This document shows positions 1-64,000 of a stretch of DNA of 64,000 nucleotides, one piece after another. The stretch is from Sulfurifustis variabilis. GTDB taxonomy: Bacteria; Pseudomonadota; Gammaproteobacteria; Acidiferrobacterales; Sulfurifustaceae. The notes beneath the pieces were generated by a model. The model did not search any database, was not told the origin of the DNA, and saw only the letters and a list, made by a program, of their open reading frames with translations. The translations under genes were made by a program, and so were the position numbers. The stretch lies in contig NZ_AP014936.1 in NCBI RefSeq assembly GCF_002355415.1, positions 2,356,001-2,420,000 of the forward strand. Reading direction: 5' to 3'. How positions within the stretch are numbered: the stretch's first letter is position 1; every line of letters starts with the position of its first letter.

Positions 1-669
1 GGGCGCGTCGTCGGCGAACCGGCCGAGCGAGAGCACCATCTCGTCGCGCCCGAACACCACCCCGTCGACGAAGTCGATGCCGGGGTCGTCGCAGCGATGC
101 CGCAAGTCGTCGAAGAAAGCAGCCGGGTCCCGGTGCCGCAGGTGCTCCAGGCGCACGAAACGCTTCACCGGCACCGCTTTCGCCTTCACCCGGAGGGCGT
201 AGCCGAGGGTCCCGTACGAGTTCGGAAAACCGAAGTAGAGGTCGCGGTGCTCGTTCGTCGGCGTGCACACGACCGTGCGCCCGCCCGGGAGCAGCACTTC
301 CAGCTCTTCCACCGTCTCGTGCACGAGGCCGTAACGGAAGGAGGAGGATTCGATGCCGCAGCCCGTCACTGCGCCGCCGATGGTGATGGACTTGAGCTGC
401 GGCACCACCGCCGGCATCACCCCGTGCCTGAGCGACTCGGCCACGAGCTTCGCGTACGGCGTCATGCCCTCGACCTCGATGACCCCCGCCTCGCGGTCGA
501 CGTGAAGCACGTTGTTGAAGTCGCGCACGTCGAGGCGTTCGCCTGCCACCGGCTTGCGGTCGCGGAAGAGGTTCGAGGTGGCCTTGCCGAGGCGTATCGG
601 CCCGTCGGCGTGATGGCGCAGGAAGTCGATCAGCCTCTGCTTGCGCTCTTCGTAGGCGATTGTTGTCAT
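1..669 (-). CDS. FAD-linked oxidase (FAD/FMN-containing dehydrogenase), C-terminus cut by window edge
   Basis: Reading from an ATG at 669 toward position 1 gives 223 codons with no stop, so the C-terminus lies outside the window. The N-terminal half has the look of an FAD-binding type 4 (PCMH-like) domain: an early segment reading RLGKATSNLFRD, the GVIEVEGMTPYAKLVAE strand-helix, and the SITIGGAVTGCGIESSSFRYG stretch that lines the FAD pyrophosphate in this fold. It most resembles the sterol-reductase-like branch of FAD-linked oxidases. Substrate unknown. It is divergent from nothing in the window; the next gene (anti-sigma factor) is on the same strand upstream. Confidence 0.8.
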   Translation of the reverse strand, partial: MTTIAYEERKQRLIDFLRHHADGPIRLGKATSNLFRDRKPVAGERLDVRDFNNVLHVDREAGVIEVEGMTPYAKLVAESLRHGVMPAVVPQLKSITIGGAVTGCGIESSSFRYGLVHETVEELEVLLPGGRTVVCTPTNEHRDLYFGFPNSYGTLGYALRVKAKAVPVKRFVRLEHLRHRDPAAFFDDLRHRCDDPGIDFVDGVVFGRDEMVLSLGRFADDAP

Positions 670-743
670 CGCGGTGCCGTCGCTCGGGTGCCCCAGTGTA
701 CCCGAAACGCCGAGAGCGGATGAATCGCGGCGCGCGCGGAAAA

Positions 744-1493
744 TCAGCGGTTCAGTTCGCGGTAAACGACCTCGGCCACCCGCAGCAGCGGTTCGCGCGG
801 AATCTCCGCCGAGAGCGCGTAGCCGAACGCCCCGTCGACCCAGTAGAACACGCTCACGTTGCCCTCGCGGGCGTACCGGAACGCCGTCTCCCGCCCCTCC
901 TCCGGGTTGTTCGCCAGGTAGAGCGTAAGCCGTCGGCCCTGCGCGTCCTCGTACATGAACTGCGCGGCGGGGCGATCTTCCCCGGGGAGCAACCGACCGC
1001 CCACCAGCCGGAATCCGGCGTCGCCGAGGCGCGGGGCCCGCACCGGCGAACCGAGTCGCTTGGACAGCCAGCCGACCAGGTGGTCCTCCTGCTGCGCGCC
1101 GACTTCGACCGGGTGGAGCACCTCGGGCACGTACGTCACGTGCGCTACCGCGGCGCGCGCCGCGAGCGAAGGCGCTTCGGCCGGCGGGATCGTCCCGACC
1201 CCCCGGGCGAACCAGCCGAGGGCGACGGCCGCCAGAAGCGCCGCGGCCGTCGCAACGTGCCGCAACCAGCCGCCGGGCTGGCGCGCACGCCGCCCCGCCG
1301 CCGGGGCCGGCTCGGCGAGCGCGGGATCGAAAAGCGCCCGCAGCAGCTCGTTCTGCGTGCGATACGCGTCGACGCGGGCGGCGGCATCCGGATCGCCGCG
1401 CAGCCGCTCCTCGACCCGTGCGCGGCGCTCGGGATCCAGCTGCCCGTCGACGTACGCGTGCAGCTCGATGTCGTCGATCGGCGCCGTGGTCAC
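744..1493 (-). CDS. Transmembrane anti-sigma factor
   Basis: 249 residues from a GTG that overlaps the stop of the sigma-factor gene (GTGA), so the two are translationally coupled. The N-terminal 60 residues form a helical cytoplasmic anti-sigma domain (IELHAYVDGQLDPERR, RVEERLRGD), followed by one membrane helix (ATAAALLAAVALGWFARGV) and a long extracytoplasmic domain. No HxxxCxxC zinc motif is present, so it is a zinc-less type. The position directly after an ECF sigma factor supports the role: it would hold sigma at the membrane until an envelope signal is sensed. Confidence 0.85.
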   Translation of the reverse strand: MTTAPIDDIELHAYVDGQLDPERRARVEERLRGDPDAAARVDAYRTQNELLRALFDPALAEPAPAAGRRARQPGGWLRHVATAAALLAAVALGWFARGVGTIPPAEAPSLAARAAVAHVTYVPEVLHPVEVGAQQEDHLVGWLSKRLGSPVRAPRLGDAGFRLVGGRLLPGEDRPAAQFMYEDAQGRRLTLYLANNPEEGRETAFRYAREGNVSVFYWVDGAFGYALSAEIPREPLLRVAEVVYRELNR

Positions 1494-1984
1494 TTGATCC
1501 TCCGCAATACCGGCGCGCCGCCCGCCATCAGGGCGCGCAGGCGCTCGCGCGCGCGAGACAGGCGCGACATGACGGTGCCGATCGGGACGCCGAGCACGCA
1601 GGCGACCTCGTCGTAACGCATCTGCTCGACCCCCACGAGCAGCAGCACCTCGCGGTGCTCGGCCGGAAGACGCTCGAGTGCGTGCTGCAGGTCGCGCAGC
1701 GCGAGCGCGTCCTCCTGCGAGGCCGGGACCGGCATGTCGAGGCGCTCGTCGTCGATGGCGACCGGCTCGCGCCGGCGCACCTGGTTGAGGTGAACGTTGT
1801 GCATGATCGTGAACAGCCAGGCGCGCAGGTCGGTCCCGGGACGCCAGAGATGCCGCCGCGACCAGGAGCGCTCGAGCGTGTCCTGCACGAGGTCGTCGGC
1901 ACGCGCACGGTTTCCGGTGAGGGCGCGCGCGTAACGGCGGAGCCGGGGGATGTGCTCCGCGATCTGCTCGTCCATCCCGCTCAT
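1490..1984 (-). CDS. ECF (extracytoplasmic function) RNA polymerase sigma factor
   Basis: 164 residues, the usual ECF length. Region 2 is visible as DDLVQDTLERSW near residue 30, then the LRAWLFTIMHNVHLNQVRR stretch of region 2.4. Region 4 is in the C-terminal third: the HREVLLLVGVEQMRYDEVA helix and the recognition segment PIGTVMSRLSRARERL. It is the first gene of a sigma/anti-sigma operon. Upstream on the same strand is an AT-rich run (2006-2016) in otherwise GC-rich DNA that may be part of its promoter; I could not identify a sure -35. Confidence 0.93.
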   Translation of the reverse strand: MSGMDEQIAEHIPRLRRYARALTGNRARADDLVQDTLERSWSRRHLWRPGTDLRAWLFTIMHNVHLNQVRRREPVAIDDERLDMPVPASQEDALALRDLQHALERLPAEHREVLLLVGVEQMRYDEVACVLGVPIGTVMSRLSRARERLRALMAGGAPVLRRIK

Positions 1985-2093
1985 GACCCCGTCCGGCCGG
2001 CCCTCCTATATATATGATGGCGCCCCGCCCCGGTCGTACGCCGTCGGACAGTGAACACCGCCCGGGCACGGTTTATTCCCCGGGGCCGGTCAC

Positions 2094-2900
2094 TCACTCC
2101 TCGTGCTGGATGCTCCTGACGATGTAGCCGCCCGACTTCTCGTCGTGCTCCAGCTTCAGGAGCCCGCGCCCGGCGGCCTCTTCGAGGAGCTTCCCGAACG
2201 TGCGGAAGCCGTGGTAGGTCTCGTCGAAACCGGGCTGGCGGCGCTTGAGCGCCTGCTTGATCATCGAGCCCCAGACCTTCTCCTCCTCGCCTCGCTCCTT
2301 GGACAGCGCCTCCACCGTCTCCATCACGAGGTCGATCGCCTCCTGCTTCTTCTCCTCCTCGGTCTTGCCGTCGGCCTTCGCGACCGGCGCCTGGCGCTCG
2401 GTCTTGCGCCCCCGACGGCGCTTTTTCTCTTCGCGCACCAGGTCGTCGTAGAAGATGAACTCGTCGCAGTTCGCCATCAGGAGGTCGGAGGTCGAGTCCT
2501 TCACGCCCACGCCGATGACGTTCTTGTTGTTCTCGCGCAGCTTGCTCACCAGGGCGGAGAAATCGGAGTCGCCGCTGATGATGACGAACGTGTCGACGTG
2601 CGACTTGGTGTAGCAAAGATCGAGCGCGTCGACGACCAGGCGGATGTCCGCCGAGTTCTTGCCCGCCTGGCGCACGTGCGGGATTTCGATGAGCTCGAAC
2701 GCCGCCTCGTGCATCGGCGCCTTGAAGACCTTGTAGCGCTCCCAGTCGCAGTACGCCTTCTTGACCACGATCGAGCCCTTGAGCAGCAGCCGCTCGAGCA
2801 CCTTTCTGATGTCGAAGTCGGCGTACTTCGCGTCGCGCACGCCGAGCGCAATGTTCTCGAAATCGCAGAACACCGCCATGTTTTGGGTATCGGGCTTCAC
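2094..2900 (-). CDS. NYN-domain ribonuclease-like protein with C-terminal OST-HTH/LOTUS domain (LabA/DUF88 family)
   Basis: 268 residues. I chose the GTG at 2900 because AAAGGAG lies 5-6 bases upstream. The N-terminal NYN (PIN-like) domain shows the acidic metal-binding residues in VFCDFENIALG, in DIRLVVDALDL and in FVIISGDSDFSALV. A charged linker (residues 150-185, rich in K and E) leads to a LOTUS-type winged helix (residues about 190-268, with the GFRTFGKLLEEA helix), a module that binds RNA structures such as G-quadruplexes. Likely an RNA-processing or RNA-decay protein; its targets are unknown. Confidence 0.88.
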   Translation of the reverse strand: MKPDTQNMAVFCDFENIALGVRDAKYADFDIRKVLERLLLKGSIVVKKAYCDWERYKVFKAPMHEAAFELIEIPHVRQAGKNSADIRLVVDALDLCYTKSHVDTFVIISGDSDFSALVSKLRENNKNVIGVGVKDSTSDLLMANCDEFIFYDDLVREEKKRRRGRKTERQAPVAKADGKTEEEKKQEAIDLVMETVEALSKERGEEEKVWGSMIKQALKRRQPGFDETYHGFRTFGKLLEEAAGRGLLKLEHDEKSGGYIVRSIQHEE

Positions 2901-2966
2901 GTATTCTCCTTTGAAAAAACCGCGGTATTGTGGCACGCGCGGGGGCGCGCAGCGAGCGCGCCGGGG

Positions 2967-3812
2967 TCAGCGGCCGCGCGGGCCGGCGCCCGGTCGGGGC
3001 TCGGGCTCCCGCGGCCGCGGCAGGTACTCGACGGCAGGCTGCTGGCGGACCGGCTGCGGGTACAGGCGCATCAGGTCGTAGAACAACGGGTCGAGATCCT
3101 TCTTGATCGGCAGGCCCAGCATGCGCCCGACGTCGGCGGTGATCGGGTAGTCGTGCGTCCAGGTGCCGGTACTCAGGAGCGTGGCCACGTGCTCGGCGTC
3201 CGGGTCCGCCATGTGCTCGCGCAGCAGGGTCTTTACCGCGCCCTTCACCTGTGCGATCGCCTTCTCGGCGACGTCGGCCAGGATCAGCGTCTGATCGTCT
3301 ACCTCGTTCGGGCTCTTGCGGTCCACGGCGGCGAGCACGGACGCCGCAGGAAAGCCGCCGACCTGCGGATCGACCGGGCCGAGCACCGCGTGATCGTCCA
3401 TCACGATCTCGTCGGCCGCAAGCGCGATGAGCGTGGCGCCCGACATCGCGTAGTGCGGGATGTGCACGGTGACGCGAGCGGGGTGCGCGTTGATCGCGCT
3501 GGCGATCTGGAGCGCGGCGAGCACCAGCCCGCCGGGCGCGTGCACCACGAGATCGATCGGGGTCTCCTTGTCCGTGAGGTGAATCGCCCGGATGACCTCC
3601 TCCGAGTCGTTGATGTCGATGTAGCGCATGATGGGGATGCCGAAGAACGCCATCGAGACCTGCCGATGGATGAGCGTGATGACGCGTGTCCGCCGGCGGC
3701 CCTCGATACGCCGGAGGAGGCGCACGCGCTCCCATTCCACCATGCGCTGGCGCAGCACCGGGTGAAGCAGGATGAGCAGGAACAACAGCCAGAAGAGTTC
3801 GCCGACGGTCAT
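2967..3812 (-). CDS. Membrane-anchored Clp-fold serine protease (SDH/PF01972 family)
   Basis: 281 residues. One N-terminal membrane helix (residues 3-22) is followed by a cytoplasm-facing ClpP/crotonase-like fold: a start near DSEEVIRAIHLTD, the oxyanion strand VVHAPGGLVLAA, the serine in HYAMSGATLIALAADEIVMD, and the following LGPVDPQVGGFPAAS. This is the pattern of the SDH-type serine proteinase family. The C-terminus is a Pro/Arg-rich tail. It precedes the NYN gene on the same strand with a 66 bp gap; whether they work together is not known. The physiological substrate is unknown. Confidence 0.85.
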   Translation of the reverse strand: MTVGELFWLLFLLILLHPVLRQRMVEWERVRLLRRIEGRRRTRVITLIHRQVSMAFFGIPIMRYIDINDSEEVIRAIHLTDKETPIDLVVHAPGGLVLAALQIASAINAHPARVTVHIPHYAMSGATLIALAADEIVMDDHAVLGPVDPQVGGFPAASVLAAVDRKSPNEVDDQTLILADVAEKAIAQVKGAVKTLLREHMADPDAEHVATLLSTGTWTHDYPITADVGRMLGLPIKKDLDPLFYDLMRLYPQPVRQQPAVEYLPRPREPEPRPGAGPRGR

Positions 3813-4233
3813 GCACCCCTCCCGTAACGAGCCGCGAGTTTCACATGCCTCCCGCCCCGGGGCAACGGAAACGCCTCGACGCGTCCGGGCGCGCGATTCA
3901 CGCTACCGTGTCGGGGTGAAGCGCGCCGCGGTAGCGTGCTTAAATGGTCTCCGGCTCACCGCTCGCTAGGCGAACGATGGCGAAATACGCGAGGCGGCGT
4001 GCCGCGGGGGCACCGGATACCGAAGTGCGCGCGCGAGTGGACGACGGAGACGCGGTGCGCACCTCGGGCGGGGTCACAGGAACCGTTCGCATCTGGACCG
4101 CGGAGCCGACCGGGAAAGCGCCGCTTCTCCGAGCCGTCGGGCGGCCTGCCCTGACGGACGCAGCGTCTCGACCGGTCGGACCGGTCGGCGGTCCGATCCG
4201 ACGCATCCTCTTTCCGCGACACGGAGGTGACAC
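3813..4233. other. Intergenic stretch of 421 bp with a long inverted repeat, no convincing gene
   Basis: Several open frames cross this stretch but none has a ribosome site or family resemblance. It holds one striking element, a perfect 10-bp inverted repeat (CACGCTACCG / CGGTAGCGTG, 3899-3908 and 3929-3938) with a 20-base loop. The right end (4222-4230) carries the GGAGGTGA ribosome site of the following small gene. Confidence 0.5.
3899..3938. repeat. Perfect 10-bp inverted repeat, candidate stem-loop or operator
   Basis: CACGCTACCG at 3899-3908 is the exact reverse complement of CGGTAGCGTG at 3929-3938. The second arm is followed by CTTAAA, not a T-run, so it is not a typical intrinsic terminator in either direction. 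Confidence 0.5.
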
Positions 4234-4413
4234 ATGGAAGTGCAGGTGGGCGGAATTTTCGGGCTTATCGTGCTCATCGCCGACATCTGGGCGATCGTGC
4301 GCACCGTGCAGAGCGGCGCCTCGACCGGCGCAAAGGTCTTCTGGGTCGTGCTCATCATCCTTCTGCCGGTGCTCGGGCTCATCATCTGGTTCATATTCGG
4401 CCCGCGCGGCTAG
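4234..4413 (+). CDS. Small two-helix membrane protein, PLDc_N (phospholipase D-nuclease N-terminal) type
   Basis: 59 residues, preceded by a strong GGAGGTGA ribosome site 3 bases from the ATG. Two hydrophobic helices are seen: GIFGLIVLIADIWAIV and VFWVVLIILLPVLGLIIWFIFG, ending in GPRG. This PxxGxxxWxxxGPR-like ending is typical of the PLDc_N superfamily, which is found alone as small membrane proteins in many bacteria. It converges on cydB, with 18 bases between the stops. Function unknown; roles in envelope stress have been suggested for similar proteins. Confidence 0.8.
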   Translation: MEVQVGGIFGLIVLIADIWAIVRTVQSGASTGAKVFWVVLIILLPVLGLIIWFIFGPRG

Positions 4414-4431
4414 CCGGCACGGGCCCGCGCG

Positions 4432-5424
4432 TCACTCGTAGCCCGCCGACGCCTTGCCGCGGAAGATGCGGTAGGTGTGGATCGTGTACGCGAGCACGAG
4501 CGGCAGCAGGAGCAGGACGCCGACAAGGATGAACAGCTGCGTCGCGGGCGGCGACGCGGCGTCCCAGATCGTGAGCGCGCGCGGAACCGCGTAGGGCCAC
4601 GTGCTCACCGCGAGCCCCGCGTACGAAAGCAGGAAGAGAGCGACGGTGTAGACGAACGGCGCTCGCTCGCGCCGCAGCGCCAGCGCGCGCCAGAGCTCCC
4701 AGGCGACGATGCCGGTGAGAAGCGGCACAGGCGAGAAGTACAGCAGGTTCGGCCAGCTGAACCAGCGCTCGGCGATCGCCGGCTGCGCGAGCGGCGTCCA
4801 CACGCTCACGGCCGCCACGAAGGCCAGCACGGCCGCCAGGAGGCGGCGCGCCGCCCGGTAGCATCGGTCCTGCAACTCCCCTTCCGTCTTGTAGACCAGC
4901 CACGCCGCGCCGAGCAGCGCGTAACCGGCCACCACCCCTGCCCCGCTCATCACGCTGAAGGCGCTGACCCATCCCCAGGTCCCGCCTTCGTAGGCGGTAC
5001 CCGTGAGGTCGAAGCCCTCGACGAAGCTGCCCAGCATCACCCCCTGCGCCAGCGCGGCGAGAAACGAGCCTCCCGCAAAGCCGAACTCCCAGACCCGCTT
5101 GCGATGCGCGCGCGGTCGGAACTCGAAGGCGACGCCGCGGAACACCAGCGCGAACAGGAAGACCAGCAGCGGCACGTACCACGCCGGAAGCAGGATGCTG
5201 TACGCGAGCGGGAACGCCGCGAACAGCATCGCTCCGCCCAGGACGAGCCACGTCTCGTTCCCGTCCCAGACCGGCGCGATGCTGCCGATCAGCAGGTCCC
5301 GTTCTCCCTCTTTCTGCGGCAGCACGGCGGACAGCATTCCGACGCCGAGGTCGAAGCCGTCGAGGATCACGTACATGGCGATCCCGAAGGCGATGACCAG
5401 ACCGGATAGCAGCGCCAGGTCCAC
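4432..5424 (-). CDS. cydB: Cytochrome bd-type ubiquinol oxidase subunit II
   Basis: 330 residues with about eight membrane helices. Recognised by the N-terminal YVILDGFDLGVGML, the PVWDGNETWLVLGGAMLFAAFP segment and the AFEFRPRAHRKRVW loop, all diagnostic of CydB/CioB. The length is that of the cyanide-insensitive (CioB) branch rather than the 379-residue enterobacterial CydB. It starts 3 bases after cydA. Together they reduce oxygen to water with quinol electrons at the inner membrane without proton pumping. No cydX-like short frame is evident after the stop. Confidence 0.95.
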   Translation of the reverse strand: MDLALLSGLVIAFGIAMYVILDGFDLGVGMLSAVLPQKEGERDLLIGSIAPVWDGNETWLVLGGAMLFAAFPLAYSILLPAWYVPLLVFLFALVFRGVAFEFRPRAHRKRVWEFGFAGGSFLAALAQGVMLGSFVEGFDLTGTAYEGGTWGWVSAFSVMSGAGVVAGYALLGAAWLVYKTEGELQDRCYRAARRLLAAVLAFVAAVSVWTPLAQPAIAERWFSWPNLLYFSPVPLLTGIVAWELWRALALRRERAPFVYTVALFLLSYAGLAVSTWPYAVPRALTIWDAASPPATQLFILVGVLLLLPLVLAYTIHTYRIFRGKASAGYE

Positions 5425-5427
5425 GGC

Positions 5428-6792
5428 TCAGGGCGTGGCGCGCCAGACGGTGCGCGGGAGCCGGCGCGCCTGCGGCGGAACGGCCGTTTCGGGGCCCTGG
5501 GACGCCAGCCGGAAGGCGAAGGCGAGGAAGGCGCCGAGCAGCACGAGATAGGCGAGCACGAACAGCGTCAGCGAGCCGGCGACGGCGCTCGGTTCGAGGG
5601 CGCTCGCCGCGTCCGCGGTCCGCAGCATCCCGTGCACCACCCAGGGCTGACGCCCGACCTCCACCACCAGCCAGCCGGCGATGACGGCCACGAAACCGAG
5701 CGGGATGGCGGCGATGCACAGGCGCTGGAACCAGGCGCGGTCGTAGAGCCGCCCCCGCCACCAGAGGACCAATCCGGTCCACGCCACGAACAGGAAATAG
5801 AAGCCGATCGCGAGCATCACCCGGAAGCTGAAGAACACGGTCGGCACGTGCGGCCGGTCGGCCGCCTGCGCCTGGTCGAGCCCGGGCACCCGGCCCGTCG
5901 GGGAGTGCGTGAGGATCAGGCTCGCGGCATACGGGATCTCGACGGCGAAGCGGTTCGCCTCGCGCGCCTCGTCGGGCCAGCCGACCAACACGAAGGGCGC
6001 GGCCTCGGTCGTCTCCCACAATGCCTCCATGGCCGCGACTTTGACCGGCTGATCCCGCGCGACCTGCAGCCCGTGCAGGTCGCCGATCAGGATCTGCGCA
6101 GGAGCGAAGACCGCGGCCGAGAGGATGGAGACGGCGAGCGCCCGGCGGGCGAGCGCGGCGTGCACGCCGCGGCGCAGGTGCCACGCCGACACCCCGGCGA
6201 TCACGAACGCCGCCGTGAGGAGGGAGGCCATGAGCATGTGCGCCAGCCGGTAGGGAAACGAGGGGTTGAAGACGACCGACCACCAGTCGCGCACGTAGAA
6301 CACCCCGTCGCGCAGCTCGAAGCCCGCCGGCGTGTGCATCCACGAGTTGGCCGCCAGGATCCAGAACGCCGAAAGGAACGTCCCGAGGGCGACCATGACG
6401 GTCGCGAGAAAGTGCAGCCGCGGGCCCACCCGACCCCAACCGAAGAGCATGATCGGAAGGAAGCTCGCTTCGAGGAAGAACGCCATCAGCACCTCGTAAC
6501 CGAGCAGGGGGCCGAGGACGTTGCCGGTCGCCTGCGAGAAACGGGCGAAGTTCATGCCGAACTCGAACGACAGCACGATTCCCGAGACCACGCCCGTACC
6601 GAAACCGAGCGCGAAGATCTTCAGCCAGAAGCGGTAGAGCCGGAGGTATTCTTCGCGCGCCGTGTAAAGCCAGGCCCCGTGCAGGATGACGAGGAAGCCG
6701 GAGAGGCCGATCGTGAGCGTGGGAAAGAGAATGTGAAAGCCCAGCGTGAAGCCGAACTGGATACGGGACAGCAGAGTGGCATCCCACTCCAT
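5428..6792 (-). CDS. cydA: Cytochrome bd-type ubiquinol oxidase subunit I (short Q-loop, CIO type)
   Basis: 454 residues. The heme b595 ligand is the histidine at about residue 20 (LGFHILFPTLTIG), the b558 histidine lies in YRLAHMLMASLL, and the quinol-side signature GRQPWVVHGMLRT is intact. The glutamate-bearing EFGMNFARFSQATG helix is also present. The shorter length than E. coli CydA (522) indicates the short Q-loop typical of cyanide-insensitive oxidases. It starts 4 bases after the PLD-VTT gene, so all four genes from 9279 down to 4432 look like one operon. Confidence 0.95.
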   Translation of the reverse strand: MEWDATLLSRIQFGFTLGFHILFPTLTIGLSGFLVILHGAWLYTAREEYLRLYRFWLKIFALGFGTGVVSGIVLSFEFGMNFARFSQATGNVLGPLLGYEVLMAFFLEASFLPIMLFGWGRVGPRLHFLATVMVALGTFLSAFWILAANSWMHTPAGFELRDGVFYVRDWWSVVFNPSFPYRLAHMLMASLLTAAFVIAGVSAWHLRRGVHAALARRALAVSILSAAVFAPAQILIGDLHGLQVARDQPVKVAAMEALWETTEAAPFVLVGWPDEAREANRFAVEIPYAASLILTHSPTGRVPGLDQAQAADRPHVPTVFFSFRVMLAIGFYFLFVAWTGLVLWWRGRLYDRAWFQRLCIAAIPLGFVAVIAGWLVVEVGRQPWVVHGMLRTADAASALEPSAVAGSLTLFVLAYLVLLGAFLAFAFRLASQGPETAVPPQARRLPRTVWRATP

Positions 6793-6796
6793 GCGA

Positions 6797-8944
6797 TCAA
6801 GCGTGGCTCGAGACGGCCGCCGGTTCGTCCTTGGTGCGCTTGAGTACCCACCGGCGCAAGCCGTACATGCCGAGCACGAGCAGCAGCACGACGGCCCCGA
6901 GCACGAGGAAGGTCCCGGGGCCGGGATCGCGGAGGGTCGCGCCGACGCGGTCCACGAAAAGCGTGATGGCGGCGATCCCCGGGATCATCCCGAGCGCGGT
7001 GCCCGCCACGAAATCCCGAAAGCGGATGTGCGAGGCGCCCGCGACCAGGTTCACCACCGTGAACGGGGCGACGGGAATCAGACGCACGATCGCCATGGTG
7101 AGGACCCCGCGCTGCGCCAGGCGCCGGCTCAGGCGATTCAGCTTCGACCCGGCGAAGCGGCGCACCGTGTCGCGCCCGAGCCCGTGGCCCACGCCGTAGA
7201 CCAGCGCGGCGCTCGCCAGGACGCCGATGACCGAATAGATGAACCCCTCCCACGGGCCGAACGCGAGCGCGGTCACCACGATGAGCAGCGTCACCGGAAC
7301 GACGATCAGGCCGCCGAGCACGAACGCGCCGAGCGCGATGAAGGGCGCCGCCGGATAGCCGCGGAAGCCGGCCACGAGTCCGGTAAGCGAATCGACGTCG
7401 AGGTAGTCACCGAGCGGCGTCCAGCGCCAGGCCGCGGCCAGCGCGAGCAGGCCGACGAGAATCGAAACCCCGGCGACGATCCGGCGATGGGCCGGCGCGC
7501 GTTCGTCCGGCGGGACCAGCTGCTCGGCGAGCCTGTCCGGATCGATGGGGCGCTCGGGATCGAGGAGCTCGGGGTTCGGAAGCCAGGAGCTGACCTGCTC
7601 CGGCGGGGGCGGCTCGAGCTCGCGGAGCGTGCGGCCGCCGCCGCGGAGCGACTCGATCGCGGCGATCAACGATCCCTCGCGAGCGACCGCGCGCGCCACC
7701 TCTTCCGGGCGCGTGCCGAGGTGTTCGGCGAGGAGGCGGTGGCGCAGGCCGGCGATGCCGCGCCGCACCCGCTCCTCGCCGCCGCTCTCGAACGCGAGAT
7801 CGCATTCCGTGTCGATTCCCATGGAGCGGTTGTTCAGATTGGCCGATCCGACCCGCGCGAAGTCGTCGTCGACCACCAGCACCTTGCTGTGCACGTTGAC
7901 GCACTGGCCGTCGAGCCCGGGCACATCCGGGTAATAGACACGCAGGCGGTGGTGACGATCGGCCTGGCGCAGCCGGTGGATCAGGCGGCCGCGCAGCACG
8001 TCCATCGTCTGCTGGGAAAGCCAGCCGTCGGTGCGCAGCGCGAGGATGAGCACCACCTCCGGTCCGTCCGGCTCGCCGAGGCGCGCCGCGATCGCGTCCG
8101 CGATACCGGTCGCCGTGAAGAACTGGTTCTCGATGTACAGCGAGCGGCGGGCCGCGCGTATCGCGTCGCGGTAGAGGAGCTCTACCTCGCGCACCTCCGC
8201 CTCGCCGTCGTACGCGGGCACCGTGCGCGCCACCGCCACCGGCACGTTTTCCACCTCTGTCGCCACGCCGAGCGGCCAGAGGTCCGCCGGAGCGCCGACC
8301 GCAGGCCGCGCGCGTCGGCCGGTCGCCCGCTCCCAGCGTGCGCGGACCAGCTCGCCGAGCACGGAGGCCACCTGGCCTTCGACGAGCATCATGACGTCGT
8401 GAAACGGCCGGTACGGCGGCGTGCCCGCCACATCGATGCGGCGCGGGTCGTCGGGGCGATGCTCGGGCGTGTCCCAACGCGCCTTCGTCAGATCGAGGCC
8501 GCCGGCGAAGGCGAGTCCGTCGTCCACCACGACGATCTTCTGATGGTGCGATCCTCCGGGCGGATGCTTGCCGTCCATCCGGAAGTGCAATCGACGATGC
8601 GTGCGCCAGTCGAGCTTGTAGATCGGCAGCCACTCGCGGTCGAGCGCGTACAGCATCGCGAAGTCCCAGGTGAGCACGTACGCGTGCGGGCCGCCCGGAC
8701 GCGAGACGACCCCGTTCAGAAACTCGCAGAGGGTGTTGGGCAGCAGGCCCGGATCGCCGTCCCGCACGAGGCGCACGCGGCTGTCGATGTCCCAGCCGAC
8801 CATCAGGATGCTGTGCCGGGCGCGTGCGGCCGCCTCGCGGAACGCGCGAAAGTAGTCGGCGGCGTCGATCAGGAACGCGACGCGGCGCGCGTGGGCCACT
8901 TGCCAGCAGTTGTAGCCGGGCTTGAGGATCTGGTAACCGGTCAT
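6797..8944 (-). CDS. Phospholipase D-like protein fused to a VTT (SNARE-associated/DedA-like) membrane domain
   Basis: 715 residues. The N-terminal two-thirds has two HKD motifs: HHQKIVVVDDGLAFAGGLD near residue 135 and HSKVLVVDDDFARVGSANLNN near residue 350, the pair that forms the PLD active site. The C-terminal third (from about residue 505) has several membrane helices and the VTT pattern GWEGFIYS-like segment with GVGHGLGRDTVRRF and RLIPVAPFTVVNLVAGAS. Such fusions are thought to act on phospholipids or to scramble them. The ATG overlaps the stop of the upstream small gene, and cydA follows 4 bases later. Confidence 0.9.
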   Translation of the reverse strand: MTGYQILKPGYNCWQVAHARRVAFLIDAADYFRAFREAAARARHSILMVGWDIDSRVRLVRDGDPGLLPNTLCEFLNGVVSRPGGPHAYVLTWDFAMLYALDREWLPIYKLDWRTHRRLHFRMDGKHPPGGSHHQKIVVVDDGLAFAGGLDLTKARWDTPEHRPDDPRRIDVAGTPPYRPFHDVMMLVEGQVASVLGELVRARWERATGRRARPAVGAPADLWPLGVATEVENVPVAVARTVPAYDGEAEVREVELLYRDAIRAARRSLYIENQFFTATGIADAIAARLGEPDGPEVVLILALRTDGWLSQQTMDVLRGRLIHRLRQADRHHRLRVYYPDVPGLDGQCVNVHSKVLVVDDDFARVGSANLNNRSMGIDTECDLAFESGGEERVRRGIAGLRHRLLAEHLGTRPEEVARAVAREGSLIAAIESLRGGGRTLRELEPPPPEQVSSWLPNPELLDPERPIDPDRLAEQLVPPDERAPAHRRIVAGVSILVGLLALAAAWRWTPLGDYLDVDSLTGLVAGFRGYPAAPFIALGAFVLGGLIVVPVTLLIVVTALAFGPWEGFIYSVIGVLASAALVYGVGHGLGRDTVRRFAGSKLNRLSRRLAQRGVLTMAIVRLIPVAPFTVVNLVAGASHIRFRDFVAGTALGMIPGIAAITLFVDRVGATLRDPGPGTFLVLGAVVLLLVLGMYGLRRWVLKRTKDEPAAVSSHA

Positions 8945-9279
8945 CGCGAGGCGCGCGCCTCCGCGAAGCTGATGCGTATGGTGGGCACCGGGCTCACGAC
9001 GTGCACGCGGGCGGGCGCGCGGTATACCGCGTCTTCGAGGCTCGAGAGCGCGGACAGCCCCGCGATGCCCGCGACCCGCGCGAGCAGCTCGGCGCCCCCG
9101 GACACCTCGACCCGCTGCCCGTGCGCGGGCGGCAGGTCGGGCTTCAGGCGGGACGCGACGGCATGATGGAAGTCCGCGGGCAGCTCGAGCTCGACGTCGG
9201 CGTGGCGGGCAATCGCCTCGCGCAACGACGCCACCGTCTCGCCGCCGCGCCACTGCAATCGTGTGGTCTCCGCCGTCAT
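8941..9279 (-). CDS. Hypothetical protein translationally coupled to the PLD-VTT gene
   Basis: 112 residues from the ATG at 9279. It is soluble, without a signal peptide, and I do not recognise a family. It contains an acidic-hydrophobic N-terminal half (ETVASLREAIARHADVELELPAD) and a repetitive Ala/Leu-rich middle, and ends with a beta-strand-like VVSPVPTIRISFAEA. Its stop overlaps the start of the next gene (ATGA), which is good evidence that it is translated. It begins the operon that continues into cydAB. Confidence 0.65.
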   Translation of the reverse strand: MTAETTRLQWRGGETVASLREAIARHADVELELPADFHHAVASRLKPDLPPAHGQRVEVSGGAELLARVAGIAGLSALSSLEDAVYRAPARVHVVSPVPTIRISFAEARASR

Positions 9280-9376
9280 TGGCGTTCGTGCTTCCGTGCA
9301 GGTCTGTCGGCTCCAAAGGGTAACACACGCGTTTTGAAGTTTGGTACGCTGCCTCGAAGCGCGCGGCGATAGGGAC

Positions 9377-10495
9377 ATGAAGCCTGTGACTTCTCGGGAC
9401 GGCGGCGGGACGAACGATTCCGCCGGCAAGAGCGCGCGCGTACACCACGACGCGCGGTCCGGAGACGATCGCGTCCGCGGATGGGTCCTCACCGCGCTGT
9501 TCGTGCTCGCGGTTTTCTATACGCTCTACCTCACGCGCGACCTCACCCTTCCGATCGTCCTCGCGCTGCTGCTCGCCCTGCTGCTCCTTCCGCTCGTGCG
9601 CTGGCTGCGTCTGCTGCGCTTGCCGGCGCCGGTCGCGGCGGCGCTGGTCGTGTTCGCGCTGCTCGGCGGCCTGGCGTACATCGTCCTCGCCCTGAGCGAG
9701 CCCGCTTCCGCCTGGCTGCAGAAGGCGCCGCAGATCATGGGCGAGCTCGAGCGCAAGCTGCGCCCGATCAAGCAGAAGGTCGAGGAGGTCGAAAAGGCGG
9801 CGCAGCAGGTCGAGCGCGCGACGGGCGCGGAACGCGGGCGCACGGTGGAAGTGCGCGGCACCGGACTGCGCGACATGGTGCTGGCGCGGATCCAGCAGCT
9901 TCTCGGCGGCGGCCTGGTGATGTTCTTCCTCCTCTACTTTCTGCTTTCGACCGGGGACGGGTTGCGTGCCCGGCTTGCGAGCCTCGCCTCGTCCAACGAG
10001 GGGCGGGCCAACGTGCTCGAGATCGCACACCGGGTCGAACGCGCCATCTCGTCCTACCTGTCCACGGTGACGCTGATCAACGCCGGCCTCGGGCTGCTGA
10101 CCGCCCTGCTCATGTACCTCCTCGGCATGCCGAATCCGGCGCTTTGGGGCGCGCTCGCCGCGCTGCTCAATTTCATCCCCTATATCGGCGCGCTCACGAC
10201 CACGGTGGTGCTCGCGATCGTCGCGATGCTCACGTTCGACGAGCTCGGCCGCGCCCTCCTCGTTCCCGGGGCGTTTCTGATCCTCACGTCGCTGGAGGGA
10301 CAGGTGGTCACCCCGCTCCTGCTCGGCAAGCAGCTCGAGCTGAACCCGGTCGTCATCTTTCTCGGCCTCATTTTCTGGGGCTGGCTCTGGGGCGTCGTCG
10401 GCGCCCTGCTCGCGGTCCCCATTCTGGTCGCGCTGAAGATCGCATGCGATCACGTGCGCCTCCTTCAGCCGCTGGGCCACGTCCTCGCGCGCTGA
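9377..10495 (+). CDS. AI-2E family transporter (PerM-like permease)
   Basis: 372 residues. A charged N-terminal tail of about 35 residues is followed by the family's eight-helix pattern: paired helices LFVLAVFYTLYLTRDL and PIVLALLLALLLLPLVRWL, a cytoplasmic amphipathic segment with the EELERKLRPIKQKVEEVEKA-type coiled coil, and the conserved GMPNPALWGALAALLNFIPYIGA motif of the family. The C-terminus reads FWGWLWGVVGALLAVPILVALK. Substrate unknown; members export autoinducers or sodium/protons. It is divergent from the gene at 8941-9279. Confidence 0.9.
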   Translation: MKPVTSRDGGGTNDSAGKSARVHHDARSGDDRVRGWVLTALFVLAVFYTLYLTRDLTLPIVLALLLALLLLPLVRWLRLLRLPAPVAAALVVFALLGGLAYIVLALSEPASAWLQKAPQIMGELERKLRPIKQKVEEVEKAAQQVERATGAERGRTVEVRGTGLRDMVLARIQQLLGGGLVMFFLLYFLLSTGDGLRARLASLASSNEGRANVLEIAHRVERAISSYLSTVTLINAGLGLLTALLMYLLGMPNPALWGALAALLNFIPYIGALTTTVVLAIVAMLTFDELGRALLVPGAFLILTSLEGQVVTPLLLGKQLELNPVVIFLGLIFWGWLWGVVGALLAVPILVALKIACDHVRLLQPLGHVLAR

Positions 10496-10511
10496 GCACC
10501 GGACGCGATGC

Positions 10512-10595
10512 TGTCGCCACGCGACGACAGCGGAATCGCCGCGCTTTCAACCGGATAAGGACCGCTTGCACACGCGCTGTCGGGCGCGACCGACA
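10512..10595 (+). promoter_or_regulatory. Two GlrR/QseF-type activator sites (TGTC-N10-GACA)
   Basis: Perfect TGTC-N10-GACA sites at 10512-10529 and 10578-10595, 66 bp apart centre to centre. This is the known site of the enterobacterial GlrR (QseF) activator. They lie about -165 and -99 from the start point predicted for the sigma-54 promoter at 10659, the usual range for enhancer sites. A glrKR operon is present in this window at 18.5-21.9 kb. Confidence 0.8.
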
Positions 10596-10658
10596 CCCGT
10601 GGCGGCGAAGTCGTGATGCGCGCCCGTCAATCGCCTGATTTCAAAGGCCGTGCGCGAG

Positions 10659-10674
10659 TGGTATACGAATTGCT
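10659..10674 (+). promoter_or_regulatory. Sigma-54 (-24/-12) promoter of the outer-membrane protein gene
   Basis: TGGTATACGAATTGCT: the GG and GC are separated by exactly 10 bases, and 14 of the key positions agree with TGGYACR-N4-TTGCW. The predicted start is near 10685, giving a leader of about 170 bases before the ATG at 10858. Confidence 0.75.
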
Positions 10675-10857
10675 ATCGCGAAGGTGCGCCCGAGGAACGA
10701 GGCGCATCGAAAATGGAGCGTCTCGTGAAGGGAATCGTCCTCGAGGCATCGCCTCCCTGTGTACGTCCATTCCCCCGGGGCCCCGCGTGTTCCCACGTGT
10801 GCCCGGCCGCGCGTCTGTCGCGTGCCCGGTCGGGCGAGAACAGGTCGAGGTAACGAG

Positions 10858-11385
10858 ATGATGATCCGCGCCCGCATGCTGCTCTTCGCCCTTGCGACCC
10901 TTTCCGGGATCGCGCTGTCCGTTCCCGCGCAGGCCCAGCCGGAGTTCTTCTTCGGCGCCGGTTACGGTCGTTACGACATCAACGAGGACGATTTCGACGA
11001 GGACGACACGGTCTGGAAGGCCTATGCGGGCTTCAGCTTCAACCAGGCCCTCGGGGTCGAACTCTCCTGGGTCGACTTCAACGAGGCGCGCGAGGCGGGC
11101 AACTCGCTCGACGCCGACGGCTGGGGCGCGGCGGCGGTGTTGTCGCTGCCGCTTTCGGAAAACTTCGCGCTCTACGGCAAGGCCGGGCAGTTCTTCTGGG
11201 AAACGGAGGCCAGCGGGCTCGGTCCGGGCGTCCGGCCGGACGACGACGGCGACGATCCCTTTTTCGGCGCCGGCGCGAAATTCCGCCTGAACGACCTGCT
11301 CGATCTCCGTTTGGAGTGGGAGCGCTACGACGTCGCCGACGCCGATCTGGATACGGTGTTCGTCATGCTCCAGGCGAGCTTCTAA
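10858..11385 (+). CDS. OmpA-like outer-membrane beta-barrel protein
   Basis: 175 residues with a Sec signal peptide cut after AQAQ (about residue 24). The mature part alternates hydrophobic and polar residues in strands: FFFGAGYGRYDIN, WKAYAGFSFNQALGVELSW, GAAAVLSLPLSENFALYGKAGQ, and a terminal aromatic residue after FVMLQASF, as expected for an 8-strand barrel. Acidic surface loops (NEDDFDEDD, RPDDDGDDP) stand out and could bind cations. Start: two ATGs in a row, the first placed after AGGTAACGAG. The promoter is of sigma-54 type with GlrR sites. A hairpin (11403-11419) separates it from the next gene. Confidence 0.85.
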   Translation: MMIRARMLLFALATLSGIALSVPAQAQPEFFFGAGYGRYDINEDDFDEDDTVWKAYAGFSFNQALGVELSWVDFNEAREAGNSLDADGWGAAAVLSLPLSENFALYGKAGQFFWETEASGLGPGVRPDDDGDDPFFGAGAKFRLNDLLDLRLEWERYDVADADLDTVFVMLQASF

Positions 11386-11402
11386 GCGAGTTTCTAAAAC
11401 CC

Positions 11403-11419
11403 GTTCTTCGCAGAAGAAC
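11403..11419 (+). repeat. Intercistronic hairpin between barrel gene and BON gene
   Basis: Perfect 7-bp stem GTTCTTC-GCA-GAAGAAC with no T-run after it. It may stabilise the upstream message or attenuate reading into the BON gene. Confidence 0.5.
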
Positions 11420-11436
11420 ATCAAGGAGGTAGTGCC

Positions 11437-11751
11437 ATGAAAACGCAAGTTCGTGTGTTCGCCCTGGCGACGTGCCTGGTCGCCGCCGCCCCGCTCATGA
11501 GCGCGTGCCAGACCGAGCGCACCGCGGGGCAGACGGTCGACGACTCCGCGATCAACGCCAAGGTCAAATCGCAACTGCTCGCCGATCCACAGGTCTCGGG
11601 TCTCAATGTCAACGTCACCACGTACCGCGGACAGGTGCAGCTGAGCGGCTACGTGAACAGCAACGAGCAGCGCCAGCGCGCCGAGCAGATCGCCCGGAAC
11701 GTCGAAGGCGTGAAATCGGTCTCGAATGATCTGATCGTGAAGGCGCAGTAG
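11437..11751 (+). CDS. BON-domain lipoprotein, copy 1
   Basis: 104 residues with a lipoprotein signal (lipobox LMSAC, Cys at about residue 25). The mature part is a single BON domain: DSAINAKVKSQLLADP, VNVTTYRGQVQLSGYV, RAEQIARNVEGVKSVSNDLIVK. BON domains bind phospholipid surfaces, and OsmY-type proteins with them protect the periplasm during osmotic stress. AAGGAGG lies upstream of the ATG. It is followed 10 bases later by a DUF883 gene; the same pair recurs at 15853-16510. Confidence 0.9.
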   Translation: MKTQVRVFALATCLVAAAPLMSACQTERTAGQTVDDSAINAKVKSQLLADPQVSGLNVNVTTYRGQVQLSGYVNSNEQRQRAEQIARNVEGVKSVSNDLIVKAQ

Positions 11752-11761
11752 CGGAGGCAAC

Positions 11762-12046
11762 ATGGCAACGGACAAGCCCCACCAGGCGGTCAGCAGTGCG
11801 GAGCAGACGGTCCAGTCGACGACCGAACGCGTAGCGCGAGCGGCACACGAGGCCATCGACTCGTTGAGCGGGTACGGCGGGCGCACCGAGGAGCGGCTCA
11901 GGGAAACCGGCCGCCGCGCGGGCGAGACGACCCGGGAGTACGCGGACGAGTTGAGCGGATACGTCTCCAAGCGGCCGCTCGCGGCGCTCGCGATAGCGCT
12001 CGGCGTGGGCTTTTTCATGGGTATGTTGTCCCGCGGGCGGGATTGA
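11762..12046 (+). CDS. DUF883 (ElaB/YqjD-type) membrane-anchored protein, copy 1
   Basis: 94 residues. A helical N-terminal part rich in Ala, Glu and Arg (SSAEQTVQSTTERVARAAHE) precedes a C-terminal membrane helix (LAALAIALGVGFFMGML) and a short basic tail SRGRD. In E. coli YqjD and ElaB have this plan and bind ribosomes at the membrane in stationary phase. It is followed by YqjE-like and YqjK-like genes, as in the E. coli yqjCDEK cluster. Confidence 0.85.
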   Translation: MATDKPHQAVSSAEQTVQSTTERVARAAHEAIDSLSGYGGRTEERLRETGRRAGETTREYADELSGYVSKRPLAALAIALGVGFFMGMLSRGRD

Positions 12047-12052
12047 CGGCGC

Positions 12053-12466
12053 ATGGCGGCCCCGGCTGCGAAGGTCGGCGCGGCGACGGCGGAGCAGCCG
12101 GCGGCGCCCAAAACCGGGCCGGAGGTGAGCCTGCTCGGCCTTGCCTCGACGGGTGTGCGGTCGCTTCGCGACTACACGGGCGCCGTGCTGGAGATGGCGG
12201 CGCTCGAGTCCCGGCTCGCGGGCCTGACGCTCGCGTTCATCGCCGGCCTGGCTCTCGCGGTCGGCGTACTGGCGCTCACGACGTGGGGCTTGCTGATCGC
12301 CGCCGGCGTGCGCGGCCTCATGGCGCTCGGGCTGAGCGCGGGTGTCGCGCTGCTCGTCGCGGCGGCCGTGAACGCCGTTGTCGCGGTCGGCCTGCTCGCA
12401 GTCATCCCGCGCCTGAGCCGAAGGCTCACCTTTCGCGCCACACGGCGTGCGCTCAAGGGCGAGTAG
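12053..12466 (+). CDS. YqjE-like membrane protein (phage holin superfamily 3-6)
   Basis: 137 residues. A variable, Ala/Pro-rich N-terminus leads into LLGLASTGVRSLRDYTGAVLEMAALESRLAGL, a family-typical amphipathic segment, and then two hydrophobic hairpins (residues 60-82 and 88-125) and a basic tail. The name holin is a family label only; no phage genes are near. Its place between YqjD-like and YqjK-like genes supports the YqjE call. Confidence 0.8.
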   Translation: MAAPAAKVGAATAEQPAAPKTGPEVSLLGLASTGVRSLRDYTGAVLEMAALESRLAGLTLAFIAGLALAVGVLALTTWGLLIAAGVRGLMALGLSAGVALLVAAAVNAVVAVGLLAVIPRLSRRLTFRATRRALKGE

Positions 12467-12487
12467 ATCCCGGAGAGAAACGCGGCA

Positions 12488-12838
12488 ATGCGACTGACGA
12501 AACAGATTCGCCTCAAGGAACGGCAGGCGGAGGTCGCCAAACAGGCGCTGGAGCAGAGCGTCGCGGACCTGCGTCAGGCGTGGCGACGGAAGCTGGCTTC
12601 GCGCGGCGCGCTGGTGCTCGGTTTTTCCGGGGGGCTTGCAATCGGCTTCTGGCGGGGAGGACGCAGGAGGACGACGGCGCGTGCGGAACCGGCAGGCTCC
12701 GGCATGCGGCGAGGCGCCCGGCGCGCCCGCACCTCGTTGCCGCCGCACTGGCTCGGCCACTACCTGGTCTGGCCGTTCCTGCTCACTACTGCGCGGGACT
12801 TCGTCGTCTCGCGCCGGCCCAGTCGGCAGGACGGCTGA
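12488..12838 (+). CDS. YqjK-like small protein
   Basis: 116 residues, basic. The N-terminal 40 residues form a helix (LKERQAEVAKQALEQSVADLRQ), then a short hydrophobic stretch (ASRGALVLGFSGGLAIGFW), an Arg-rich linker and a second semi-hydrophobic segment (GHYLVWPFLLTTARDFVV). I call it YqjK-like mainly from order: it follows YqjD-like and YqjE-like genes. Sequence identity to YqjK is not something I can measure here. Confidence 0.6.
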   Translation: MRLTKQIRLKERQAEVAKQALEQSVADLRQAWRRKLASRGALVLGFSGGLAIGFWRGGRRRTTARAEPAGSGMRRGARRARTSLPPHWLGHYLVWPFLLTTARDFVVSRRPSRQDG

Positions 12839-12874
12839 TTGTTTCAACCTGCAACGGAGAAAAGGAGAGCGACT

Positions 12875-13108
12875 ATGAATACGCGCATTCTGACACCGGT
12901 CTTACTGGCGGCGTTCTTTGCGATCGGCGCCGCCGCATGCGAACGCGAGGGCGGGGGCACGAGCAGTTCGCCGGGCGGTACAGCCGGCCAGCAGTCACCC
13001 GACTCGGGTGCGGGGACGCAGCGCAGCCCGGGGACGACGCCGAGCCAGCCTGGCGGTACGTCCAGCCAGCCGGGCGGTTCTTCTTCGGGCAGCGGAACCC
13101 AGCAATAG
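12875..13108 (+). CDS. Small low-complexity lipoprotein
   Basis: 77 residues from the ATG with AAAGGAGAGC upstream. The signal ends in a lipobox (IGAAAC). The mature 55 residues are almost only Gly, Ser, Thr, Pro and Gln with repeats such as PGGTSSQPGGS. Likely a flexible lipid-anchored surface or periplasmic protein. The same GGSSSP style of sequence occurs in the EF-hand protein at 23055-23444. Confidence 0.65.
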   Translation: MNTRILTPVLLAAFFAIGAAACEREGGGTSSSPGGTAGQQSPDSGAGTQRSPGTTPSQPGGTSSQPGGSSSGSGTQQ

Positions 13109-13165
13109 GGCCCGCGTTTTCAGCAACAACAAACGGGCGGTCATGCCGCCCGAACGAGGTGACTC

Positions 13166-13330
13166 ATGCTCTCGTGGGCGGTGACTTTTCTCATCATCGC
13201 GATCATCGCCGCGCTGCTCGGCTTTACCGGCCTGGCGGGAACGGCGGCGACGATCGCCAAGGTGTTGTTCTTCATATTCCTGGTTCTCTTCGTCGTCTTC
13301 CTGCTGCTCGGCCGTCGTCCGCCGGTTTAG
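13166..13330 (+). CDS. DUF1328 (YtjA) family small membrane protein
   Basis: 54 residues in two membrane helices: [20 protein letters not shown] and [20 protein letters not shown]. The start [20 protein letters not shown] is nearly invariant in this family. GAGGTGACTC provides the ribosome site. A 7-bp hairpin (CGGGCGG/CCGCCCG, about 13134-13152) lies just upstream. Members are induced in stress and stationary phase in several proteobacteria; the molecular role is not known. Confidence 0.85.
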
Positions 13331-13366
13331 CGCAGAAGCGTCGCGGAGAATCGGCAGGAGGATTCG

Positions 13367-13564
13367 ATGAACTGGGATCAGATCAAGGGCAACTGGATGC
13401 AGGTCAAGGGCAAGGTGAAGGCAAAGTGGGGCGATCTCACCGACGACGAGATCACCCAGATCGACGGGCGTCGCGAGGAGCTCGTCGGAAGGATACAAAA
13501 GGCGTACGGCGTCGGCAGGGAGGAAGCGGAGCGCCAGGTAAGCGACTTCGAGCGGACCCTCTGA
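13367..13564 (+). CDS. CsbD family stress protein
   Basis: 65 residues, beginning MNWDQIKGNWMQVKGKVK and continuing with KWGDLTDDEITQIDGRREELVGRIQ, the standard CsbD core. GGAGGA precedes the ATG. CsbD proteins are small helical proteins made under general stress (sigma-B in Bacillus, RpoS in enterics). A strong intrinsic terminator follows 21 bases after the stop. Confidence 0.92.
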   Translation: MNWDQIKGNWMQVKGKVKAKWGDLTDDEITQIDGRREELVGRIQKAYGVGREEAERQVSDFERTL

Positions 13565-13585
13565 TCCGCCGAATACGCACCGCAG

Positions 13586-13617
13586 GGAACGGGGCTCGCG
13601 CCTCGTTCCTTTTTTTT
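13586..13617 (+). terminator. Intrinsic terminator after the csbD gene
   Basis: 10-bp stem (13586-13595 with 13600-13609, one G-T pair), 4-base loop TCGC, followed at once by eight T. It closes the unit that begins with the barrel gene at 10858 or one of its internal promoters. Confidence 0.9.
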
Positions 13618-13856
13618 GACGCTCGCGTTCGCGACGTTCGCGCGCACGTCCGGGCGCGGGTTTGTCCCTCTCGACATTTTCCGAGCGATCGTCTTTCCCG
13701 CACCAATCCTACGGAAAACCCCTGAGGGCGTTCTGGGGCAAGTCCGGATTTCTCCGCTTCCTCCCAGCCCGTAGAGTCTCGCGTGCCTGCACGGCAAGCA
13801 GAGAACCCGGCCGATCGGGGCGGAACGGCGCAGGATGCGCGCCGCGGCGAGGAGAT

Positions 13857-14093
13857 ATGGCAACGGGCGTGGTGAAGTGGTTCAGCGAGAGCCGTGGCTA
13901 CGGCTTCATCGCACCGAGCAACGGCGGGGACGACGTGTTCGCGCACTACTCCGCCATCGAAATGGACGGGTTCCGGACCTTGCGCGAGGGACAGCAGGTC
14001 GAGTTTCAGATGGCGGACGGCCCGATGGGACCGGAAGCAGTGAGAATCCGCGCGGTCATGGCGCCCACGGAGAGCGCCATGGACCCGCGCTGA
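13857..14093 (+). CDS. Cold-shock domain protein
   Basis: 78 residues from the ATG behind GAGGAGAT. RNA-binding motifs are visible: RNP1 as GYGFI within SRGYGFIAPS and RNP2 as VFAHYSAI. The start GVVKWFSESRG is typical of CspA-type proteins. It would act as an RNA chaperone. It is the first gene of a group with two PilZ proteins. Confidence 0.92.
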   Translation: MATGVVKWFSESRGYGFIAPSNGGDDVFAHYSAIEMDGFRTLREGQQVEFQMADGPMGPEAVRIRAVMAPTESAMDPR

Positions 14094-14115
14094 GGGGCCG
14101 GAAGGAGCCGAAGTC

Positions 14116-14505
14116 ATGGAGCACCGCTGCGGAACCCGGCGGCAGATCGACACGGGAGTGATCGTCGACTGTCGGCCCAACGGATTGATACACGGACGGA
14201 TCCGGAACATCAGCGTCGGAGGGCTGTTCGTGAAAATGCGGCCGATGCCGGGTCTGGCCAGCGACCGGGTGAAAGTCGTCTTCGTGCGCAGGGAACGCGG
14301 CGTCTCGCGCATCTATCGGCTGCCGGCGGTCGTCATGCGGTGGTCGCGCGAAGGCGCGGGTTTGATGTTCAGCGAGCTCACGCCGAACGCGTTTTACGCA
14401 CTGCTGGCGATCCTGCTGGCCGAAGAGCAGCGCCACCGTGAACGCGCCGCTCGATCCGGCGCCGTGACGCGTGGAAGCTCGCGAGGTTCCTGGTTCAACA
14501 AGTAG
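14116..14505 (+). CDS. PilZ-domain protein, copy 1
   Basis: 129 residues. The c-di-GMP binding pattern is partly visible: an N-terminal basic segment (HRCGTRRQ) standing in for RxxxR and the NISVGGLFV motif corresponding to (D/N)xSxxG. Beta-barrel strands follow (VKVVFVRRE, YRLPAVVMRWSREGAGLMF). The C-terminus adds a helix and a basic tail. Likely a c-di-GMP receptor; binding should be tested since the RxxxR box is not perfect. Confidence 0.8.
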   Translation: MEHRCGTRRQIDTGVIVDCRPNGLIHGRIRNISVGGLFVKMRPMPGLASDRVKVVFVRRERGVSRIYRLPAVVMRWSREGAGLMFSELTPNAFYALLAILLAEEQRHRERAARSGAVTRGSSRGSWFNK

Positions 14506-14539
14506 GGCCGCCACGCGGCCGTGATTCAAGGAGGGTACG

Positions 14540-14881
14540 ATGGATCAAAGAAAGCACGCCGATCACCGCTGGAGCACGCGCCAGCCGATCACGTTCCCGG
14601 TCAAGCTCTTCCGGGGCGGAGAACCAATCGGGCAGGGACGCGCTCACAACGTCGGGATCGGCGGCATGTTCGTGGAGCTCGGCTCGCACAGGATCCCCGC
14701 GGACGCGCCGCTTTCGGTCGCCTTCACCGTCGATGTCAACGGAATGACGACACACCATCGGCTGCCGGCCACGGTGATCTGGGAGGGCGACCGCGGCGCC
14801 GGGCTCATGTTCACGGATTTCAACGTCGACACGGTGCACGCGCTTCGGGAGATTCTCTACCCGGCGTCGGCGGCGTCCTGA
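14540..14881 (+). CDS. PilZ-domain protein, copy 2
   Basis: 113 residues, paralogous to the preceding gene (compare HRLPATVIWEGDRGAGLMF with YRLPAVVMRWSREGAGLMF). The RxxxR region is HRWSTRQPI and the second motif is NVGIGGMFVE, with Gly in place of Ser. AAGGAGGGT precedes the ATG. A tandem PilZ pair suggests two related c-di-GMP readouts. Confidence 0.82.
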   Translation: MDQRKHADHRWSTRQPITFPVKLFRGGEPIGQGRAHNVGIGGMFVELGSHRIPADAPLSVAFTVDVNGMTTHHRLPATVIWEGDRGAGLMFTDFNVDTVHALREILYPASAAS

Positions 14882-14944
14882 GACGCCGGCCCGGAGTACG
14901 CGCGGCTTCGGACAAGGAGCAGTAAACGAACACGGAGGTTCACG

Positions 14945-15157
14945 ATGCCAACCGCGGCTGTCGCCCGCCGCAAGGACGCGGCCGGCGTGGCGGTGGCGCA
15001 GGACAGGAAGGCTTACCGCGACGGGTTCACGCAATACATCGGAACGGTGCTCCGTCACCTGGAGGCCCATTACGCGGCCGACAAGTGGGACGTCCTGATG
15101 TACGTCGTCACCTACGTACTCGTCTTCCTGCTCTTCGCGACCGATATTTTCGGCTGA
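14945..15157 (+). CDS. Small protein with one C-terminal membrane helix
   Basis: 70 residues. The soluble part is basic to amphipathic (RKDAAGVAVAQDRKAYRDGFTQYIGTVLRHLEAHYAADKW), followed by one membrane helix (VLMYVVTYVLVFLLFATDIFG). CACGGAGG gives a good ribosome site. I do not recognise a family. The design resembles tail-anchored adaptors. Confidence 0.65.
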   Translation: MPTAAVARRKDAAGVAVAQDRKAYRDGFTQYIGTVLRHLEAHYAADKWDVLMYVVTYVLVFLLFATDIFG

Positions 15158-15223
15158 ACCCCCTTTCGTCGTCGGCTCCCTTCCGCGCGGTCGGAACGGT
15201 CGGTTGCGGTGCGGCCCCGGATA

Positions 15224-15592
15224 TCAGGGGCAAGGGGTGTTGAGCAGCAACATGCCCCAGGCACCCGCGAGCAGGAACGACGCGACGACCAGGGTCGCAC
15301 CGAGCAGCATCAACGCCGTGCGCCGGGCGGGCGTTTGTCCCACCGTCGTTTCCGCCCGCCGGAGGACGCGCGGCAGGTGAAGGCCGGCGAACAGAATCAG
15401 GACGAGCGCGGCTAGGGTCAGCGCCCCGAGAAGGAACACGGTGACCGGCACGCCGAAGAAGTCGACGTCCTCGAACGCGGGGGCGCAACCGAGGCGAAAG
15501 ACTCCGAAGGCGAGGATCGCATAGGCGGCCAGCACCAGGGGTGCGGCGAAGAGCTCGAGGAGCGAGCGGTCACGAGGCAGACGACGGCGCAT
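15224..15592 (-). CDS. Three-helix membrane protein of unknown function
   Basis: 122 residues with hydrophobic helices at about 12-35, 47-70 and 90-115, and a basic N-terminus (MRRRLPRDR). No family recognised. It is divergent from the BON gene at 15853, across a stretch that holds GlrR sites, so it could share that control region. Confidence 0.6.
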   Translation of the reverse strand: MRRRLPRDRSLLELFAAPLVLAAYAILAFGVFRLGCAPAFEDVDFFGVPVTVFLLGALTLAALVLILFAGLHLPRVLRRAETTVGQTPARRTALMLLGATLVVASFLLAGAWGMLLLNTPCP

Positions 15593-15692
15593 GATGACAC
15601 ACGAAGTTCTTGTTGTGGGTGCGGTTCACGAGGGACCGCGCGAAGCGCTGCATCATACGCAATCGCAGGGAACCTGCGAAGCGCGCCGGTGC

Positions 15693-15775
15693 TGTCGCCG
15701 GCAAACGACAAGACAACCGGCGGGCAATCAAGACCGTATCGCGCGGCGCGTATCGCCTGTCGGGCCGTCCCGACA
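15693..15775 (+). promoter_or_regulatory. Two GlrR/QseF-type activator sites upstream of BON copy 2
   Basis: Perfect TGTC-N10-GACA sites at 15693-15710 and 15758-15775, 65 bp apart. They sit about -151 and -86 from the predicted start of the sigma-54 promoter at 15826. Arrangement and spacing match the sites at 10512-10595 and 23588-23671. Confidence 0.82.
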
Positions 15776-15825
15776 CCGCGGGCCGCGGGTGCGCGCGCTG
15801 ACGCCGCCGCGCAGCGCGGCTGGCA

Positions 15826-15841
15826 TGGTACGGCGTTTGCT
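15826..15841 (+). promoter_or_regulatory. Sigma-54 promoter of BON copy 2, full consensus
   Basis: TGGTACGGCGTTTGCT agrees with every defined position of TGGYACR-N4-TTGCW, and GG and GC are 10 bases apart. The predicted start is near 15852, almost on the GTG annotated as the start of the gene. Confidence 0.85.
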
Positions 15842-15852
15842 ACCCTGCCCGC

Positions 15853-16197
15853 GTGAGCTCTTCGAATCGCGCACGAATGGCATTTCTGCCGGCCGCACTC
15901 GTCCTCCTCGCTCTCGTCGCGGGATTCTCCGCGATGGCGGGCTGCGCCGGCGGGCCGACGCGAGCCAGTACCGGCGAGTACATCGACGACAGCGTCGTGA
16001 CCTCGAAGGTGAAAACGGCCCTCTTCCGGGACCCCGACGTGAGCGGGTTCCAGGTGAGCGTCGAGACCCACAAAGGCCAAGTGCAGCTGAGCGGCTTTGT
16101 CGATACCCCGGAGCAGAAGGCCCGGGCCGAGCGGGTCGCCCGCTCGGTCGAGGGCGTGCGCTCGGTGACCAACAGCATCATTGTTAAACCGCGCTGA
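15853..16197 (+). CDS. BON-domain lipoprotein, copy 2
   Basis: 114 residues from GTG 15853. The signal has a basic n-region (SSSNRAR), a hydrophobic core and the lipobox AMAGC. The BON domain (VVTSKVKTALFRDPDVSGF, VETHKGQVQLSGFV, VEGVRSVTNSIIVK) is closely related to copy 1 at 11437. The sigma-54 promoter predicts a start point at about 15852, so the GTG would be leaderless; an ATG at 15877 is the alternative but loses the basic n-region. Followed by a DUF883 gene, as copy 1 is. Confidence 0.88.
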   Translation: MSSSNRARMAFLPAALVLLALVAGFSAMAGCAGGPTRASTGEYIDDSVVTSKVKTALFRDPDVSGFQVSVETHKGQVQLSGFVDTPEQKARAERVARSVEGVRSVTNSIIVKPR

Positions 16198-16213
16198 CGA
16201 CGGAGAAAGTGCC

Positions 16214-16510
16214 ATGGCCATGGAGCAAGCCCATTCTGCAGTGAGCAGCGCCGAGCAGGCGGCGCAGACGGCAACGGAACGTCTCGCGCAGACGGCCCAC
16301 GAGACGGTCGACACGCTGAGCGAGTACGGCGCCCGTGCGGAGCAGCAACTGCGGGAGACCGGCCGTCTCGCGGGCGAACAGTCCCGGGAACTGATAGACC
16401 AGATCAACGAGTACATCGTGGCGCACCCGATGGCGGCGATCGGCATCGCGGTCGGCGCCGGTTTTCTGCTCGGCGCCCTCGCTCGCCGGGGCGTGCAGGC
16501 CGGAGACTGA
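16214..16510 (+). CDS. DUF883 membrane-anchored protein, copy 2
   Basis: 98 residues from the ATG at 16214, 16 bases after the BON stop. It aligns with the copy at 11762 across its length: AVSSAEQ, RLRETGR-type centre (QQLRETGRLAGEQSREL) and the membrane helix AAIGIAVGAGFLLGALAR. It is the second half of a duplicated BON-DUF883 module. Confidence 0.85.
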   Translation: MAMEQAHSAVSSAEQAAQTATERLAQTAHETVDTLSEYGARAEQQLRETGRLAGEQSRELIDQINEYIVAHPMAAIGIAVGAGFLLGALARRGVQAGD

Positions 16511-16514
16511 CTCG

Positions 16515-16727
16515 ATGCGAACGCGCTGTCCCGGCTGGCTGTACGGGGCGGCCGCCGCGATGCTGGCCGTGAGCGCGTGCTCGAACGAGGTCACGCCGCG
16601 CAAGAACCGCCCGGCGGACCGGTCGGGCACGCAGTTACGCGCGGGTCGACGCGGAAAAGGTCGAGGCACGGGGCCTCGCCGCCGTCGCAGGCTCGCACTC
16701 GCCCGACCCAGGACACTTTTACCCTAA
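16515..16727 (+). CDS. Possible small lipoprotein, doubtful C-terminus
   Basis: 70 residues from an ATG 4 bases after the DUF883 stop, with GGAG in the end of that gene. The first 22 residues make a plausible lipoprotein signal (MLAVSAC). The rest turns into an Arg-rich stretch (GRGTGPRRRRRLALARPR) unlike a secreted protein, so the frame may have shifted or decayed after about residue 40. Confidence 0.4.
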   Translation: MRTRCPGWLYGAAAAMLAVSACSNEVTPRKNRPADRSGTQLRAGRRGKGRGTGPRRRRRLALARPRTLLP

Positions 16728-16742
16728 AGGAGAAACGAAGCG

Positions 16743-16928
16743 ATGAGACTCAGAACGACCACGATGGGCGCCGTGATGGGCGCCGCGGTAGCGATACTCG
16801 CCTTCAGCGGCTGCGAGCGAGAAGGCCCCGCGGAGCGCGCGGGCGAACGGATCGATCGCGGGGTCGAGAAGGCCGGCGATTCGCTCGAACGCGCCGGCGA
16901 TCGTGCGCAGGACCGGGTTGACCGCTGA
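16743..16928 (+). CDS. Small lipoprotein with Arg/Glu/Asp-rich helix
   Basis: 61 residues behind AAAGGAGAAACG. Lipobox AFSGC, with the Cys at about residue 24. The mature part is a charged helix repeating ERAGERIDRGVEKAGDSLERAGDRAQD, close to an 11-residue periodicity, which suggests a coiled coil or membrane-surface helix. It resembles entericidin-like or LPP-like small lipoproteins in size only. Confidence 0.65.
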   Translation: MRLRTTTMGAVMGAAVAILAFSGCEREGPAERAGERIDRGVEKAGDSLERAGDRAQDRVDR

Positions 16929-16966
16929 ACAGGCGCAAGGACGAACCCCGAGAAAGGAGATCTCAC

Positions 16967-17818
16967 ATGGCAACGATCATCGAACCTACCACGACCAGTC
17001 TGGAAAGCAGGTCGACACGCCGACCCTACTTCTCCGCCATCCGCTGGGGCGCCGTGCTGGCCGGCGTCGTCAGCGGGACCGCAAGCTATCTGCTGCTCGC
17101 CCTGCTCGGCGTGGCGGTCGGTCTGACGGCGGTCGATCCGCAGGCGGCCGAGCCGGTCGGCGCCGTGCCGCTCGGCGCCGGCATCTGGACCGGCATCAGC
17201 ATGCTCGTCGGCGCCTTCATCGGGGGCTACGTGGCGGGGAACATGTCCGGTCTTTCGCGCCTCACCGACGGCATGCTCCACGGGTTCGTCTCATGGGGCG
17301 CGACCACGCTGCTCTACGCGTTCATCACGGTCAGCGCACTCGGTGCCCTGCTCGGCGGCACGTTCAGCGTGCTGAGCTCGACCGTGCAAGGCGCCGCGCA
17401 GGCGGCTCCCGCGGGCGGCCAGCAGAACGTGATGGACCAGCTGGCCGGGATGATCACCGGCACCGGAGAGGGGCAGGTGAACGCGGAGACCCTGTCCTCG
17501 CTGCAGCAGGCGATGCAGGCGGGCGACCGCGACCGCGCGGTGAACATCATGGTCAACAACATGGGATTCACGCCGGAGCGCGCGCAGCAGACGGTGGACA
17601 AGGCGATGCCGCTCTTCAGTCAGCAGAACGTGCGCGGGGCCGCGGAACAGACGACCGAGGCACTGACTGCCGCCTCCTGGTGGCTCTTCATCGGCCTGCT
17701 CCTGTCGCTCGCGCTCGGAATCGCGGGTGGCGCGGCCGGCGTGCGCGCGACCACCAACCGCGTCGTCGGCGATCATGTTTCCGAACGCCACCACGTGCGC
17801 GGCATACCCGAGCCCTGA
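16967..17818 (+). CDS. Multi-helix membrane protein of unknown function
   Basis: 283 residues with four to five membrane helices: two near the N-terminus (AVLAGVVSGTASYLLLALLGVAVGL; GIWTGISMLVGAFIGGYVAG), one at FVSWGATTLLYAFITVSALGALLGG, a soluble Gln/Ala-rich middle (residues 140-225), and one at the end (WWLFIGLLLSLALGIAGGAAGV). The Gly-rich helices and the NMSGLSRLTDGMLHGFVSW loop are typical of a widespread family of stress-island membrane proteins without assigned role. AAAGGAG precedes the ATG. Confidence 0.7.
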   Translation: MATIIEPTTTSLESRSTRRPYFSAIRWGAVLAGVVSGTASYLLLALLGVAVGLTAVDPQAAEPVGAVPLGAGIWTGISMLVGAFIGGYVAGNMSGLSRLTDGMLHGFVSWGATTLLYAFITVSALGALLGGTFSVLSSTVQGAAQAAPAGGQQNVMDQLAGMITGTGEGQVNAETLSSLQQAMQAGDRDRAVNIMVNNMGFTPERAQQTVDKAMPLFSQQNVRGAAEQTTEALTAASWWLFIGLLLSLALGIAGGAAGVRATTNRVVGDHVSERHHVRGIPEP

Positions 17819-17933
17819 GGACGGGATCGGACGGACGGGACATCCGCCTCCGCGGCCGTCCCCGTCGCCCGGCGGCGGCGTCGGGGCGTCGTGGACGGCG
17901 CGACCGGATCACACAGCATCAGGAGACCAGGTC

Positions 17934-18419
17934 ATGGACGTATTCAAGCTGCTGAAGCAGGACCACGCGGAGGTTGCCAAGCTTTTCAAGAAACTCGAAG
18001 AGAGCTCGGAGCGCGCCGTCAAGACGCGGGAGAAGACGTTCAAGGAGCTGGCGAAGGAGCTCACGGTCCACACGCAGGTCGAGGAGGAAATCTTCTACCC
18101 GCGGCTCCGGGAGGAGGAGTCACTCCGCGAAATCATCAACGAGGCGATCGAGGAGCATCACGTCGCGGACACGCTGCTCGAGGAGATCTCCGCGATGCCC
18201 ACCGACGACGAGCAGTGGGAAGCGAAACTGACCGTGCTGAAGGAAGTCATCGAGCACCACGTCGAGGAAGAGGAAAAGGAACTGTTCCCGAAGGCGGAGA
18301 AGCTGATCGACAAGGACGAGGCGGCCGAAATGGCCCAGACCATCACCGAAGAAAAGGAAGGAATGATGAAGGGCGCGCACAAGGGCGCCAAAGAGATGTT
18401 CGCGCGACTGGGGCTCTGA
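17934..18419 (+). CDS. Hemerythrin-domain protein
   Basis: 161 residues. The non-heme di-iron ligand set of the hemerythrin/HHE fold is visible: DHAEV near residue 10, HTQVEEEIFYP near 45-55, EEHHVADTLLEEI near 80 and HHVEEEEKELFP near 105. A C-terminal helix with repeats of Glu/Lys follows. Such proteins bind oxygen or NO, or take part in iron and oxidative stress responses. AGGAGACC gives the ribosome site. It converges on glrR. Confidence 0.9.
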   Translation: MDVFKLLKQDHAEVAKLFKKLEESSERAVKTREKTFKELAKELTVHTQVEEEIFYPRLREEESLREIINEAIEEHHVADTLLEEISAMPTDDEQWEAKLTVLKEVIEHHVEEEEKELFPKAEKLIDKDEAAEMAQTITEEKEGMMKGAHKGAKEMFARLGL

Positions 18420-18511
18420 TCGCGCGCGTCCGCGACGGGGCGGGCGGTGTCCGCCCCGGCACGCCAGGTTGGTCCGGATACGGAAACGAAACGTCCGGCC
18501 GCGTCGAGCGG

Positions 18512-19906
18512 TCAGGACGAAGGGGGCCGCTGGCCCGAAGGCGTGGTGGTGCGGAAGGCCTTCGGCTCGAGGTGATAGCGCCGCAGGAGCTTGTAGAACT
18601 CCGTGCGATTGCGCTGAGCGAGCCGCGCGGCCCGGCTCACGTTTCCCGCCGTCATGCGCAGCAGCTGGGTGAGGTACTCGCGCTCGAACTGATCCCGTTT
18701 CTCCGCGAACGACAGGACCTGCGGCGGCTGGTTGTGCAGGGCCTTGCGCACCAGGCTGGCCGGGATCACCGGCGTGGTCGAGAGCGCGCAGGTCTGTTCG
18801 ACGACGTTCTGCAGCTGCCGGACGTTGCCGGGCCACGGCGCGCTGATCAGCAGCTCCATCGCCTCCGGGGAGAAGCTCTTGGGCTCCCGGCCGCCGCGCT
18901 CGCTGATCTCTACGAGAAAGTGAGCGACGAGAAGCGGGATGTCCTCCGGCCGCTTCGCGAGAGGCGGAAGCACGAGGGTGACGACGTTGAGCCGGTAATA
19001 AAGGTCCTGCCGGAACTCCCCCGCTGCAACCGCCGCGTCCAGGTCCCGGTGCGTGGCGGAGATCACGCGCACGTCGATGGGAATGGTTTCGCTCGAGCCC
19101 ACCGGCCGCACTTCCTTCTCCTGGAGCACCCGCAGGAGCTTCGCCTGGAAAGTGAGCGTCATGTCGCCGATCTCGTCGAGAAACAACGTCCCTTTGTGCG
19201 CGGCCTGGAACAGCCCTTTGTAGGTTTGCATCGCTCCCGTGAAGGCGCCCTTCACGTGGCCGAAAAGCTCGGATTCGAGCAACGTCTCCGGAATGGCGCT
19301 GCAGTTCATCGCCACGAAGGGCTCGCCGCACCGCCGGCTCGCCTTGTGGATCGCGCGGGCCAGCAGCTCCTTGCCGGTTCCGCTTTCGCTCTGGATGAGC
19401 ACCGACGCCTCGCTGTCCGCGACGAGACGCGCCTGCTGCAGCAGGTCCTCCATCACCGCGCTCTGGCTGATGATCTCCGACCGCCACGCGTCGTCCGGCG
19501 GTTCCGCGTCCCCTGCCGGCATGGGTCGCGGCGCTCCCGCCACGTGCAGCGCCTGCTCGACCGCCTTGAGCAGCCCCTTGCTGTCGAAGGGCTTGGTCAG
19601 GTAGCCGAAGACACCGCGCTTGATCGCCTCGACGGCATCGGGAATCGTGCCGTGCGCGGTGAGGATGATCACGGGAAGCGCCGGATGACGCTCGTGGATC
19701 GCGTTGTACAGCGCCATGCCGTCGATCCCGTCCATGCGCAGGTCCGTGACCACGAGCTGCGGCTGCGACGCGGCGAGGTAGGCAAGCGCCTTTTCGCCGC
19801 TCTCAGCCGTCTCCACGGAGTAGCCGGCGGCGTTGAGCCGCATGGCCAGCAGCCGGAGCAGCCCGAGGTCGTCGTCGACCAGCAGTATCTGCGCGCGCGA
19901 AGGCAT
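18512..19906 (-). CDS. glrR: Sigma-54 dependent response regulator GlrR (QseF)
   Basis: 464 residues. An N-terminal receiver domain (phospho-acceptor Asp in [10 protein letters not shown], near residue 57) is followed by an AAA+ domain with Walker A (GESGTGKE-type [13 protein letters not shown]), the GAFTGA loop that contacts sigma-54, and Walker B ([11 protein letters not shown]). A Fis-type helix-turn-helix ends it ([24 protein letters not shown]), very like enterobacterial GlrR. The start overlaps the qseG stop by one base. Phosphorylated by GlrK, it would act at TGTC-N10-GACA sites, several of which are in this window. Confidence 0.93.
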
Positions 19907-20448
19907 CAGCGGGGTTGGATCACGGGGGGCATGCGTCGGTCGATCTGCTCCTCGATCGCCTTGAGTTGCTCGAGCTTCCTGCGGAGCGCCTGACGCTCCC
20001 TGCGTTCGCTTTCGAGCGTCGCCTCCATCTCGCGGCGCTCGTCCAGCTGCTGCAGGAGCAGGACCGCCAGGCCGCGATAGGATTCGGCATTATAGCCGGA
20101 CTGGTGGGCGGCCTGCAGGAGCAGATGACGCGCGCGAGCGTCGTCGCGAAACGGGGCCTGCTTCAGCCCGAGCAGCACCGCGAGCCGGATGCGGTTCGCG
20201 GGACTCCCCTCGTCCCGAAATCCCTGCTCGCGCTCCGAGTACTCCCGCTGGAGCGCGCCCGGCGCGAGCAGTCGCACGCGCTCCGCATAACTGATCAGAT
20301 CCTCCAGCTCGGACGACGCGTGCTCGCACTCGTAGGAACCCGCGACGACGGGCGACGCCGACGACGATCGGCTGGGTGGCGCGGCGCAGCCCGCGACGAT
20401 GACGACACACGCGAGCGAAGCCGCCGCGGCGGAAACGCGACAATCCAT
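19906..20448 (-). CDS. qseG: QseG/YfhG-like outer-membrane lipoprotein
   Basis: 180 residues from the ATG behind AGAGGAGGGG. Lipoprotein signal with Cys near residue 21 (VIVAGCAAP). The mature part is helical with a terminal coiled coil (LESERRERQALRRKLEQLKAIEEQIDRR). Its place between glrK and glrR is the arrangement of the qseEGF operon, where QseG links the outer membrane to the GlrK sensor. Sequence similarity alone would be weak, so the name rests mostly on position. Confidence 0.8.
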   Translation of the reverse strand: MDCRVSAAAASLACVVIVAGCAAPPSRSSSASPVVAGSYECEHASSELEDLISYAERVRLLAPGALQREYSEREQGFRDEGSPANRIRLAVLLGLKQAPFRDDARARHLLLQAAHQSGYNAESYRGLAVLLLQQLDERREMEATLESERRERQALRRKLEQLKAIEEQIDRRMPPVIQPR

Positions 20449-20473
20449 TGCCCCTCCTCTCAGCCGCGAAAGA

Positions 20474-21919
20474 TTACGCACCGGCCAGCGGAAGCGCAAC
20501 GCGGATGTGCGCGCCGCCCTTCGAGTCCACGACTTCAATGCTGCCTTTGTGCAGGCGTGTGTACGCGTGCGCGATGGCGAGACCGAGCCCGCTGCCCTGC
20601 ATGAGCGCGCTTTGCGGTGTCGGACGACCCTGGTAGAAGGCATCGAAGACCTTTCCGCGCTCCCGCGGATCGATTCCCGGTCCTTGATCGCGGACGTCCA
20701 CCAGCGCGCGACCGGCCTCGCGCGAGAGAGCGATGTCGATTGCGCCGCCGGGCGGAGAATACTTGATCGCGTTCGAGAGCAGGTTGTCGAAGATCGACTT
20801 GAGCTTCTCGCGGTCGCCGATCACGGTGGCTTCGTGCAGGTCGGTGTGCACGGCGAGACGGCGCGAGGCAAGCAGCGGCTTCTGGTCGTCGATCACGCTG
20901 GCGAGCAGCCGATGCAGCTGAATCGGCCGCTCGTTGAGAAAGGGATCTTCCGTCTGCGCGATCGAGAAGTTGATCAGATCGTCGATCAGCTTCTGCAGCC
21001 GCACGCTGTTCGCCTGGAGAATGCGCGCGATCTCGGCCTGTTGGCGGTTGAGCGTGCCCGGTACTTCGTCGTGCAGAAGCTCGATACCTTCGCGTATCGC
21101 GGCGAGCGGCGTCTTCAGTTCGTGCGAGATGTTGCGCACGATCGTGACCTTGTGCTGCTCCAGCCCGCGCAGCCGAAGTCGCAGCCAGTCGAGCTGGCGC
21201 CCGAGCTCCTCTAGATCCCGCGGTCCCGAGACACGCACACCGTCCAGGAATCGCCCCTCCCCCAGCGAAGTGATCGCGTTCTTGATCTGCCGGATCGGCC
21301 GGTTGATCAGCACGCTGTACACCGCTGCGAGCACGAGCGCCGCGGGGATCAGCGCAATCGCCTGCACGATCAACCGCCGTTGGGTCTCGGCCGCGCCGAG
21401 CTGGATGTCATCGACCGCCCGGCTCACGAGTTCGCCGCTCTCGGCCAGAATCGCGCGAGCGGCCGCGTCCAGGACGGAGAAGCGCTCGGCGACGGACGGG
21501 CCCGGCGCGGGCGCCCCCGCGAGTGCCTGGTGCATCGCGGACTCCTCCTGGAGCAGGCCCTGCAGTCGTCGGCGCTGTTCCCCGGTCAGGGGTCGGGCGG
21601 CGAGCCGTTGCGCGTCCTGAAGGAAGCGCGCGCGGCGCTCCAGATAAACCTCGAACAGCTCCCGGTCGCGAAGCACGTCGTACTGCCGGGCGGCCCGCTC
21701 GAGAAAGGTCACGTCGGTGGCGAACACCTGGCTGACATGCAGGGTTTCGGCGGCGTCGTAGATCGCCTGTCGGCTCTGGCGGGCGAGGCGATCGACGGAC
21801 AGAATCGCGGCCACCTGCCCGATGATCAGCAGCAGGGCGAGGAGGAAAAACCCCGTCAGAATGAGCTGGAGGCTGGAGGTGAAACGATAAAAGGACGGAC
21901 GCATCCCGGCGGCTGGCAC
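20474..21919 (-). CDS. glrK: Sensor histidine kinase GlrK (QseE)
   Basis: 481 residues from a GTG behind GGAAGGGAGC. Two membrane helices (about residues 16-40 and 180-200) frame a helical periplasmic domain. A HAMP region follows, then the phospho-acceptor box VTIVRNISHELKTPLAAIREG, whose ISHELKTPLA-IREG form is characteristic of GlrK, and a HATPase domain with N-box SNAIKYSPPGG, DQGPGID and GSGLGLAIAHAYT. It is the first gene of glrK-qseG-glrR. The signal is not known here; in enterics it relates to envelope state and amino-sugar control. Confidence 0.93.
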   Translation of the reverse strand: MPAAGMRPSFYRFTSSLQLILTGFFLLALLLIIGQVAAILSVDRLARQSRQAIYDAAETLHVSQVFATDVTFLERAARQYDVLRDRELFEVYLERRARFLQDAQRLAARPLTGEQRRRLQGLLQEESAMHQALAGAPAPGPSVAERFSVLDAAARAILAESGELVSRAVDDIQLGAAETQRRLIVQAIALIPAALVLAAVYSVLINRPIRQIKNAITSLGEGRFLDGVRVSGPRDLEELGRQLDWLRLRLRGLEQHKVTIVRNISHELKTPLAAIREGIELLHDEVPGTLNRQQAEIARILQANSVRLQKLIDDLINFSIAQTEDPFLNERPIQLHRLLASVIDDQKPLLASRRLAVHTDLHEATVIGDREKLKSIFDNLLSNAIKYSPPGGAIDIALSREAGRALVDVRDQGPGIDPRERGKVFDAFYQGRPTPQSALMQGSGLGLAIAHAYTRLHKGSIEVVDSKGGAHIRVALPLAGA

Positions 21920-21993
21920 GCTCCCTTCCGCGATGCTATCACCGGTCTTCCGAAAATTACCCGCTCAAGCGACGGGCGCGTTCCCGGCCGGCG

Positions 21994-22030
21994 AAAAAAA
22001 AGCGCCGCGGCGGCCTCACGGCCGTCGCGG
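21994..22030 (-). terminator. Intrinsic terminator on the minus strand, upstream of glrK
   Basis: On the minus strand an 11-bp stem with one mismatch and loop GTGA (22005-22015 with 22020-22030) is followed by CGC and eight T (21994-22001). It ends transcription coming from the EF-hand gene at 22127 about 100 bases after that gene's stop. Confidence 0.85.
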
Positions 22031-22126
22031 CCCGTCCCTGGATCCGCCCGCCCCGGGAGTCCCCTGGGGAGGAGGGGCCGAAGACACCCGAAGCGGGATC
22101 CCGTCCCTGGGAATTTAAGGATCGTG

Positions 22127-22420
22127 CTACCGACTGCCGCTCTTCTCCTGCTTGCGCTCGGGCTTTTGGCCTTTCTTGGCGGCCTCGTACTCCGACTTGC
22201 TCAGCTGGCCGTCACTGTTCCGGTCCGCCTTCGAGAAGTCGAGCCCCTGTACCGAACCCGCCTCTTCCTTGCTGACCATGCCGTTGCCGTCGGCGTCGAC
22301 TTTCTGGAAGGATGCCCACTCGCCGGCCTTGGCCCCTTTCCCTTCCTGCGCGGCATATGCCGTGAAGGAGAAGGCGGAAACAGCAAGCGCGACGATCGCG
22401 GCCTTATTGAGTGTGTTCAT
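22127..22420 (-). CDS. Secreted EF-hand protein 1
   Basis: 97 residues. Sec signal cut after AYA (about residue 23). Two EF-hand loops: DADGNGMVSKEE and DRNSDGQLSKSE, each with the 1-3-5-12 acidic pattern. The C-terminus is Lys-rich (KKGQKPERKQEK). Likely a periplasmic calcium-binding protein. One of three adjacent paralogues on the same strand. Confidence 0.85.
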   Translation of the reverse strand: MNTLNKAAIVALAVSAFSFTAYAAQEGKGAKAGEWASFQKVDADGNGMVSKEEAGSVQGLDFSKADRNSDGQLSKSEYEAAKKGQKPERKQEKSGSR

Positions 22421-22520
22421 GTTCGCTTCTCCATAGCTGGTTGGTTTTTGATTACCACCGCGCGCCGGAACGAACCCACCGCTCGGTGCGCTTTGCTCAC
22501 GTCTTTCCGTGCCACTTCCT

Positions 22521-22931
22521 TTACCGCTCGGGGTAGCCGCCGCTCCCTTTCTGCGGGCTTTTCTCGCTTCCGCTGGGCGTGATCGGGCTCCCGCCGCTGC
22601 CTTCGCCCTTCAGACTCGGACCGCCGCTGCGGGCCGCTTCGTATTCCTGCCGACTCAGCCGCTGGTCGCCGTCGGCGTCGTAGTTCATGAAGCTGAGACC
22701 CGGCACGGCCGCCGCTTCGCTCTGATCGACGAAGCCGTCGCCGTTCTTGTCCACGTCCGTGAACGAGCCCCAGCTGCTGCGGTCCGCCGATCCCGTCGAC
22801 GAGCCGGTCGCACCGCCCGCGGCGGGCTGATCGCTTTGCACGCCGCCGCGCGTGGCGTCGGCCGCGTAGGCCGAAACGGAAAGCGCCGACAGCGCAAAAG
22901 CGAGCACACCTGCCTTCCCGATGGTTCCCAT
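22521..22931 (-). CDS. Secreted EF-hand protein 2
   Basis: 136 residues. Signal peptide ends SAYAAD. A Gly/Ser/Ala-rich linker precedes two EF-hand loops: DKNGDGFVDQSE (complete) and DADGDQRLSRQE (Gly at loop position 6 replaced by Gln, probably weaker). A Gly/Ser/Pro tail follows. AAGGAGGTACTC is the ribosome site. Middle member of the EF-hand trio. Confidence 0.83.
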   Translation of the reverse strand: MGTIGKAGVLAFALSALSVSAYAADATRGGVQSDQPAAGGATGSSTGSADRSSWGSFTDVDKNGDGFVDQSEAAAVPGLSFMNYDADGDQRLSRQEYEAARSGGPSLKGEGSGGSPITPSGSEKSPQKGSGGYPER

Positions 22932-23006
22932 GAGTACCTCCTTGCTAGCCTTCGATTGCTCACGCCCACGGCGTTTTGCGGGCGCACCAGAATTCTCTCT
23001 TCGCGC

Positions 23007-23045
23007 AAAAACGTAGGGCCGGGTCGCGCGACGCGCGACCCGGCC
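23007..23045 (-). terminator. Strong hairpin with T-run after EF-hand gene 3
   Basis: A perfect 12-bp stem (GGCCGGGTCGCG with CGCGACCCGGCC, loop of 5) at 23017-23045, followed on the minus strand by CTACG and five T (23007-23011). It lies within 10 bases of the stop of the gene at 23055 and may partly end or protect its message. Confidence 0.75.
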
Positions 23046-23054
23046 GAACGCGTC

Positions 23055-23444
23055 CTACCGGGTCATGCCGCCGCCGGAGGAACCGCCGGGGCTGGAGCTG
23101 CCGCCCGGGCTCGAGCTGCCGCCGGGGCTGGAGCTGCCACCCGGGCTCGAGCTGCCGCCGGGGCTGGAGCTGCCGCCCTTCTTCATCGCCGCCTCGTACT
23201 CCGAACGGCTGAGCTTCCCGTCGCTGTCGCTGTCGGCCGTGGAGAAGTCGAGACCGGAGATCGACTGCGCCTCGCTGCGCTCGATGGAGCCGCTGCTGTC
23301 CTTGTCCGCCTGAGTGAAGGACGGCATGCCGCCTGCCCCCGCTGCGCCACCGGCGCCGGTAGTGCCTTTCTCGCCTGCTGCGAAGCCGACGCTCGAGAAC
23401 GCCGACAGCGCGAAGGCAACGATCACTGTCCTGGTGAGTTTCAT
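23055..23444 (-). CDS. Secreted EF-hand protein 3 with GGSSSP repeats
   Basis: 129 residues from the ATG behind AAGGAGATC (an earlier in-frame ATG has no ribosome site). Signal peptide cut after GFA. Two EF-hand loops: DKDSSGSIERSE and DSDSDGKLSRSE. The C-terminus has five tandem copies of GGSSSP, then GGSSGGG. Driven by a sigma-54 promoter with GlrR sites. First gene of the EF-hand trio. Confidence 0.85.
   Translation of the reverse strand: MKLTRTVIVAFALSAFSSVGFAAGEKGTTGAGGAAGAGGMPSFTQADKDSSGSIERSEAQSISGLDFSTADSDSDGKLSRSEYEAAMKKGGSSSPGGSSSPGGSSSPGGSSSPGGSSSPGGSSGGGMTR
23078..23175. repeat. Five tandem 18-bp units encoding GGSSSP
   Basis: Near-identical 18-bp units inside the EF-hand 3 gene; alternating CTGGAG and CTCGAG forms make pairs of units more alike than neighbours, as if 36-bp blocks had been copied. 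The copy number is likely to vary between strains. Confidence 0.8.
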
Positions 23445-23510
23445 AGAGATCTCCTTGAAAAAGTGATTGCCATCCGAATGCACACGGAGTACTCCGTGTC
23501 ACGCCGTCGT

Positions 23511-23526
23511 AGCAATGCGTATGCCA
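23511..23526 (-). promoter_or_regulatory. Sigma-54 promoter of the EF-hand cluster
   Basis: On the minus strand TGGCATACGCATTGCT, with GG and GC 10 bases apart; nearly the same as the barrel-gene promoter (TGGTATACGAATTGCT). Predicted start near 23500, leader about 56 bases. Confidence 0.8.
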
Positions 23527-23587
23527 GGAGCCAAGCGCCCGGAAACGCTACGTACGGAGAGCGAAAGACCGCGCTCTCAAGATCGTT

Positions 23588-23671
23588 TGTCGTCCGCGGG
23601 CGACACCCGCGTTTGGCGCGGCCGAACGACGATTGATTTGGCGCGTATTCTCTTGTCTCTCGACAGCGACA
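23588..23671. promoter_or_regulatory. Two GlrR/QseF-type activator sites between divergent sigma-54 promoters
   Basis: Perfect TGTC-N10-GACA sites at 23588-23605 and 23654-23671, 66 bp apart. They lie about -96 and -162 from the EF-hand start and about -263 and -197 from the divergent start near 23859. The sites are symmetric and could serve both. Confidence 0.82.
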
Positions 23672-23832
23672 AGAACGGCCTCACACCCCGCGCGACGCGA
23701 CCCCGACGGGGAAACCCGGGAGACATCGGGTGCGATCGGACGGTGCGCGTCGGGCGGAGCTGCGGCCGCGCCCGCGGGGGAGCGGCGTGCTCAGGCGGTG
23801 CGGCGGGAAGACGCGTGAACGAGGCCGGCGCG

Positions 23833-23848
23833 TGGCACGCCGATTGCT
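23833..23848 (+). promoter_or_regulatory. Sigma-54 promoter of the 25-residue miniprotein, full consensus
   Basis: TGGCACGCCGATTGCT matches all defined positions of TGGYACR-N4-TTGCW with correct GG-GC spacing. Predicted start about 23859, giving a 22-base leader with a GGAGG site before the ATG at 23881. Confidence 0.85.
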
Positions 23849-23880
23849 GGCATCGCGTCGAGAATCACGGAGGCGCGGAA

Positions 23881-23958
23881 ATGCGGATTATTCTACTGTG
23901 GCTACTCGGGGTACCCCTGAGCGTCATCGTCCTGTTGATGCTGTTCGGTATCCTTTGA
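23881..23958 (+). CDS. 25-residue membrane miniprotein under sigma-54 control
   Basis: Starts MRIILLWLLGVPLSVIVLLM and ends LFGIL, a single membrane helix with a Gly-Val-Pro kink. GGAGG lies 7 bases before the ATG and a full-consensus sigma-54 promoter starts transcription about 22 bases before it, so this very short gene has strong support. Nothing else is encoded downstream on this strand before the convergent CDGSH gene. Function unknown; the size and shape recall regulatory membrane miniproteins that bind larger membrane partners. Confidence 0.7.
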   Translation: MRIILLWLLGVPLSVIVLLMLFGIL

Positions 23959-23967
23959 CGCGTCGTG

Positions 23968-24192
23968 TCATGCCGGCTTGTCGGCGCTGCCGGGAACGGC
24001 CGCCTCAGCCGCGCAAAAACCGATCCTGGTGTGGGTGCCGTCGCAAAACGGCTTGCTCGTCGATCCGCCGCACCGGCAAAGGGCGAACGGGCGGCGGGGA
24101 ACCGGATAAGGCTTGCCGTTCCAGTCGACGAGCTCGACGTCGTCTCCCTCTACGAGATAGGGACCATTCTGTCGCACGGTTATTCTTGCCAT
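23968..24192 (-). CDS. CDGSH iron-sulfur domain protein
   Basis: 74 residues. The motif C-R-C-G-G-S-T-S-K-P-F-C-D-G-T-H (residues about 39-54) gives the three Cys and one His that hold a labile [2Fe-2S] cluster in the mitoNEET family. The N-terminal strand ITVRQNGPYLVEGDDVELVD is usual. It may sense redox or move clusters. It lies downstream of ilvD's strand-mate direction, starting 98 bases before the ilvD stop. Confidence 0.93.
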   Translation of the reverse strand: MARITVRQNGPYLVEGDDVELVDWNGKPYPVPRRPFALCRCGGSTSKPFCDGTHTRIGFCAAEAAVPGSADKPA

Positions 24193-24289
24193 TGAGCGGC
24201 TCCTGTTGTGGTTCGGTATGGATGTATGGTTGTGAACCGCGTTCCCGGGCGCGGCCGGGACGAGACGGGTGCGCCCGGGAGAACGGCTG

Positions 24290-25969
24290 CTACTCGTCCG
24301 TCACGCAGCCCTCGGAAGCGCTCCTGACGTTCTTGATGTATTTGTAGAGGGTCCCGCGCGCGGCCTTGAAGGGCGGCATGGTCCATGCCGCACGGCGTCT
24401 CGCCATCTCCTCGTCGCTCACCCCCACGCTCAGCGCGTTCTCCGCCGCGTCGATCGTGATCACGTCGCCGTCGCGGATGAGCGCGATCGGCCCCCCTTCC
24501 TGGGCCTCGGGCACGACGTGGCCGATGATGAAGCCGTGCGAGCCTCCGGAGAAGCGGCCATCGGTGATGAGCGCGACGTCCTTGCCCAGTCCCGCGCCCA
24601 TGATCGCGGATGTCGGCGTCAGCATCTCCGGCATGCCCGGGCCACCCTTCGGGCCCTCGTACCGGATCACGACCACCTCGCCCTTCCGGATCTCGCCGCG
24701 TTCGAGCGCCGCGAGCATGTCCTCCTCGGCGTCGTACACGCGCGCGGGCCCGCGAAAGACGAGCCCCTCCTTGCCGGTGATCTTCGCGACCGCGCCGCCG
24801 GGCGCGAGATTGCCCTTGAGGATGCGGATGTGACCGGACGGCTTGATCGGGTCGCTCAATCGCCGCACCACGTCCTGTCCCGGCGGCAGACCGGGCAGGT
24901 CCTTGAGGTTCTCCGCGAGCGTCTTTCCGGTGACCGTGTAGCATTCGCCGTTGAGCAACCCCTCCTGCAGGAGATACTTCATCACCGCCGGCGTGCCGCC
25001 GACCTTGTGAAGGTCCTCCATCACGTAGCGCCCGCTCGGCTTGAGGTCCGCGATGTACGGCACGCGGTCGGATACCTTCTGGAAATCGTCGATCGTGAGC
25101 GACACGCCGACGGCGCGCGCCATGGCGATCAGGTGGAGGACGGCGTTGGTCGATCCGCCCAGGGCCATCACCATCACCATCGCGTTCTCGAACGCCTCCC
25201 GCGTCATGATGTCGCGCGGCTTGAGATCGATCTCGAGCAGGTGACGCACGGCCGCGCCGGCGCGGCGGCACTCCTCCTTCTTGGCGTCGTCCACCGCCGG
25301 CGTGGACGAGCTGTAGGGCAGCGACATGCCGAGCGCCTCGATCGCGCTCGCCATCGTGTTCGCGGTGTACATGCCGCCGCAGGCACCCGGACCGGGGCAG
25401 GAATGCTTCACGATGTCGGCACGCGCGTCGTCCGTGATCTTGCCGGCCAGATACGCCCCGTAACTCTGGAACGCCGAGACGATGTCGAGGGTGTCATGGT
25501 CGCGGTGCCCCGGCTTGATCGTGCCGCCGTACACCATGAGCGAAGGCCGGTTGAGCCGGCCCATCGCCATCAGGCAGCCGGGCATGTTCTTGTCGCAGCC
25601 GGGAATCGTGACCAGGGCATCGTACCACTGCGCCGCGACCACCGTTTCGATGGAATCGGCGATCAGGTCCCGCGACTGCAGGGAGTAGCTCATCCCTTCC
25701 GTGCCCATCGAGATGCCGTCGGATACGCCGATGGTGTTGAACCGCAGGCCGACGAGATCGGCTGCCGCCACGCCCTCCTTCACGAAGGCGGCCAGGTCGT
25801 TCAGATGCATGTTGCAGGTGTTGCCTTCCCACCAGACGCTGGCGATACCCACCTCGGGTTTGGCCATGTCGGCCTCGCTGAGCCCCGCGCCGTAGAGCAT
25901 GGCCTGCGAGGCGCCCTGGGACCGGGGTTCGGTGATTCGGCTGCTGTAGCGGTTGAGCTTCTTCGACAC
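24290..25969 (-). CDS. ilvD: Dihydroxy-acid dehydratase
   Basis: 559 residues from a GTG ([12 protein letters not shown]) behind TTGGAGTC. This enzyme of valine, leucine and isoleucine synthesis dehydrates dihydroxy acids with an Fe-S cluster. Its cluster cysteines are visible in [18 protein letters not shown] and [17 protein letters not shown]. The C-terminal [19 protein letters not shown] is the family signature. The length fits the standard IlvD. Divergent from pyrD. A GC-rich 10-bp hairpin without T-run lies between its stop and the CDGSH gene. Confidence 0.97.
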
Positions 25970-26068
25970 GGATCGACTCCAACACATGCTGCGCACTGGC
26001 GGGGGGCGCATACCTTACCAGAGGCAGGGCCTCCGACGAAGCGCGTACGAACCGCGTGCCCAAGCGGG

Positions 26069-26074
26069 TACAAT
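26069..26074 (+). promoter_or_regulatory. Possible -10 element upstream of pyrD
   Basis: TACAAT in GC-rich surroundings, 26 bases before the TTG start of pyrD. No convincing -35 found. Confidence 0.3.
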
Positions 26075-26099
26075 CCGCGAAAAGCGCCGACCGCCGCCC

Positions 26100-27218
26100 T
26101 TGTATCGTCTCATTCGCCCTTTTCTCTTCCGCCTCGATGCCGAACGCAGCCACCGGTTGACGTTCGGGATGATGCGGGCGGGATACCGTGTTCCCGGTGT
26201 CTCTCCCCTGGTGCGCGCCGTCTGCGCGAACCGCGTGCCATCCCTGCCGGTCGAGGCGATGGGACTCCGGTTCCCGAACCCGCTAGGGCTTGCCGCCGGC
26301 CTGGACAAGGACGGACGCCATGCGCGGGGGCTGGCGGACTTCGGCTTCGGCTGGCTGGAGCTCGGCACCGTCACCCCGCGGGCGCAGCCGGGCAACCCCG
26401 GGCCGCGCATGTTCCGGCTCACCGCCGAACATGCGCTCATCAACCGCATGGGTTTCAACAACCCCGGCGTCGATGCCTTCGTGCGCCATCTCGGCGGCGG
26501 CCCCAAGCCGTGCCTGCTCGGCATAAACATCGGCAAGAACCGCGATACCCCCGTCGAGCGGGCGGTCGAGGACTACGTGCATGCCCTGCGCGCGGTGTAC
26601 ATCCATGCGGCTTACGTCGCCGTGAACGTCTCGTCCCCCAATACGCCCGGGCTGCGCGCGCTCCAGGAACAGTCGCGCCTGGAGGAGCTGCTCGGTGCCC
26701 TGAAGCTCGAGCAGGCGGCACTCACGCGGGCGCACGGCCTGTACGTCCCCATCGCCCTGAAGATCGCTCCCGACCTTACCGACGAACAGCTCGACACCAT
26801 CGCCCGCCTCGTACTGGAGCACCGATTCGACGCCGTCATCGCGACGAACACCACGCTCGCCCGTCCCGGAGTCGGCCATGCCCTGCTGGCCGGCGAAGCG
26901 GGCGGTTTGAGCGGGCGGCCGCTCAGGGAGCGCGCCACCGTCGTGATCCACAAGCTTCACGCGCAACTGCAGGGCCGTGTCCCGATCATCGGCGTCGGAG
27001 GCATCGAGAACGCGGACGACGCCTGGGAAAAGCTGCTGGCGGGAGCCGATCTCGTCCAGATCTACACCGCTCTCGTCTACGAGGGGCCGGGGATCGTTCG
27101 GCGCATCGTCGCCGGGCTGGCCGAGCGGGTACGTGCCTCCGGGCACGCCACCCTCGTCGAAGCGGTGAAGGCGGCGCGTCCGGCCCCGGCTGCCGCGCCC
27201 ACCGCGCGGCCGGCCTGA
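26100..27218 (+). CDS. pyrD: Dihydroorotate dehydrogenase (quinone), class 2
   Basis: 372 residues from a TTG (LYRLIRPFLFRLDAERSH), chosen because class 2 enzymes begin with this membrane-associating helix; the longer upstream frame has no family match or ribosome site. FMN-site segments: GLAAGLDKDGRHARGLADFGFG, INRMGFNN, INIGKN, VNVSSPNTPGLR (with the catalytic Ser) and GVGGIENADDAWEKLLAGADLVQIYTA. It oxidises dihydroorotate with quinone in pyrimidine synthesis. The C-terminus has about 25 extra Ala/Pro residues. Confidence 0.94.
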   Translation: MYRLIRPFLFRLDAERSHRLTFGMMRAGYRVPGVSPLVRAVCANRVPSLPVEAMGLRFPNPLGLAAGLDKDGRHARGLADFGFGWLELGTVTPRAQPGNPGPRMFRLTAEHALINRMGFNNPGVDAFVRHLGGGPKPCLLGINIGKNRDTPVERAVEDYVHALRAVYIHAAYVAVNVSSPNTPGLRALQEQSRLEELLGALKLEQAALTRAHGLYVPIALKIAPDLTDEQLDTIARLVLEHRFDAVIATNTTLARPGVGHALLAGEAGGLSGRPLRERATVVIHKLHAQLQGRVPIIGVGGIENADDAWEKLLAGADLVQIYTALVYEGPGIVRRIVAGLAERVRASGHATLVEAVKAARPAPAAAPTARPA

Positions 27219-27368
27219 GCAGCGGCGGTCCGCTCACTTATATATATAGAGATCGACCGGCGGGCTGTGGCGACCCGCCCGACCCTCGTCCATACTTCGG
27301 GGGAGCAGACCCCACATCCGGCTCGCGCAACGGACGGACCGGCAGGCCAAGGAGCGGCTATTCGCGTC

Positions 27369-29528
27369 ATGTCAGGGACCAGCCCGGCACATTGCCCCGC
27401 GCCCGGTAAGCGCCCTCTTACGCTGCTCGGCCTTCGTACACGCCTGGCCCTCACGGTCCTCGCTACCGCCCTCGTCCCCGCAATTCTCCTGACCGCGGGG
27501 ACGACGCCCCTCACGGTCGGCGTCACGGTCGTCGTCGCGCTTGCGCTCGCCTGGGCCGGCGTGGGTCGGTTCGTCATCCAGCCGCTGCGCGACCTCCTGT
27601 ACCGGCTGGGAATTCCGCACGACGTCGGTGAAGACGCGGGACTGCAGGTGGCGGCGGCGCAGGTCGCGGCGAAGCACGAGGTGCACAAGCGCGAGATCGA
27701 TCGTCTGAAGCGGGGCCACGGGCTGTTCGCCGGCATCAACGCCGCCGCGCGCCAGGCACGCGACCGCGATCTGCTGCTCCGCGAAGTATGCACGCTGGCG
27801 ACGCGTAGCGGCGGATTTCGCCACGCCTGGGTGGGGGTGTACGACTCCACGGAGCGCGCCTTCGCGCCGCTGTGGCACGACGGCGGCGGCGAAGTGCACC
27901 TCGGCGATTTCCGCCTGGCGCTCGACGGACCGGGAGCCGGCATCGCGGCGGCGCTCCTCGCCGGGCACACGGTGACGAGCGACGACATCGCCCTCGATCC
28001 GCGCTTCGACGCCGGGCGCCCGGAGGCGCTCGCGCAAGGTCTCCGATCGTGCGCCTACCTGCCGCTGCGCACGGGCGGCGACGTGGTCGCGACCCTCGGC
28101 CTGTACGCGGAACGTCCCGGCTTTTTCGATACCGCCGAGGTATCGCTCCTGGAAGAGATCAGGGATGAAGTGTCGCTGTGTCTCGATTACCTCGACAAGG
28201 AAGAGGCGCTGCATCACCTGGCGTATTACGACGCCCTGACCGGCCTGCCCAACCGCGTGCTGTTCGCCGACCGCCTCGACCAGGCGCTGGCGCGGGAACG
28301 CTACCGGCGCCGGCACGTGGCGGTCCTCATGGCGCACGTCGACCGCTTCAAGGAGATCAACAGCCTCCACGGGCACCCGGTCGGAGACGCCCTCTTGCGC
28401 GAGATCGCCCGACGCCTGAGCGATGCGATACGCACGGGCGACACGATCGCGCGCACCGGCACGGCGGCGTTCGGCCTCATACTCACGGACGTGGCCCAGC
28501 CGGGCGACGCCGCCATCGTCGCCCGCAAGATCGCCCGGACGCTCGAGGCGCCGGTCGAGATCGAAGGGCGCGAGTTCTACATCACGCTCGGCATCGGCGC
28601 CTCGGTCGCGCCCGGGGACGGCAACGACACGGAAACCCTCCTGCGCAATGCCGACACCGCGCTGCACATGGTCGGGAACGAGTCGGGTACGCGTTACCGC
28701 CTGTACACTCCCGAGATCGACGCGCGGGCGCGCAACCGCTTCGAGATCGAACGCGAGCTCCGGCGCGCGATCGAACGCCGAGAGCTCGAGCTCCACTATC
28801 AGCCGATCGTCGATCTGAAGGACCTGCGGGTGATCGGGGCCGAAGCACTGCTCCGCTGGCACAACGCCCGCCTCGGGCCGGTCTCTCCCGGAATCTTCAT
28901 TCCCATCGCCGAGCAGAACGGGCTGATCGTGCCGATCGGCGAATGGGTCCTCAAGCGGGCGTGCGAGCAGGCCCGCCGCTGGAAGGGACTCGGGCTGCCG
29001 AGCCGCATCGCCATCAACACGTCCGCGATCCAGCTCCGCGACCCCGAGTTCGACCGCCGCGTGCTCGCGGTACTCTCCGGGGAAGACGGGGCGCCGGGGC
29101 CGCTTCTTCTCGCTCTCGAGATTACCGAATCGAATCTGATGGACAACGCCGAGCAGTCGGCGGAGCACCTCGACCGGCTGCGCGGCAGGGGCGTCGCGGT
29201 GTCGATCGACGATTTCGGCACCGGCTATTCCTCGCTCACCTACCTCAAACGTCTTCCCGTCGACACGCTCAAGATCGACATCGGGTTCATCCGCGACCTC
29301 ACGCACGACCCCGACGACGCGGCGATCGTCAAGGCGATCGTCGCACTCGCACACAGCCTCGAGCTCACCGTCGTCGCCGAAGGCGTCGAGACACCCGAGC
29401 AGCTGGAACTGCTGCGCCGGCTCGGCTGTGACGCCGCGCAGGGATTCCTCTTCAGCCCGGCCGTGACGCCGGAGCGCTTCGAGTCGCTGAGCCGGGCCGG
29501 ATTCGCCGGGATTCCGGCCGCGCAGTAG
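27369..29528 (+). CDS. GAF + degenerate GGDEF + EAL protein (probable c-di-GMP phosphodiesterase)
   Basis: 719 residues from ATG 27369 (a GTG at 27267 would add 34). Two short membrane helices near residues 15-60 are followed by a GAF-like domain (about 105-270), a GGDEF domain whose signature reads GTAAF at residues 364-368, and an EAL domain. The EAL catalytic set looks complete: EALLRW at 492, ITESNLM, DDFGTGYSSL, LKIDIGFI and VAEGVET. So it should break down c-di-GMP and not make it. It fits with the two PilZ genes at 14-15 kb. Confidence 0.93.
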   Translation: MSGTSPAHCPAPGKRPLTLLGLRTRLALTVLATALVPAILLTAGTTPLTVGVTVVVALALAWAGVGRFVIQPLRDLLYRLGIPHDVGEDAGLQVAAAQVAAKHEVHKREIDRLKRGHGLFAGINAAARQARDRDLLLREVCTLATRSGGFRHAWVGVYDSTERAFAPLWHDGGGEVHLGDFRLALDGPGAGIAAALLAGHTVTSDDIALDPRFDAGRPEALAQGLRSCAYLPLRTGGDVVATLGLYAERPGFFDTAEVSLLEEIRDEVSLCLDYLDKEEALHHLAYYDALTGLPNRVLFADRLDQALARERYRRRHVAVLMAHVDRFKEINSLHGHPVGDALLREIARRLSDAIRTGDTIARTGTAAFGLILTDVAQPGDAAIVARKIARTLEAPVEIEGREFYITLGIGASVAPGDGNDTETLLRNADTALHMVGNESGTRYRLYTPEIDARARNRFEIERELRRAIERRELELHYQPIVDLKDLRVIGAEALLRWHNARLGPVSPGIFIPIAEQNGLIVPIGEWVLKRACEQARRWKGLGLPSRIAINTSAIQLRDPEFDRRVLAVLSGEDGAPGPLLLALEITESNLMDNAEQSAEHLDRLRGRGVAVSIDDFGTGYSSLTYLKRLPVDTLKIDIGFIRDLTHDPDDAAIVKAIVALAHSLELTVVAEGVETPEQLELLRRLGCDAAQGFLFSPAVTPERFESLSRAGFAGIPAAQ

Positions 29529-29582
29529 TGCGCGAAACGGAAGGCCCGGAGGATGCCGGGTGGGGCGGGAAGGCGGAGCGCT

Positions 29583-30692
29583 TCAGGCGAGCGCGCGGGT
29601 GAGGGCCTCGCAGACGCGATCGATGTGCCTTTCCGGCATGCCGGGATAGATGGGGAGCGAGAGGTTCTCTTCCGTCAGGCGCTCACAGACCGGAAGGCTG
29701 CCCGGCCGGTAGTCCAGGCGCCGGTACACCTCCTGCAAATGCAGGCCCTGCGGGTAGCAGAGCGCCGTCGGGATGCCCGCGTCGGCCAGCGCCTGGCGCG
29801 CGGCATCGCGCCCACGCGGGATGCGGACGGTGTAGAGGTTGTAGGCGTGTTCCGCGCCGGCGGCGGTTGCCGGCACGACGAGCGCCGTGCCGGCGAGGCG
29901 GCGGTCGTAGGCGCGGGCCACGCCGCGGCGACCGTCGATGTCGGCGCGGACGCGGCGCAGCTTGATCCGGAGCAACGCGGCCTGGATCTCGTCCAGGCGG
30001 CTGTTGCACCCGACCTCGACGTGAATGAACGGCTTCACCGCGCCGTGGTTGCGCAGCCGGCGGACGTGCTCGTTCACCGCGTCGCTGTTCGTCGTGATCA
30101 TCCCGCCGTCCCCGTAGCAGCCGAGCACCTTCGTCGGATAGAAACTGAAGCTGCCGGCATCGCCCATCGATCCCACGACCCTGCCGCCGACCGTGGCGCC
30201 GAACGACTGCGCGCAGTCCTCGATTACCGCGAGCTTGTGCCGGCGCGCGATCTCCCCGAGCGCCGACATGTCGCACGGATGGCCGAAGATGTGCACCGGA
30301 ACGATCGCCCGCGTGCGGTCCGTCACGCGCTCGGCCACGCTCTTCGGGTCGAGCGTGAAACTCGCCGGATCGATGTCGGCAAACACCGGCGTCGCGCCGA
30401 CGACATCGATCGCCTCGCTGGAGGCGAAGAACGTGTAGGGCGTGGTGATGACCTCGTCGCCCGGCCCGATCCCGAGCGCGCGCAGGCTGAGGATGAGGGA
30501 GTCGGTTCCGTTGGCGACGCCGATCGCGTGCTTGACGCCGACGTACTCCGCGAACTCGCGTTCGAAGTCGGCCACGTTGGGCCCGAGGATGAAGCTGCCC
30601 TTCGCCCCGGTCTCCCGGATCGCGGCAAGCCATTCGGCCTCGAGCGCGCCGAACTGCGCGGTGAGGTCGAGGAACGGAACGGGATCGGTCAC
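29583..30692 (-). CDS. DegT/DnrJ/EryC1 family sugar aminotransferase (GnnB- or WbpE-like)
   Basis: 369 residues from a GTG overlapping the stop of the dehydrogenase gene (GTGA). PLP-binding Lys lies in FSFYPTKVLGCYGDGG; other signatures are GVANGTDSLILSL, TPYTFFASSEAI and VIEDCAQSFGAT. It would transaminate a 3-keto nucleotide sugar. Pairing with a Gfo/Idh dehydrogenase occurs both in GnnA-GnnB (UDP-GlcNAc3N for lipid A) and in WbpB-WbpE (O-antigen uronate). With no other O-antigen genes here I favour the GnnB-type role, by inference. Confidence 0.88.
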   Translation of the reverse strand: MTDPVPFLDLTAQFGALEAEWLAAIRETGAKGSFILGPNVADFEREFAEYVGVKHAIGVANGTDSLILSLRALGIGPGDEVITTPYTFFASSEAIDVVGATPVFADIDPASFTLDPKSVAERVTDRTRAIVPVHIFGHPCDMSALGEIARRHKLAVIEDCAQSFGATVGGRVVGSMGDAGSFSFYPTKVLGCYGDGGMITTNSDAVNEHVRRLRNHGAVKPFIHVEVGCNSRLDEIQAALLRIKLRRVRADIDGRRGVARAYDRRLAGTALVVPATAAGAEHAYNLYTVRIPRGRDAARQALADAGIPTALCYPQGLHLQEVYRRLDYRPGSLPVCERLTEENLSLPIYPGMPERHIDRVCEALTRALA

Positions 30693-31648
30693 GACTGTAT
30701 CTTCTCCTTGACGAGCATGGCGACGCGCAGCGCTTCCAGTCCCACCCGCCCGTCGACGAGCGGGCGGCTGCGGTGGCGCACCGCGTCCACGAAATAGGCG
30801 AGCTCGGTGTCGAGCGGCGGGCGCGGCTCTATCGCGAGCACCTCGGTCACGATCTTCGGCCACTTGCCGCCCGCCTCGTCCGGCACGGCGCGCACGACCT
30901 CGAGCTTCTGGTCGATGTAGTCCAGGCCGTAGTAGTGCTCGTTGCCGAAGATGCGGATGCGGCGCAGCTTCTTGTTCGAGACGCGGCTCGCGGTCACGTT
31001 GGCGACCGCCCCGTTCTCGAACTCGATGCGCGCGTTGGCGATGTCCACGTGCTCGGTGATGACCGGGATACCGTCCGCGGCGATCGACCGGATGTTCGAC
31101 TTCACGAGCGACAGCACGATGTCGATGTCGTGGATCATGAGGTCGGTCACCACGTCGACGTCGATCGCGCGCTCGACGAAGGTGCCGAGACGGTGCACTT
31201 CGAGAAACCGCGGGTTCGTGACGCGCCGGGCCAGCTCCATGATGCCGGCGTTGAACCGCTCCAGGTGGCCGACCTGGAAGACGACGCCCTTGCTCTCCGC
31301 GAGCTCGACCAGCTCCTCGGATTCGCCGAGCGTAGGGGCGATCGGCTTCTCCATCAGCATGTGCACGCCGCGCTCGAGGAACGGCCGGGCCACGGCCGCA
31401 TGGTAGACGGTCGGCACCACGATGCTCACCGCCTCGACCCGTTCGAGCAGCTCCTGGGGGTCGGTACAGGCAAGGCAGCCGTGCTGCTCGGCGACCGACC
31501 GCGCCCGCGCACCGTCCACGTCGGCGACGCCGACGAGCTCGACGTCGGGCATGGAAGCGTAGATGCGCGCGTGGAAGCGTCCGAGGTAGCCGACGCCGAT
31601 GACGCCGACGCGCAGCCGACCGGCAGGGGCGGGTTGGGGATCCGTCAT
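30689..31648 (-). CDS. Gfo/Idh/MocA family nucleotide-sugar dehydrogenase (GnnA- or WbpB-like)
   Basis: 319 residues. NAD-binding Rossmann start LRVGVIGVGYLGRFHARIYA, the EKPIAPTLGESEEL segment with the catalytic EKP Lys, and GHLERFNAGIMEL in the C-terminal domain. It would oxidise a UDP-sugar at C3 to feed the coupled aminotransferase. The pair gnnA-gnnB supplies UDP-GlcNAc3N for amide-linked lipid A in Acidithiobacillus. A TATAAT-like box at 31706-31711 (minus strand) may be its -10. Confidence 0.88.
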   Translation of the reverse strand: MTDPQPAPAGRLRVGVIGVGYLGRFHARIYASMPDVELVGVADVDGARARSVAEQHGCLACTDPQELLERVEAVSIVVPTVYHAAVARPFLERGVHMLMEKPIAPTLGESEELVELAESKGVVFQVGHLERFNAGIMELARRVTNPRFLEVHRLGTFVERAIDVDVVTDLMIHDIDIVLSLVKSNIRSIAADGIPVITEHVDIANARIEFENGAVANVTASRVSNKKLRRIRIFGNEHYYGLDYIDQKLEVVRAVPDEAGGKWPKIVTEVLAIEPRPPLDTELAYFVDAVRHRSRPLVDGRVGLEALRVAMLVKEKIQS

Positions 31649-31705
31649 GTCGTGAGGGGCGTTCGATCCTTGGGCCGCGCTCGAAGGGGCGTCGCGGGCG
31701 CGGCG

Positions 31706-31711
31706 ATTATA
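31706..31711 (-). promoter_or_regulatory. Possible -10 box (TATAAT) of the dehydrogenase-aminotransferase operon
   Basis: Perfect TATAAT on the minus strand, about 58 bases before the ATG at 31648, in GC-rich DNA. No clear -35. Confidence 0.35.
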
Positions 31712-31780
31712 CTATGCCCTACTCTGTATGAGCATTCGGGCCGACGCGCCCTCACATTCGCAGCGTCAAGGGGAACCGCC

Positions 31781-32623
31781 ATGCCACGAAGCGTCCTCGT
31801 CACCGGCTGTTCGAGCGGAATCGGCAAGTCCGTCGCGTTCGGGCTCAAGGCGCGCGGCTACCGGGTCTACGCCACCGCCCGCAGGCCCGCCGACGTGGCG
31901 GCGCTGCGGGAGGCCGGCCTCGATGCCCTGTTTCTCGATCTGGATTCGTCGGAATCCATCCGGATCGCCGTCGATGAGGTGCTCTCGCGCACCGCCGGCA
32001 GGCTCCACGGGCTGGTCAACAACGCCGCGTACGGCCAGCCCGGGGCCGTCGAGGATTTGAGCCGCGAAGCGCTGCGGGCACAGTTCGAGACCAACCTCTT
32101 CGGAACGCACGAGCTCACCGCGCGCCTCCTGCCGGCATTCCGCGCCCGGAACGAGGGCCGAATCGTGCAGATCAGCTCGCTGCTCGGGCTGGTTTGCCTG
32201 GCCTATCGCGGGGCATACAACGCCTCCAAGTTCGCTCTCGAGGCGCTTACGGACACCCTTCGACTGGAGCTGCGGGGGAGCGGGATACGGATCAGCCTCG
32301 TCGAGCCCGGTCCGATCGCGACCCGGTTTCGGGACAACGCCTACGCCGCCTACAAGCGGCACATCGACCCGACGGGAAGCGTACACCGGTCGAACTACGA
32401 GCACATGGAGCGGCGCCTGGCCGGCCGCGGGGGACCGCTCCCCTTCACCCTTCCGGCGGAGGCCGTCCTGCCCAAGGTGGTGCACGCGCTCGAGGCGCGC
32501 CGGCCGCGGCCGCGGTACGCGGTTACCGTGCCCACCCGCTTCTTCGCCGTCGCGCGCCGCCTGCTCCCGACGACCGCGCTCGATCGGCTCCTGTGGCGCG
32601 TCAGTGGGGCGGGACGGCGCTGA
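31781..32623 (+). CDS. Short-chain dehydrogenase/reductase (SDR)
   Basis: 280 residues from the ATG behind AAGGGGAACC. Classical SDR motifs: TGCSSGIGKS (cofactor), NNAAYG, the serine in IVQISSLLGL and YRGAYNASKFALEAL (catalytic Tyr and Lys). After the cofactor strand, TARRPADVAAL points to NADP. The long C-terminal part, with KVVHALEARRPRPRYAVT, is that of the 17-beta-HSD/YbbO-like group that acts on lipids or steroids. Substrate unknown. Confidence 0.92.
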   Translation: MPRSVLVTGCSSGIGKSVAFGLKARGYRVYATARRPADVAALREAGLDALFLDLDSSESIRIAVDEVLSRTAGRLHGLVNNAAYGQPGAVEDLSREALRAQFETNLFGTHELTARLLPAFRARNEGRIVQISSLLGLVCLAYRGAYNASKFALEALTDTLRLELRGSGIRISLVEPGPIATRFRDNAYAAYKRHIDPTGSVHRSNYEHMERRLAGRGGPLPFTLPAEAVLPKVVHALEARRPRPRYAVTVPTRFFAVARRLLPTTALDRLLWRVSGAGRR

Positions 32624-32716
32624 GGGATCGCCCCCGCCCGGGGCTGTCACCCATTTGCCGGCCGCCGGCGTTGACTCTCTTGTCCGCCCATACCGGGCCC
32701 CGACGGAGGACAAGAC

Positions 32717-33067
32717 ATGAAAAAGACCCTGCTCGCCCTGGCCGGCGCACAGGTTCTGGCCCTCGGCCTCGGAAGCTCGCCGGCCTCGGCCGGCGAGGTC
32801 CGGGTGCACGTGCACCTGGGCTTCCCGCACGTGATCTACGCGCCGCCGGTCGTGGTTCACCCGCCCGTCGTGTACCACGCCCCCGTGTATTACCCGCCGC
32901 GGGTGATTTACCATCAGCCGCCACCGCGGCATCACGACCGGCATCACGGGCATGGGTACCACCATGGCAAGCATTACCACGCGGCCCCCGCGTACCGCGC
33001 CGGGCACGGGCGGAAGGGGTTCGCGGACGTTGTGCGTGGGCCGCGCCACGACGGCCGGCGGGGCTGA
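32717..33067 (+). CDS. Secreted His/Tyr/Pro-rich protein
   Basis: 116 residues behind GGAGGACAAG. Signal peptide cut after ASA (about residue 25). The mature part contains VHVHLGFPHV, repeated PPVV/YHAPVYYPP segments and a dense His cluster (HHDRHHGHGYHHGKHYH). Such composition suggests binding of copper, nickel or zinc outside the inner membrane, though this is inference. The ECF sigma gene follows 24 bases later. Confidence 0.75.
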   Translation: MKKTLLALAGAQVLALGLGSSPASAGEVRVHVHLGFPHVIYAPPVVVHPPVVYHAPVYYPPRVIYHQPPPRHHDRHHGHGYHHGKHYHAAPAYRAGHGRKGFADVVRGPRHDGRRG

Positions 33068-33091
33068 TACCGGCGGCCGATTGGGCGTCGT

Positions 33092-33685
33092 GTGTACGGG
33101 ACATCGGTGAGCGTGCTTCCCGCGCCCGCCGTGGAAGGCGCGTCCACGGGCCAGACGCTCGGGCAGTTCCTGGCGAGCGTCGAGCACCGTGCCTACCGCT
33201 TCGCGCTCTACGAGCTGTGGGACCGCGAGGCGGCACTCGACGCCGTCCAGGACAGCATGCTGCGTCTGACCGAACGTTACGCCGATCGGCCGAGCGCGGA
33301 GTGGCCGGCCATCTTCTTCACGATACTGCGGAACCGCGCCACCGACGCGAAGCGCTGGCGCGCGTGGCGCCGGGTGCGCGGCCTGCTGCGCGGCGATCGG
33401 TACGGCGAGGAGGACGACCCGCTCGCCTCGATCCCGAGTCCTGTCGACGGACCGGACGCCGGTGCGGAGGCGCGGCAGCAGCGGGAGCGCATCGAGGAGG
33501 CGCTCCGGGCCCTGCCCGCGCGCCAGCGGCAGGTGTTTCTCCTGCGCGAGTGGCAGGGCCTCACCGCGGTCGAGACGGCGCAGGTGCTCGGTTGTTCGGT
33601 CGGCGCCGTGAAGCAGCATCACTTCCGCGCGCTCAAGGCGCTGCGGGCAAAGTTGTCGGAGGTGTGGCATGGCGAAACCCGATGA
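33092..33685 (+). CDS. ECF RNA polymerase sigma factor
   Basis: 197 residues from GTG 33092; a GTG at 33107 is equally possible. Region 2: RAYRFALYELWDREAALDAVQDSMLRL and the FFTILRNRATDAKRW stretch. Region 4: RQRQVFLLREWQGLTAVETAQVLGCSVGAVKQHHFRALKAL, with a VKQHHFRA recognition helix unlike the first ECF factor's VMSRLSRA. It overlaps the anti-sigma-like gene by 17 bases, and a DUF3106 gene follows, the usual order in proteobacteria. Confidence 0.92.
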   Translation: MYGTSVSVLPAPAVEGASTGQTLGQFLASVEHRAYRFALYELWDREAALDAVQDSMLRLTERYADRPSAEWPAIFFTILRNRATDAKRWRAWRRVRGLLRGDRYGEEDDPLASIPSPVDGPDAGAEARQQRERIEEALRALPARQRQVFLLREWQGLTAVETAQVLGCSVGAVKQHHFRALKALRAKLSEVWHGETR

Positions 33686-34148
33686 ATGCATGAGGGATGC
33701 GCATCCGGCGGACGACGAGCTGGACCGGCTGCGCGCGGGACTGATCGAGACGTCGAGCGCCGGATACGAGGGGCTGCGCGCGCACGTCCAGGCCTGCGCG
33801 CGGTGTCAGGCGCGCGGCCGCGTGTGGGCGCGCGTGGGCGAGTCGCTCGACGCAGGCGCCCACGAGGCGGGGCTGGGACTGCGGCTGCGCTCGCGCCGCG
33901 AGCGCGCGCTGCGCGGCGAAGCGAGCCGGGCGCCCGCTCGCCGCGCCGCGGTGGCGGTCTTCGCGAGCTTCGTCGTCGCCACGCTGGCCATCGGGCTCGG
34001 CATGTGGACCTATCTCGAGCCGGAGCCCGGCGATTCGCAGTTCGCTTCGGCCCCCGCGCGCGATGCCGACTCCGACCTCTACGCCGACATCGACTTCTAT
34101 CTCTGGTTGCTGAAGCGGGAGGCCGCCAACGCGGCGCCGAACGGATAA
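33669..34148 (+). CDS. Zinc-finger anti-sigma factor-like membrane protein
   Basis: 159 residues. The HVQACARC segment (about residues 38-45) supplies the HxxxCxxC of the ZAS zinc-binding anti-sigma fold. One membrane helix (AVAVFASFVVATLAIGLGMWTYL) follows, then a 45-residue periplasmic tail. It overlaps the sigma gene and likely controls it. Confidence 0.82.
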   Translation: MAKPDECMRDAHPADDELDRLRAGLIETSSAGYEGLRAHVQACARCQARGRVWARVGESLDAGAHEAGLGLRLRSRRERALRGEASRAPARRAAVAVFASFVVATLAIGLGMWTYLEPEPGDSQFASAPARDADSDLYADIDFYLWLLKREAANAAPNG

Positions 34149-34151
34149 CGC

Positions 34152-34448
34152 ATGCGCCGGACACGTCGACTGATCCTCGTTCTCGCCGCGCTGCTCCCGG
34201 GCCTCGCCGGCGCGGCGCCGTGGGGCGCCCTCAGTCCCGAGGAGCGCGCCGTGCTGCAGTCGCATCGCGGCGAGTGGGATCGCTATTCCCCTGAACAGCA
34301 GGAGCGCCTGCGCCAGGGCGCGCAGCGTTATCTCAATCTCTCTCCCGCCGAGCGCAGCGCCGTCGAGGAACAGCGGCGCCGCTACCAGGCGCTGCCCCCG
34401 GAGCGGCAGCGCTCGCTGCGCGACGAGTACCGCAAGGGGCGGCGCTGA
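34152..34448 (+). CDS. DUF3106 family periplasmic protein
   Basis: 98 residues with a signal peptide (cut after AGA) and the helical repeats LSPEERAVLQSHRGEWDRYS, LSPAERSAVEEQRRRYQAL and LPPERQRSLRDEYR. This L(S/P)PEER...W...P pattern is the DUF3106 family, usually found after an ECF sigma/anti-sigma pair. It starts 3 bases after the anti-sigma stop. The role is not known. Confidence 0.88.
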   Translation: MRRTRRLILVLAALLPGLAGAAPWGALSPEERAVLQSHRGEWDRYSPEQQERLRQGAQRYLNLSPAERSAVEEQRRRYQALPPERQRSLRDEYRKGRR

Positions 34449-34482
34449 CGCTCGTCGCGCGCCCTCGCTCGCGGGCGCCTTC

Positions 34483-35067
34483 ATGCCTCCGGGAATCGCC
34501 GAAATGCGATCGGAAATCGAACGCTGGAACGCGAAGTACCTCGCCGCCAACCCGAACCCGCGCTTCGAGCCGGATCCGCTGCTCGTCGACCTCGCGCCGA
34601 AGCTGCGGGGCGGAGTGGCGCTCGACGTCGCCTGCGGAGTCGCGCACAACGCGATGTTCCTCGCCGAGCACGGCTACGAAGTGCTCGCGGTCGACGGAAG
34701 CCTGGCGGCTTTGAGGTATGCACGCGATCGGCTTCGTGAACGGCCGTTGCCCGTCTGGCTCGTCGCCGTGGACCTCGATCGCTTCGCGCCGGCCGAGGCG
34801 CAGTTCGACCTCATCGTCATCGTGCGCTTCCTCGACCGAAGCCTGATTTCCCGCCTGGTACGCGGCCTCCGTCCGGGCGGGCTCTTCGTCTGCAAGACGT
34901 TCAACGTGAACTACCAGCGCGAGCGTCCCGCGTTCAATCCGGATTTTTTGCTCAAGCCGGGCGAGCTTGCGCGGCTGCTGCGCGACCTGCAACCGGTTGC
35001 GACCAACGACGCGCCGGACATCCGGGAGATCGAGACGTACTGGATCGGCAGGCGCGTCACGGCGTGA
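34483..35067 (+). CDS. Class I SAM-dependent methyltransferase (TehB-like)
   Basis: 194 residues. Opening WNAKYLAANPNPRFEPDPLL is typical of the TehB/thiopurine-like group. SAM site: ALDVACGVAHNAMFLAEHGYEVLAVDGS, with Asp at the end of the second strand, then FDLIVIVRFLDRSL and LRPGGLFVCKTFNV. Substrates in this group range from tellurite and selenite to small thiols, so the substrate stays open. Confidence 0.88.
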   Translation: MPPGIAEMRSEIERWNAKYLAANPNPRFEPDPLLVDLAPKLRGGVALDVACGVAHNAMFLAEHGYEVLAVDGSLAALRYARDRLRERPLPVWLVAVDLDRFAPAEAQFDLIVIVRFLDRSLISRLVRGLRPGGLFVCKTFNVNYQRERPAFNPDFLLKPGELARLLRDLQPVATNDAPDIREIETYWIGRRVTA

Positions 35068-35146
35068 CGCCGCTCGGCCACGGGCCGGAACCGGCACCTC
35101 GCGGCCCCTGGCGCGTCTCGCGGCGGCATCGCGCACTTCGTTCGAT

Positions 35147-35635
35147 TCAGCTCGGGTCGCCGTCGTCCTCGATTCCCCACAACCGCACGCGCGCATGATC
35201 CGCGCCGGTCGGGCGTACGACACGGAACTCCTCGACGATCTCGCCGTTCTCGACGCGCCGCTCGACCGCGAGCAAGGTGTGCAGCGGATGCTCGCACAGG
35301 CTCGCCGCGAATTCGGCCTCGTCGCGTGCGGCCCGCAGCGCGGTGGTGCGGTCGGGCGCACCGTAGCGAGCCATGAAATGCGTCGCGAGCCGCTCCAGCA
35401 CGGCGGCGTGCTCTTCGTCGCTGATCTCCTCGACGGCGACGAGCGTGCTCCAGCCGAAGCTCTCCGTGCCCAGGAAACCGCTGCGGAACGCCTGCCCGGG
35501 CTTGCCGTGCAGGAGGGCGGGATCCCGATCCACGAAGGCGAAAGACCCCGATACCGCCCACTCGCTCGGAAGCGAAGGCGGCTCGTAGACACGGCTGTCG
35601 GATTCGTCCAGGCGGATGACGCGGGGAAAGCGCAT
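35147..35635 (-). CDS. Conserved protein of unknown function (possibly DUF6505)
   Basis: 162 residues. Soluble, without signal; begins RFPRVIRLDESDSRVYEPP and holds EWAVSGSFAFVDRDPALL and GFLGTESFGWSTLVAVEEIS. I associate this pattern with a family seen near molybdoenzyme and Rieske genes (DUF6505), but that label is from memory and needs a profile search. It is divergent from the Rieske-like gene, 114 bases away. Confidence 0.65.
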   Translation of the reverse strand: MRFPRVIRLDESDSRVYEPPSLPSEWAVSGSFAFVDRDPALLHGKPGQAFRSGFLGTESFGWSTLVAVEEISDEEHAAVLERLATHFMARYGAPDRTTALRAARDEAEFAASLCEHPLHTLLAVERRVENGEIVEEFRVVRPTGADHARVRLWGIEDDGDPS

Positions 35636-35749
35636 CGGGCTATCGTACACCCGGCGTACGGGGGCGGCGGCCGCGCCCTCGGCGCGGCTACGGATTGCCC
35701 CGCTTCCCCCCGTTTGATTCAATCGGCCGATACCGCCCGGGAGGCGCCC

Positions 35750-36490
35750 ATGGCCGAGGACCGCGACCCCCCTCGTCGACGATTCGTCAAACTCTGTGCC
35801 TCGCTCGTCGCGCTCGCCGGGGCGAGCCCGGCGCTCCTCGCGGGGACGGAGGCCGTCGCTCGCCGTTATCACCGCGTTCGGCTCGTCGACCCGGAGGGCC
35901 GCCCGGTCGCCCCGGACCACCTCGAGGTGGGCGAAAACTACCTCTTCCACTATCCGTACGTCAGCACCCCGTGCTTTCTGCTCGATCTCGGGAGGCCGAC
36001 GCGGCACAGGGCGAACCTGACCACCGAAGGCGGGGAGCGTTACGAGTGGACCGGCGGCGTCGGTCCCCAGCGTTCCATCGTCGCGTTCTCCGCCATCTGC
36101 GCGCACAAGATGTCCCATCCGGCGCGCGAGGTGAGCTTCATCAACTACCGCCACGAGCCGGTGCGCTACACCGACGGCGAACAGTCGGCGCGCCGGGCGC
36201 AGGTCATCTACTGCTGCTCGGAGAAGAGCGTCTACGATCCGCTCGACGGGGCGCGTGTGCTTTCGGGGCCGGCCAAGCAGCCGCTCGCCGCCATCCTCCT
36301 CGAGCAAGGGCGGGACGGCGGGCTCGAGGCGGTCGGCACCTACGGCGGGGAAATGTTCGACCGTTTCTTCCGCGAGTTCGGCTTCCGCCTGGCGCTCGAG
36401 CTCCAGACCAGCGACATCCGCGCGGAGGTGCGCGAGACCGCGACGGTCCTGCCGCTCGCGGATTACTGCCGCACCCAGGTGCTGTGCTGA
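35750..36490 (+). CDS. Tat-exported Rieske-like [2Fe-2S] protein with an altered ligand box
   Basis: 246 residues. Tat-type signal (PPRRRFVKLCASLVALAG). The first Rieske box is C117-A-H119 (AICAHKMSHP). The second aligns with the usual IYCPCHGSVYD segment but reads YCCSEKSVYD: C155-C156-S157-E158, so Glu stands where the second His ligand is expected. The fold between the boxes is kept, and the protein ends in Cys. It may carry a cluster with unusual ligands, or none. Partner oxidoreductase not seen nearby. Confidence 0.78.
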   Translation: MAEDRDPPRRRFVKLCASLVALAGASPALLAGTEAVARRYHRVRLVDPEGRPVAPDHLEVGENYLFHYPYVSTPCFLLDLGRPTRHRANLTTEGGERYEWTGGVGPQRSIVAFSAICAHKMSHPAREVSFINYRHEPVRYTDGEQSARRAQVIYCCSEKSVYDPLDGARVLSGPAKQPLAAILLEQGRDGGLEAVGTYGGEMFDRFFREFGFRLALELQTSDIRAEVRETATVLPLADYCRTQVLC

Positions 36491-36499
36491 GAAGGCGAT

Positions 36500-36583
36500 G
36501 TCGAATGCTGAATGCCGAATGCTCGATTGATGAGCGCGCGAAGCGCGCCACTTCCATTCGATATTATTAAGAATTCAACATTC
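36500..36583. repeat. AT-richer imperfect palindrome, copy 1
   Basis: Begins with repeated GAATGC units, has a GCGCGC-GAA-GCGCGC hairpin at 36534-36548 and ends AATTCAACATTC. It resembles the element at 37340-37412, so the two flank the ankyrin gene. The ankyrin stop codon lies inside it. Confidence 0.6.
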
Positions 36584-37321
36584 TTCTCTCCCTTTACACT
36601 CCAGCAGCTCGGCGAGCGCCCCGTGTCCCGCCTCCGCCGCGGCCATCGCGGGCGTCCGGCCGGCACGGTCGCGCGCGCCCCGGTCTGCGCCGCGCTCCAG
36701 CAGCAGTCGAGCGCTTTCGAGCGAACCGACGACGGCGGCATGGTGCAGCGCCGTGGCGTCCGCCTCGTCGCGCGCCTCGAGCGTCGGGCGCGCCCGCTTC
36801 ACGAGCAGCCGCACGACCTCGGTTCGGCCTTCGTGAATGGCGCGCATGAGGGGCGTCCATCCGTAGATGTCGGCCGCGTCGACGTTCGCGCCGGCATCGA
36901 CCAGAACGGCGGCGAGGTCCGCGTAGCCGCTGGCGCTGGCGATCATGAGGGCGGTCCACCCGTTGGACGCGCGCGCGTCGACTTCCGCCCCTTTTTCCAG
37001 CAGGGCCGTCACCGTGTCCAGGTCGCCCCGGACCGAGGCGTACATCAGCGCCGTTCCGCCCCGGCCGTTCGTGGTATTGACGGCGGCGCCCGCCTCCAGC
37101 AACCCGCGGACGAGCGCGGCGTCGCCCGCGCCGGCCGCCACCATGAGCGCCGTGCGGCCGTCCGGCGTCTTCCCGTTCACGTCCGCGCCGCGCTCGATCG
37201 CCCGCGCGACGGCCGCGACGTCCCGCCTGGCAAGTGCCGCGGCGAGGTCGGCATCGGGGTCGGCGGCATGGAGCGGAGCTGCCGTTGCGAGGGCGAGGAG
37301 AGCCAACAGCCGGGCTTTCAT
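36575..37321 (-). CDS. Periplasmic ankyrin-repeat protein
   Basis: 248 residues from the ATG at 37321 (earlier in-frame codons lie in the repeat element). Signal peptide cut after LHA (about residue 20). Six ankyrin repeats follow, with consensus helices such as GRTALMVAAGAGDAALVRGLLEAGA, GWTALMIASASGYADLAAVLVDAGA and GRTPAMAAAEAGHGALAELLE. In proteobacteria such exported ankyrin proteins often accompany catalase or stress genes. It binds a protein partner not identified here. Confidence 0.9.
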   Translation of the reverse strand: MKARLLALLALATAAPLHAADPDADLAAALARRDVAAVARAIERGADVNGKTPDGRTALMVAAGAGDAALVRGLLEAGAAVNTTNGRGGTALMYASVRGDLDTVTALLEKGAEVDARASNGWTALMIASASGYADLAAVLVDAGANVDAADIYGWTPLMRAIHEGRTEVVRLLVKRARPTLEARDEADATALHHAAVVGSLESARLLLERGADRGARDRAGRTPAMAAAEAGHGALAELLECKGREEC

Positions 37322-37339
37322 GGGAAAGGAAACGATGTA

Positions 37340-37412
37340 TGTTGAACGCTCAATGTCGAATTGACGACGCGCACAACGCGCGCACTTCAATTCAACATTC
37401 AAGACTCGGCAC
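37340..37412. repeat. AT-richer imperfect palindrome, copy 2
   Basis: Holds GAATTGA and TCAATTC arms (37358-37393) around a CGCG-rich hairpin, then AATTCAACATTC. Related to the element at 36500-36583; possibly a dispersed intergenic repeat family of this genome. Confidence 0.6.
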
Positions 37413-37419
37413 TAAGCAT

Positions 37420-37848
37420 TCACGTGTTGTGCTCCACCCAGCGGGCGCGGTCGGCGAGCTGTTCCTTCTTCCAGAACGGCGCGCGCGTCTTGAGCTCTTC
37501 GATCAGGTGACGGCAGGCGGCGAACGCGGCGGCGCGATGCGCCGACCACGCGGCGACGAGGACGATGGGTTCGCCGGGGCGGATCGCGCCGACGCGGTGA
37601 ACGATGAGCGCATCGAGGAGGGGCCAGCTCGCCGTCGCCTCGGCCACGATGGTCTCGAGGTGTTTCTCGGTCATGCCCGGGTAGTGCTCGAGGGTCATGG
37701 CCGTCACTCCGGCATCCTCGTTGAAGTCACGCATCGTGCCGACGAAGCAGGCCGTCGCGCCGTAGGCGCCCTCGGGGGCGAGCGTACGTTCGTGGCGCGC
37801 AAGCTCCGACCAGGGATCGAACGCGGCCTCGCGGATCTCGACCGGCAT
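37420..37848 (-). CDS. moaE: Molybdopterin synthase catalytic subunit
   Basis: 142 residues. Family segments: GATACFVGTMRDFNEDAGVTAMTLEHYPGM, IVHRVGAIRPGEPIVLVAAWSAHRAAAFAACRHLIEELK and the catalytic Lys region APFWKKEQ. Combines with MoaD to insert two sulfurs into precursor Z (cPMP) to make molybdopterin. Two bases separate it from moaD. It sits after sodC at the far end of the formate dehydrogenase strand. Confidence 0.96.
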   Translation of the reverse strand: MPVEIREAAFDPWSELARHERTLAPEGAYGATACFVGTMRDFNEDAGVTAMTLEHYPGMTEKHLETIVAEATASWPLLDALIVHRVGAIRPGEPIVLVAAWSAHRAAAFAACRHLIEELKTRAPFWKKEQLADRARWVEHNT

Positions 37849-37850
37849 GG

Positions 37851-38087
37851 CTAGCCCCCCGTCACCGGGGGGAAGAATGCCACCTCGTCGCCCTCGTGGA
37901 CCTCGCGGTCGAGGCTCGCGTACTCCATGTTGATCGCGACGAGCGTGTTGTCGGGTAGCGGCTGGCCGCCGGCCGCGCGCGCCCAGACGTCGGCGGCCGT
38001 GCGGACTCCGGAATCGCGGGCGATCTCGTCGCCGGCGCGGCCAAGGCGTTCACGCAGGGAGGCGAAGTAACGTACCCGGATGGACAT
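37851..38087 (-). CDS. moaD: Molybdopterin synthase sulfur-carrier subunit
   Basis: 78 residues from the ATG beginning SIRVRYFASLRERLGRA; the ubiquitin-like fold ends in VTGG, whose terminal Gly is thiocarboxylated. LVAINMEYASLDREVHEGDEVAFFPPV is typical. The longer upstream frame was rejected because the fold starts at this ATG. Confidence 0.95.
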   Translation of the reverse strand: MSIRVRYFASLRERLGRAGDEIARDSGVRTAADVWARAAGGQPLPDNTLVAINMEYASLDREVHEGDEVAFFPPVTGG

Positions 38088-38127
38088 GCACTCTATGATA
38101 TGCCGTCCCGCCGGGCGGCGCAGCCGC

Positions 38128-38652
38128 TCAGCCGGCGACGCCGCACGCAATCCGGCCCCCGCCGCCGCCGAGCGGCTTCGGCTGGTCGGAATAGTTGTCG
38201 CCGCCTTCGTGGATCATGAGCGAACGGCCGCGCAGGTCCGCGACCTTGAGACGCGGCGCCGTCAGCTGGCCTTTGGCCTCGCCCTTGTCGCCGACCCTGA
38301 GCGCCGGCAGATCGCCGGCGTGCCCCTGACCCTTCGGCCCTTCGTGCTTGCCGGTCTTCTTCGGATCGTAGTGCCCGCCGGCCGCGAGGCCCGCCTGGCG
38401 CTTGCCGTCCTTTTCGCCCGGACCGCAGTCGGGTTTCTCGTGCACGTGGAACCCGTGCTCGCCGGGGGGCAGGCCGGTGAGGTTCGGACGAATCACCAGA
38501 CCGTCCTTTCCGTCCTCGAGCTGGACGCTTCCGATGGACTTGCCCTGACCCTTCTCGTCGATGAGGGTCATCTTCACGGTTATCTGATCGGCGAACGCGC
38601 TCGAGGCGAGCAACGAGAGCGCGATGATCGCGCCGTTCCTGGCGACACCCAT
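38128..38652 (-). CDS. sodC: Periplasmic Cu,Zn superoxide dismutase
   Basis: 174 residues behind AAGGAGGTTGCC. Signal peptide cut after AFA. Metal ligands: GFHVHEKPDC (two Cu His and the disulfide Cys), the AGGHYDP bridging and Zn His, GHAGDLPAL and, at the end, SLMIHEGGDNYSDQPKPLGGGGGRIACGV. Removes superoxide in the periplasm, where the formate dehydrogenase works. It follows the cytochrome b subunit gene by 30 bases and may be in the same operon. Confidence 0.97.
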   Translation of the reverse strand: MGVARNGAIIALSLLASSAFADQITVKMTLIDEKGQGKSIGSVQLEDGKDGLVIRPNLTGLPPGEHGFHVHEKPDCGPGEKDGKRQAGLAAGGHYDPKKTGKHEGPKGQGHAGDLPALRVGDKGEAKGQLTAPRLKVADLRGRSLMIHEGGDNYSDQPKPLGGGGGRIACGVAG

Positions 38653-38682
38653 GGCAACCTCCTTGTTCTTGCTTGACCGGAG

Positions 38683-39777
38683 TCAGGTACCCGGCACCCG
38701 TGGCCGCGTCGGGCCCCGCCCGGGCTCGCCGGCCGGCATGTCCTCCTCCGCGATGCCCCGCCGCCGGAGCTCCTCGTACCACAGATCGTGGTGCTCCTGC
38801 GCCCACTCCGCGGTGACGTTGCCCTGCGTCATGGCCTGGAGCGTGCCCGGAACGCCGACGGTGCCGAGGTAGATGTGACCGAGGATCAGCGCGATCCAGA
38901 TGATGGCGGCGACGCCGTGGATCACGTTCGATATCTGCATCGTCTGCCGGCTCCAGCCGACGTTCGGGAAGTCCATGATGAGCCCGGTGATCGCCACCAG
39001 CGTCCCGAGCACGACCAACCCCATCCAGAAGGTCAGTATCTTCTCGCCGGCGTTGATGCGGTGCGCGGGCGGATGATGCGCCGTGCGCCAGAGGTAACCG
39101 CCGCCGTTCTTGAGCCACGTCCAGTCGTAGTCGTGCAGGATGTTGTACTTCAGCCAGACGACGATCTCGAGGAGCATGCCGACGAGGAAGAACGGCCCGA
39201 GATAGTTGTGCAGCCCGATCGACAGCGAGGCCCAGGCCGAGAAGCCGTTGAGCCCGATGACCGGGATGAGCACGGCCCGGCCGAAGAGCAGACTCAGGCC
39301 CGTGATCGCGAGGACGATGAAGAGGACGGCGGTGTACCAGTGCAGTACCCGTTCGGCCAGGGTCCAGCGCGGCACCACGCGTCCGGTCGGCCGGCGCGTG
39401 AGCTCGTTCGGGCCGTGCAGGATGTGGTACGCGCCGATCGCGAGGATCACGAGGGCGAGCACCCAGGGCAGGACGCTCGCCACCGGCCCGTTGCGGATCT
39501 GGCGCCAGTTCTGTCCGCCGTTCTGGATCAGCGTGTTGGTCGTGTAAGGCCCGGAGGCCGCAGTGTAGCCTTCGCCGCCGCCGCGCACCGCGCGCCAGTA
39601 GTTCGCACGCGGGTTCGTCTGCTCCTCGGTCGCCGACGACGCCGCGACGACAGTCGCATCGCCCACGTACGCGATGAAGGGAAGGCTCAGGGCGGCGACG
39701 AGTACGGTCGCGAGTCCCCATCCCAGGCACCGGCGCCGGATGGACCGCGCCCGCACACGATCGTTCTGCTTAGCCAT
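38683..39777 (-). CDS. fdhC: Formate dehydrogenase gamma subunit, cytochrome b556 type
   Basis: 364 residues. An N-terminal membrane helix and a periplasmic segment precede the FdnI-like four-helix core: TLAERVLHWYTAVLFIVLAITGLSLLFG, IGLHNYLGPFFLVGML, WMGLVVLGTLVAITGLIMDF and VIHGVAAIIWIALILGHIYLG. The His residues in these helices hold two b hemes. It passes electrons from the FdhAB dimer to quinone. N-terminally it is longer than E. coli FdnI (217), a feature of the FDH3-type subunit. Confidence 0.93.
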   Translation of the reverse strand: MAKQNDRVRARSIRRRCLGWGLATVLVAALSLPFIAYVGDATVVAASSATEEQTNPRANYWRAVRGGGEGYTAASGPYTTNTLIQNGGQNWRQIRNGPVASVLPWVLALVILAIGAYHILHGPNELTRRPTGRVVPRWTLAERVLHWYTAVLFIVLAITGLSLLFGRAVLIPVIGLNGFSAWASLSIGLHNYLGPFFLVGMLLEIVVWLKYNILHDYDWTWLKNGGGYLWRTAHHPPAHRINAGEKILTFWMGLVVLGTLVAITGLIMDFPNVGWSRQTMQISNVIHGVAAIIWIALILGHIYLGTVGVPGTLQAMTQGNVTAEWAQEHHDLWYEELRRRGIAEEDMPAGEPGRGPTRPRVPGT

Positions 39778-39792
39778 GCCGCTGTCTCCGTG

Positions 39793-39984
39793 CTAATGAT
39801 CCGACTGCGTGACCTGCAACCGGTCGCGCAGATCGTCTCCGCGATCGGCGGCGGTCGGTGAATGCCACTCCTGCTTCGCCTGCGTGTGCCCGACGGGTTG
39901 ACCTTCCTCCCAACCGCATCCGGCCACGCCGAGCGCGAAGGCCACCACGAACGCCGCCCCAGCCGACCATACGCCTCGCCGCAT
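39793..39984 (-). CDS. Small lipoprotein in formate dehydrogenase operon, copy 2
   Basis: 63 residues from the ATG behind CCAGGAGGAG. Lipobox GVAGC. The mature 40 residues are polar and end LRDRLQVTQSDH, which parallels ISRFNQVQTDR in the neighbouring small lipoprotein. No family known to me. Conserved-looking placement between the beta and gamma subunit genes suggests an accessory part or quality-control role, by inference. Confidence 0.7.
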   Translation of the reverse strand: MRRGVWSAGAAFVVAFALGVAGCGWEEGQPVGHTQAKQEWHSPTAADRGDDLRDRLQVTQSDH

Positions 39985-40004
39985 CTCCTCCTCCTGGCCG
40001 AACG

Positions 40005-40199
40005 CTAGCGGTCCGTCTGCACCTGGTTGAACCGCGATATCAGCGCCTCCTGGTGTTTGGGGTCGCTCTGCTTCTGCACGAGCGGGTCCTTCGGGCCCTT
40101 GTAGACTCCCGGCTTGTGCACGGTAACGTCCGGGGACTCGTAGCACCCGGCGGCCACGGCCGCGGCGAGCGCGGCGAATCCCCAGGCAATCATGCGCAT
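40005..40199 (-). CDS. Small lipoprotein in formate dehydrogenase operon, copy 1
   Basis: 64 residues behind GAAAGGAGAAGC. Lipobox AVAAGC with the Cys near residue 19. Mature part YESPDVTVHKPGVYKGPKD, ending with ISRFNQVQTDR. I have the impression that similar proteins occur in other proteobacterial formate dehydrogenase operons, always unnamed. A paralogue follows 20 bases later. Confidence 0.75.
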   Translation of the reverse strand: MRMIAWGFAALAAAVAAGCYESPDVTVHKPGVYKGPKDPLVQKQSDPKHQEALISRFNQVQTDR

Positions 40200-40218
40200 G
40201 ATGCTTCTCCTTTCGGCT

Positions 40219-40803
40219 TCAGCCCTTGTAGGCCGTCTCCCAGCCCCATGTCTGCGGGCGGCCGCCGCGCTTGAGCACGCGCTTGCGGTAGATGTCGGCC
40301 ACCACGTCGCCGTCGCCGGCGATGAGCGCCTTCGTGGCGCACATCTCGGCGCACAGCGGCAGCTTGCCTTCGGCCACGCGGTTGCGCCCGTACTTCTTGA
40401 ACTCCTCGGCCGTGCCGTCCGCCTCGGGGCCGCCCGCGCAGAAGGTGCACTTGTCCATCTTGCCGCGCACGCCGAAGGCCGAGGCCTGCGGGTACTGCGG
40501 CGCGCCGAACGGGCAGGCATAGAAGCAGTAGCCGCAGCCGATGCAGAGGTCCTTGTTGTGCAGCACGATGCCGTCGGACGTCGTGTAGAAGCAGTCGACG
40601 GGGCAGACGGCCGCGCACGGCGCGTCCGTGCAGTGCATGCAGGCGACCGAGATCGACTTTTCGCCCGGCACGCCGTCGTCGAGCGTCACCACCCGGCGGC
40701 GGTTCACGCCCCAGGGCACCTCGTGCTCGTTCTTGCAGGCCGTGACGCAACCGTTGCACTCGATGCAGCGCTCGGCGTCGCAAAGGAATTTCATTCTCGC
40801 CAT
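40219..40803 (-). CDS. fdhB: Formate dehydrogenase beta subunit, four-cluster ferredoxin protein
   Basis: 194 residues. Cys clusters for [4Fe-4S] centres: CIECNGCVTACKNEH, CMHCTDAPCAAVCP, CIGCGYCFYACP and a fourth formed by CTFC with CAEMCATKA. It carries electrons from FdhA to the cytochrome b subunit on the periplasmic face. It lacks the C-terminal membrane helix found in E. coli FdnH. Confidence 0.95.
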   Translation of the reverse strand: MARMKFLCDAERCIECNGCVTACKNEHEVPWGVNRRRVVTLDDGVPGEKSISVACMHCTDAPCAAVCPVDCFYTTSDGIVLHNKDLCIGCGYCFYACPFGAPQYPQASAFGVRGKMDKCTFCAGGPEADGTAEEFKKYGRNRVAEGKLPLCAEMCATKALIAGDGDVVADIYRKRVLKRGGRPQTWGWETAYKG

Positions 40804-40816
40804 GGCTTCTCTCCTC

Positions 40817-43800
40817 TTACGCCGGCCGCACGCGGCACAGGGTGGTCTTGGTTTCCTGCATCGCCGTCACCGCGTCGTACCCGTAGGTCGTCACCGTGTT
40901 CACGGCCTCGCCGAGCACGTACGGATCGGCTCCGGGCGGATACTTGGCGCGCAGGTCCTGCCCCTGGAAGTGACCGCCGAAGTGGAACGGGCACCAGACG
41001 GTGCCGGCTCCGACACGGCGCGTGACGAGTGCCTTGACCCGGATCTTCGCCCCCTCCGGGCTTTCGACCCAGACCATCTGGCCGTGGCGGATCCCCGCGT
41101 TGTTCGCGTCGGTCGGGTTGATCTCGGCGAACATGTCCTGCTGGAGCTCCGCGAGCCACGGGTTCGACCGGGTCTCGTCGCCGCCGCCCTCGTACTCGGT
41201 GAGCCGCCCGCTGGTGAGCACCAGCGGGAACTCCTTCGAATAGTCCTTCGCCTGGATCGAGGCGTAGCGCGTGGGCAGGCGGTAGAGGACCTTCTTGTCG
41301 GGATAGGTCGGGAACTTCTGCACCAGGTCGTGGCGCGGCGTGTAGAGCGGCTCGCGGTGCACCGGCACCGGGTCGGGCATCTCCCACACCTTGGCGCGCG
41401 CCCGGCCGTTGCCGAACGGCGCGCAGCCGTGGCTAATCGCGACGCGGATGATTCCCCCGGACAGGTCGGTCTTCCAGTTCACGCCGTTGAGCTTCTCCTC
41501 CATGTCCTTGCCGAGGTCGAGCTTCTTGCGGCTGTGCGACTGCGGGCTCTGCACGGCCTTGTCGGGTTCGTCGCCCTTGGCGAGGTTGATGCCGGCGACG
41601 CGATAGATGACGTCGAGCTCCTTGTCCGTGAGGTCCTTGTCCCAACCGAGCTTGCGCAAGAGGCCGAACGTGAACTCCGGGTGGCCCTCCTTGATCTCGG
41701 CGCCCACCGGATGGCTGCCCTCGCCCGCGAGCATGCTGACCCCGTCCTTCTCGACACCCCAGTTCGCCCGGAAGTTGAGACCGCCCTCCTTCACCGGCTT
41801 GCTGGTGTCGTAGAGCAGCGGCGTGCCCGGGTGCTTGAGATCGGCCGTGCCCCAGCACGGCCACGGCAGCCCGTAGTACTCGCCGTTGCACGGTCCGCCC
41901 TCGGCGCGCGTCGTCGTGGTGTTGAAGGTGCCCCAGTTCTGCTGGTGCAGCTTCAAACGCTCGGGGCTCTGGCCGGTGTAGCCGATGGTCCACGCGCCGC
42001 GGTTGATCTCGCGCAGCGTGTCCTCCAGGTTCGGCTGGTTGTTCTCGACCCGGATGTGCTTGAACATCTCCTTCTCGAAGCCGAGCTTCTTCGCCAGCAG
42101 GTACATGATCTCTTCGTCGGTCTTCGACTCGAAGAGCGGGTCGATCACCTTGTCGCGCCACTGGAGCGCGCGGTTCGACGCGGTCACCGAGCCGTAGGTC
42201 TCGAAGCAGGTCGTCGCCGGCAGCAGCCACACGTTGTCCGTGCGGTCGTGCATGACGGCGGACACCGTCGGATACGGATCGACGATGACGAGCGCGTCGA
42301 GCTTTTCGAACGCCTTCTTCAGGTTCGGTCCGCGGCTCTGGCTGTTCGGCGCATGGCCCCAGAAGAGCACCATCTTGATCGGGGACCGCTGGGTGATGTT
42401 CTTCGGGTCCTCGAGCACCGCGTCGTGCCAGCGCGATACCGTGACCCCGACCATGTTCATCGGCTTCACCTTGCCGCCCTTGCCGTCGTCGTACTCGGTC
42501 TGGTCGAAACGGTTCTTGAGCCAGTCGAAGTCCACGTCCCAGACGCGCGCCCAGTGCTTCCACGCGCCCTCGGCCAGGCCGTAATAGCCCGGCAGTGTGT
42601 GGCTGTTCGGACCGACGTCGGTCGCGCCCTGCACGTTGTCGTGGCCGCGGTAGATGTTGGAGCCGCCGCCCGAGCGCCCGGTGTTGCCGAGCGCGAGCTG
42701 CAGGGTGTTGTAGGAGCGCACGTTCGCGGTCCCGTGGTGATGCTGCGTCCCGCCCATGCACCACACGAGCGTGCCCGGACGGTTCTTGGCCATCATCTCG
42801 GCGACCTTGTAGATGAGCTCCTTGGGCGTGCCGGTCACGTCGCTCACCACGTCCGGCGTGTAGTTCTTCACGATCGAGCGGACTTCGTCGAAGCCGTACA
42901 CGCGACTCCGAATGAACTCCTTGTCCTCCCAGCCGTTTTCCAGGATGTGCCACAGCACTCCCCAGATGAAGGCGGTGTCCGTGCCCGAGCGGATGCGCAC
43001 GTACAGGTCGGCGTGTGCCGCCGTGCGGGTGAAGCGCGGCTCGGCGACGATGATCTTCGCCCCGTTCTCCTTGCCGCGCAGGATATGCTGCATGGCGACC
43101 GGGTGCGCCTCGGCCGCGTTGCTGCCGATGAACAGCATCAGCTTGCAGTTGTGCTGGTCGTTATAGGAGTTGGTCATCGCGCCGTACCCGTACTGAGCCG
43201 CCGTGCCGGCGACCGTCGTCGAGTGGCAGATGCGCGCCTGGTGGTCCTGGTTGTTCGATCCCCAGAACCGGAAGAATTTGGTCTGCAGGTACGACTGCTC
43301 GTTGTTGTGCTTGGAGCCGCCGGTCATGAAGATCGAGTCCGGCCCGAACTCCTTGCGCAGCGCGAGCATCTTGTCGCCCACCTCGTTGATCGCCTGGTCC
43401 CAGGAGATCCGCTGCCACTTGCCGCCGACGAGTTTCATCGGGTACTTCAGCCGCCGCTCGCCGTGGCCGTGCTCGCGCACCGACGCGCCCTTCGCGCAGT
43501 GCGCGCCCAGGTTGAACGGGTGGTCGAAGGCCGGCTCCTGGCCGGTCCACACGCCGTTCTGCACCTCGGCGATGATCCCGCAGCCGACCGAGCAGTGGCC
43601 GCAGATCGTGCGCACGGTCTTCACCGGCGCCTTGGGATCGATCTCGGCCGCCGGCTTCGCGCTGGCCTTCTTCATGAAGGACATCGGCAGCGACGCGGCA
43701 AGCGCGGTGCCCCCGAGCACGAGGCCCGAGCGGCGCAGGAAGGTGCGCCGGTCCATCGTGGACGCGGCGAGCGCGAGACCCGCGATCGACGGGGCCTGGG

Positions 43801-43822
43801 GCTGCTTCTTGATGAGCTTCAT
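40817..43822 (-). CDS. fdhA: Formate dehydrogenase catalytic subunit (Mo/W-bis-MGD, cysteine type)
   Basis: 1001 residues. Tat signal DRRTFLRRSGLVLGG near residue 24. One [4Fe-4S] cluster from C74, C77, C81 and C109. The metal ligand position, selenocysteine in E. coli FdnG, is an ordinary Cys: C199 followed by H200 in QARICHSTT. Bis-MGD binding segments follow (FIGSNAAEAHP, GGTQHHHGTAN, WGHAPNSQSRGP), and the C-terminal domain has GRLTEYEGGGDETRSNPWL. Periplasmic; oxidises formate to CO2. Whether Mo or W is used is open, but a tungstate-type transporter is encoded at 56-58 kb. Confidence 0.97.
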   Translation of the reverse strand: MKLIKKQPQAPSIAGLALAASTMDRRTFLRRSGLVLGGTALAASLPMSFMKKASAKPAAEIDPKAPVKTVRTICGHCSVGCGIIAEVQNGVWTGQEPAFDHPFNLGAHCAKGASVREHGHGERRLKYPMKLVGGKWQRISWDQAINEVGDKMLALRKEFGPDSIFMTGGSKHNNEQSYLQTKFFRFWGSNNQDHQARICHSTTVAGTAAQYGYGAMTNSYNDQHNCKLMLFIGSNAAEAHPVAMQHILRGKENGAKIIVAEPRFTRTAAHADLYVRIRSGTDTAFIWGVLWHILENGWEDKEFIRSRVYGFDEVRSIVKNYTPDVVSDVTGTPKELIYKVAEMMAKNRPGTLVWCMGGTQHHHGTANVRSYNTLQLALGNTGRSGGGSNIYRGHDNVQGATDVGPNSHTLPGYYGLAEGAWKHWARVWDVDFDWLKNRFDQTEYDDGKGGKVKPMNMVGVTVSRWHDAVLEDPKNITQRSPIKMVLFWGHAPNSQSRGPNLKKAFEKLDALVIVDPYPTVSAVMHDRTDNVWLLPATTCFETYGSVTASNRALQWRDKVIDPLFESKTDEEIMYLLAKKLGFEKEMFKHIRVENNQPNLEDTLREINRGAWTIGYTGQSPERLKLHQQNWGTFNTTTTRAEGGPCNGEYYGLPWPCWGTADLKHPGTPLLYDTSKPVKEGGLNFRANWGVEKDGVSMLAGEGSHPVGAEIKEGHPEFTFGLLRKLGWDKDLTDKELDVIYRVAGINLAKGDEPDKAVQSPQSHSRKKLDLGKDMEEKLNGVNWKTDLSGGIIRVAISHGCAPFGNGRARAKVWEMPDPVPVHREPLYTPRHDLVQKFPTYPDKKVLYRLPTRYASIQAKDYSKEFPLVLTSGRLTEYEGGGDETRSNPWLAELQQDMFAEINPTDANNAGIRHGQMVWVESPEGAKIRVKALVTRRVGAGTVWCPFHFGGHFQGQDLRAKYPPGADPYVLGEAVNTVTTYGYDAVTAMQETKTTLCRVRPA

Positions 43823-43861
43823 CGTTCGTCTCCTCTATCCGATACCAGCGGCGTCCGCACG

Positions 43862-44077
43862 CTACAGGGCCGCGGTCCGGTAGTACTCGCGGATGTGGTC
43901 CGTCTCGTGGTAGCCCTTCGGCCGCGCCGGCTCCGCCGCCGCCTTCGGCGGCTCGGTGTCCGTCGCGGCGAGCGCACCGCCCGATACGGCGGCGACGGCC
44001 GCGGCGCCGCCGCCGAGCGCCACCTGCTTCAGGAACTCCCGCCGGCCGTTCGGTTCGTCGTGCTGCTGCTCTGTCAT
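43862..44077 (-). CDS. Formate dehydrogenase region Tat-signal protein
   Basis: 71 residues. Tat signal GRREFLKQVALGGGAAAVAAVSG and a short mature part ending in KGYHETDHIREYYRTAAL. This matches the small protein regularly found just before FdhA in FDH3 operons. It may be a third, minor subunit or an export escort. GGAGAAAGCC precedes the ATG. Confidence 0.9.
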   Translation of the reverse strand: MTEQQHDEPNGRREFLKQVALGGGAAAVAAVSGGALAATDTEPPKAAAEPARPKGYHETDHIREYYRTAAL

Positions 44078-44121
44078 GGCTTTCTCCTCTCGACCCCTTT
44101 ATGCGTCGTCCGCCCGCGCGG

Positions 44122-44754
44122 CTATACCGCCATCGCGAAATACGCCCGCTCGAGCTTCATGAACTGCTCGCCGAGCAGGCCCACGGCGCGGTAGAACCGC
44201 GCCGACCGGGCCTGCGCGAGATCGTTGAAAAACCGGCCCATCCACGGCGCCACGTGCTTTTCGTGGAACTCCCGCTGCGCCTCGAACGGAACGTCCTCGC
44301 CGGCGATCAGGAGGCTCATCGTCTCGCACAGTGCCGCGACGTGATCCTCCGGCTCGCGCACGTTCTCGTCGCGCTCGAAGCCGAGCCGCGCGAGATCGGT
44401 CCGCAGCTCCGCGAGCGGGCGCTCCATGAGAAAACCGGTGAGGTACCAGGAGCCGTACGGCACGAGCTCGCCGCGCCCGATCCCGATGAAGAGCTCCTGG
44501 TACTCGTCGGCGACCTCCTCGGCGCGCGCGTCGTGCGCGGCCTGCCTGAGCAGGTCCCAGACGGGGGCCATCTGCGTGCCCGTCGCGCCGCCGGTATCGA
44601 GCGTGCGCAGCAGGAGCAGCATGCGCTCGTCGGCCGGGCGGCCGAGCAGCGCGGCGATCAGGGAATACACGTCGGCGCGCGCCCGCTCCTCTTCGCCGCG
44701 TGCCGGCTGCGCGAACGCCGTGGTCTCGGTGGCCATCAATGCGGCGGAGTCCAT
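44122..44754 (-). CDS. TorD/DmsD-family cytoplasmic chaperone for formate dehydrogenase
   Basis: 210 residues from ATG 44754 (ATG 44736 is an alternative; neither has a strong ribosome site). All-helical; the family core is visible as DVYSLIAALLGRPADERML, ADEYQELFIGIGRGELVPYGSWYLTGFLMERPL, and REPEDHVAALCETMSLLI followed by FHEKHVAPWMGRFFNDL. It would hold the Tat signal of FdhA until the cofactor is in place. Located just before the Tat protein and fdhA. Confidence 0.92.
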   Translation of the reverse strand: MDSAALMATETTAFAQPARGEEERARADVYSLIAALLGRPADERMLLLLRTLDTGGATGTQMAPVWDLLRQAAHDARAEEVADEYQELFIGIGRGELVPYGSWYLTGFLMERPLAELRTDLARLGFERDENVREPEDHVAALCETMSLLIAGEDVPFEAQREFHEKHVAPWMGRFFNDLAQARSARFYRAVGLLGEQFMKLERAYFAMAV

Positions 44755-44891
44755 GTGCGCGACGACGGGAGCAATATCCGAGCCAGGCGCATCGGGAAGC
44801 GCAGGGAAAAAACGGGTAGCAGAGCGACAGTAACGGCGCCTGCGGCGATTCGGTCGGGGACAAAATGTCGCAGCGCGGTCACGCTGTCCTC

Positions 44892-46568
44892 CTACATGGG
44901 GAAACCCTGGCCCGGGCGCTTCGCCTCGAGCTCGAACATGTCGCGTACCCGGCAGTCGCCGCACATCTGCAATCGCCGGAGGGCCTCCGGCTTCTGGAAC
45001 ATCCAATGGCCTCCGAGCTTCTCGCTCATGCGGTCCATCATCTTCCGGGTGGCGAACGGCTTCCCGCAGCGCACGCAATGAAACGGTACTTCCTCGTTCA
45101 GCACGCGGCTTTGGCGTCGGGCGGAAGGGTCATAGAGATAGCGCGCCTGCAACGTGATGGCGTCCTCGGGGCACGCTTTTTCGCAGAGCCCGCACTGCAC
45201 GCAGTTCGCCTCGATGAAGTTGAGCTGCGGGAGATCCGTCCCGTCGGCCAGCGCGTGCGAGGGGCAGACGCCGACGCAGCTCATGCAGAGGGTGCACTTC
45301 TCCCGGTCGACCCGTATCTCGCCGAACGGCGCGCCGTCCGGCAGCGCCGCCTCGGCGCGCGGCGCCGGCGCGTACTGATACAGGTGCTCCACGGCGAGCC
45401 GCAGCATCGTGCGCTTCTCGTCGACGCCGGCGTACGTCGCCGGCGGGTAGTCCGCCGCCCCGCCGGCGTCGTCCGTCTGTCCGAGCGCGCGGGACAGATC
45501 TCCGTCCAGAAGACGCAAGCGCCCGCCGTCGTGCCCCATGCCCGCGAGGATCGCGCGGGCGTACGAGAGTTGCGCTTCGATTTCCTCGCGCACCGGCCCG
45601 GGCACGTGTTGCGTCGCATAGAGCCACACCTCGCTCGCGCCGAAGGCGAGCAGCGAGAGCCAGACGTCCATGCCGACGGAGCCCTGCTCGGCGATCTCGA
45701 TCGGAATCACGCGCTCGGGAAGCGGCGCCGGCAGATCCGCCAGCGCCTCGCGCCCGTGCTCGGCGTCGTGGAACACCACGATCGCCCCTTCGCCCCCGGC
45801 CGCGCGGTACGCCTTGAGCAAGGCGCCGAGCTTGTCGATGCTGTCGCCCGGGCGAGGGTAGGCATAGGTGATCGCCCCCGTCGGGCAGGCCGTCGCGCAC
45901 GCGCCGGCGCCCTGGCAAAGATAAGGATCGACCGCGATTTCGTCGCCCATCGAGATGATGGCCCAGGTCGGACAGGCATCGATGCAGCGGGTGCAGCCCG
46001 AAAGCCCGCTGCGTCCATGCGCGCAGATCGACGGGTCGTACTGGAAGAACTTGGCTTTCTCGAACTCGCCGACCATCTCCGGCAACTCCGCGAGGGCGCG
46101 TTCGAGCGCTTCGGGTTCCGAAGGCGCGTAATAGCCGAACGGCGGCAGGGGCGCGCCGATGTGCGCCGGCCGGCACAGGTCCAGCACGAGATCGAAGTGT
46201 GTGCGTGGTCCGCCCAGTTTCCTGAGCAGGTTCTCGCCGCCGAGGGGCGGCCTCGCCGCGACGATCACGTTGAACTGCCCGAGATGTCCGCTCACCTGCA
46301 AAGGCTTCTCGCGAACGACGGTAACGCCCTCCGGCCCGTTGCCCTGCGCATCGTCCGTGACCACCACCGTGCACTCCAGCGCCGGCGCAAGCCGCTCGGC
46401 CGCGGCCAGCGCTTCCCTGCCGGGACCGAGGATGACGAGCGCCCCCTTCGAGGCGTAGGCGACGAGCGACGTCGCGCGCGCTTCCGTTCGCGCCGCCGCC
46501 TCGAGGGCCGCCGCCCGCGCTCGCCCGTTGGCGGTGATCCGGGTCAGTTGCATCGCCGTCTCATGCAT
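44892..46568 (-). CDS. Poly-ferredoxin protein of formate dehydrogenase locus (4Fe-4S dicluster)
   Basis: 558 residues. An N-terminal NAD(P)-like or CobB-like segment is followed by four ferredoxin-type motifs: CTRCIDACP, CQGAGACATACP, CTLCMSCVGVCP and CVQCGLCEKACP, plus CVRCGKPF and a terminal CGDCR. No signal peptide, so it is cytoplasmic. Regularly found with DUF3305, DUF3306 and TorD-type genes beside FDH. It may deliver electrons or sulfur/cofactor for enzyme maturation. The start overlaps the DUF3306 stop. Confidence 0.88.
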   Translation of the reverse strand: MHETAMQLTRITANGRARAAALEAAARTEARATSLVAYASKGALVILGPGREALAAAERLAPALECTVVVTDDAQGNGPEGVTVVREKPLQVSGHLGQFNVIVAARPPLGGENLLRKLGGPRTHFDLVLDLCRPAHIGAPLPPFGYYAPSEPEALERALAELPEMVGEFEKAKFFQYDPSICAHGRSGLSGCTRCIDACPTWAIISMGDEIAVDPYLCQGAGACATACPTGAITYAYPRPGDSIDKLGALLKAYRAAGGEGAIVVFHDAEHGREALADLPAPLPERVIPIEIAEQGSVGMDVWLSLLAFGASEVWLYATQHVPGPVREEIEAQLSYARAILAGMGHDGGRLRLLDGDLSRALGQTDDAGGAADYPPATYAGVDEKRTMLRLAVEHLYQYAPAPRAEAALPDGAPFGEIRVDREKCTLCMSCVGVCPSHALADGTDLPQLNFIEANCVQCGLCEKACPEDAITLQARYLYDPSARRQSRVLNEEVPFHCVRCGKPFATRKMMDRMSEKLGGHWMFQKPEALRRLQMCGDCRVRDMFELEAKRPGQGFPM

Positions 46569-47112
46569 CGCTCTCTCCCCTCTCGACCTTCGTTCCCGCT
46601 GCTTCGGCACCGGGCGCCGGCGGCACCGTCTCCCCGGTGCCTGCGGCGCCCGCGGCCGGCGGCTCGTCCGCGCGCGCCTCACTCCCCAGCGCGGCGAGCC
46701 TCTTTTTCGCCTCGCGCTCCATTTCCTCGCGCATGTCGTGCGTGACGATCGAGCCGAGCGGAGTGGTGTGGGCGCAATCGTAGTACTCGCCGTCGAGCGG
46801 ACAACGGGTGTTGAACTGCGGCGCGCGGAACAGCACGCGCAATGCTTTCCGGCGCAGCGCCTCGCTCACGCCCGGCGACATGAAGCCGCTGAAGTCGGAC
46901 TCCGGCGTCAGGCTCTCGATCGGGGGCATGTCGGCGTCGGTGAGCACCGGTGCCGCGGGCGGTTCCGGCCCGGCGACGCCCTCCGGCGAAACCGGCTCGG
47001 TGGCCGTCGTCGCGTCCTCGGAAGCGGCCCGCTTGCGGCGGGACCAGCGTCGCAGGAACGGTTCGTCGCCCGACGGCGCCACGCGCTCTTCTTCGGGGGT
47101 GCTCGCGCCCAT
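46561..47112 (-). CDS. DUF3306 family protein
   Basis: 183 residues. The N-terminal FLRRWSRRKRAA motif and the central ESLTPESDFSGFMSPGVSEALRRKALRVLF are characteristic of DUF3306. The rest is acidic and Pro/Ala-rich. A cysteine pair (TRCPLDGEYYDC) could bind a metal. It occurs beside DUF3305 at formate dehydrogenase loci; role unknown. Two bases separate it from DUF3305. Confidence 0.88.
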   Translation of the reverse strand: MGASTPEEERVAPSGDEPFLRRWSRRKRAASEDATTATEPVSPEGVAGPEPPAAPVLTDADMPPIESLTPESDFSGFMSPGVSEALRRKALRVLFRAPQFNTRCPLDGEYYDCAHTTPLGSIVTHDMREEMEREAKKRLAALGSEARADEPPAAGAAGTGETVPPAPGAEAAGTKVERGESDA

Positions 47113-47114
47113 GC

Positions 47115-47612
47115 TCAGCCGGCCTCGCGTTCGCGCGGATCCCGCTTGCGCCTGAGCGGTTTCTCCTCGGGCGTGTAATGCTCGAGGACGTAGGCCTCCA
47201 CCCAGACGTAGATCTCGGGCGGGATCGGCACGGCGTGGACCTCGTACTCCGCCTCGCGGTAGGACATGGCATCGATGTAATCCACCGTGGCCACCCGCGG
47301 AATCAGGTCACCCGCCTCGTCGCGCTCGCACACGACGAGCACGCTCGGGGACTGCGCCACCAGGTTGAAGTAATAGGCGTCGGCGTCCGTGTCGTTGAGG
47401 CGGATGGAAAAGCCGGCCCACAGGTATTGTTCGCCGTCCGGACCCGAGCGGATGAGGCGGCGACCGGCTTCGCCCGCCCCGACCTCGCCGGGGACCACGC
47501 CGACCACCCGCCAGCGCTCGGTGATCCAGCGGTTGTCCGCAACCGGTTCACGGGCCGTCACCACCGCGACAGGAAAACTCCGCTCGTCCGACACGCTCCG
47601 GTCCCAGGTCAC
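47115..47612 (-). CDS. DUF3305 family protein, first gene of the formate dehydrogenase operon
   Basis: 165 residues from GTG 47612 (ribosome site GGGGAG). The domain starts at FPVAVVTAREPVADNRWITERWRVVGVV. The sigma-54 promoter at 47628 puts the transcript start near 47616, only four bases before this GTG, so a GTG at 47594 (VSDERSFPVAVV, with GGAG upstream) is a good alternative. Role unknown; always with DUF3306 and a formate dehydrogenase. Confidence 0.85.
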   Translation of the reverse strand: MTWDRSVSDERSFPVAVVTAREPVADNRWITERWRVVGVVPGEVGAGEAGRRLIRSGPDGEQYLWAGFSIRLNDTDADAYYFNLVAQSPSVLVVCERDEAGDLIPRVATVDYIDAMSYREAEYEVHAVPIPPEIYVWVEAYVLEHYTPEEKPLRRKRDPREREAG

Positions 47613-47627
47613 CCGCGCTCCCCCACC

Positions 47628-47642
47628 GCAAGTTGTGTACCA
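47628..47642 (-). promoter_or_regulatory. Sigma-54 promoter of the formate dehydrogenase operon
   Basis: On the minus strand TGGTACACAACTTGC: all of TGGYACR-N4-TTGC fit, and GG and GC are 10 bases apart. Predicted start near 47616. It would drive the genes from DUF3305 to at least the cytochrome b subunit. Confidence 0.8.
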
Positions 47643-47704
47643 CCCGGCGTGACGCGAGGAACGCGAGGATTACGGGGAAATTAAGACAAAGCCCGGTAAA
47701 GGCG

Positions 47705-47751
47705 TGGTCAAAAATTACGCAGGCGGTCCCGGGTTGCGTCGTTTTGATACA
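47705..47751. promoter_or_regulatory. Candidate activator sites upstream of the formate dehydrogenase promoter
   Basis: TGCGTCGTTTTGATACA at 47735-47751 agrees in 13 of 17 positions with the palindrome TGCGTCATTCTGACGCA found upstream of the tungstate operon. A second, weaker copy (TGCGTAATTTTTGACCA, minus strand) lies at 47705-47721, 30 bp away, and a third partial one near 47765-47781. They are about -127, -97 and -157 from the predicted start. Confidence 0.55.
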
Positions 47752-47829
47752 GCTTCCTTATGCGGCCTTCGAAATTACGCGCTTCCCAGCGTTCCGTACG
47801 CAGGGTATGTTTTTTGCTCGCCACGCCCC

Positions 47830-48846
47830 ATGCCCATGACTGCCGCCGCGCCGCCGCACGCACCGCTGATCGACCGCTTCGGTCGACACGTGACCTACGT
47901 CCGCCTGTCGGTGACCGACCGGTGCGACCTGCGCTGCGTGTACTGCATGAGCGAGGACATGACGTTCCTGCCGCGGGCGCAGGTGCTGACCCTCGAAGAA
48001 CTGGCCTTCGTCGCCCGGGCCTTCACGGAGCTGGGCGTGACGAAGATCCGGGTGACCGGGGGCGAGCCGCTGGTGCGCCGCAACGTGCTCTGGCTGCTCG
48101 GCGAGATCGGGCGGCTGCCGGCATTGCACGAGCTCGTGCTCACGACCAACGGCACCCAGCTCGAGCAGATGGCGCGGCCGCTGCGTGCGGCGGGCGTCAA
48201 GCGCATCAATATCAGTCTGGACAGCCTGGACCCCGCGCGCTTCCGGCGCATCACGCGCGTGGGTGAGCTCGCCAAGGTGCTGCGCGGCATCGAGGCCGCG
48301 CTCGCGGCGGGGTTCGAGCGGGTAAAGCTGAACGCCGTGATCCTGAAGAACCGCAACCACGACGAGGTGTGCGACCTCGTGGCCTTCGCCGTCCGGCGCG
48401 GCATCGACATCAGCTTCATCGAGGAGATGCCGCTCGGCGTGATCGGCGACCACGACCGGGCGGAGGCGTATTACTCGAGCGACCAGATCAAGCACGATCT
48501 GGAAGCGCGCTACGACCTCATCCCCACCACCGAAAGCACCGGCGGCCCGGCGCGCTATTACCGGATCGGCGGCACCGGCTCCAGGGTCGGCTTCATCTCG
48601 CCGCACAGCCACAACTTCTGCGGGAGCTGCAACCGCGTGCGCGTGACGACCGAGGGCCGCCTGCTCCTGTGCCTCGGGCAGGAGCACTCGGCGGATCTGC
48701 GGGCCGTCGTGCGCGCTCATCCGGGCGACATCGAGCGGTTGAAGCACGCGATCGTCGCCTCGATGGCGATCAAGCCCAAGGGCCACGATTTCAATCTCGG
48801 CGCCCGGCCGGTGATCCTGCGCCACATGAACGTGACCGGAGGCTGA
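47830..48846 (+). CDS. moaA: GTP 3',8-cyclase (molybdenum cofactor biosynthesis protein A)
   Basis: 338 residues. Radical-SAM motif CDLRCVYC (the CxxxCxxC triad) near residue 30 and the C-terminal [4Fe-4S] cysteines in [18 protein letters not shown], with the terminal GG (NVTGG) needed for activity. First step from GTP to cPMP. I chose ATG 47830; ATG 47836 is two codons later. First gene of moaA-fdhD-regulator, divergent from the formate dehydrogenase operon. Confidence 0.96.
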
Positions 48847-48849
48847 CGC

Positions 48850-49713
48850 ATGCCGGGCGCGCCCCACCGGCCGCGTATGACGCAGGCGGGACGCTCGCCC
48901 ACCCATCCGGTGTGCGCGACCGACGAGCACGGCGAGGTGCGCGAGCTCCGGATCGCCGGCGAGTTTCCCCTCACGCTCAAGGTGGACGGCCGCGAGGTCG
49001 TCACCCTCATGACGCTCGGCACGCACCCCGAGGAGCTCGCGCTCGGGTACCTGCGCAACCAGCGCCTGATCGAGGAGATCGAGCAGATCCGCTCGGTCGA
49101 CGTCGACTGGGATCGCGGGGTCGTTCACGTCGAGACCTTCCGCGGCGACGGCGTGATCGACTGGGAGAGCAAGCTGGCCCATCGCACCGTCACCACCGGC
49201 TGCGGCCAGGGCACCGTCTTCAGCTGCACGCTCGACAAGCTCTACGACGCGCGCCTGCCGGCCGTGAGCGTGCGGCAGTCGCTCGTCTACCGGCTGCTGC
49301 GCGAGCTCGCCGGCGACAACGCCGTCTACCGCCAAGCGGGCGCCGTGCACGGCTGCGCGCTCTGCCGCGAGACGGAGGTGCTGGTCTTCGTCGAGGACGT
49401 AGGCCGGCACAACGCGGCCGACGCGATCGCGGGCCGGATGTGGCTCGACCGCATCGAGGGCGGGGACAAGATCTTCTACACCACCGGGCGGCTCACCTCC
49501 GAGATCGTGATGAAGGCCGCGCACATGGGCATCCCGGTGCTGCTCTCGCGCTCCGGCATCACGCACATGGGGCTGGAGCTCGCGAAGGACCTCGGCATCC
49601 TCATGATCGCCCGCGCCAAGGGCGAGCATTTCCTCGTGTACCACGGCGCCGAGCGCGTCATCTACGACGCCCGCCCCGCACGCCGGCCGGTCGCCCGCGC
49701 CGAAGCCGGATGA
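48850..49713 (+). CDS. fdhD: Formate dehydrogenase sulfurtransferase
   Basis: 287 residues, 3 bases after moaA. The CxxC sulfur-carrying pair is CALC in AVHGCALCRETE, and a second conserved Cys lies in TTGCGQGTVFS. Other signatures: EELALGYLRNQRLI, VEDVGRHNAADAI and FYTTGRLTSEIVMKAAHMGIPVLLSRS. It moves sulfur from IscS to the bis-MGD cofactor, without which FdhA is inactive. Stop overlaps the next start (ATGA). Confidence 0.96.
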   Translation: MPGAPHRPRMTQAGRSPTHPVCATDEHGEVRELRIAGEFPLTLKVDGREVVTLMTLGTHPEELALGYLRNQRLIEEIEQIRSVDVDWDRGVVHVETFRGDGVIDWESKLAHRTVTTGCGQGTVFSCTLDKLYDARLPAVSVRQSLVYRLLRELAGDNAVYRQAGAVHGCALCRETEVLVFVEDVGRHNAADAIAGRMWLDRIEGGDKIFYTTGRLTSEIVMKAAHMGIPVLLSRSGITHMGLELAKDLGILMIARAKGEHFLVYHGAERVIYDARPARRPVARAEAG

Positions 49714-50636
49714 ACCTGCCCTCCGAAACCGAACCGCTCGCCGACCGCGCCGCCTCCGCGCCGCGCTTCATGAGCGTGCGCCAGGTGGCCGAGTACCTCG
49801 ACCTGCACGAGAAGAAGGTCTATGCCCTCGCCGCCGACGGCCTGATCCCGGCGACCAAGGTCACCGGCAAGTGGCTCTTCCCGCGCGATCTCGTCGATCA
49901 GTGGCTGCGCGAGACGAGCCACGGCGGCATCCTCACCGACCGCCTCATCGTCGCCGGAAGCGACGATCCCCTGCTCTACCGCGCCGTGATGCAGCTCGCC
50001 AACGAGATCCAGGCACGCGCGCTCGTGAGCTACGCGACGACCGGCACGCAACTGGGGCTCGCGCTCCTCGCCCGGCGTCGCGCGGACGTCTGCGCCATCC
50101 ACTGGGGCCCGGCCGAGGAGAGCGCGCAGCGCCATGCCGCGATGATCCGCGTCTATCCCCAGCACCGGGACTGGACGCTGCTGCGCGCCTTTCACCGGGA
50201 ACAGGGTCTGCTCGTCGCGCCCGGCCGGCTGGCCGAGCTGGACGAGCTGCTGCACGGCGACGACCGCTGGGCGATGCGCCAGGAAGGCGCGGGCTCCCAG
50301 CGGTTCCTGCGCGACACCCTCGCCCGCCACAGGGTCGATCCCTCGCGCCTGCGCGTGACCGCCCGCGCCTATTCCGAGCGCGAGGCCGCGGCCCTCATCG
50401 CCATGGACCACGCCGACGTCGCCCCCGGTGCGCGTCCCGCCGCCGCCGAGTTCGGCCTCGAGTTCGTTCCCATCGGATGGGAGGCCTACGATCTCGTCCT
50501 CACCCGCGGCATCTACTTCCGCACCCTGTTTCAGAAGCTGCTCGACGCCCTGCGCGGCGCCGAATGCCAGCGCTGGGCGCAGCTGCTCGGGGGCTACGAC
50601 TTCAGGGAGTGCGGGAAGGTCGTCGAGACGGATTGA
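49710..50636 (+). CDS. HTH (excisionase-type) + periplasmic-binding-like regulator
   Basis: 308 residues, translationally coupled to fdhD. Residues 20-75 form a helix-turn-helix of the excisionase/BldC type (SVRQVAEYLDLHEKKVYALAADGLIPATKVTGKWLFPRDLVDQWL). The rest is a PBP_like (PF12727-type) domain without signal peptide: VSYATTGTQLGLALLARRRADVCAIHWG, QEGAGSQRFLRDTL, EFVPIGWEAYDLVLTRGIYF. This fusion is common beside molybdate and Moco genes and probably reads a molybdate- or cofactor-related ligand. It is a candidate regulator of this cluster. Confidence 0.88.
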   Translation: MNLPSETEPLADRAASAPRFMSVRQVAEYLDLHEKKVYALAADGLIPATKVTGKWLFPRDLVDQWLRETSHGGILTDRLIVAGSDDPLLYRAVMQLANEIQARALVSYATTGTQLGLALLARRRADVCAIHWGPAEESAQRHAAMIRVYPQHRDWTLLRAFHREQGLLVAPGRLAELDELLHGDDRWAMRQEGAGSQRFLRDTLARHRVDPSRLRVTARAYSEREAAALIAMDHADVAPGARPAAAEFGLEFVPIGWEAYDLVLTRGIYFRTLFQKLLDALRGAECQRWAQLLGGYDFRECGKVVETD

Positions 50637-50766
50637 TCTCGACGGCCGGCCCCACCGGCGCCTGGTGGCGCGCCGGCGCTCCGTTCTAATATCGTCCCGT
50701 TGCTTCCGCGTTTCCGACCCGCATGACCCTGTGGGCGAATGATCCGTTGACCTCCGCGTCTCGCGC

Positions 50767-51897
50767 ATGAGCCGGGCAAGGCCGGTTCTGTGGCGCGCTC
50801 TCTCGGGGCTCGCCTGGACGCTTGCCGCCCTGGCGGCGCTGCTGCTCGCCAGCTTCGCCGTTCCCTTGCCCGAATGGCGCACCGGCAGAGCCGCCGTCGC
50901 GCCCCTCGACCTGACGCACGGCGGGCCCGCCGTCGACATGCCGGATCGGATATGGATCGATACCGATGCGGCCTGCGGCCACGGCGAGACGACGGACCCC
51001 GACGACTGTTTCGCCATTCTGTCACTGGCCCGGAGCACCGCCGTGCGCGTCGTCGGTATCTCGACGGTTCACGGCAATGCGCCGCTGCAGGTGACCGATG
51101 CGACGACGCGCGAGCTCGCGGCACGCCTCGCGGCGCCCGGATCGAAAGGCGCGCCCGTATTTCGGGGCTCGGCGCGTCCCCTTGGCGACGGGCCGGTTTC
51201 CCCTGCGCCGGCTCATGCCGCGCTGCGCGACGCGCTTCGACGGGGGCCGCTGACGCTGGTGAGTCTCGGCCCGCTCACGAACGTGGCCGCGGCGCTGATC
51301 GACGAACCCGCGCTGCGCGCGAACGTGGCGCGGGTGGTCGCCGTGATGGGCCGACGCCCCGGTCATCTGTTCCATCCGGCCGAGGGCAAGGGATCGAACG
51401 GGCTGCTCTTCGGGCACGGGCCCGTCTTCAGCGACTTCAACTTCGAGAAGGATCGCGCGGCCGCGGCGGCGCTCCTGGGGATGGGCCTGCCGATCACGCT
51501 CGTGCCCTACGACGCCGCGCGCGCCGCGACAGTCACGGCCGCGGATCTCGCCCGGATGAGGCAGGAGGGAGGCGCGGCCGCGTGGGTCGCGGCGCGCGCC
51601 CGCGACTGGCTGCGCTTCTGGAACGAGCGCGTCGGTCTGGACGGTTTCTATCCCTTTGATCTAATGGCCGCGGCCTACGTCCTCGACCCCGGCCGCTTCG
51701 ATTGCGCGCGAACGGTGGCGTGGATCGCCAACGACGACAGGCTGTGGAAGTGGTTCTACAACCCCGAATCCCTGCTCGTCGGTCCTCCCTCGGAGAAGCC
51801 GGCGCGCGTCGCCGCACACGGCCGGTTGATCTACTGCCCGCGGACCGACCTGACCGTCGCTCACTCTCCCAGCTCGATCTCTCCGCTGACCGAGTAG
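50767..51897 (+). CDS. Membrane-anchored nucleoside hydrolase-like protein
   Basis: 376 residues. An N-terminal membrane helix (residues 10-32) is followed by the inosine/uridine-preferring hydrolase fold. Calcium-binding aspartates: D65, D67 and D79-D80, but the usual DTDxGxDD spacing is widened by eight residues (AACGHGETTDP). GISTVHGNAP, LVSLGPLTNVAAAL and the terminal FDLMAAAYVLDP also fit. It would cleave N-glycosidic bonds of nucleosides outside the inner membrane. Its 3' end overlaps the convergent DUF6494 gene by 37 bases. Confidence 0.82.
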   Translation: MSRARPVLWRALSGLAWTLAALAALLLASFAVPLPEWRTGRAAVAPLDLTHGGPAVDMPDRIWIDTDAACGHGETTDPDDCFAILSLARSTAVRVVGISTVHGNAPLQVTDATTRELAARLAAPGSKGAPVFRGSARPLGDGPVSPAPAHAALRDALRRGPLTLVSLGPLTNVAAALIDEPALRANVARVVAVMGRRPGHLFHPAEGKGSNGLLFGHGPVFSDFNFEKDRAAAAALLGMGLPITLVPYDAARAATVTAADLARMRQEGGAAAWVAARARDWLRFWNERVGLDGFYPFDLMAAAYVLDPGRFDCARTVAWIANDDRLWKWFYNPESLLVGPPSEKPARVAAHGRLIYCPRTDLTVAHSPSSISPLTE

Positions 51898-52088
51898 GAG
51901 AGCGCCGCTCCCGGCAGCGAGAGGTCCATCCGCACCGGCAGCGTCTCGTTCCCCTTCAACCGGCCCGCCGCCACCGCCTCCCGCACGGCCCGTTCTATCT
52001 CCCGCTGGGAAGTGATCCCGACCTTCTTCAGGAACTTCCGGATCTCGAGGTTCAACCGCTCCTCATCCAGCGACGTTTTCCCGTTCAC
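51861..52088 (-). CDS. DUF6494 family small protein
   Basis: 75 residues. Core EERLNLEIRKFLKKVGITSQREIERAVREAVAAGRLKG then NETLPVRMDLSLPG and a terminal acidic strand. Helical then beta; soluble. I recall this pattern as DUF6494, often near molybdate or respiratory genes. It overlaps the end of the histidine kinase gene by 26 bases, so it belongs to that operon. Confidence 0.8.
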   Translation of the reverse strand: MNGKTSLDEERLNLEIRKFLKKVGITSQREIERAVREAVAAGRLKGNETLPVRMDLSLPGAALSYSVSGEIELGE

Positions 52089-54132
52089 GGTTCTCCTCCT
52101 GCCCGTTCGCGCCGAGGCGCTCCAACGCGACGGCCGGCCAGGCGTCGGCGGCCGCCTGCGGGACGCAAAGCAGCCACACGTTGAAGACGCTCCCTCGTCC
52201 GACTTTGGACTTCACGGTAATGTTACCCCCGTAGCGTCGCACCAGCGCATAGCTGACCCACAGGCCGAGGCCCGTGCCTCGACGCGGGTCCGTGGTGTAG
52301 AAGGGATCGAAAAGCCGCGTCAGGCGATCGGGTGGAATTCCCTCGCCGTTGTCGCGGACGCGCAGCACCACGCCGCGGCGCTCCCAGTCCGTGGTCTCGA
52401 CGTGCACGATGCCTCCTTCGGGCACCGCGTTGACCGCGTTCAAAAGCAGGTTGACCAGCACCTGCTCGATCTCGTAGAGGTTGATCCGCACCGGCCGGCT
52501 CGCCCCGAAGCGGGTCCGCAGCACGACCGCCTTCTTCCGGAACGCGTGGCTCACGAGCGGCAGCACCTCCTCCACCGCCCGGTTCACGTCCACCTCGGTG
52601 GTGACGCCCGGCTCGGGCGCGGGGCGCGCGAACTGGAGCAGTCCCGTGACGATCCGGCGGATGCGCTCCACCTGCTGCTCGATCAGCTCGATCTCCGGTG
52701 CCACGGGCCGCGCCGCCTCGCCGAGCTCGCTCACGAGGAGCTCGAGGTTTCCGAGGATCACCGCGGCCGGGTTGTTGATCTCGTGCGCGATGCCCGCCGC
52801 CAGCACGCCGAGCGCCGACAGCTTCTCGGCCACGACGAGCTGCTCGCGCGTCTGCTCGAGCAGGCGGATCGTGCGCTCGAGGTCGGCGTTCTTCTGGGCC
52901 AGCTCGGCGGTGCGCTCGTCGACCTTGGCCTCCAGCGTCTCGGCCGCCTGCCGCAGCTCCTGGTTTCGGCGGGCCAGCTGATCGAGCATCACGTCGAACT
53001 GGCGCGCAAGCTCGCCGATCTCGTCCTGTCGCCCGATCGCGCCGATGCGCCGCTCCTCGCCGGCCTGGTTCGCCCGGACGACGGCGGTCATCTCCTCGAT
53101 CGGACGGAACACCGAGCGCGCGCCGCGGAACGCGATCCAGGCGGCCAGCACGGTCGCCGCCAGGAAGATGCCGAGCAGCCACGCCACCATCCAGTAGTGG
53201 CGCTCGCGGAAAACCCGTTCGGGAAAGCCGACGTGCAGCATCCCGACGCGCTGGGCGTTGACGTCGAAGAGCGGTGCGTAAGCGGAGATGTACAGGCGGC
53301 CGTCGAGCCGTTCGAGCCCCGCCCAGGTCTCGCCGCCCTCGAGGACGCGACGGCGCTGCTCGGGTCGCGCCCTCTCCCCGACCTTCCCGCCGCCCGCGCT
53401 CGCGGCCGCGCGCACGCCGTCGATCAGGATCGCGGCGATCGACTCGCTCGCCCCCATCCGCTCGACGCGGAAAACGCGCTCCCGCACGAGCTCCACCAGA
53501 TCCTGGTTGTGGTTGAGCAGCACCGCGCCGTCCAGAATCGCCGTGACCTTCCCGCTGGCGTCGCTCACCGGGCGCACGATCCGCAGCATCAGGGCACGCA
53601 CCTCGATGCCCCCCTCGCCGTGGATGCTTGCGCGATCGGGCAGGAGCGGATCCTCGCGCATCAGGTCGTCGAAGCGGAACAGCTCCAGCGCGGCCCCGGC
53701 CAGCCCGCGCGCGGCGCGGTCCGTGAGCGGACTCGGTTTGCTGGTGACGGGCACGCGGGTGTCTTCGTGCAGCCATTCCCCGGTGATCCCCGTCAGATGC
53801 AGGAAGCTGAATCCGCTCTCCTGCCTGAGGCGCTCGAGCAGGCGCCGTATCGTGCCGCTGTCCGAGCGGGCCAACGCCCGGCGGAACTCCGCCGACGCAG
53901 CCAGCTGCGCGAGCCGGGACTGGTACTCCTGCTCCGATTCCCGCAGGGCGCTGCGCGCGAGCGCGAGGTTGTCGCGGGCGTTATCCCGGAGCAGGTCGAG
54001 GGTGAAGGCGTTGAACCAGTAGAGGGCGTAACCCAGCGTCGCGACCATCGTGAGGAGCAGCGGCAGCACGACCAGCGCGAGCAGCTTGTAGCGCAACCCG
54101 GAGCGGATACGTTCGCGCCAGGCGGTGAGCAC
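52063..54132 (-). CDS. Two-component sensor histidine kinase (partner of adjacent sigma-54 regulator)
   Basis: 689 residues. Two membrane helices (about 20-45 and 315-335) frame a large periplasmic double-Cache-like sensor (FSFLHLTGITGEWLHEDTRV, GRLYISAYAPLFDVNAQRVGMLHVG). Then HAMP, a coiled coil, and the H-box GIAHEINNPAAVILGNLELL, with N-box NLLLNAVNAVPEGG, DNGEGIPPDRL and GTGLGLWVSYALVRRYGG. The HEINNP form is typical of kinases that pair with NtrC-type regulators. It starts 3 bases after the regulator's stop. The ligand is unknown; by context it may be formate, oxyanion or a metal. Confidence 0.92.
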   Translation of the reverse strand: MLTAWRERIRSGLRYKLLALVVLPLLLTMVATLGYALYWFNAFTLDLLRDNARDNLALARSALRESEQEYQSRLAQLAASAEFRRALARSDSGTIRRLLERLRQESGFSFLHLTGITGEWLHEDTRVPVTSKPSPLTDRAARGLAGAALELFRFDDLMREDPLLPDRASIHGEGGIEVRALMLRIVRPVSDASGKVTAILDGAVLLNHNQDLVELVRERVFRVERMGASESIAAILIDGVRAAASAGGGKVGERARPEQRRRVLEGGETWAGLERLDGRLYISAYAPLFDVNAQRVGMLHVGFPERVFRERHYWMVAWLLGIFLAATVLAAWIAFRGARSVFRPIEEMTAVVRANQAGEERRIGAIGRQDEIGELARQFDVMLDQLARRNQELRQAAETLEAKVDERTAELAQKNADLERTIRLLEQTREQLVVAEKLSALGVLAAGIAHEINNPAAVILGNLELLVSELGEAARPVAPEIELIEQQVERIRRIVTGLLQFARPAPEPGVTTEVDVNRAVEEVLPLVSHAFRKKAVVLRTRFGASRPVRINLYEIEQVLVNLLLNAVNAVPEGGIVHVETTDWERRGVVLRVRDNGEGIPPDRLTRLFDPFYTTDPRRGTGLGLWVSYALVRRYGGNITVKSKVGRGSVFNVWLLCVPQAAADAWPAVALERLGANGQEENRERENVAG

Positions 54133-54135
54133 GGC

Positions 54136-55560
54136 TCAGTCTCCGGTAGGCCAGGAAGAGAGCTTGCGCTCGAGCGTCTTGCGGGAAATGCCGAGCCGCC
54201 GGGCCGTTTCGGACTTGTTGCCGCCCGCCGCCTCGAGCACGTTCAGGGTGTGCCGCCGCTCGACCTGATCGAGGCTCCATTCGACCGGGAATCCGGCCGC
54301 GCCCGGGACGGTCGCGGCGATCGGCGAGCGACCGCCGATGCTCTCCCAAGGGGGGCGCCCGAGCAGCAGCGTGCGCTCCACCAGGTTGCGCAGCTCGCGC
54401 ACGTTACCCGGCCACGGATAGACCTGAAGGCGCCGCAGCTCCTCGGCGTCGAAGACATAGGGCTTCACCCCCAGATCGACGGCGATGCGCCGGGAGAAGA
54501 ACTCGACCAGCTCCGGAATGTCGCCCGCGCGTTCGCGCAGGGCCGGCAGCGTCACGTGGACCACGTCGAGCCGGTAGTAGAGATCGTCGCGAAAGCGGCC
54601 GCTGCGCACCGATTCGGCGAGATCGCGGTTGGTCGCGGCAACCAGCCGCACGTCGACCGGGATCTCGCGGTCGGACCCGACCGGGCGCACGCGCCGGTTC
54701 TCGAGCGCCCGCAGGAGCTTCGCCTGCATGGCGAGCGGCATCTCGGAGATCTCGTCGAGAAACAGCGTGCCGCCGCTCGCGGCCACGAAGAGCCCCTCGC
54801 GCGACTGGTGCGCGCCGGTAAAGGCGCCCTTGGTGTGTCCGAAGAGCTCGCTCTCGAACAGGTCCGGCGAAATCGCGACGCAGTTCACCGGCACGAACGG
54901 GCCCTTGCGCCCGCTCAGCCGGTGGATCGCGGACGCGGCGAGCTCCTTGCCGGTCCCCGTTTCGCCCTGGACGAGGACGGACGCCCCGGTGGGCGCGACC
55001 CGACGGATCAGCAGCCCGAGCTCCTGCATGCCGGCTCCGCTTCCGACCATACCGGCCTCGCCGTAGGCCGGATCGGCGTAGTTCTCCACGCGGCGGCGCA
55101 AGGCCGCGTTCTCGCGCCGCAGCTCGCGGCACTGGAGGCATCGCTCGATCGACGCCGTCATCTGCTCGAGCCGGAACGGCTTCAGGATGAAATCGGCGGC
55201 GCCGACGCGCAGGGCGTTGATGGTCGAGTCCAGATCGGCGTACGCCGAGATGAAGATGACGTCGGTGCCGTCGCCGTTGCGGCGCAGCGCCTGGATCCAC
55301 TCGAGTCCCGAGCGTCCCGGCAACGCAACGTCGACGATCAGCAGGTCGAAGTGACAGCGGCTGCGTATCTGCTCGGCGTCCTCGGCCGTCTCCGCGGCCT
55401 CGACCAGCCCGTACTCCCGGGCTAGCGCGCGCTGCAGGAAATTGCGGATGCCCGGCTCATCGTCGACCACGAGCAACGAGAGGTGTCGCTTCTCGTGCGC
55501 GACGCCCGGCGCGCGCGACCTCGGCATCGATACGGCTTCTCGTCCGGCGGTGTATTGCAT
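54136..55560 (-). CDS. Sigma-54 dependent NtrC-family response regulator
   Basis: 474 residues from the ATG behind GGGAGAGAGAC (a TTG at 55581 would add seven). Receiver domain with Asp in LLIVDVALPGRSG, AAA+ domain with GETGTGKELAASAI, the ESELFGHTKGAFTGAHQ loop and [13 protein letters not shown], and a Fis-type HTH (RHTLNVLEAAGGNKSETARRLGISRKTLERKL). Divergent from the tungstate uptake operon, whose promoter is of sigma-54 type, so it is the first candidate to activate it and the formate dehydrogenase operon. Confidence 0.94.
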   Translation of the reverse strand: MQYTAGREAVSMPRSRAPGVAHEKRHLSLLVVDDEPGIRNFLQRALAREYGLVEAAETAEDAEQIRSRCHFDLLIVDVALPGRSGLEWIQALRRNGDGTDVIFISAYADLDSTINALRVGAADFILKPFRLEQMTASIERCLQCRELRRENAALRRRVENYADPAYGEAGMVGSGAGMQELGLLIRRVAPTGASVLVQGETGTGKELAASAIHRLSGRKGPFVPVNCVAISPDLFESELFGHTKGAFTGAHQSREGLFVAASGGTLFLDEISEMPLAMQAKLLRALENRRVRPVGSDREIPVDVRLVAATNRDLAESVRSGRFRDDLYYRLDVVHVTLPALRERAGDIPELVEFFSRRIAVDLGVKPYVFDAEELRRLQVYPWPGNVRELRNLVERTLLLGRPPWESIGGRSPIAATVPGAAGFPVEWSLDQVERRHTLNVLEAAGGNKSETARRLGISRKTLERKLSSWPTGD

Positions 55561-55654
55561 GTCTCTCTCCCGGTGGCTCAACGCGCGTGCGGATGACGGC
55601 GATCCTCGAAGGCGGGAAAAGAAGCGGCGACGGATCGCGGAAAGTCGTAGTTAT

Positions 55655-55699
55655 TGCGTCATTCTGACGCATCGCCCGCGTACCATGGGACAGAATGTC
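55655..55699 (+). promoter_or_regulatory. Candidate activator palindromes upstream of the Mo/W uptake operon
   Basis: Site 1, 55655-55671: TGCGTCA-TTC-TGACGCA, a perfect 7-bp palindrome. Site 2, 55689-55699: GACA-GAA-TGTC, with the same 3-base centre on the other strand. Their centres are 31 bp apart and about -139 and -108 from the predicted start. They lie between the response-regulator gene and the sigma-54 promoter. Confidence 0.65.
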
Positions 55700-55775
55700 A
55701 TGGGTGTCAACGGCAGCGAGCCTGCGATTTTCACGCGACAACGCTAAATCCCGGGACGGCTTCGACTCCGCCCAC

Positions 55776-55791
55776 TGGCATCCGGATTGCA
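55776..55791 (+). promoter_or_regulatory. Sigma-54 promoter of the Mo/W uptake operon
   Basis: TGGCATCCGGATTGCA: GG and GC are 10 bases apart, with a single deviation (T for C at position 6) from the conserved bases. Predicted start near 55802, 23 bases before the small TTG frame and 151 before the TOBE gene. Confidence 0.75.
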
Positions 55792-55824
55792 AAGCGACGC
55801 GGGAACCGGTCGGAGAGCATTCCC

Positions 55825-55956
55825 TTGCGTCGAGCGCACACGCTTCCGCTCATCCGCATCAGCGTCGTCGTCCTGACTCTGCTCGTGGTCTTCCTGTCGC
55901 CCGCGGCCTCGGCCGAACCCGCGTGCTCCAGGCTCGCCGCGGAGCGCACGACGTGA
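55825..55956 (+). CDS. Possible 43-residue secreted peptide leading the Mo/W uptake operon
   Basis: TTG start with CGGAGAG upstream. The sequence looks like a complete signal peptide: basic n-region LRRAHTLPLIRIS, hydrophobic VVVLTLLVVFLSP and AASA cleavage site, leaving a mature EPACSRLAAERTT. Its TGA overlaps the GTG of the TOBE gene (GTGA), which supports translation. It is the first frame after the sigma-54 start. It may also be only a leader that couples translation. Confidence 0.4.
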   Translation: MRRAHTLPLIRISVVVLTLLVVFLSPAASAEPACSRLAAERTT

Positions 55957-56174
55957 AAATTGACAAGCTCAGTGCCCGCAACGTCTTCGCGGGAAAGATC
56001 GTCGAGATCAAGCGCGGGACCGTCGCCGCCCAGGTGAAGGTCGAGATCGGCGGCGGACACATCGTCACTTCGAGCATCACGGTGGATGCCGTCGACCACC
56101 TGGGATTGAAGCCGGGCAGCGAGGTCGTGGCGATCATCAAGGCGTCGAGCGTGATGCTCGGCATTCCCGATTAA
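55953..56174 (+). CDS. TOBE/Mop-domain molybdate/tungstate-binding protein
   Basis: 73 residues from a GTG behind CGGAGCGCACGAC. A single molbindin domain: KLSARNVFAGKIVEIKRGTVAAQVKVEIGGGHIVTSSITVDAVDHLGLKPGSEVVAIIKASSVMLG-type sequence, with the typical SARN start and IKASSVM end. Molbindins form rings that store oxyanions in the cytoplasm. First full gene of the uptake operon. Confidence 0.92.
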   Translation: MKIDKLSARNVFAGKIVEIKRGTVAAQVKVEIGGGHIVTSSITVDAVDHLGLKPGSEVVAIIKASSVMLGIPD

Positions 56175-56203
56175 TCGACCCCCGGCCCCGGCGGCGCGCA
56201 ACC

Positions 56204-56911
56204 ATGCAGGATTTCGCAGGCGCCTTTCGACTGGCCTTCGAGCTGATCGCCGGCGGCGACGATGCCCTCGTCGACATTGTGCTGTTGTCGCTGCGTGTCA
56301 GCGTGAGCGCGGTCCTCGCGGCCTGCGCCGTCGGCCTGCCGCTTGGCGCGGCGATCGCGATCGCGCGTTTCCCCGGTCGCGGCGCGGTCGTCGTCCTGCT
56401 CAACACACTGATGGGGTTGCCGCCGGTCGCCATCGGCCTGCTTCTCTACATGGTCTTCTCCAACGCCGGTCCGCTGGGCGTGCTGGGGCTGCTCTACACG
56501 CCCACCGCGATGATCGCGGCGCAGGCCGTGCTCGTGACACCGATCGTCGCCGCCCTGGCGCGGCAGGTGATCGAGGATCTGCACACCGAGTACGACGAGC
56601 AGCTGCGCTCGCTCGGCGTGGGGCCGGTGCGGGCGATCGCGACCCTGCTCTGGGACGGCCGTTACAGCCTGCTGACCGTCGCGCTCGCCGGTTTCGGCCG
56701 GGCAATCGCCGAAGTGGGCTCGGTCATCATCGTGGGCGGCAACATCGCGAACGTCACCCGCGTGATGACCACCGCGATCGCGCTCGAGACCTCCAAAGGG
56801 GACCTGGCGCTCGCCCTCGCGCTCGGCATCATTCTGATCACACTGTCGATGCTCATTAACGCCGCCGTGATGGCGTTTCGCGCGACGGCGGCGAGGGCGG
56901 CCTATGCATGA
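56204..56911 (+). CDS. tupB: Tungstate ABC transporter permease
   Basis: 235 residues, five to six membrane helices. The permease EAA-like loop reads DEQLRSLGVGPVRAIATLLWDGRYSLLT, and GFGRAIAEVGSVIIVGGNIANVTRVMTTAIALETSKGDL is the TupB/molybdate-permease signature. The start follows the TOBE gene by 29 bases, and its end overlaps tupC by 8 bases. Confidence 0.92.
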   Translation: MQDFAGAFRLAFELIAGGDDALVDIVLLSLRVSVSAVLAACAVGLPLGAAIAIARFPGRGAVVVLLNTLMGLPPVAIGLLLYMVFSNAGPLGVLGLLYTPTAMIAAQAVLVTPIVAALARQVIEDLHTEYDEQLRSLGVGPVRAIATLLWDGRYSLLTVALAGFGRAIAEVGSVIIVGGNIANVTRVMTTAIALETSKGDLALALALGIILITLSMLINAAVMAFRATAARAAYA

Positions 56912-57674
56912 CGTGGTTCGGGAGGTGCCGTGCCTGCTGCCGGCGATGCGCGCCCTGGAACCGTGTCTGCCCCTTCAGGCCCGGAAGATCCGCTTCGAAG
57001 CGGGCGGCAAGCGGCTGATCGACGGCCTCGACCTCTCTCTGCGCCCCGGCTCGCTCACCGCCATCATGGGCCCGAACGGCGCCGGCAAGAGCCTGCTCCT
57101 GCGACTGCTCCATGGCCTGCTGCGACCGACGGGCGGGGAGATTCTATGGGCCGGGCGTGCGGCGGACAGCGCGGTGGCGACACGCCAGGCCATGGTCTTT
57201 CAGCGGCCCGTCCTGCTGCGCCGGTCGGTTGCCGCAAACGTCAGCTACGCGCTCGAGGTGCGCGGGATACCGGCGTGCGAACGCAGCGCGCGGGTCGCAT
57301 CCGTCTTGCGCGCCGCGCGGCTCGAGCACCTGGCGGAGCGCCCCGCGCGCGTGCTCTCCGGCGGGGAGCAGCAGCGGCTCGCCGTGGCGCGCGCCCTGAG
57401 CGTGTCCCCCGAGATCCTGTTTCTCGACGAACCGACCGCGAGCCTCGACCCCGCCTCGACGCTGGCGATCGAGGACCTGCTGCGGCAGGCGCATGAGCAG
57501 GGCACCACGCTCGTGCTCGTGACGCACGACATCGGCCAGGCGAAACGCCTCGCGCAGGAAGTCGTCTTCCTGCATCGCGGTCGCATCGCCGAGCACACGC
57601 CGGCCGACCGATTCTTTGTGTGCCCGGAATCCGCCGAGGCTCGGGCGTTCCTGGAGGGTCGTATCGTCCTCTAA
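56904..57674 (+). CDS. tupC: Tungstate ABC transporter ATP-binding protein
   Basis: 256 residues. Walker A GPNGAGKSLLLRLL, signature LSGGEQQRLAVARAL, Walker B ILFLDEPTASLDP and switch His in LVTHDIGQ. No C-terminal TOBE domain, unlike ModC; here the TOBE domain is the separate protein at 55953. It powers TupB. Confidence 0.93.
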   Translation: MHDVVREVPCLLPAMRALEPCLPLQARKIRFEAGGKRLIDGLDLSLRPGSLTAIMGPNGAGKSLLLRLLHGLLRPTGGEILWAGRAADSAVATRQAMVFQRPVLLRRSVAANVSYALEVRGIPACERSARVASVLRAARLEHLAERPARVLSGGEQQRLAVARALSVSPEILFLDEPTASLDPASTLAIEDLLRQAHEQGTTLVLVTHDIGQAKRLAQEVVFLHRGRIAEHTPADRFFVCPESAEARAFLEGRIVL

Positions 57675-57698
57675 AAAAAGAGAGAGACGGAGCGACAG

Positions 57699-58559
57699 AT
57701 GAAAATCGCGGACAAGGGAGGATTCCTCGCCACTCTGCCCCTGGGCATCGCGCTGCTCCTTGGCGCGATCTCGGCCGAGGCCGCACAGGACAGGTTCATC
57801 GTGGTTCAATCGACCACGTCGACCCAGGATTCGGGCCTGTTCGATCACATCCTGCAGATGTTCACGAAAAAGACCGGCATCGAGGTCCGGGTCGTGGCGG
57901 TCGGGACCGGGCAGGCGATCAAGAACGCGCAAAACGGCGACGGTGACGTTCTACTCGTGCACGCCAAGCCGGCGGAGGAGAAGTTCGTCGGCGAGGGCTG
58001 GGGCATCGAGCGGTACAACGTGATGTACAACGACTTCGTGATCGTGGGGCCGGCCTCCGATCCGGCGAAGGTCGCCGGAATGAAGGACGCGACGGCGGCG
58101 TTGAAAAGGATCGCGGCGAGCAAGGCCCCCTTCGCGTCGCGCGGCGACGACAGCGGCACGCACAAGGCCGAGCTCGGTTTGTGGAAGGCCGCGGGCATCG
58201 ACGTCGAAGCGGTGAGCGGCTCGTGGTACCGCGAGACCGGTTCCGGCATGGGCCCGACCCTCAACACCGCCGTCGGGATGAGCGCCTACACGCTGGCGGA
58301 CCGCGCGACGTGGGCCAGCTTCAAGAACAAGGCGAAGCACCGGATCGTCGTCGAAGGCGACGCTAAACTATACAATCAGTACGGCGTGATCCTCGTGAAT
58401 CCGAAGAAGCACCCGCGGGTGAAGGCCGAGGCCGGCCAGGCCTTCATCGACTGGCTGATCGGCGCCGAAGGCCAGGCGGCGATCGCGAGTTACCGGCCGA
58501 GCGGCGCGCAGCTGTTCTTCGCCAATGCCCGATCGACGAGGCATGCGGGCACACGCTGA
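57699..58559 (+). CDS. tupA: Tungstate-binding periplasmic protein
   Basis: 286 residues. Signal peptide cut near EAA (about residue 30). The binding motif STTSTQDSGLF is the TupA oxyanion site, and SRGDDSGTHKAEL and WYRETGSGMGPTLN are typical of this family and not of ModA. TupA proteins prefer tungstate with very high affinity, but preference here is inferred. AGAGAGACGGAG precedes the ATG. Confidence 0.93.
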   Translation: MKIADKGGFLATLPLGIALLLGAISAEAAQDRFIVVQSTTSTQDSGLFDHILQMFTKKTGIEVRVVAVGTGQAIKNAQNGDGDVLLVHAKPAEEKFVGEGWGIERYNVMYNDFVIVGPASDPAKVAGMKDATAALKRIAASKAPFASRGDDSGTHKAELGLWKAAGIDVEAVSGSWYRETGSGMGPTLNTAVGMSAYTLADRATWASFKNKAKHRIVVEGDAKLYNQYGVILVNPKKHPRVKAEAGQAFIDWLIGAEGQAAIASYRPSGAQLFFANARSTRHAGTR

Positions 58560-58565
58560 CCCGAG

Positions 58566-59714
58566 ATGACGCCCGAGGAATCCCTTCGCCTCCCGCGCAT
58601 TCGCTATAACCTCGGCGAATGGGCGGGGGCCTTCGGCGACCTCGGCACGCTGATCCCGTTCGTCGCGGGCTACATCGTCATCGCCGGCATGGACGCCTTC
58701 GGCGTGCTCTTCTCCTTCGGCCTCGCCCTGATCCTCGCCGGCCTGTTCTATCGCGTGCCGTTTCCGGTCCAGCCCATGAAGGCGATCGGCGCCATCGCCA
58801 CCACGCAGGGTGCGTCGCTCGCGATCACCCCGGCGGCGATCGGCGCCGCCGGTCTCGTGACCGGGTTGCTCTGGCTCGTGCTCGGGCTGACGGGCCTCGG
58901 GCAGAAGATGGCGCGCCTCGTCAGCCGCCCCGTCATCGGCGGTCTGATTCTCGGTCTGGGGGCGAGCCTCATGCTGCAGGGTTTCCGGCTCCTCGCGACG
59001 CAGTGGGTCCTCGGTCTCGCCGCCCTCGCCCTCACCGGCCTCCTGATCCGCCGGTCGCCGGCGGTCGCGATGCTCGCCCTCCTCGCCTTCGGCATCGGGG
59101 CCGCGCTCTGGCTCGACCCGACACTCGGCGAGGCCCTCGCGGCCATGGAGCCGGCCCTGCGCCTCCCCGCGTTCGCGCTCGGGGCGCTCGACGGGCAGGC
59201 GTTCGTCGTCGGCGCCCTGCTTCTCGCCCTGCCGCAGGCGCCCCTCACGCTCGGCAACGCCGTCGTCGCGATCACGCACGAGCACAACAGGCTGTTCCCC
59301 GCGCGCCCGATCGGCGAGCGCACGGTGAGCGTCTCGACCGGCCTGATGAACCTGGGCGCCGCGACGCTCGGCGGCGTTCCGATGTGTCACGGCGCCGGCG
59401 GCCTTGCCGGCCACGTCCGTTTCGGGGCGCGCACCGGCGGGGCCGTAATCATTCTGGGAGCGCTGCTCCTCGGCCTCGCGCTCTTTTACAGCGGCTCCGT
59501 CACCACCGTGTTCAGGCTGTTTCCGACGCCGGTCCTCGGCGTGATTCTCCTCTACGCCGGGTTCGAGCTCGTACGTGGCGTGAGGATCGCCGGCATGCGG
59601 CGCGCCGAGCACGGCGTGCTGGCCGCAACGGCCGTCACGGCGCTGTGGCACGTCGGTCTCGCCTTCGTCGTCGGCCTCGCGTTACAGTATTTGCTGCGTC
59701 CCGCGAAAACCTGA
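58566..59714 (+). CDS. MOT1-type molybdate transporter
   Basis: 382 residues, about ten membrane helices. Signatures of the MOT1/SulP-related molybdate group: NLGEWAGAFGDLGTLIPFVAGYI, VPFPVQPMKAIGAIA and GGVPMCHGAGGLAGHVRFGARTGGA. It begins 6 bases after tupA. A second, secondary-transport route for molybdate beside an ABC route for tungstate. Confidence 0.9.
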   Translation: MTPEESLRLPRIRYNLGEWAGAFGDLGTLIPFVAGYIVIAGMDAFGVLFSFGLALILAGLFYRVPFPVQPMKAIGAIATTQGASLAITPAAIGAAGLVTGLLWLVLGLTGLGQKMARLVSRPVIGGLILGLGASLMLQGFRLLATQWVLGLAALALTGLLIRRSPAVAMLALLAFGIGAALWLDPTLGEALAAMEPALRLPAFALGALDGQAFVVGALLLALPQAPLTLGNAVVAITHEHNRLFPARPIGERTVSVSTGLMNLGAATLGGVPMCHGAGGLAGHVRFGARTGGAVIILGALLLGLALFYSGSVTTVFRLFPTPVLGVILLYAGFELVRGVRIAGMRRAEHGVLAATAVTALWHVGLAFVVGLALQYLLRPAKT

Positions 59715-59717
59715 GCA

Positions 59718-60341
59718 ATGGAAGGTCAAGCAAGCCTGCCGCTCGACGACATTACCGGCCTCGTTCTGGCGGGCGGCCGCGCGCAGCGCATGGGCGGCGT
59801 GGACAAGGGGCTCGTCACGCTCGCCGGGCGCCCGATGGTCGCGCATGTGCTTGCGGCCTTGCGCGCGCAGGTGGGCGCCATCCTGATCAACGCGAATCGT
59901 CACCTCGAGCAGTACGCGGCCTTCGGCCATCCCTTGGTCGCCGACCGGCACGAGGGCTTTCTCGGACCGCTCGCCGGGCTGGCGGCGGGGTTCGATGCGG
60001 CCGGGTCGGAGTACGTGGTCACGGTGCCGTGCGACTCCCCCCTGCTCGGCCCCGATCTCGTGGCCCGTCTCGCCCGCGCCTTGACGGAGAACCGGGCCGA
60101 CATCAGCTTCGCCCACGACGGCGAGCGCGCCCATCCCGTCTTCGCGCTCGTGCGTCGCCGGCTGCGCGAGGATCTCGACGCTTACCTCGCGGCCGGTGGC
60201 CGCAAGATCGACCTTTGGTTCGCGCGGCACCCGCACGTGGCCGCCGATTTCAGCGACTGTCCGGATACCTTTATTAATGTGAACAGCCCCGAGGAGCGGG
60301 AGATGCTCGAGGCCCGGCTGGCGGAGGGCGCGCCGTGCTGA
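59718..60341 (+). CDS. mobA: Molybdenum cofactor guanylyltransferase
   Basis: 207 residues, 3 bases after the MOT1 gene. Nucleotide-binding LAGGRAQRMGGVDKGLVTLAGRPMVAHV, VPCDSPLLGPDL with the metal-binding Asp, and FINVNSPEE near the end. Adds GMP to molybdopterin to make the bis-MGD that FdhA needs. Ends inside the mobB start (7-base overlap). Confidence 0.96.
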   Translation: MEGQASLPLDDITGLVLAGGRAQRMGGVDKGLVTLAGRPMVAHVLAALRAQVGAILINANRHLEQYAAFGHPLVADRHEGFLGPLAGLAAGFDAAGSEYVVTVPCDSPLLGPDLVARLARALTENRADISFAHDGERAHPVFALVRRRLREDLDAYLAAGGRKIDLWFARHPHVAADFSDCPDTFINVNSPEEREMLEARLAEGAPC

Positions 60342-60886
60342 AAAACGCCCGCGTCCCGGTGCTCGGGATCGCCGCCTGGAGCGGCACGGGCAAGACGACG
60401 CTGCTCGTCCAGGTCCTCGACCAGCTCGCAGCCGCCGGCTACGCGGTCGGGGTGATCAAGCACGCCCACCACAGCTTCGACATCGACCACCCGGGGAAGG
60501 ACAGCTACGAGCTGCGCAAGGCCGGCGCGCGCCAGATGCTCGTCGCCTCGCGCGCGCGCGTCGCGCTCGTCAGGGAGCGCGCGAACGAGCAGGAGCCGCG
60601 CCTCGACGAGCTGCTCGCCATGCTCGATCAGGATGCGCTCGACTTCATCCTGGTCGAGGGCTTCAAGGCCGAGCGCTTTCCGAAGATCGAGATTCACCGG
60701 CCGGGTCTGGGGATGCCGCCGCTCTTTCCAGCGGATTCGTCGGTGGTGGCGATCGCCACCGACGGCCCTCTTGCCGTCGCGACCACGCTGCCGCTGCTCG
60801 ATCTGAACCGGCCGCGGCAGATCACCGATTTCATCCTCACGTATCTCGGGCGCACGTCTCCCGGCCGGGTTCGCAGGCAGGTGTAG
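60335..60886 (+). CDS. mobB: Molybdopterin-guanine dinucleotide biosynthesis protein B
   Basis: 183 residues from a GTG overlapping mobA. P-loop SGTGKTTLLVQVLDQL, VGVIKHAHHSFDIDHPGKDSYELRKAGARQMLVAS and DFILVEGFKAERFPKIEIHR are MobB signatures. A GTPase that assists MobA. Confidence 0.95.
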   Translation: MLKNARVPVLGIAAWSGTGKTTLLVQVLDQLAAAGYAVGVIKHAHHSFDIDHPGKDSYELRKAGARQMLVASRARVALVRERANEQEPRLDELLAMLDQDALDFILVEGFKAERFPKIEIHRPGLGMPPLFPADSSVVAIATDGPLAVATTLPLLDLNRPRQITDFILTYLGRTSPGRVRRQV

Positions 60887-60891
60887 AGGCG

Positions 60892-62163
60892 ATGCGCGCC
60901 ATGGCCGGATCGGAGCGGACAGGAGGTTGCGGGATCGGGCAAGCGGCGCTCACCGTGGAGGAGGCGCGGGAACGCCTGCGCGCGGAGGTCGGGCCGGTCA
61001 CCACGCGCGAACGCCTTGCCCTGCGCGCGGCCCTGGATCGCGTGCTCGCCGAGGAGGTGCGCTCGCCGATCGACGTCCCCTCCCACACGAACTCGGCCGT
61101 CGACGGCTACGCCCTGCACGGCGACGATCTGCCGGGCGCGGGTCGGATCTCCCTGCGCTGCGTAGGCAGCGCGCGGGCGGGGAGCCCGCTCGACAGGCCG
61201 GTCGCGCGCGGCGAATGCGCGCGCATCATGACCGGCGCGCCGCTGCCGCCCGGCGTCGACACCGTCGTCATGCAGGAGCACGTGGAGCGTGCGGGCGATC
61301 GGGTGACGATCGGCGACGGCCACCGCGGGGGCGAGAACGTGCGCGCGGCGGGCGAAGACCTCGCGCGCGGCCAGACCGTGCTCGAGGCCGGGCGACGACT
61401 GCAGCCGGCCGATCTCGGGCTGCTCGCATCGATCGGGCGCGCCGAGGTCGGCGTGTATCGGCGGCCGCGTGTCGCGTTCTTCTCGACGGGCGACGAGCTG
61501 CGCTCGATCGGCGAGCCGCTCGGCCCCGGTCTGATCTACGACAGCAACCGTTACACGCTCCACGGGATGCTCACGCGTCTCGGCGCCGAGGTCATCGATC
61601 TCGGCGTCGTGCGCGACACGCGCGAGGCCGTCCGCGAGGCGCTCGCGGAGGCGGCCGCGGGTGCGGACGCGATCCTCACCTCGGGCGGGGTCTCGGTCGG
61701 CGAAGCGGATTACGTGAAGGAGGCGCTGGACGCGCTCGGGCGTGTCAGCTTCTGGCAGATCGCCATGAAACCCGGCCGGCCGCTCGCGTTCGGGCGGATC
61801 GGCGACGTGCCGTTCTTCGGTTTGCCGGGCAATCCCGTGTCCGTCATGGTGACGTTCTACCAGTTCGTCGAGCCGGCGCTCCGGCAGATCGCCGGCGAAC
61901 GCGGGATCGACTGGCGTCGGGCCGGCTTTCGCGTGCCGTGTGCCTCACGCCTGAAGAAGCGCGCCGGCCGCACCGAGTATCAGCGCGGCGTGCTGACGTA
62001 CGCGGACGACGGGACCCTGACGGTGCGGGCCACCGGCCACCAGGGATCCGGCATGCTCCGCTCGATGAGCGTCGCGAACTGCTTCATCGTCCTGCCGGCG
62101 GAATCGGGCGACGTCGAGCCCGGCACGCCGGTCGAGGTCCAGCCGTTTCACGGCATCGTTTGA
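60892..62163 (+). CDS. moeA: Molybdopterin molybdotransferase
   Basis: 423 residues. N-terminal MoeA domain with VPSHTNSAVDGYALHGDDL and RIMTGAPLPPGVDTVVMQE; MogA-like core with FFSTGDELRSIGEPLGPGLIYDSNRY, LTSGGVSVGEADYVKEAL, MKPGRPLAFG and GLPGNPVSVMVTF. Inserts molybdate (or tungstate) into adenylated molybdopterin. A nearer downstream start is possible since the first 18 residues are variable. Confidence 0.96.
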   Translation: MRAMAGSERTGGCGIGQAALTVEEARERLRAEVGPVTTRERLALRAALDRVLAEEVRSPIDVPSHTNSAVDGYALHGDDLPGAGRISLRCVGSARAGSPLDRPVARGECARIMTGAPLPPGVDTVVMQEHVERAGDRVTIGDGHRGGENVRAAGEDLARGQTVLEAGRRLQPADLGLLASIGRAEVGVYRRPRVAFFSTGDELRSIGEPLGPGLIYDSNRYTLHGMLTRLGAEVIDLGVVRDTREAVREALAEAAAGADAILTSGGVSVGEADYVKEALDALGRVSFWQIAMKPGRPLAFGRIGDVPFFGLPGNPVSVMVTFYQFVEPALRQIAGERGIDWRRAGFRVPCASRLKKRAGRTEYQRGVLTYADDGTLTVRATGHQGSGMLRSMSVANCFIVLPAESGDVEPGTPVEVQPFHGIV

Positions 62164-62171
62164 GACCAGCC

Positions 62172-62714
62172 ATGACCACGAGCACCGAACGTCCCTTCGT
62201 CCCTCTCAACATCGCCGTCCTCACCGTCTCGGATTCGCGCACCGAGGAGAACGACGTCTCGGGGAAGACCCTCGCCGACCGGATCGGCGGCGCCGGCCAC
62301 CGGGTCGCGGACAAGCGCATCGTCCCGGACGACATCTATAAGATACGGGCGATCCTGTCGGCCTGGATCGCCGACGAGTCGATCCAGGTCGCGATCACGA
62401 CGGGGGGCACGGGGGTGACCGGACGGGACGGGACGCCCGAGGCGGTGCGCCCGCTGCTCGACAAGGTGCTCGACGGCTTCGGCGAGCTGTTCCGGATGAT
62501 TTCCTATGAAGAGATCAAGACATCCAGCCTGCAGTCGCGCGCCATCGCGGGGGTCGCCAACGGCACCTATGTCTTCTGTCTGCCCGGCTCCTCCGGCGCG
62601 TGCCGCACGGGCTGGGACCGGCTTATCTCGGCGCAGCTCGACTACCGGACCCGTCCCTGCAACCTGGTGGAGCTCATGCCGCGGCTGCTCGAGGGAAAGC
62701 CGGGTGGCGCGTGA
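62172..62714 (+). CDS. moaB: Molybdopterin adenylyltransferase-type protein MoaB
   Basis: 180 residues, 8 bases after moe[53 protein letters not shown] and [18 protein letters not shown] show the MoaB/MogA fold with its GGTG and GSSGA nucleotide-binding loops. Adenylates molybdopterin before metal insertion. The LPGS form fits MoaB. Confidence 0.94.
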
Positions 62715-62729
62715 GGCTCGCGGCCGCTG

Positions 62730-63083
62730 ATGGCGATACAGCTCAAGCGCGCGTACGTCGCGCCGGCTTCCGGCGACGGAGAGCGCATACTCATCGATCG
62801 GCTCTGGCCGAGAGGCGTGTCAAAGGACGAGGCGCGGATCGACATCTGGCTGAAGGAGCTCGCGCCGAGCGACGGGTTGCGACGCTGGTTCAACCATGAC
62901 CCCGCCAGGTGGCCGGAGTTCAAGGCCCGTTACTTCCGCGAGCTCGCCTCGCACCGCGAGCTGCTTGCGGCGATCTCGCGCAGGGCGCGTCGCGGCAGGG
63001 TGACGCTCGTCTACGGGGCGAAGGACGAGAAGCACAACAACGCGGTCGCCCTCCGGGAGTTGCTGCGGCGCCGCAAGGCATGA
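62730..63083 (+). CDS. DUF488 (YeaO-type) family protein
   Basis: 117 residues. LKRAYVAPASGDGERILIDRLWPRG, the LKELAPSDGLRRWFNHDPARWPEFKARY core and the VTLVYGAKDEKHNNAVALREL ending are the YeaO-like DUF488 pattern. Function unknown; the invariant WPRG and YGAKD suggest nucleic-acid or small-ligand binding. It is 15 bases after moaB on the same strand. Confidence 0.93.
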   Translation: MAIQLKRAYVAPASGDGERILIDRLWPRGVSKDEARIDIWLKELAPSDGLRRWFNHDPARWPEFKARYFRELASHRELLAAISRRARRGRVTLVYGAKDEKHNNAVALRELLRRRKA

Positions 63084-63125
63084 CCCCGCCGCGGCATCCG
63101 CCGGTTCCTCGATGATAAAAGGCCG

Positions 63126-64000
63126 CTAGTCGAGCACGTGGCTCACCACGCCGTCCGCCAGCTTCGGCTCGAACCACGTGGATTTGGGCGGCATCACCGC
63201 GCCCGTGTCGGCCACCGCCATGAGGTCGGCGAGCGACGTCGGACACAGCGCGAAGGCCACGGCCACCTCCCCGGAATCGACGCGTTTGACCAGCTCGCTC
63301 AGCCCCCGGATACCGCCCACGAAGTCGATGCGCCTGTCCCGGCGGGGATCGCCGACGCCGAGCACCGGCGTCAGCAGCTGGTCCTGCAGCACGCTCACGT
63401 CGAGCCGGCCGACCGGATCCCGCGCCGGCACGCGGTCGGGCTTAACGCGCAGGCGGTACCAGCGGCCCGCGAGGTACATCCCGAACTCGCCGGCCCGCGC
63501 CGGACGCACCGGCTCGGCCTCCGGCGACACCTCGAATGCCTGGTCGAGGCGCGCGAGCAGCGCCTGGGGCGAAAGCCCGTTCAGGTCCTTGACCACGCGG
63601 TTGTAGTCGAGGATCCGCATCTGGTCGTCGGGGAAGATCACCGCGAGGAAGTAGTTGTAGCTCTCTGCGCCCGTGTGGCCCGCGTTCGCGACGCGTCGAC
63701 GCTCGGCGACGCGCGCGGCCGCCGCGGAGCGATGATGGCCATCGGCGATATAGAGGCGCTCGAGCGCTTCGAACGCCTCGGTGAGCGCCGCGATCCGCTC
63801 CGGCCGCGATACCACCCAGAGCGAATGGCGCACGTTGTCGTCGGCGGTCACGTCCATGTCGGGCGTCGACGCCGTCGCCGCGCGCGCGATCGCGTCGATC
63901 GCCGCCGAATGCCGATAGGTTAGGAAGACCGGCCCGGTCTGCGCGTTCAGCGCCTCGATCTGGCGCACGCGGTCGTCCTCCTTGTCCGGGCGCGTGTGCT
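63126..64000 (-). CDS. DUF1015 family protein, N-terminus cut by window edge
   Basis: At least 291 codons; the frame continues past 64000. Visible segments: FLTYRHSAAIDAIARAAT, VSRPERIAALTEAF, the IADGHHRSAAAARVA motif, SYNYFLAVIFPDDQMRILDYNRVVKDLNGL and VLQDQLLTPVLGVGDPRRDRRIDFVGG, all hallmarks of DUF1015 (PF06245). This family is conserved near serA or phosphonate/amino-acid genes elsewhere; no enzyme activity is settled. Convergent with DUF488, with 42 bases between. Confidence 0.93.
   Translation of the reverse strand, partial: HTRPDKEDDRVRQIEALNAQTGPVFLTYRHSAAIDAIARAATASTPDMDVTADDNVRHSLWVVSRPERIAALTEAFEALERLYIADGHHRSAAAARVAERRRVANAGHTGAESYNYFLAVIFPDDQMRILDYNRVVKDLNGLSPQALLARLDQAFEVSPEAEPVRPARAGEFGMYLAGRWYRLRVKPDRVPARDPVGRLDVSVLQDQLLTPVLGVGDPRRDRRIDFVGGIRGLSELVKRVDSGEVAVAFALCPTSLADLMAVADTGAVMPPKSTWFEPKLADGVVSHVLD

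Follow-up and report, generated by a model that had tools for sequence, protein, structure and literature searches.

The 25-codon gene that lies behind a -24/-12 element in this stretch of Sulfurifustis variabilis DNA is confirmed, by comparison with related genomes, as a real and conserved gene, and on balance we lean, by a small degree, towards placing it in a two-protein membrane stress module, found in about a tenth of Pseudomonadota, in which a helix of 22-28 residues is paired with a multi-helix protein and which would be wired to the stress regulator of each lineage, GlrR and sigma-54 here and EcfG in the alphaproteobacteria. With a little more confidence, the gene patterns lead us to favour the view that the miniprotein is induced by stress and serves this partner as a small companion or subunit, with GlrR as its controller here and without GlrK as its target. 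A gene of a class easily skipped by annotation would thus gain a conserved and testable partner, and the results point to a GlrR-type regulon of envelope proteins and a miniprotein which goes beyond the enterobacterial glmY and rpoE.

The miniprotein gene and its conservation

All coordinates refer to the whole stretch of 64,000 nucleotides that was analysed, here called the window. The putative sigma-54 promoter TGGCACGCCGATTGC (23833-23847, + strand), an exact match to TGGCACN5TTGC, is followed by a GGAGG ribosome-binding site (23869-23873, +), 7 bases 5' of an ATG at 23881, and by an open reading frame of 25 codons plus TGA which ends at 23958 (23881-23958, +). The product, MRIILLWLLGVPLSVIVLLMLFGIL, is predicted to be a membrane protein of 25 residues with a single helix (mean Kyte-Doolittle value 2.5, rising to 2.9 in the best 19-residue stretch), and it conforms to the definition of the family discussed below, a stand-alone frame of 22-28 codons with the motif WLLG[VI]P. 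The promoter, GGAGG site and short hydrophobic frame are those described in the earlier note and were borne out at the same coordinates; longer ORFs overlap this region. Promoter and frame are kept in G012 and G008, which belong to the same family.

The exact -24/-12 match by itself is weak evidence for a promoter, because the pattern has 18 matches in the genome against 8 for a reversed control pattern. It is raised above chance by the rarity of such a frame downstream, the elements in relatives, the codon-position pattern and the TGTCN10GACA sites upstream. An SD-led hydrophobic frame of 18-45 residues starting 36-60 bases downstream is found for 0.04% of positions, 50 of 127,200 over the two strands of the window, and just two frames account for all 50, one of which is the miniprotein. 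In G012 and G008 the orthologues are 80% and 64% identical to the miniprotein, and the exact elements TGGCACAGCGTTTGC (G012) and TGGCACAGCATTTGC (G008) lie 41 and 51 bases 5' of their ATG; exact elements at -48, -41 and -51 in the three genomes compare with 3 of 2653 control ORF starts (within 120 bases). The search of related genomes for the miniprotein after such an element, as the earlier note had suggested, was thus successful in both, and in both of them EF-hand genes stand across from the miniprotein behind an exact divergent element.

Compared pairwise, the three orthologues show 11/0/16, 11/1/15 and 7/1/13 differences at the first, second and third codon positions, with 0-1 at the 25 second positions, and the pN/pS values are 0.17, 0.24 and 0.26; these comparisons indicate that the miniprotein codons are under purifying selection. 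The earlier note had reckoned with a promoter that is kept while the frame is lost to stops or frameshifts; instead, frame and promoter are kept together.

A second copy of the miniprotein, MIAILLWLLGVPITVIILLYLFGVL, is found 1.5 Mb away in the same genome, directly 3' of a secreted EF-hand gene. Both miniprotein genes of the genome sit in GlrR-type units, although the second unit (L002:1091-1572) has a sigma-54-like site which matches at 8/10 and two GlrR-type sites, 62 bp apart, with one mismatch each. G008 also has a second miniprotein-like match (L047, G008:C57:127943-128017), which contains an in-frame TAG and is shortened or decayed.

A putative GlrR-type regulon

The genes for a kinase, a candidate lipoprotein and a response regulator lie alongside on the - strand. 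For the GlrK/QseE-like sensor kinase (20474-21919, -) the best solved structure is 9m08_C (E 9e-56, residues 16-479), a chain of the QseG-QseE complex (PMC12691602); among NCBIfam families CreC scores highest, with 170 bits, under the cut-off of 356. The QseG-like candidate lipoprotein (19906-20643, -, the ORF as listed, with a provisional start) is so called from its position and a lipobox-like start, and the ORF gave no Pfam or NCBIfam match. The GlrR/QseF-like sigma-54 response regulator (18512-19906, -) scores 604.8 bits with NF011695 (GlrR), the best of 122 families, against a cut-off of 763.

The QseF/GlrR consensus is TGTCN10GACA in the available portion of PMC8745638, and TGTN12ACA is given for three sites in that of PMC6075780. 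Two sites which match the former consensus exactly, TGTCGTCCGCGGGCGACA (23588-23605, +) and TGTCTCTCGACAGCGACA (23654-23671, +), lie 66 bp apart and are common to the miniprotein promoter and the divergent sigma-54-like promoter of an EF-hand gene, TGGCATACGCATTGC (23512-23526, -), which matches at 9/10 and has the exact counterpart TGGCACGCGCATTGC in G012 and G008. The divergent neighbour itself (23055-23444, -, with its ATG at 23444; EF-hand_1, 1.8e-07) encodes a predicted secreted protein with GGSSSP repeats in its tail. It is the first of three genes for secreted EF-hand proteins in a row (22127-23444, -) between glrK and the miniprotein, the others being at 22521-22931 (-; EF-hand_1, 6.9e-07) and 22127-22420 (-; EF-hand_5, 4.5e-11).

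A second pair of sites (15693-15710 and 15758-15775, +), 65 bp apart, precedes the sigma-54-like site TGGTACGGCGTTTGC (15826-15840, +; 9/10), which is 5' of genes for a BON-domain lipoprotein (15853-16197, +; BON, 2.3e-20), a DUF883-type protein (16214-16510, +; DUF883_C, 1.4e-06) and a homologue of the partner. Directly 3' of the partner gene is one for a hemerythrin protein (17934-18419), which resembles the PA2171 ribosome-binding persister family (113 bits, cut-off 190). The third pair (starting at 10512 and 10578, +, within a feature at 10512-10673) is 66 bp apart and is accompanied by the sigma-54-like TGGTATACGAATTGC at 10659 (+; 8/10), about 200 bases 5' of an OmpA-like outer-membrane beta-barrel gene (10858-11385, +; OMP_b-brl, 9.1e-18). 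The long leader of this gene (10512-11385) could hold a small RNA or an ORF.

Exact TGTCN10GACA sites number six in the window against 0.61 expected, a count reached in none of 100 shuffles, and all six belong to the three pairs with spacings of 65-66 bp. Across the 3.96 Mb genome, exact sites form pairs separated by 30-60 bases at three places, all of them in the window, whereas the reversed control pattern gave no exact pair genome-wide. Two further places, both on the + strand, are matched by a looser pattern, and a small lipoprotein-like product is encoded 3' of one of them (851.8 kb). Sites with up to one mismatch are common by themselves (15 in the window versus 16.5 in shuffles), and therefore it is spacing and position that count for the units which rely on them. 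With one mismatch allowed per site, pairs are also found before sigma-54-like sites at the unit of the second miniprotein copy (62 bp) and at a further EF-hand gene (L005, 67 bp), and the orthologous promoters in G012 and G008 have pairs 65-66 bp apart; at the miniprotein promoter each site has one mismatch in G012, whilst in G008 one is exact and one has a mismatch. Pairs 62-67 bp apart, several with a mismatch, are thus present at six promoters here and at four in G012 and G008. Elsewhere the arrangement differs: G017, of the same family, and Pigmentiphaga L124 have sigma-54-like sites and no GlrR-type sites in the stretches examined. The Pigmentiphaga litoralis locus (L124:9946-10075) encodes the miniprotein MKMIILWLLGVPFGLLILLKIFGIL, with a sigma-54-like site (9/10) 55 bases upstream and no GlrR-type sites in 120 bases.

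The arrangement resembles the enterobacterial GlrR/QseF regulon (glmY and rpoE P2) as described in the available portions of PMC8745638 and PMC6075780, in which a sigma-54 promoter is likewise combined with several upstream TGTCN10GACA (TGTN12ACA) sites and control is exerted by a kinase-lipoprotein-regulator locus. However, the putative targets here are the miniprotein, the EF-hand proteins, the BON/DUF883/partner cluster and the beta-barrel protein, and no RNA family was matched when the window was compared with Rfam at gathering scores. Among the matches listed in a search of open-access literature, none combined EF-hand with GlrR. In placing the miniprotein under an envelope-stress activator the earlier note anticipated this context, which the GlrR/QseF-type sites and the adjoining glrK-lipoprotein-glrR genes support; the modulation of GlrK which it added is not supported as a function of the family, for reasons discussed below.

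The miniprotein family and its promoters in other lineages

The family was collected by a pattern scan of GTDB genomes, in which at least 589 stretches were found, 149 confirmed and 80 kept; duplicates of one place were merged. A stand-alone ATG-started frame of 22-28 codons is present in 79 of the 80, the exception (L069) having been excluded from the set as its frame extends to 103 residues, and an SD-like site (loose pattern) precedes 78 of these 79 members. The Trp, Gly and Pro of the motif are invariant in 30 aligned sequences; the motif itself had served to find most of these. Amongst 398 evenly drawn Pseudomonadota genomes the miniprotein (E<=0.001) occurs in 56, and in 30 of 213 genera; within its own class it was found in 18 of 369 genomes and within its own family in 6 of 20 at E<=1, with strong matches in four. 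The reading frame is conserved across families. At four loci (L079, L080, L105 and L117) two different members lie close together.

The miniprotein matched no Pfam and no NCBIfam family, and the family profile matched no chain in the PDB. When the window peptide was compared with plasmids at E<=10, 71 records were matched; among the 20 matches listed, one had an annotated gene under the match, three were without annotation and 16 had none at that place, in a gene table that is incomplete. In Paracoccus ferrooxidans the match is the end of a longer annotated hypothetical protein. An MGRG-type miniprotein gave no match to plasmids at E<=1, with peptides this short being at the edge of what the search tool handles. 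A search of the open-access literature did not find the family peptide strings or a family name, and small-ORF catalogues may well hold the family as an unnamed cluster.

In the alphaproteobacteria the units appear to be wired differently. The EcfG motif is GGAAC-N17-20-GTT in the available portion of PMC6599016; GGAAC-N15-18-GTT is found within 150 bases of 22 of 42 alphaproteobacterial units (at 52-100 bases upstream), compared with 35 of 1381 control ORF starts from the same loci and none of 35 betaproteobacterial units, the classes having been assigned from record titles and five loci without a clear class (L058, L066, L085, L112 and L115) left out. The other 20 alphaproteobacterial units have no such motif. 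Where the partner gene comes first, the motif lies 71-73 bases 5' of it in 3 of 8 alphaproteobacterial units. These 22 units share the promoter motif of the EcfG general stress regulon (PMC6599016, in part), from which the window gene differs: it has a sigma-54 element, and its 120 upstream bases contain no EcfG-type GGAAC-N-GTT.

The partner membrane protein

A recurring membrane protein of about 300 residues was first recognised by inspection of the genes which neighbour the miniprotein. It lies within 300 bases of 49 of 119 collected miniproteins, in all 49 cases on the same strand, with gaps of 2-173 bases (median 21), and is downstream in 39 and upstream in 10. In the 398-genome sample it adjoins 32 of 68 miniproteins, again always on the same strand (32/32), upstream in 18 and downstream in 14; the other 36 members have no adjacent detected partner.

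A separate search found the partner (E<=1e-15) in 68 of the 398 genomes. Both genes occur in 44 genomes, the miniprotein only in 12, the partner only in 24 and neither in 318 (Fisher p 4.6e-30, with related species counted and without correction for descent). Of the 56 genomes with a miniprotein, 12 gave no partner at E<=1e-15; in G017 the search was likewise negative at E<=1e-10. Amongst the best-scoring partner genes 30 of 30 adjoin a miniprotein, compared with 2 of 60 weaker homologues, although the former figure should be considered with caution, being biased upwards because the profile was built from genes chosen as miniprotein neighbours. The close pairing is best regarded as that of one subfamily, outside which more distant partner homologues can occur alone.

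Adjacency on the same strand, common in the family and far from universal, is absent from the window. Its homologue of the partner, of 283 residues (16967-17818, +), was detected with a profile of 18 partners from which the window was left out (E 8.1e-16); it lies behind the second GlrR-type promoter, 6.1 kb from the miniprotein gene, and is divergent, with 21-29% identity to other partners. Searches with 20 partner members gave no named family in Pfam or NCBIfam (best E 0.021 and 0.0076, respectively), and the best PDB chain had an E of 0.24. An AlphaFold2 model of the partner consists of helices only (mean pLDDT 75, pTM 0.55) and matched nothing in the PDB at E<=1e-3; the fold therefore gives no functional hint. 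Among 40 plasmid matches listed for the partner the features, where present, read 'hypothetical protein'.

Proposed function and its alternatives

We propose that GlrR, once activated by the adjacent GlrK/lipoprotein system, would bind the two sites common to the miniprotein and the divergent EF-hand gene, and that sigma-54 RNA polymerase would then transcribe the miniprotein gene, as the motifs and their conservation suggest. On similar grounds, GlrR would likewise turn on the second cluster, which comprises the genes for the BON and DUF883 proteins and for the likely partner, the membrane protein of 283 residues. The miniprotein is predicted to insert in the inner membrane as one helix, kinked at Gly-Val-Pro, where it may pack against the partner as a companion or subunit, and the partner would be stabilised or tuned in the stressed inner membrane; here it is the operon pairing and the co-occurrence in other genomes which argue for the interaction. 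In alphaproteobacteria many copies, alone or with the partner, carry EcfG-type general-stress promoters instead.

Small single-helix subunits of larger membrane proteins are familiar from AcrZ, KdpF and CydX. The miniprotein resembles these in size, in its single helix and in being co-encoded or co-regulated with a larger membrane protein; it differs in that neither it nor the partner matches a named family, and the pairing is one of gene adjacency and co-occurrence. A transporter, one of the targets which the earlier note had suggested, would be compatible with the partner, though no more than that.

Alternatively, the miniprotein could be a free-standing stress peptide which acts on the lipid bilayer, on its fluidity or the membrane potential, such that the link with the partner is one of co-regulation only. 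This we consider unlikely, if deserving of attention. Such bilayer-level action has been described for YohP of E. coli, of 27 residues, which is likewise a short, stress-linked, single-helix membrane protein; the available portion of that account (PMC12719787), with which the comparison is by description only, names no partner protein. The size, the single helix, the stress-type promoters and the lack of a detected partner next to 36 of 68 members would all fit a free peptide, and its odds are raised by the bias of the partner profile towards genes that adjoin a miniprotein. However, the uniform strand of the 32 adjacent pairs and the co-occurrence in 44 of 56 genomes are harder to reconcile with it, and the invariant Trp, Gly and Pro hint at contact with a protein, although members were chosen through the motif.

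MgrB acting on PhoQ is the model for feedback by a small protein on a sensor kinase, and the earlier note had named GlrK itself as a possible target. That the miniprotein modulates GlrK or its lipoprotein, as feedback on its own control system, might be expected from a gene which belongs to a GlrR-type unit and is 2 kb away from glrK, and amongst 20 genomes of the family the glrK-side miniprotein and GlrK (E<=1e-60) are found in the same three, as is the partner (E<=1e-10). However, GlrK (E<=1e-40), which 39 of the 398 Pseudomonadota genomes encode, is shared by only 8 of 56 miniprotein genomes (G000, G346, G364, G418, G484, G498, G517 and G527) against 5.5 expected, which lowers the odds of this reading to the point where we regard it as very unlikely. 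G017 has the miniprotein and no GlrK at E<=1e-60, the second copy stands 1.5 Mb off beside an EF-hand gene, and the recurrent neighbour is another membrane protein. Across genomes it is the partner which the miniprotein family tracks and not the kinase; in its own lineage the miniprotein may act directly on GlrK, yet this would leave the family unexplained.

A type I toxin-like hydrophobic peptide, which the length, the hydrophobicity and the four loci with two members close together might recall, seems most improbable given the same-strand pairing with a larger membrane protein, the SD-like sites before nearly all members and the purifying selection. Least tenable, to the verge of dismissal, is a transcript that serves as a small RNA or leader with an incidental frame: a short transcript from a GlrR-type promoter does bring to mind glmY in enterobacteria, but the orthologues differ mostly at third and first codon positions, no Rfam family was matched and the partner of a leader peptide would hardly be upstream in 18 of 32 adjacent pairs, and because the frame is conserved, also across families, the small-RNA alternative of the earlier note is unsupported.

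For the companion reading, which we prefer, related pairs stand behind EcfG promoters in rhizobia, and the function can therefore be studied in tractable organisms; in Rhizobium leguminosarum (L071) the two genes adjoin each other. A pair is also carried by the Beijerinckia indica plasmid pBIND01 (L130), which is typed as conjugative: the partner gene, annotated as a hypothetical protein, is followed there by an unannotated miniprotein, and ferritin-like, DUF892 and hemerythrin genes are its neighbours.
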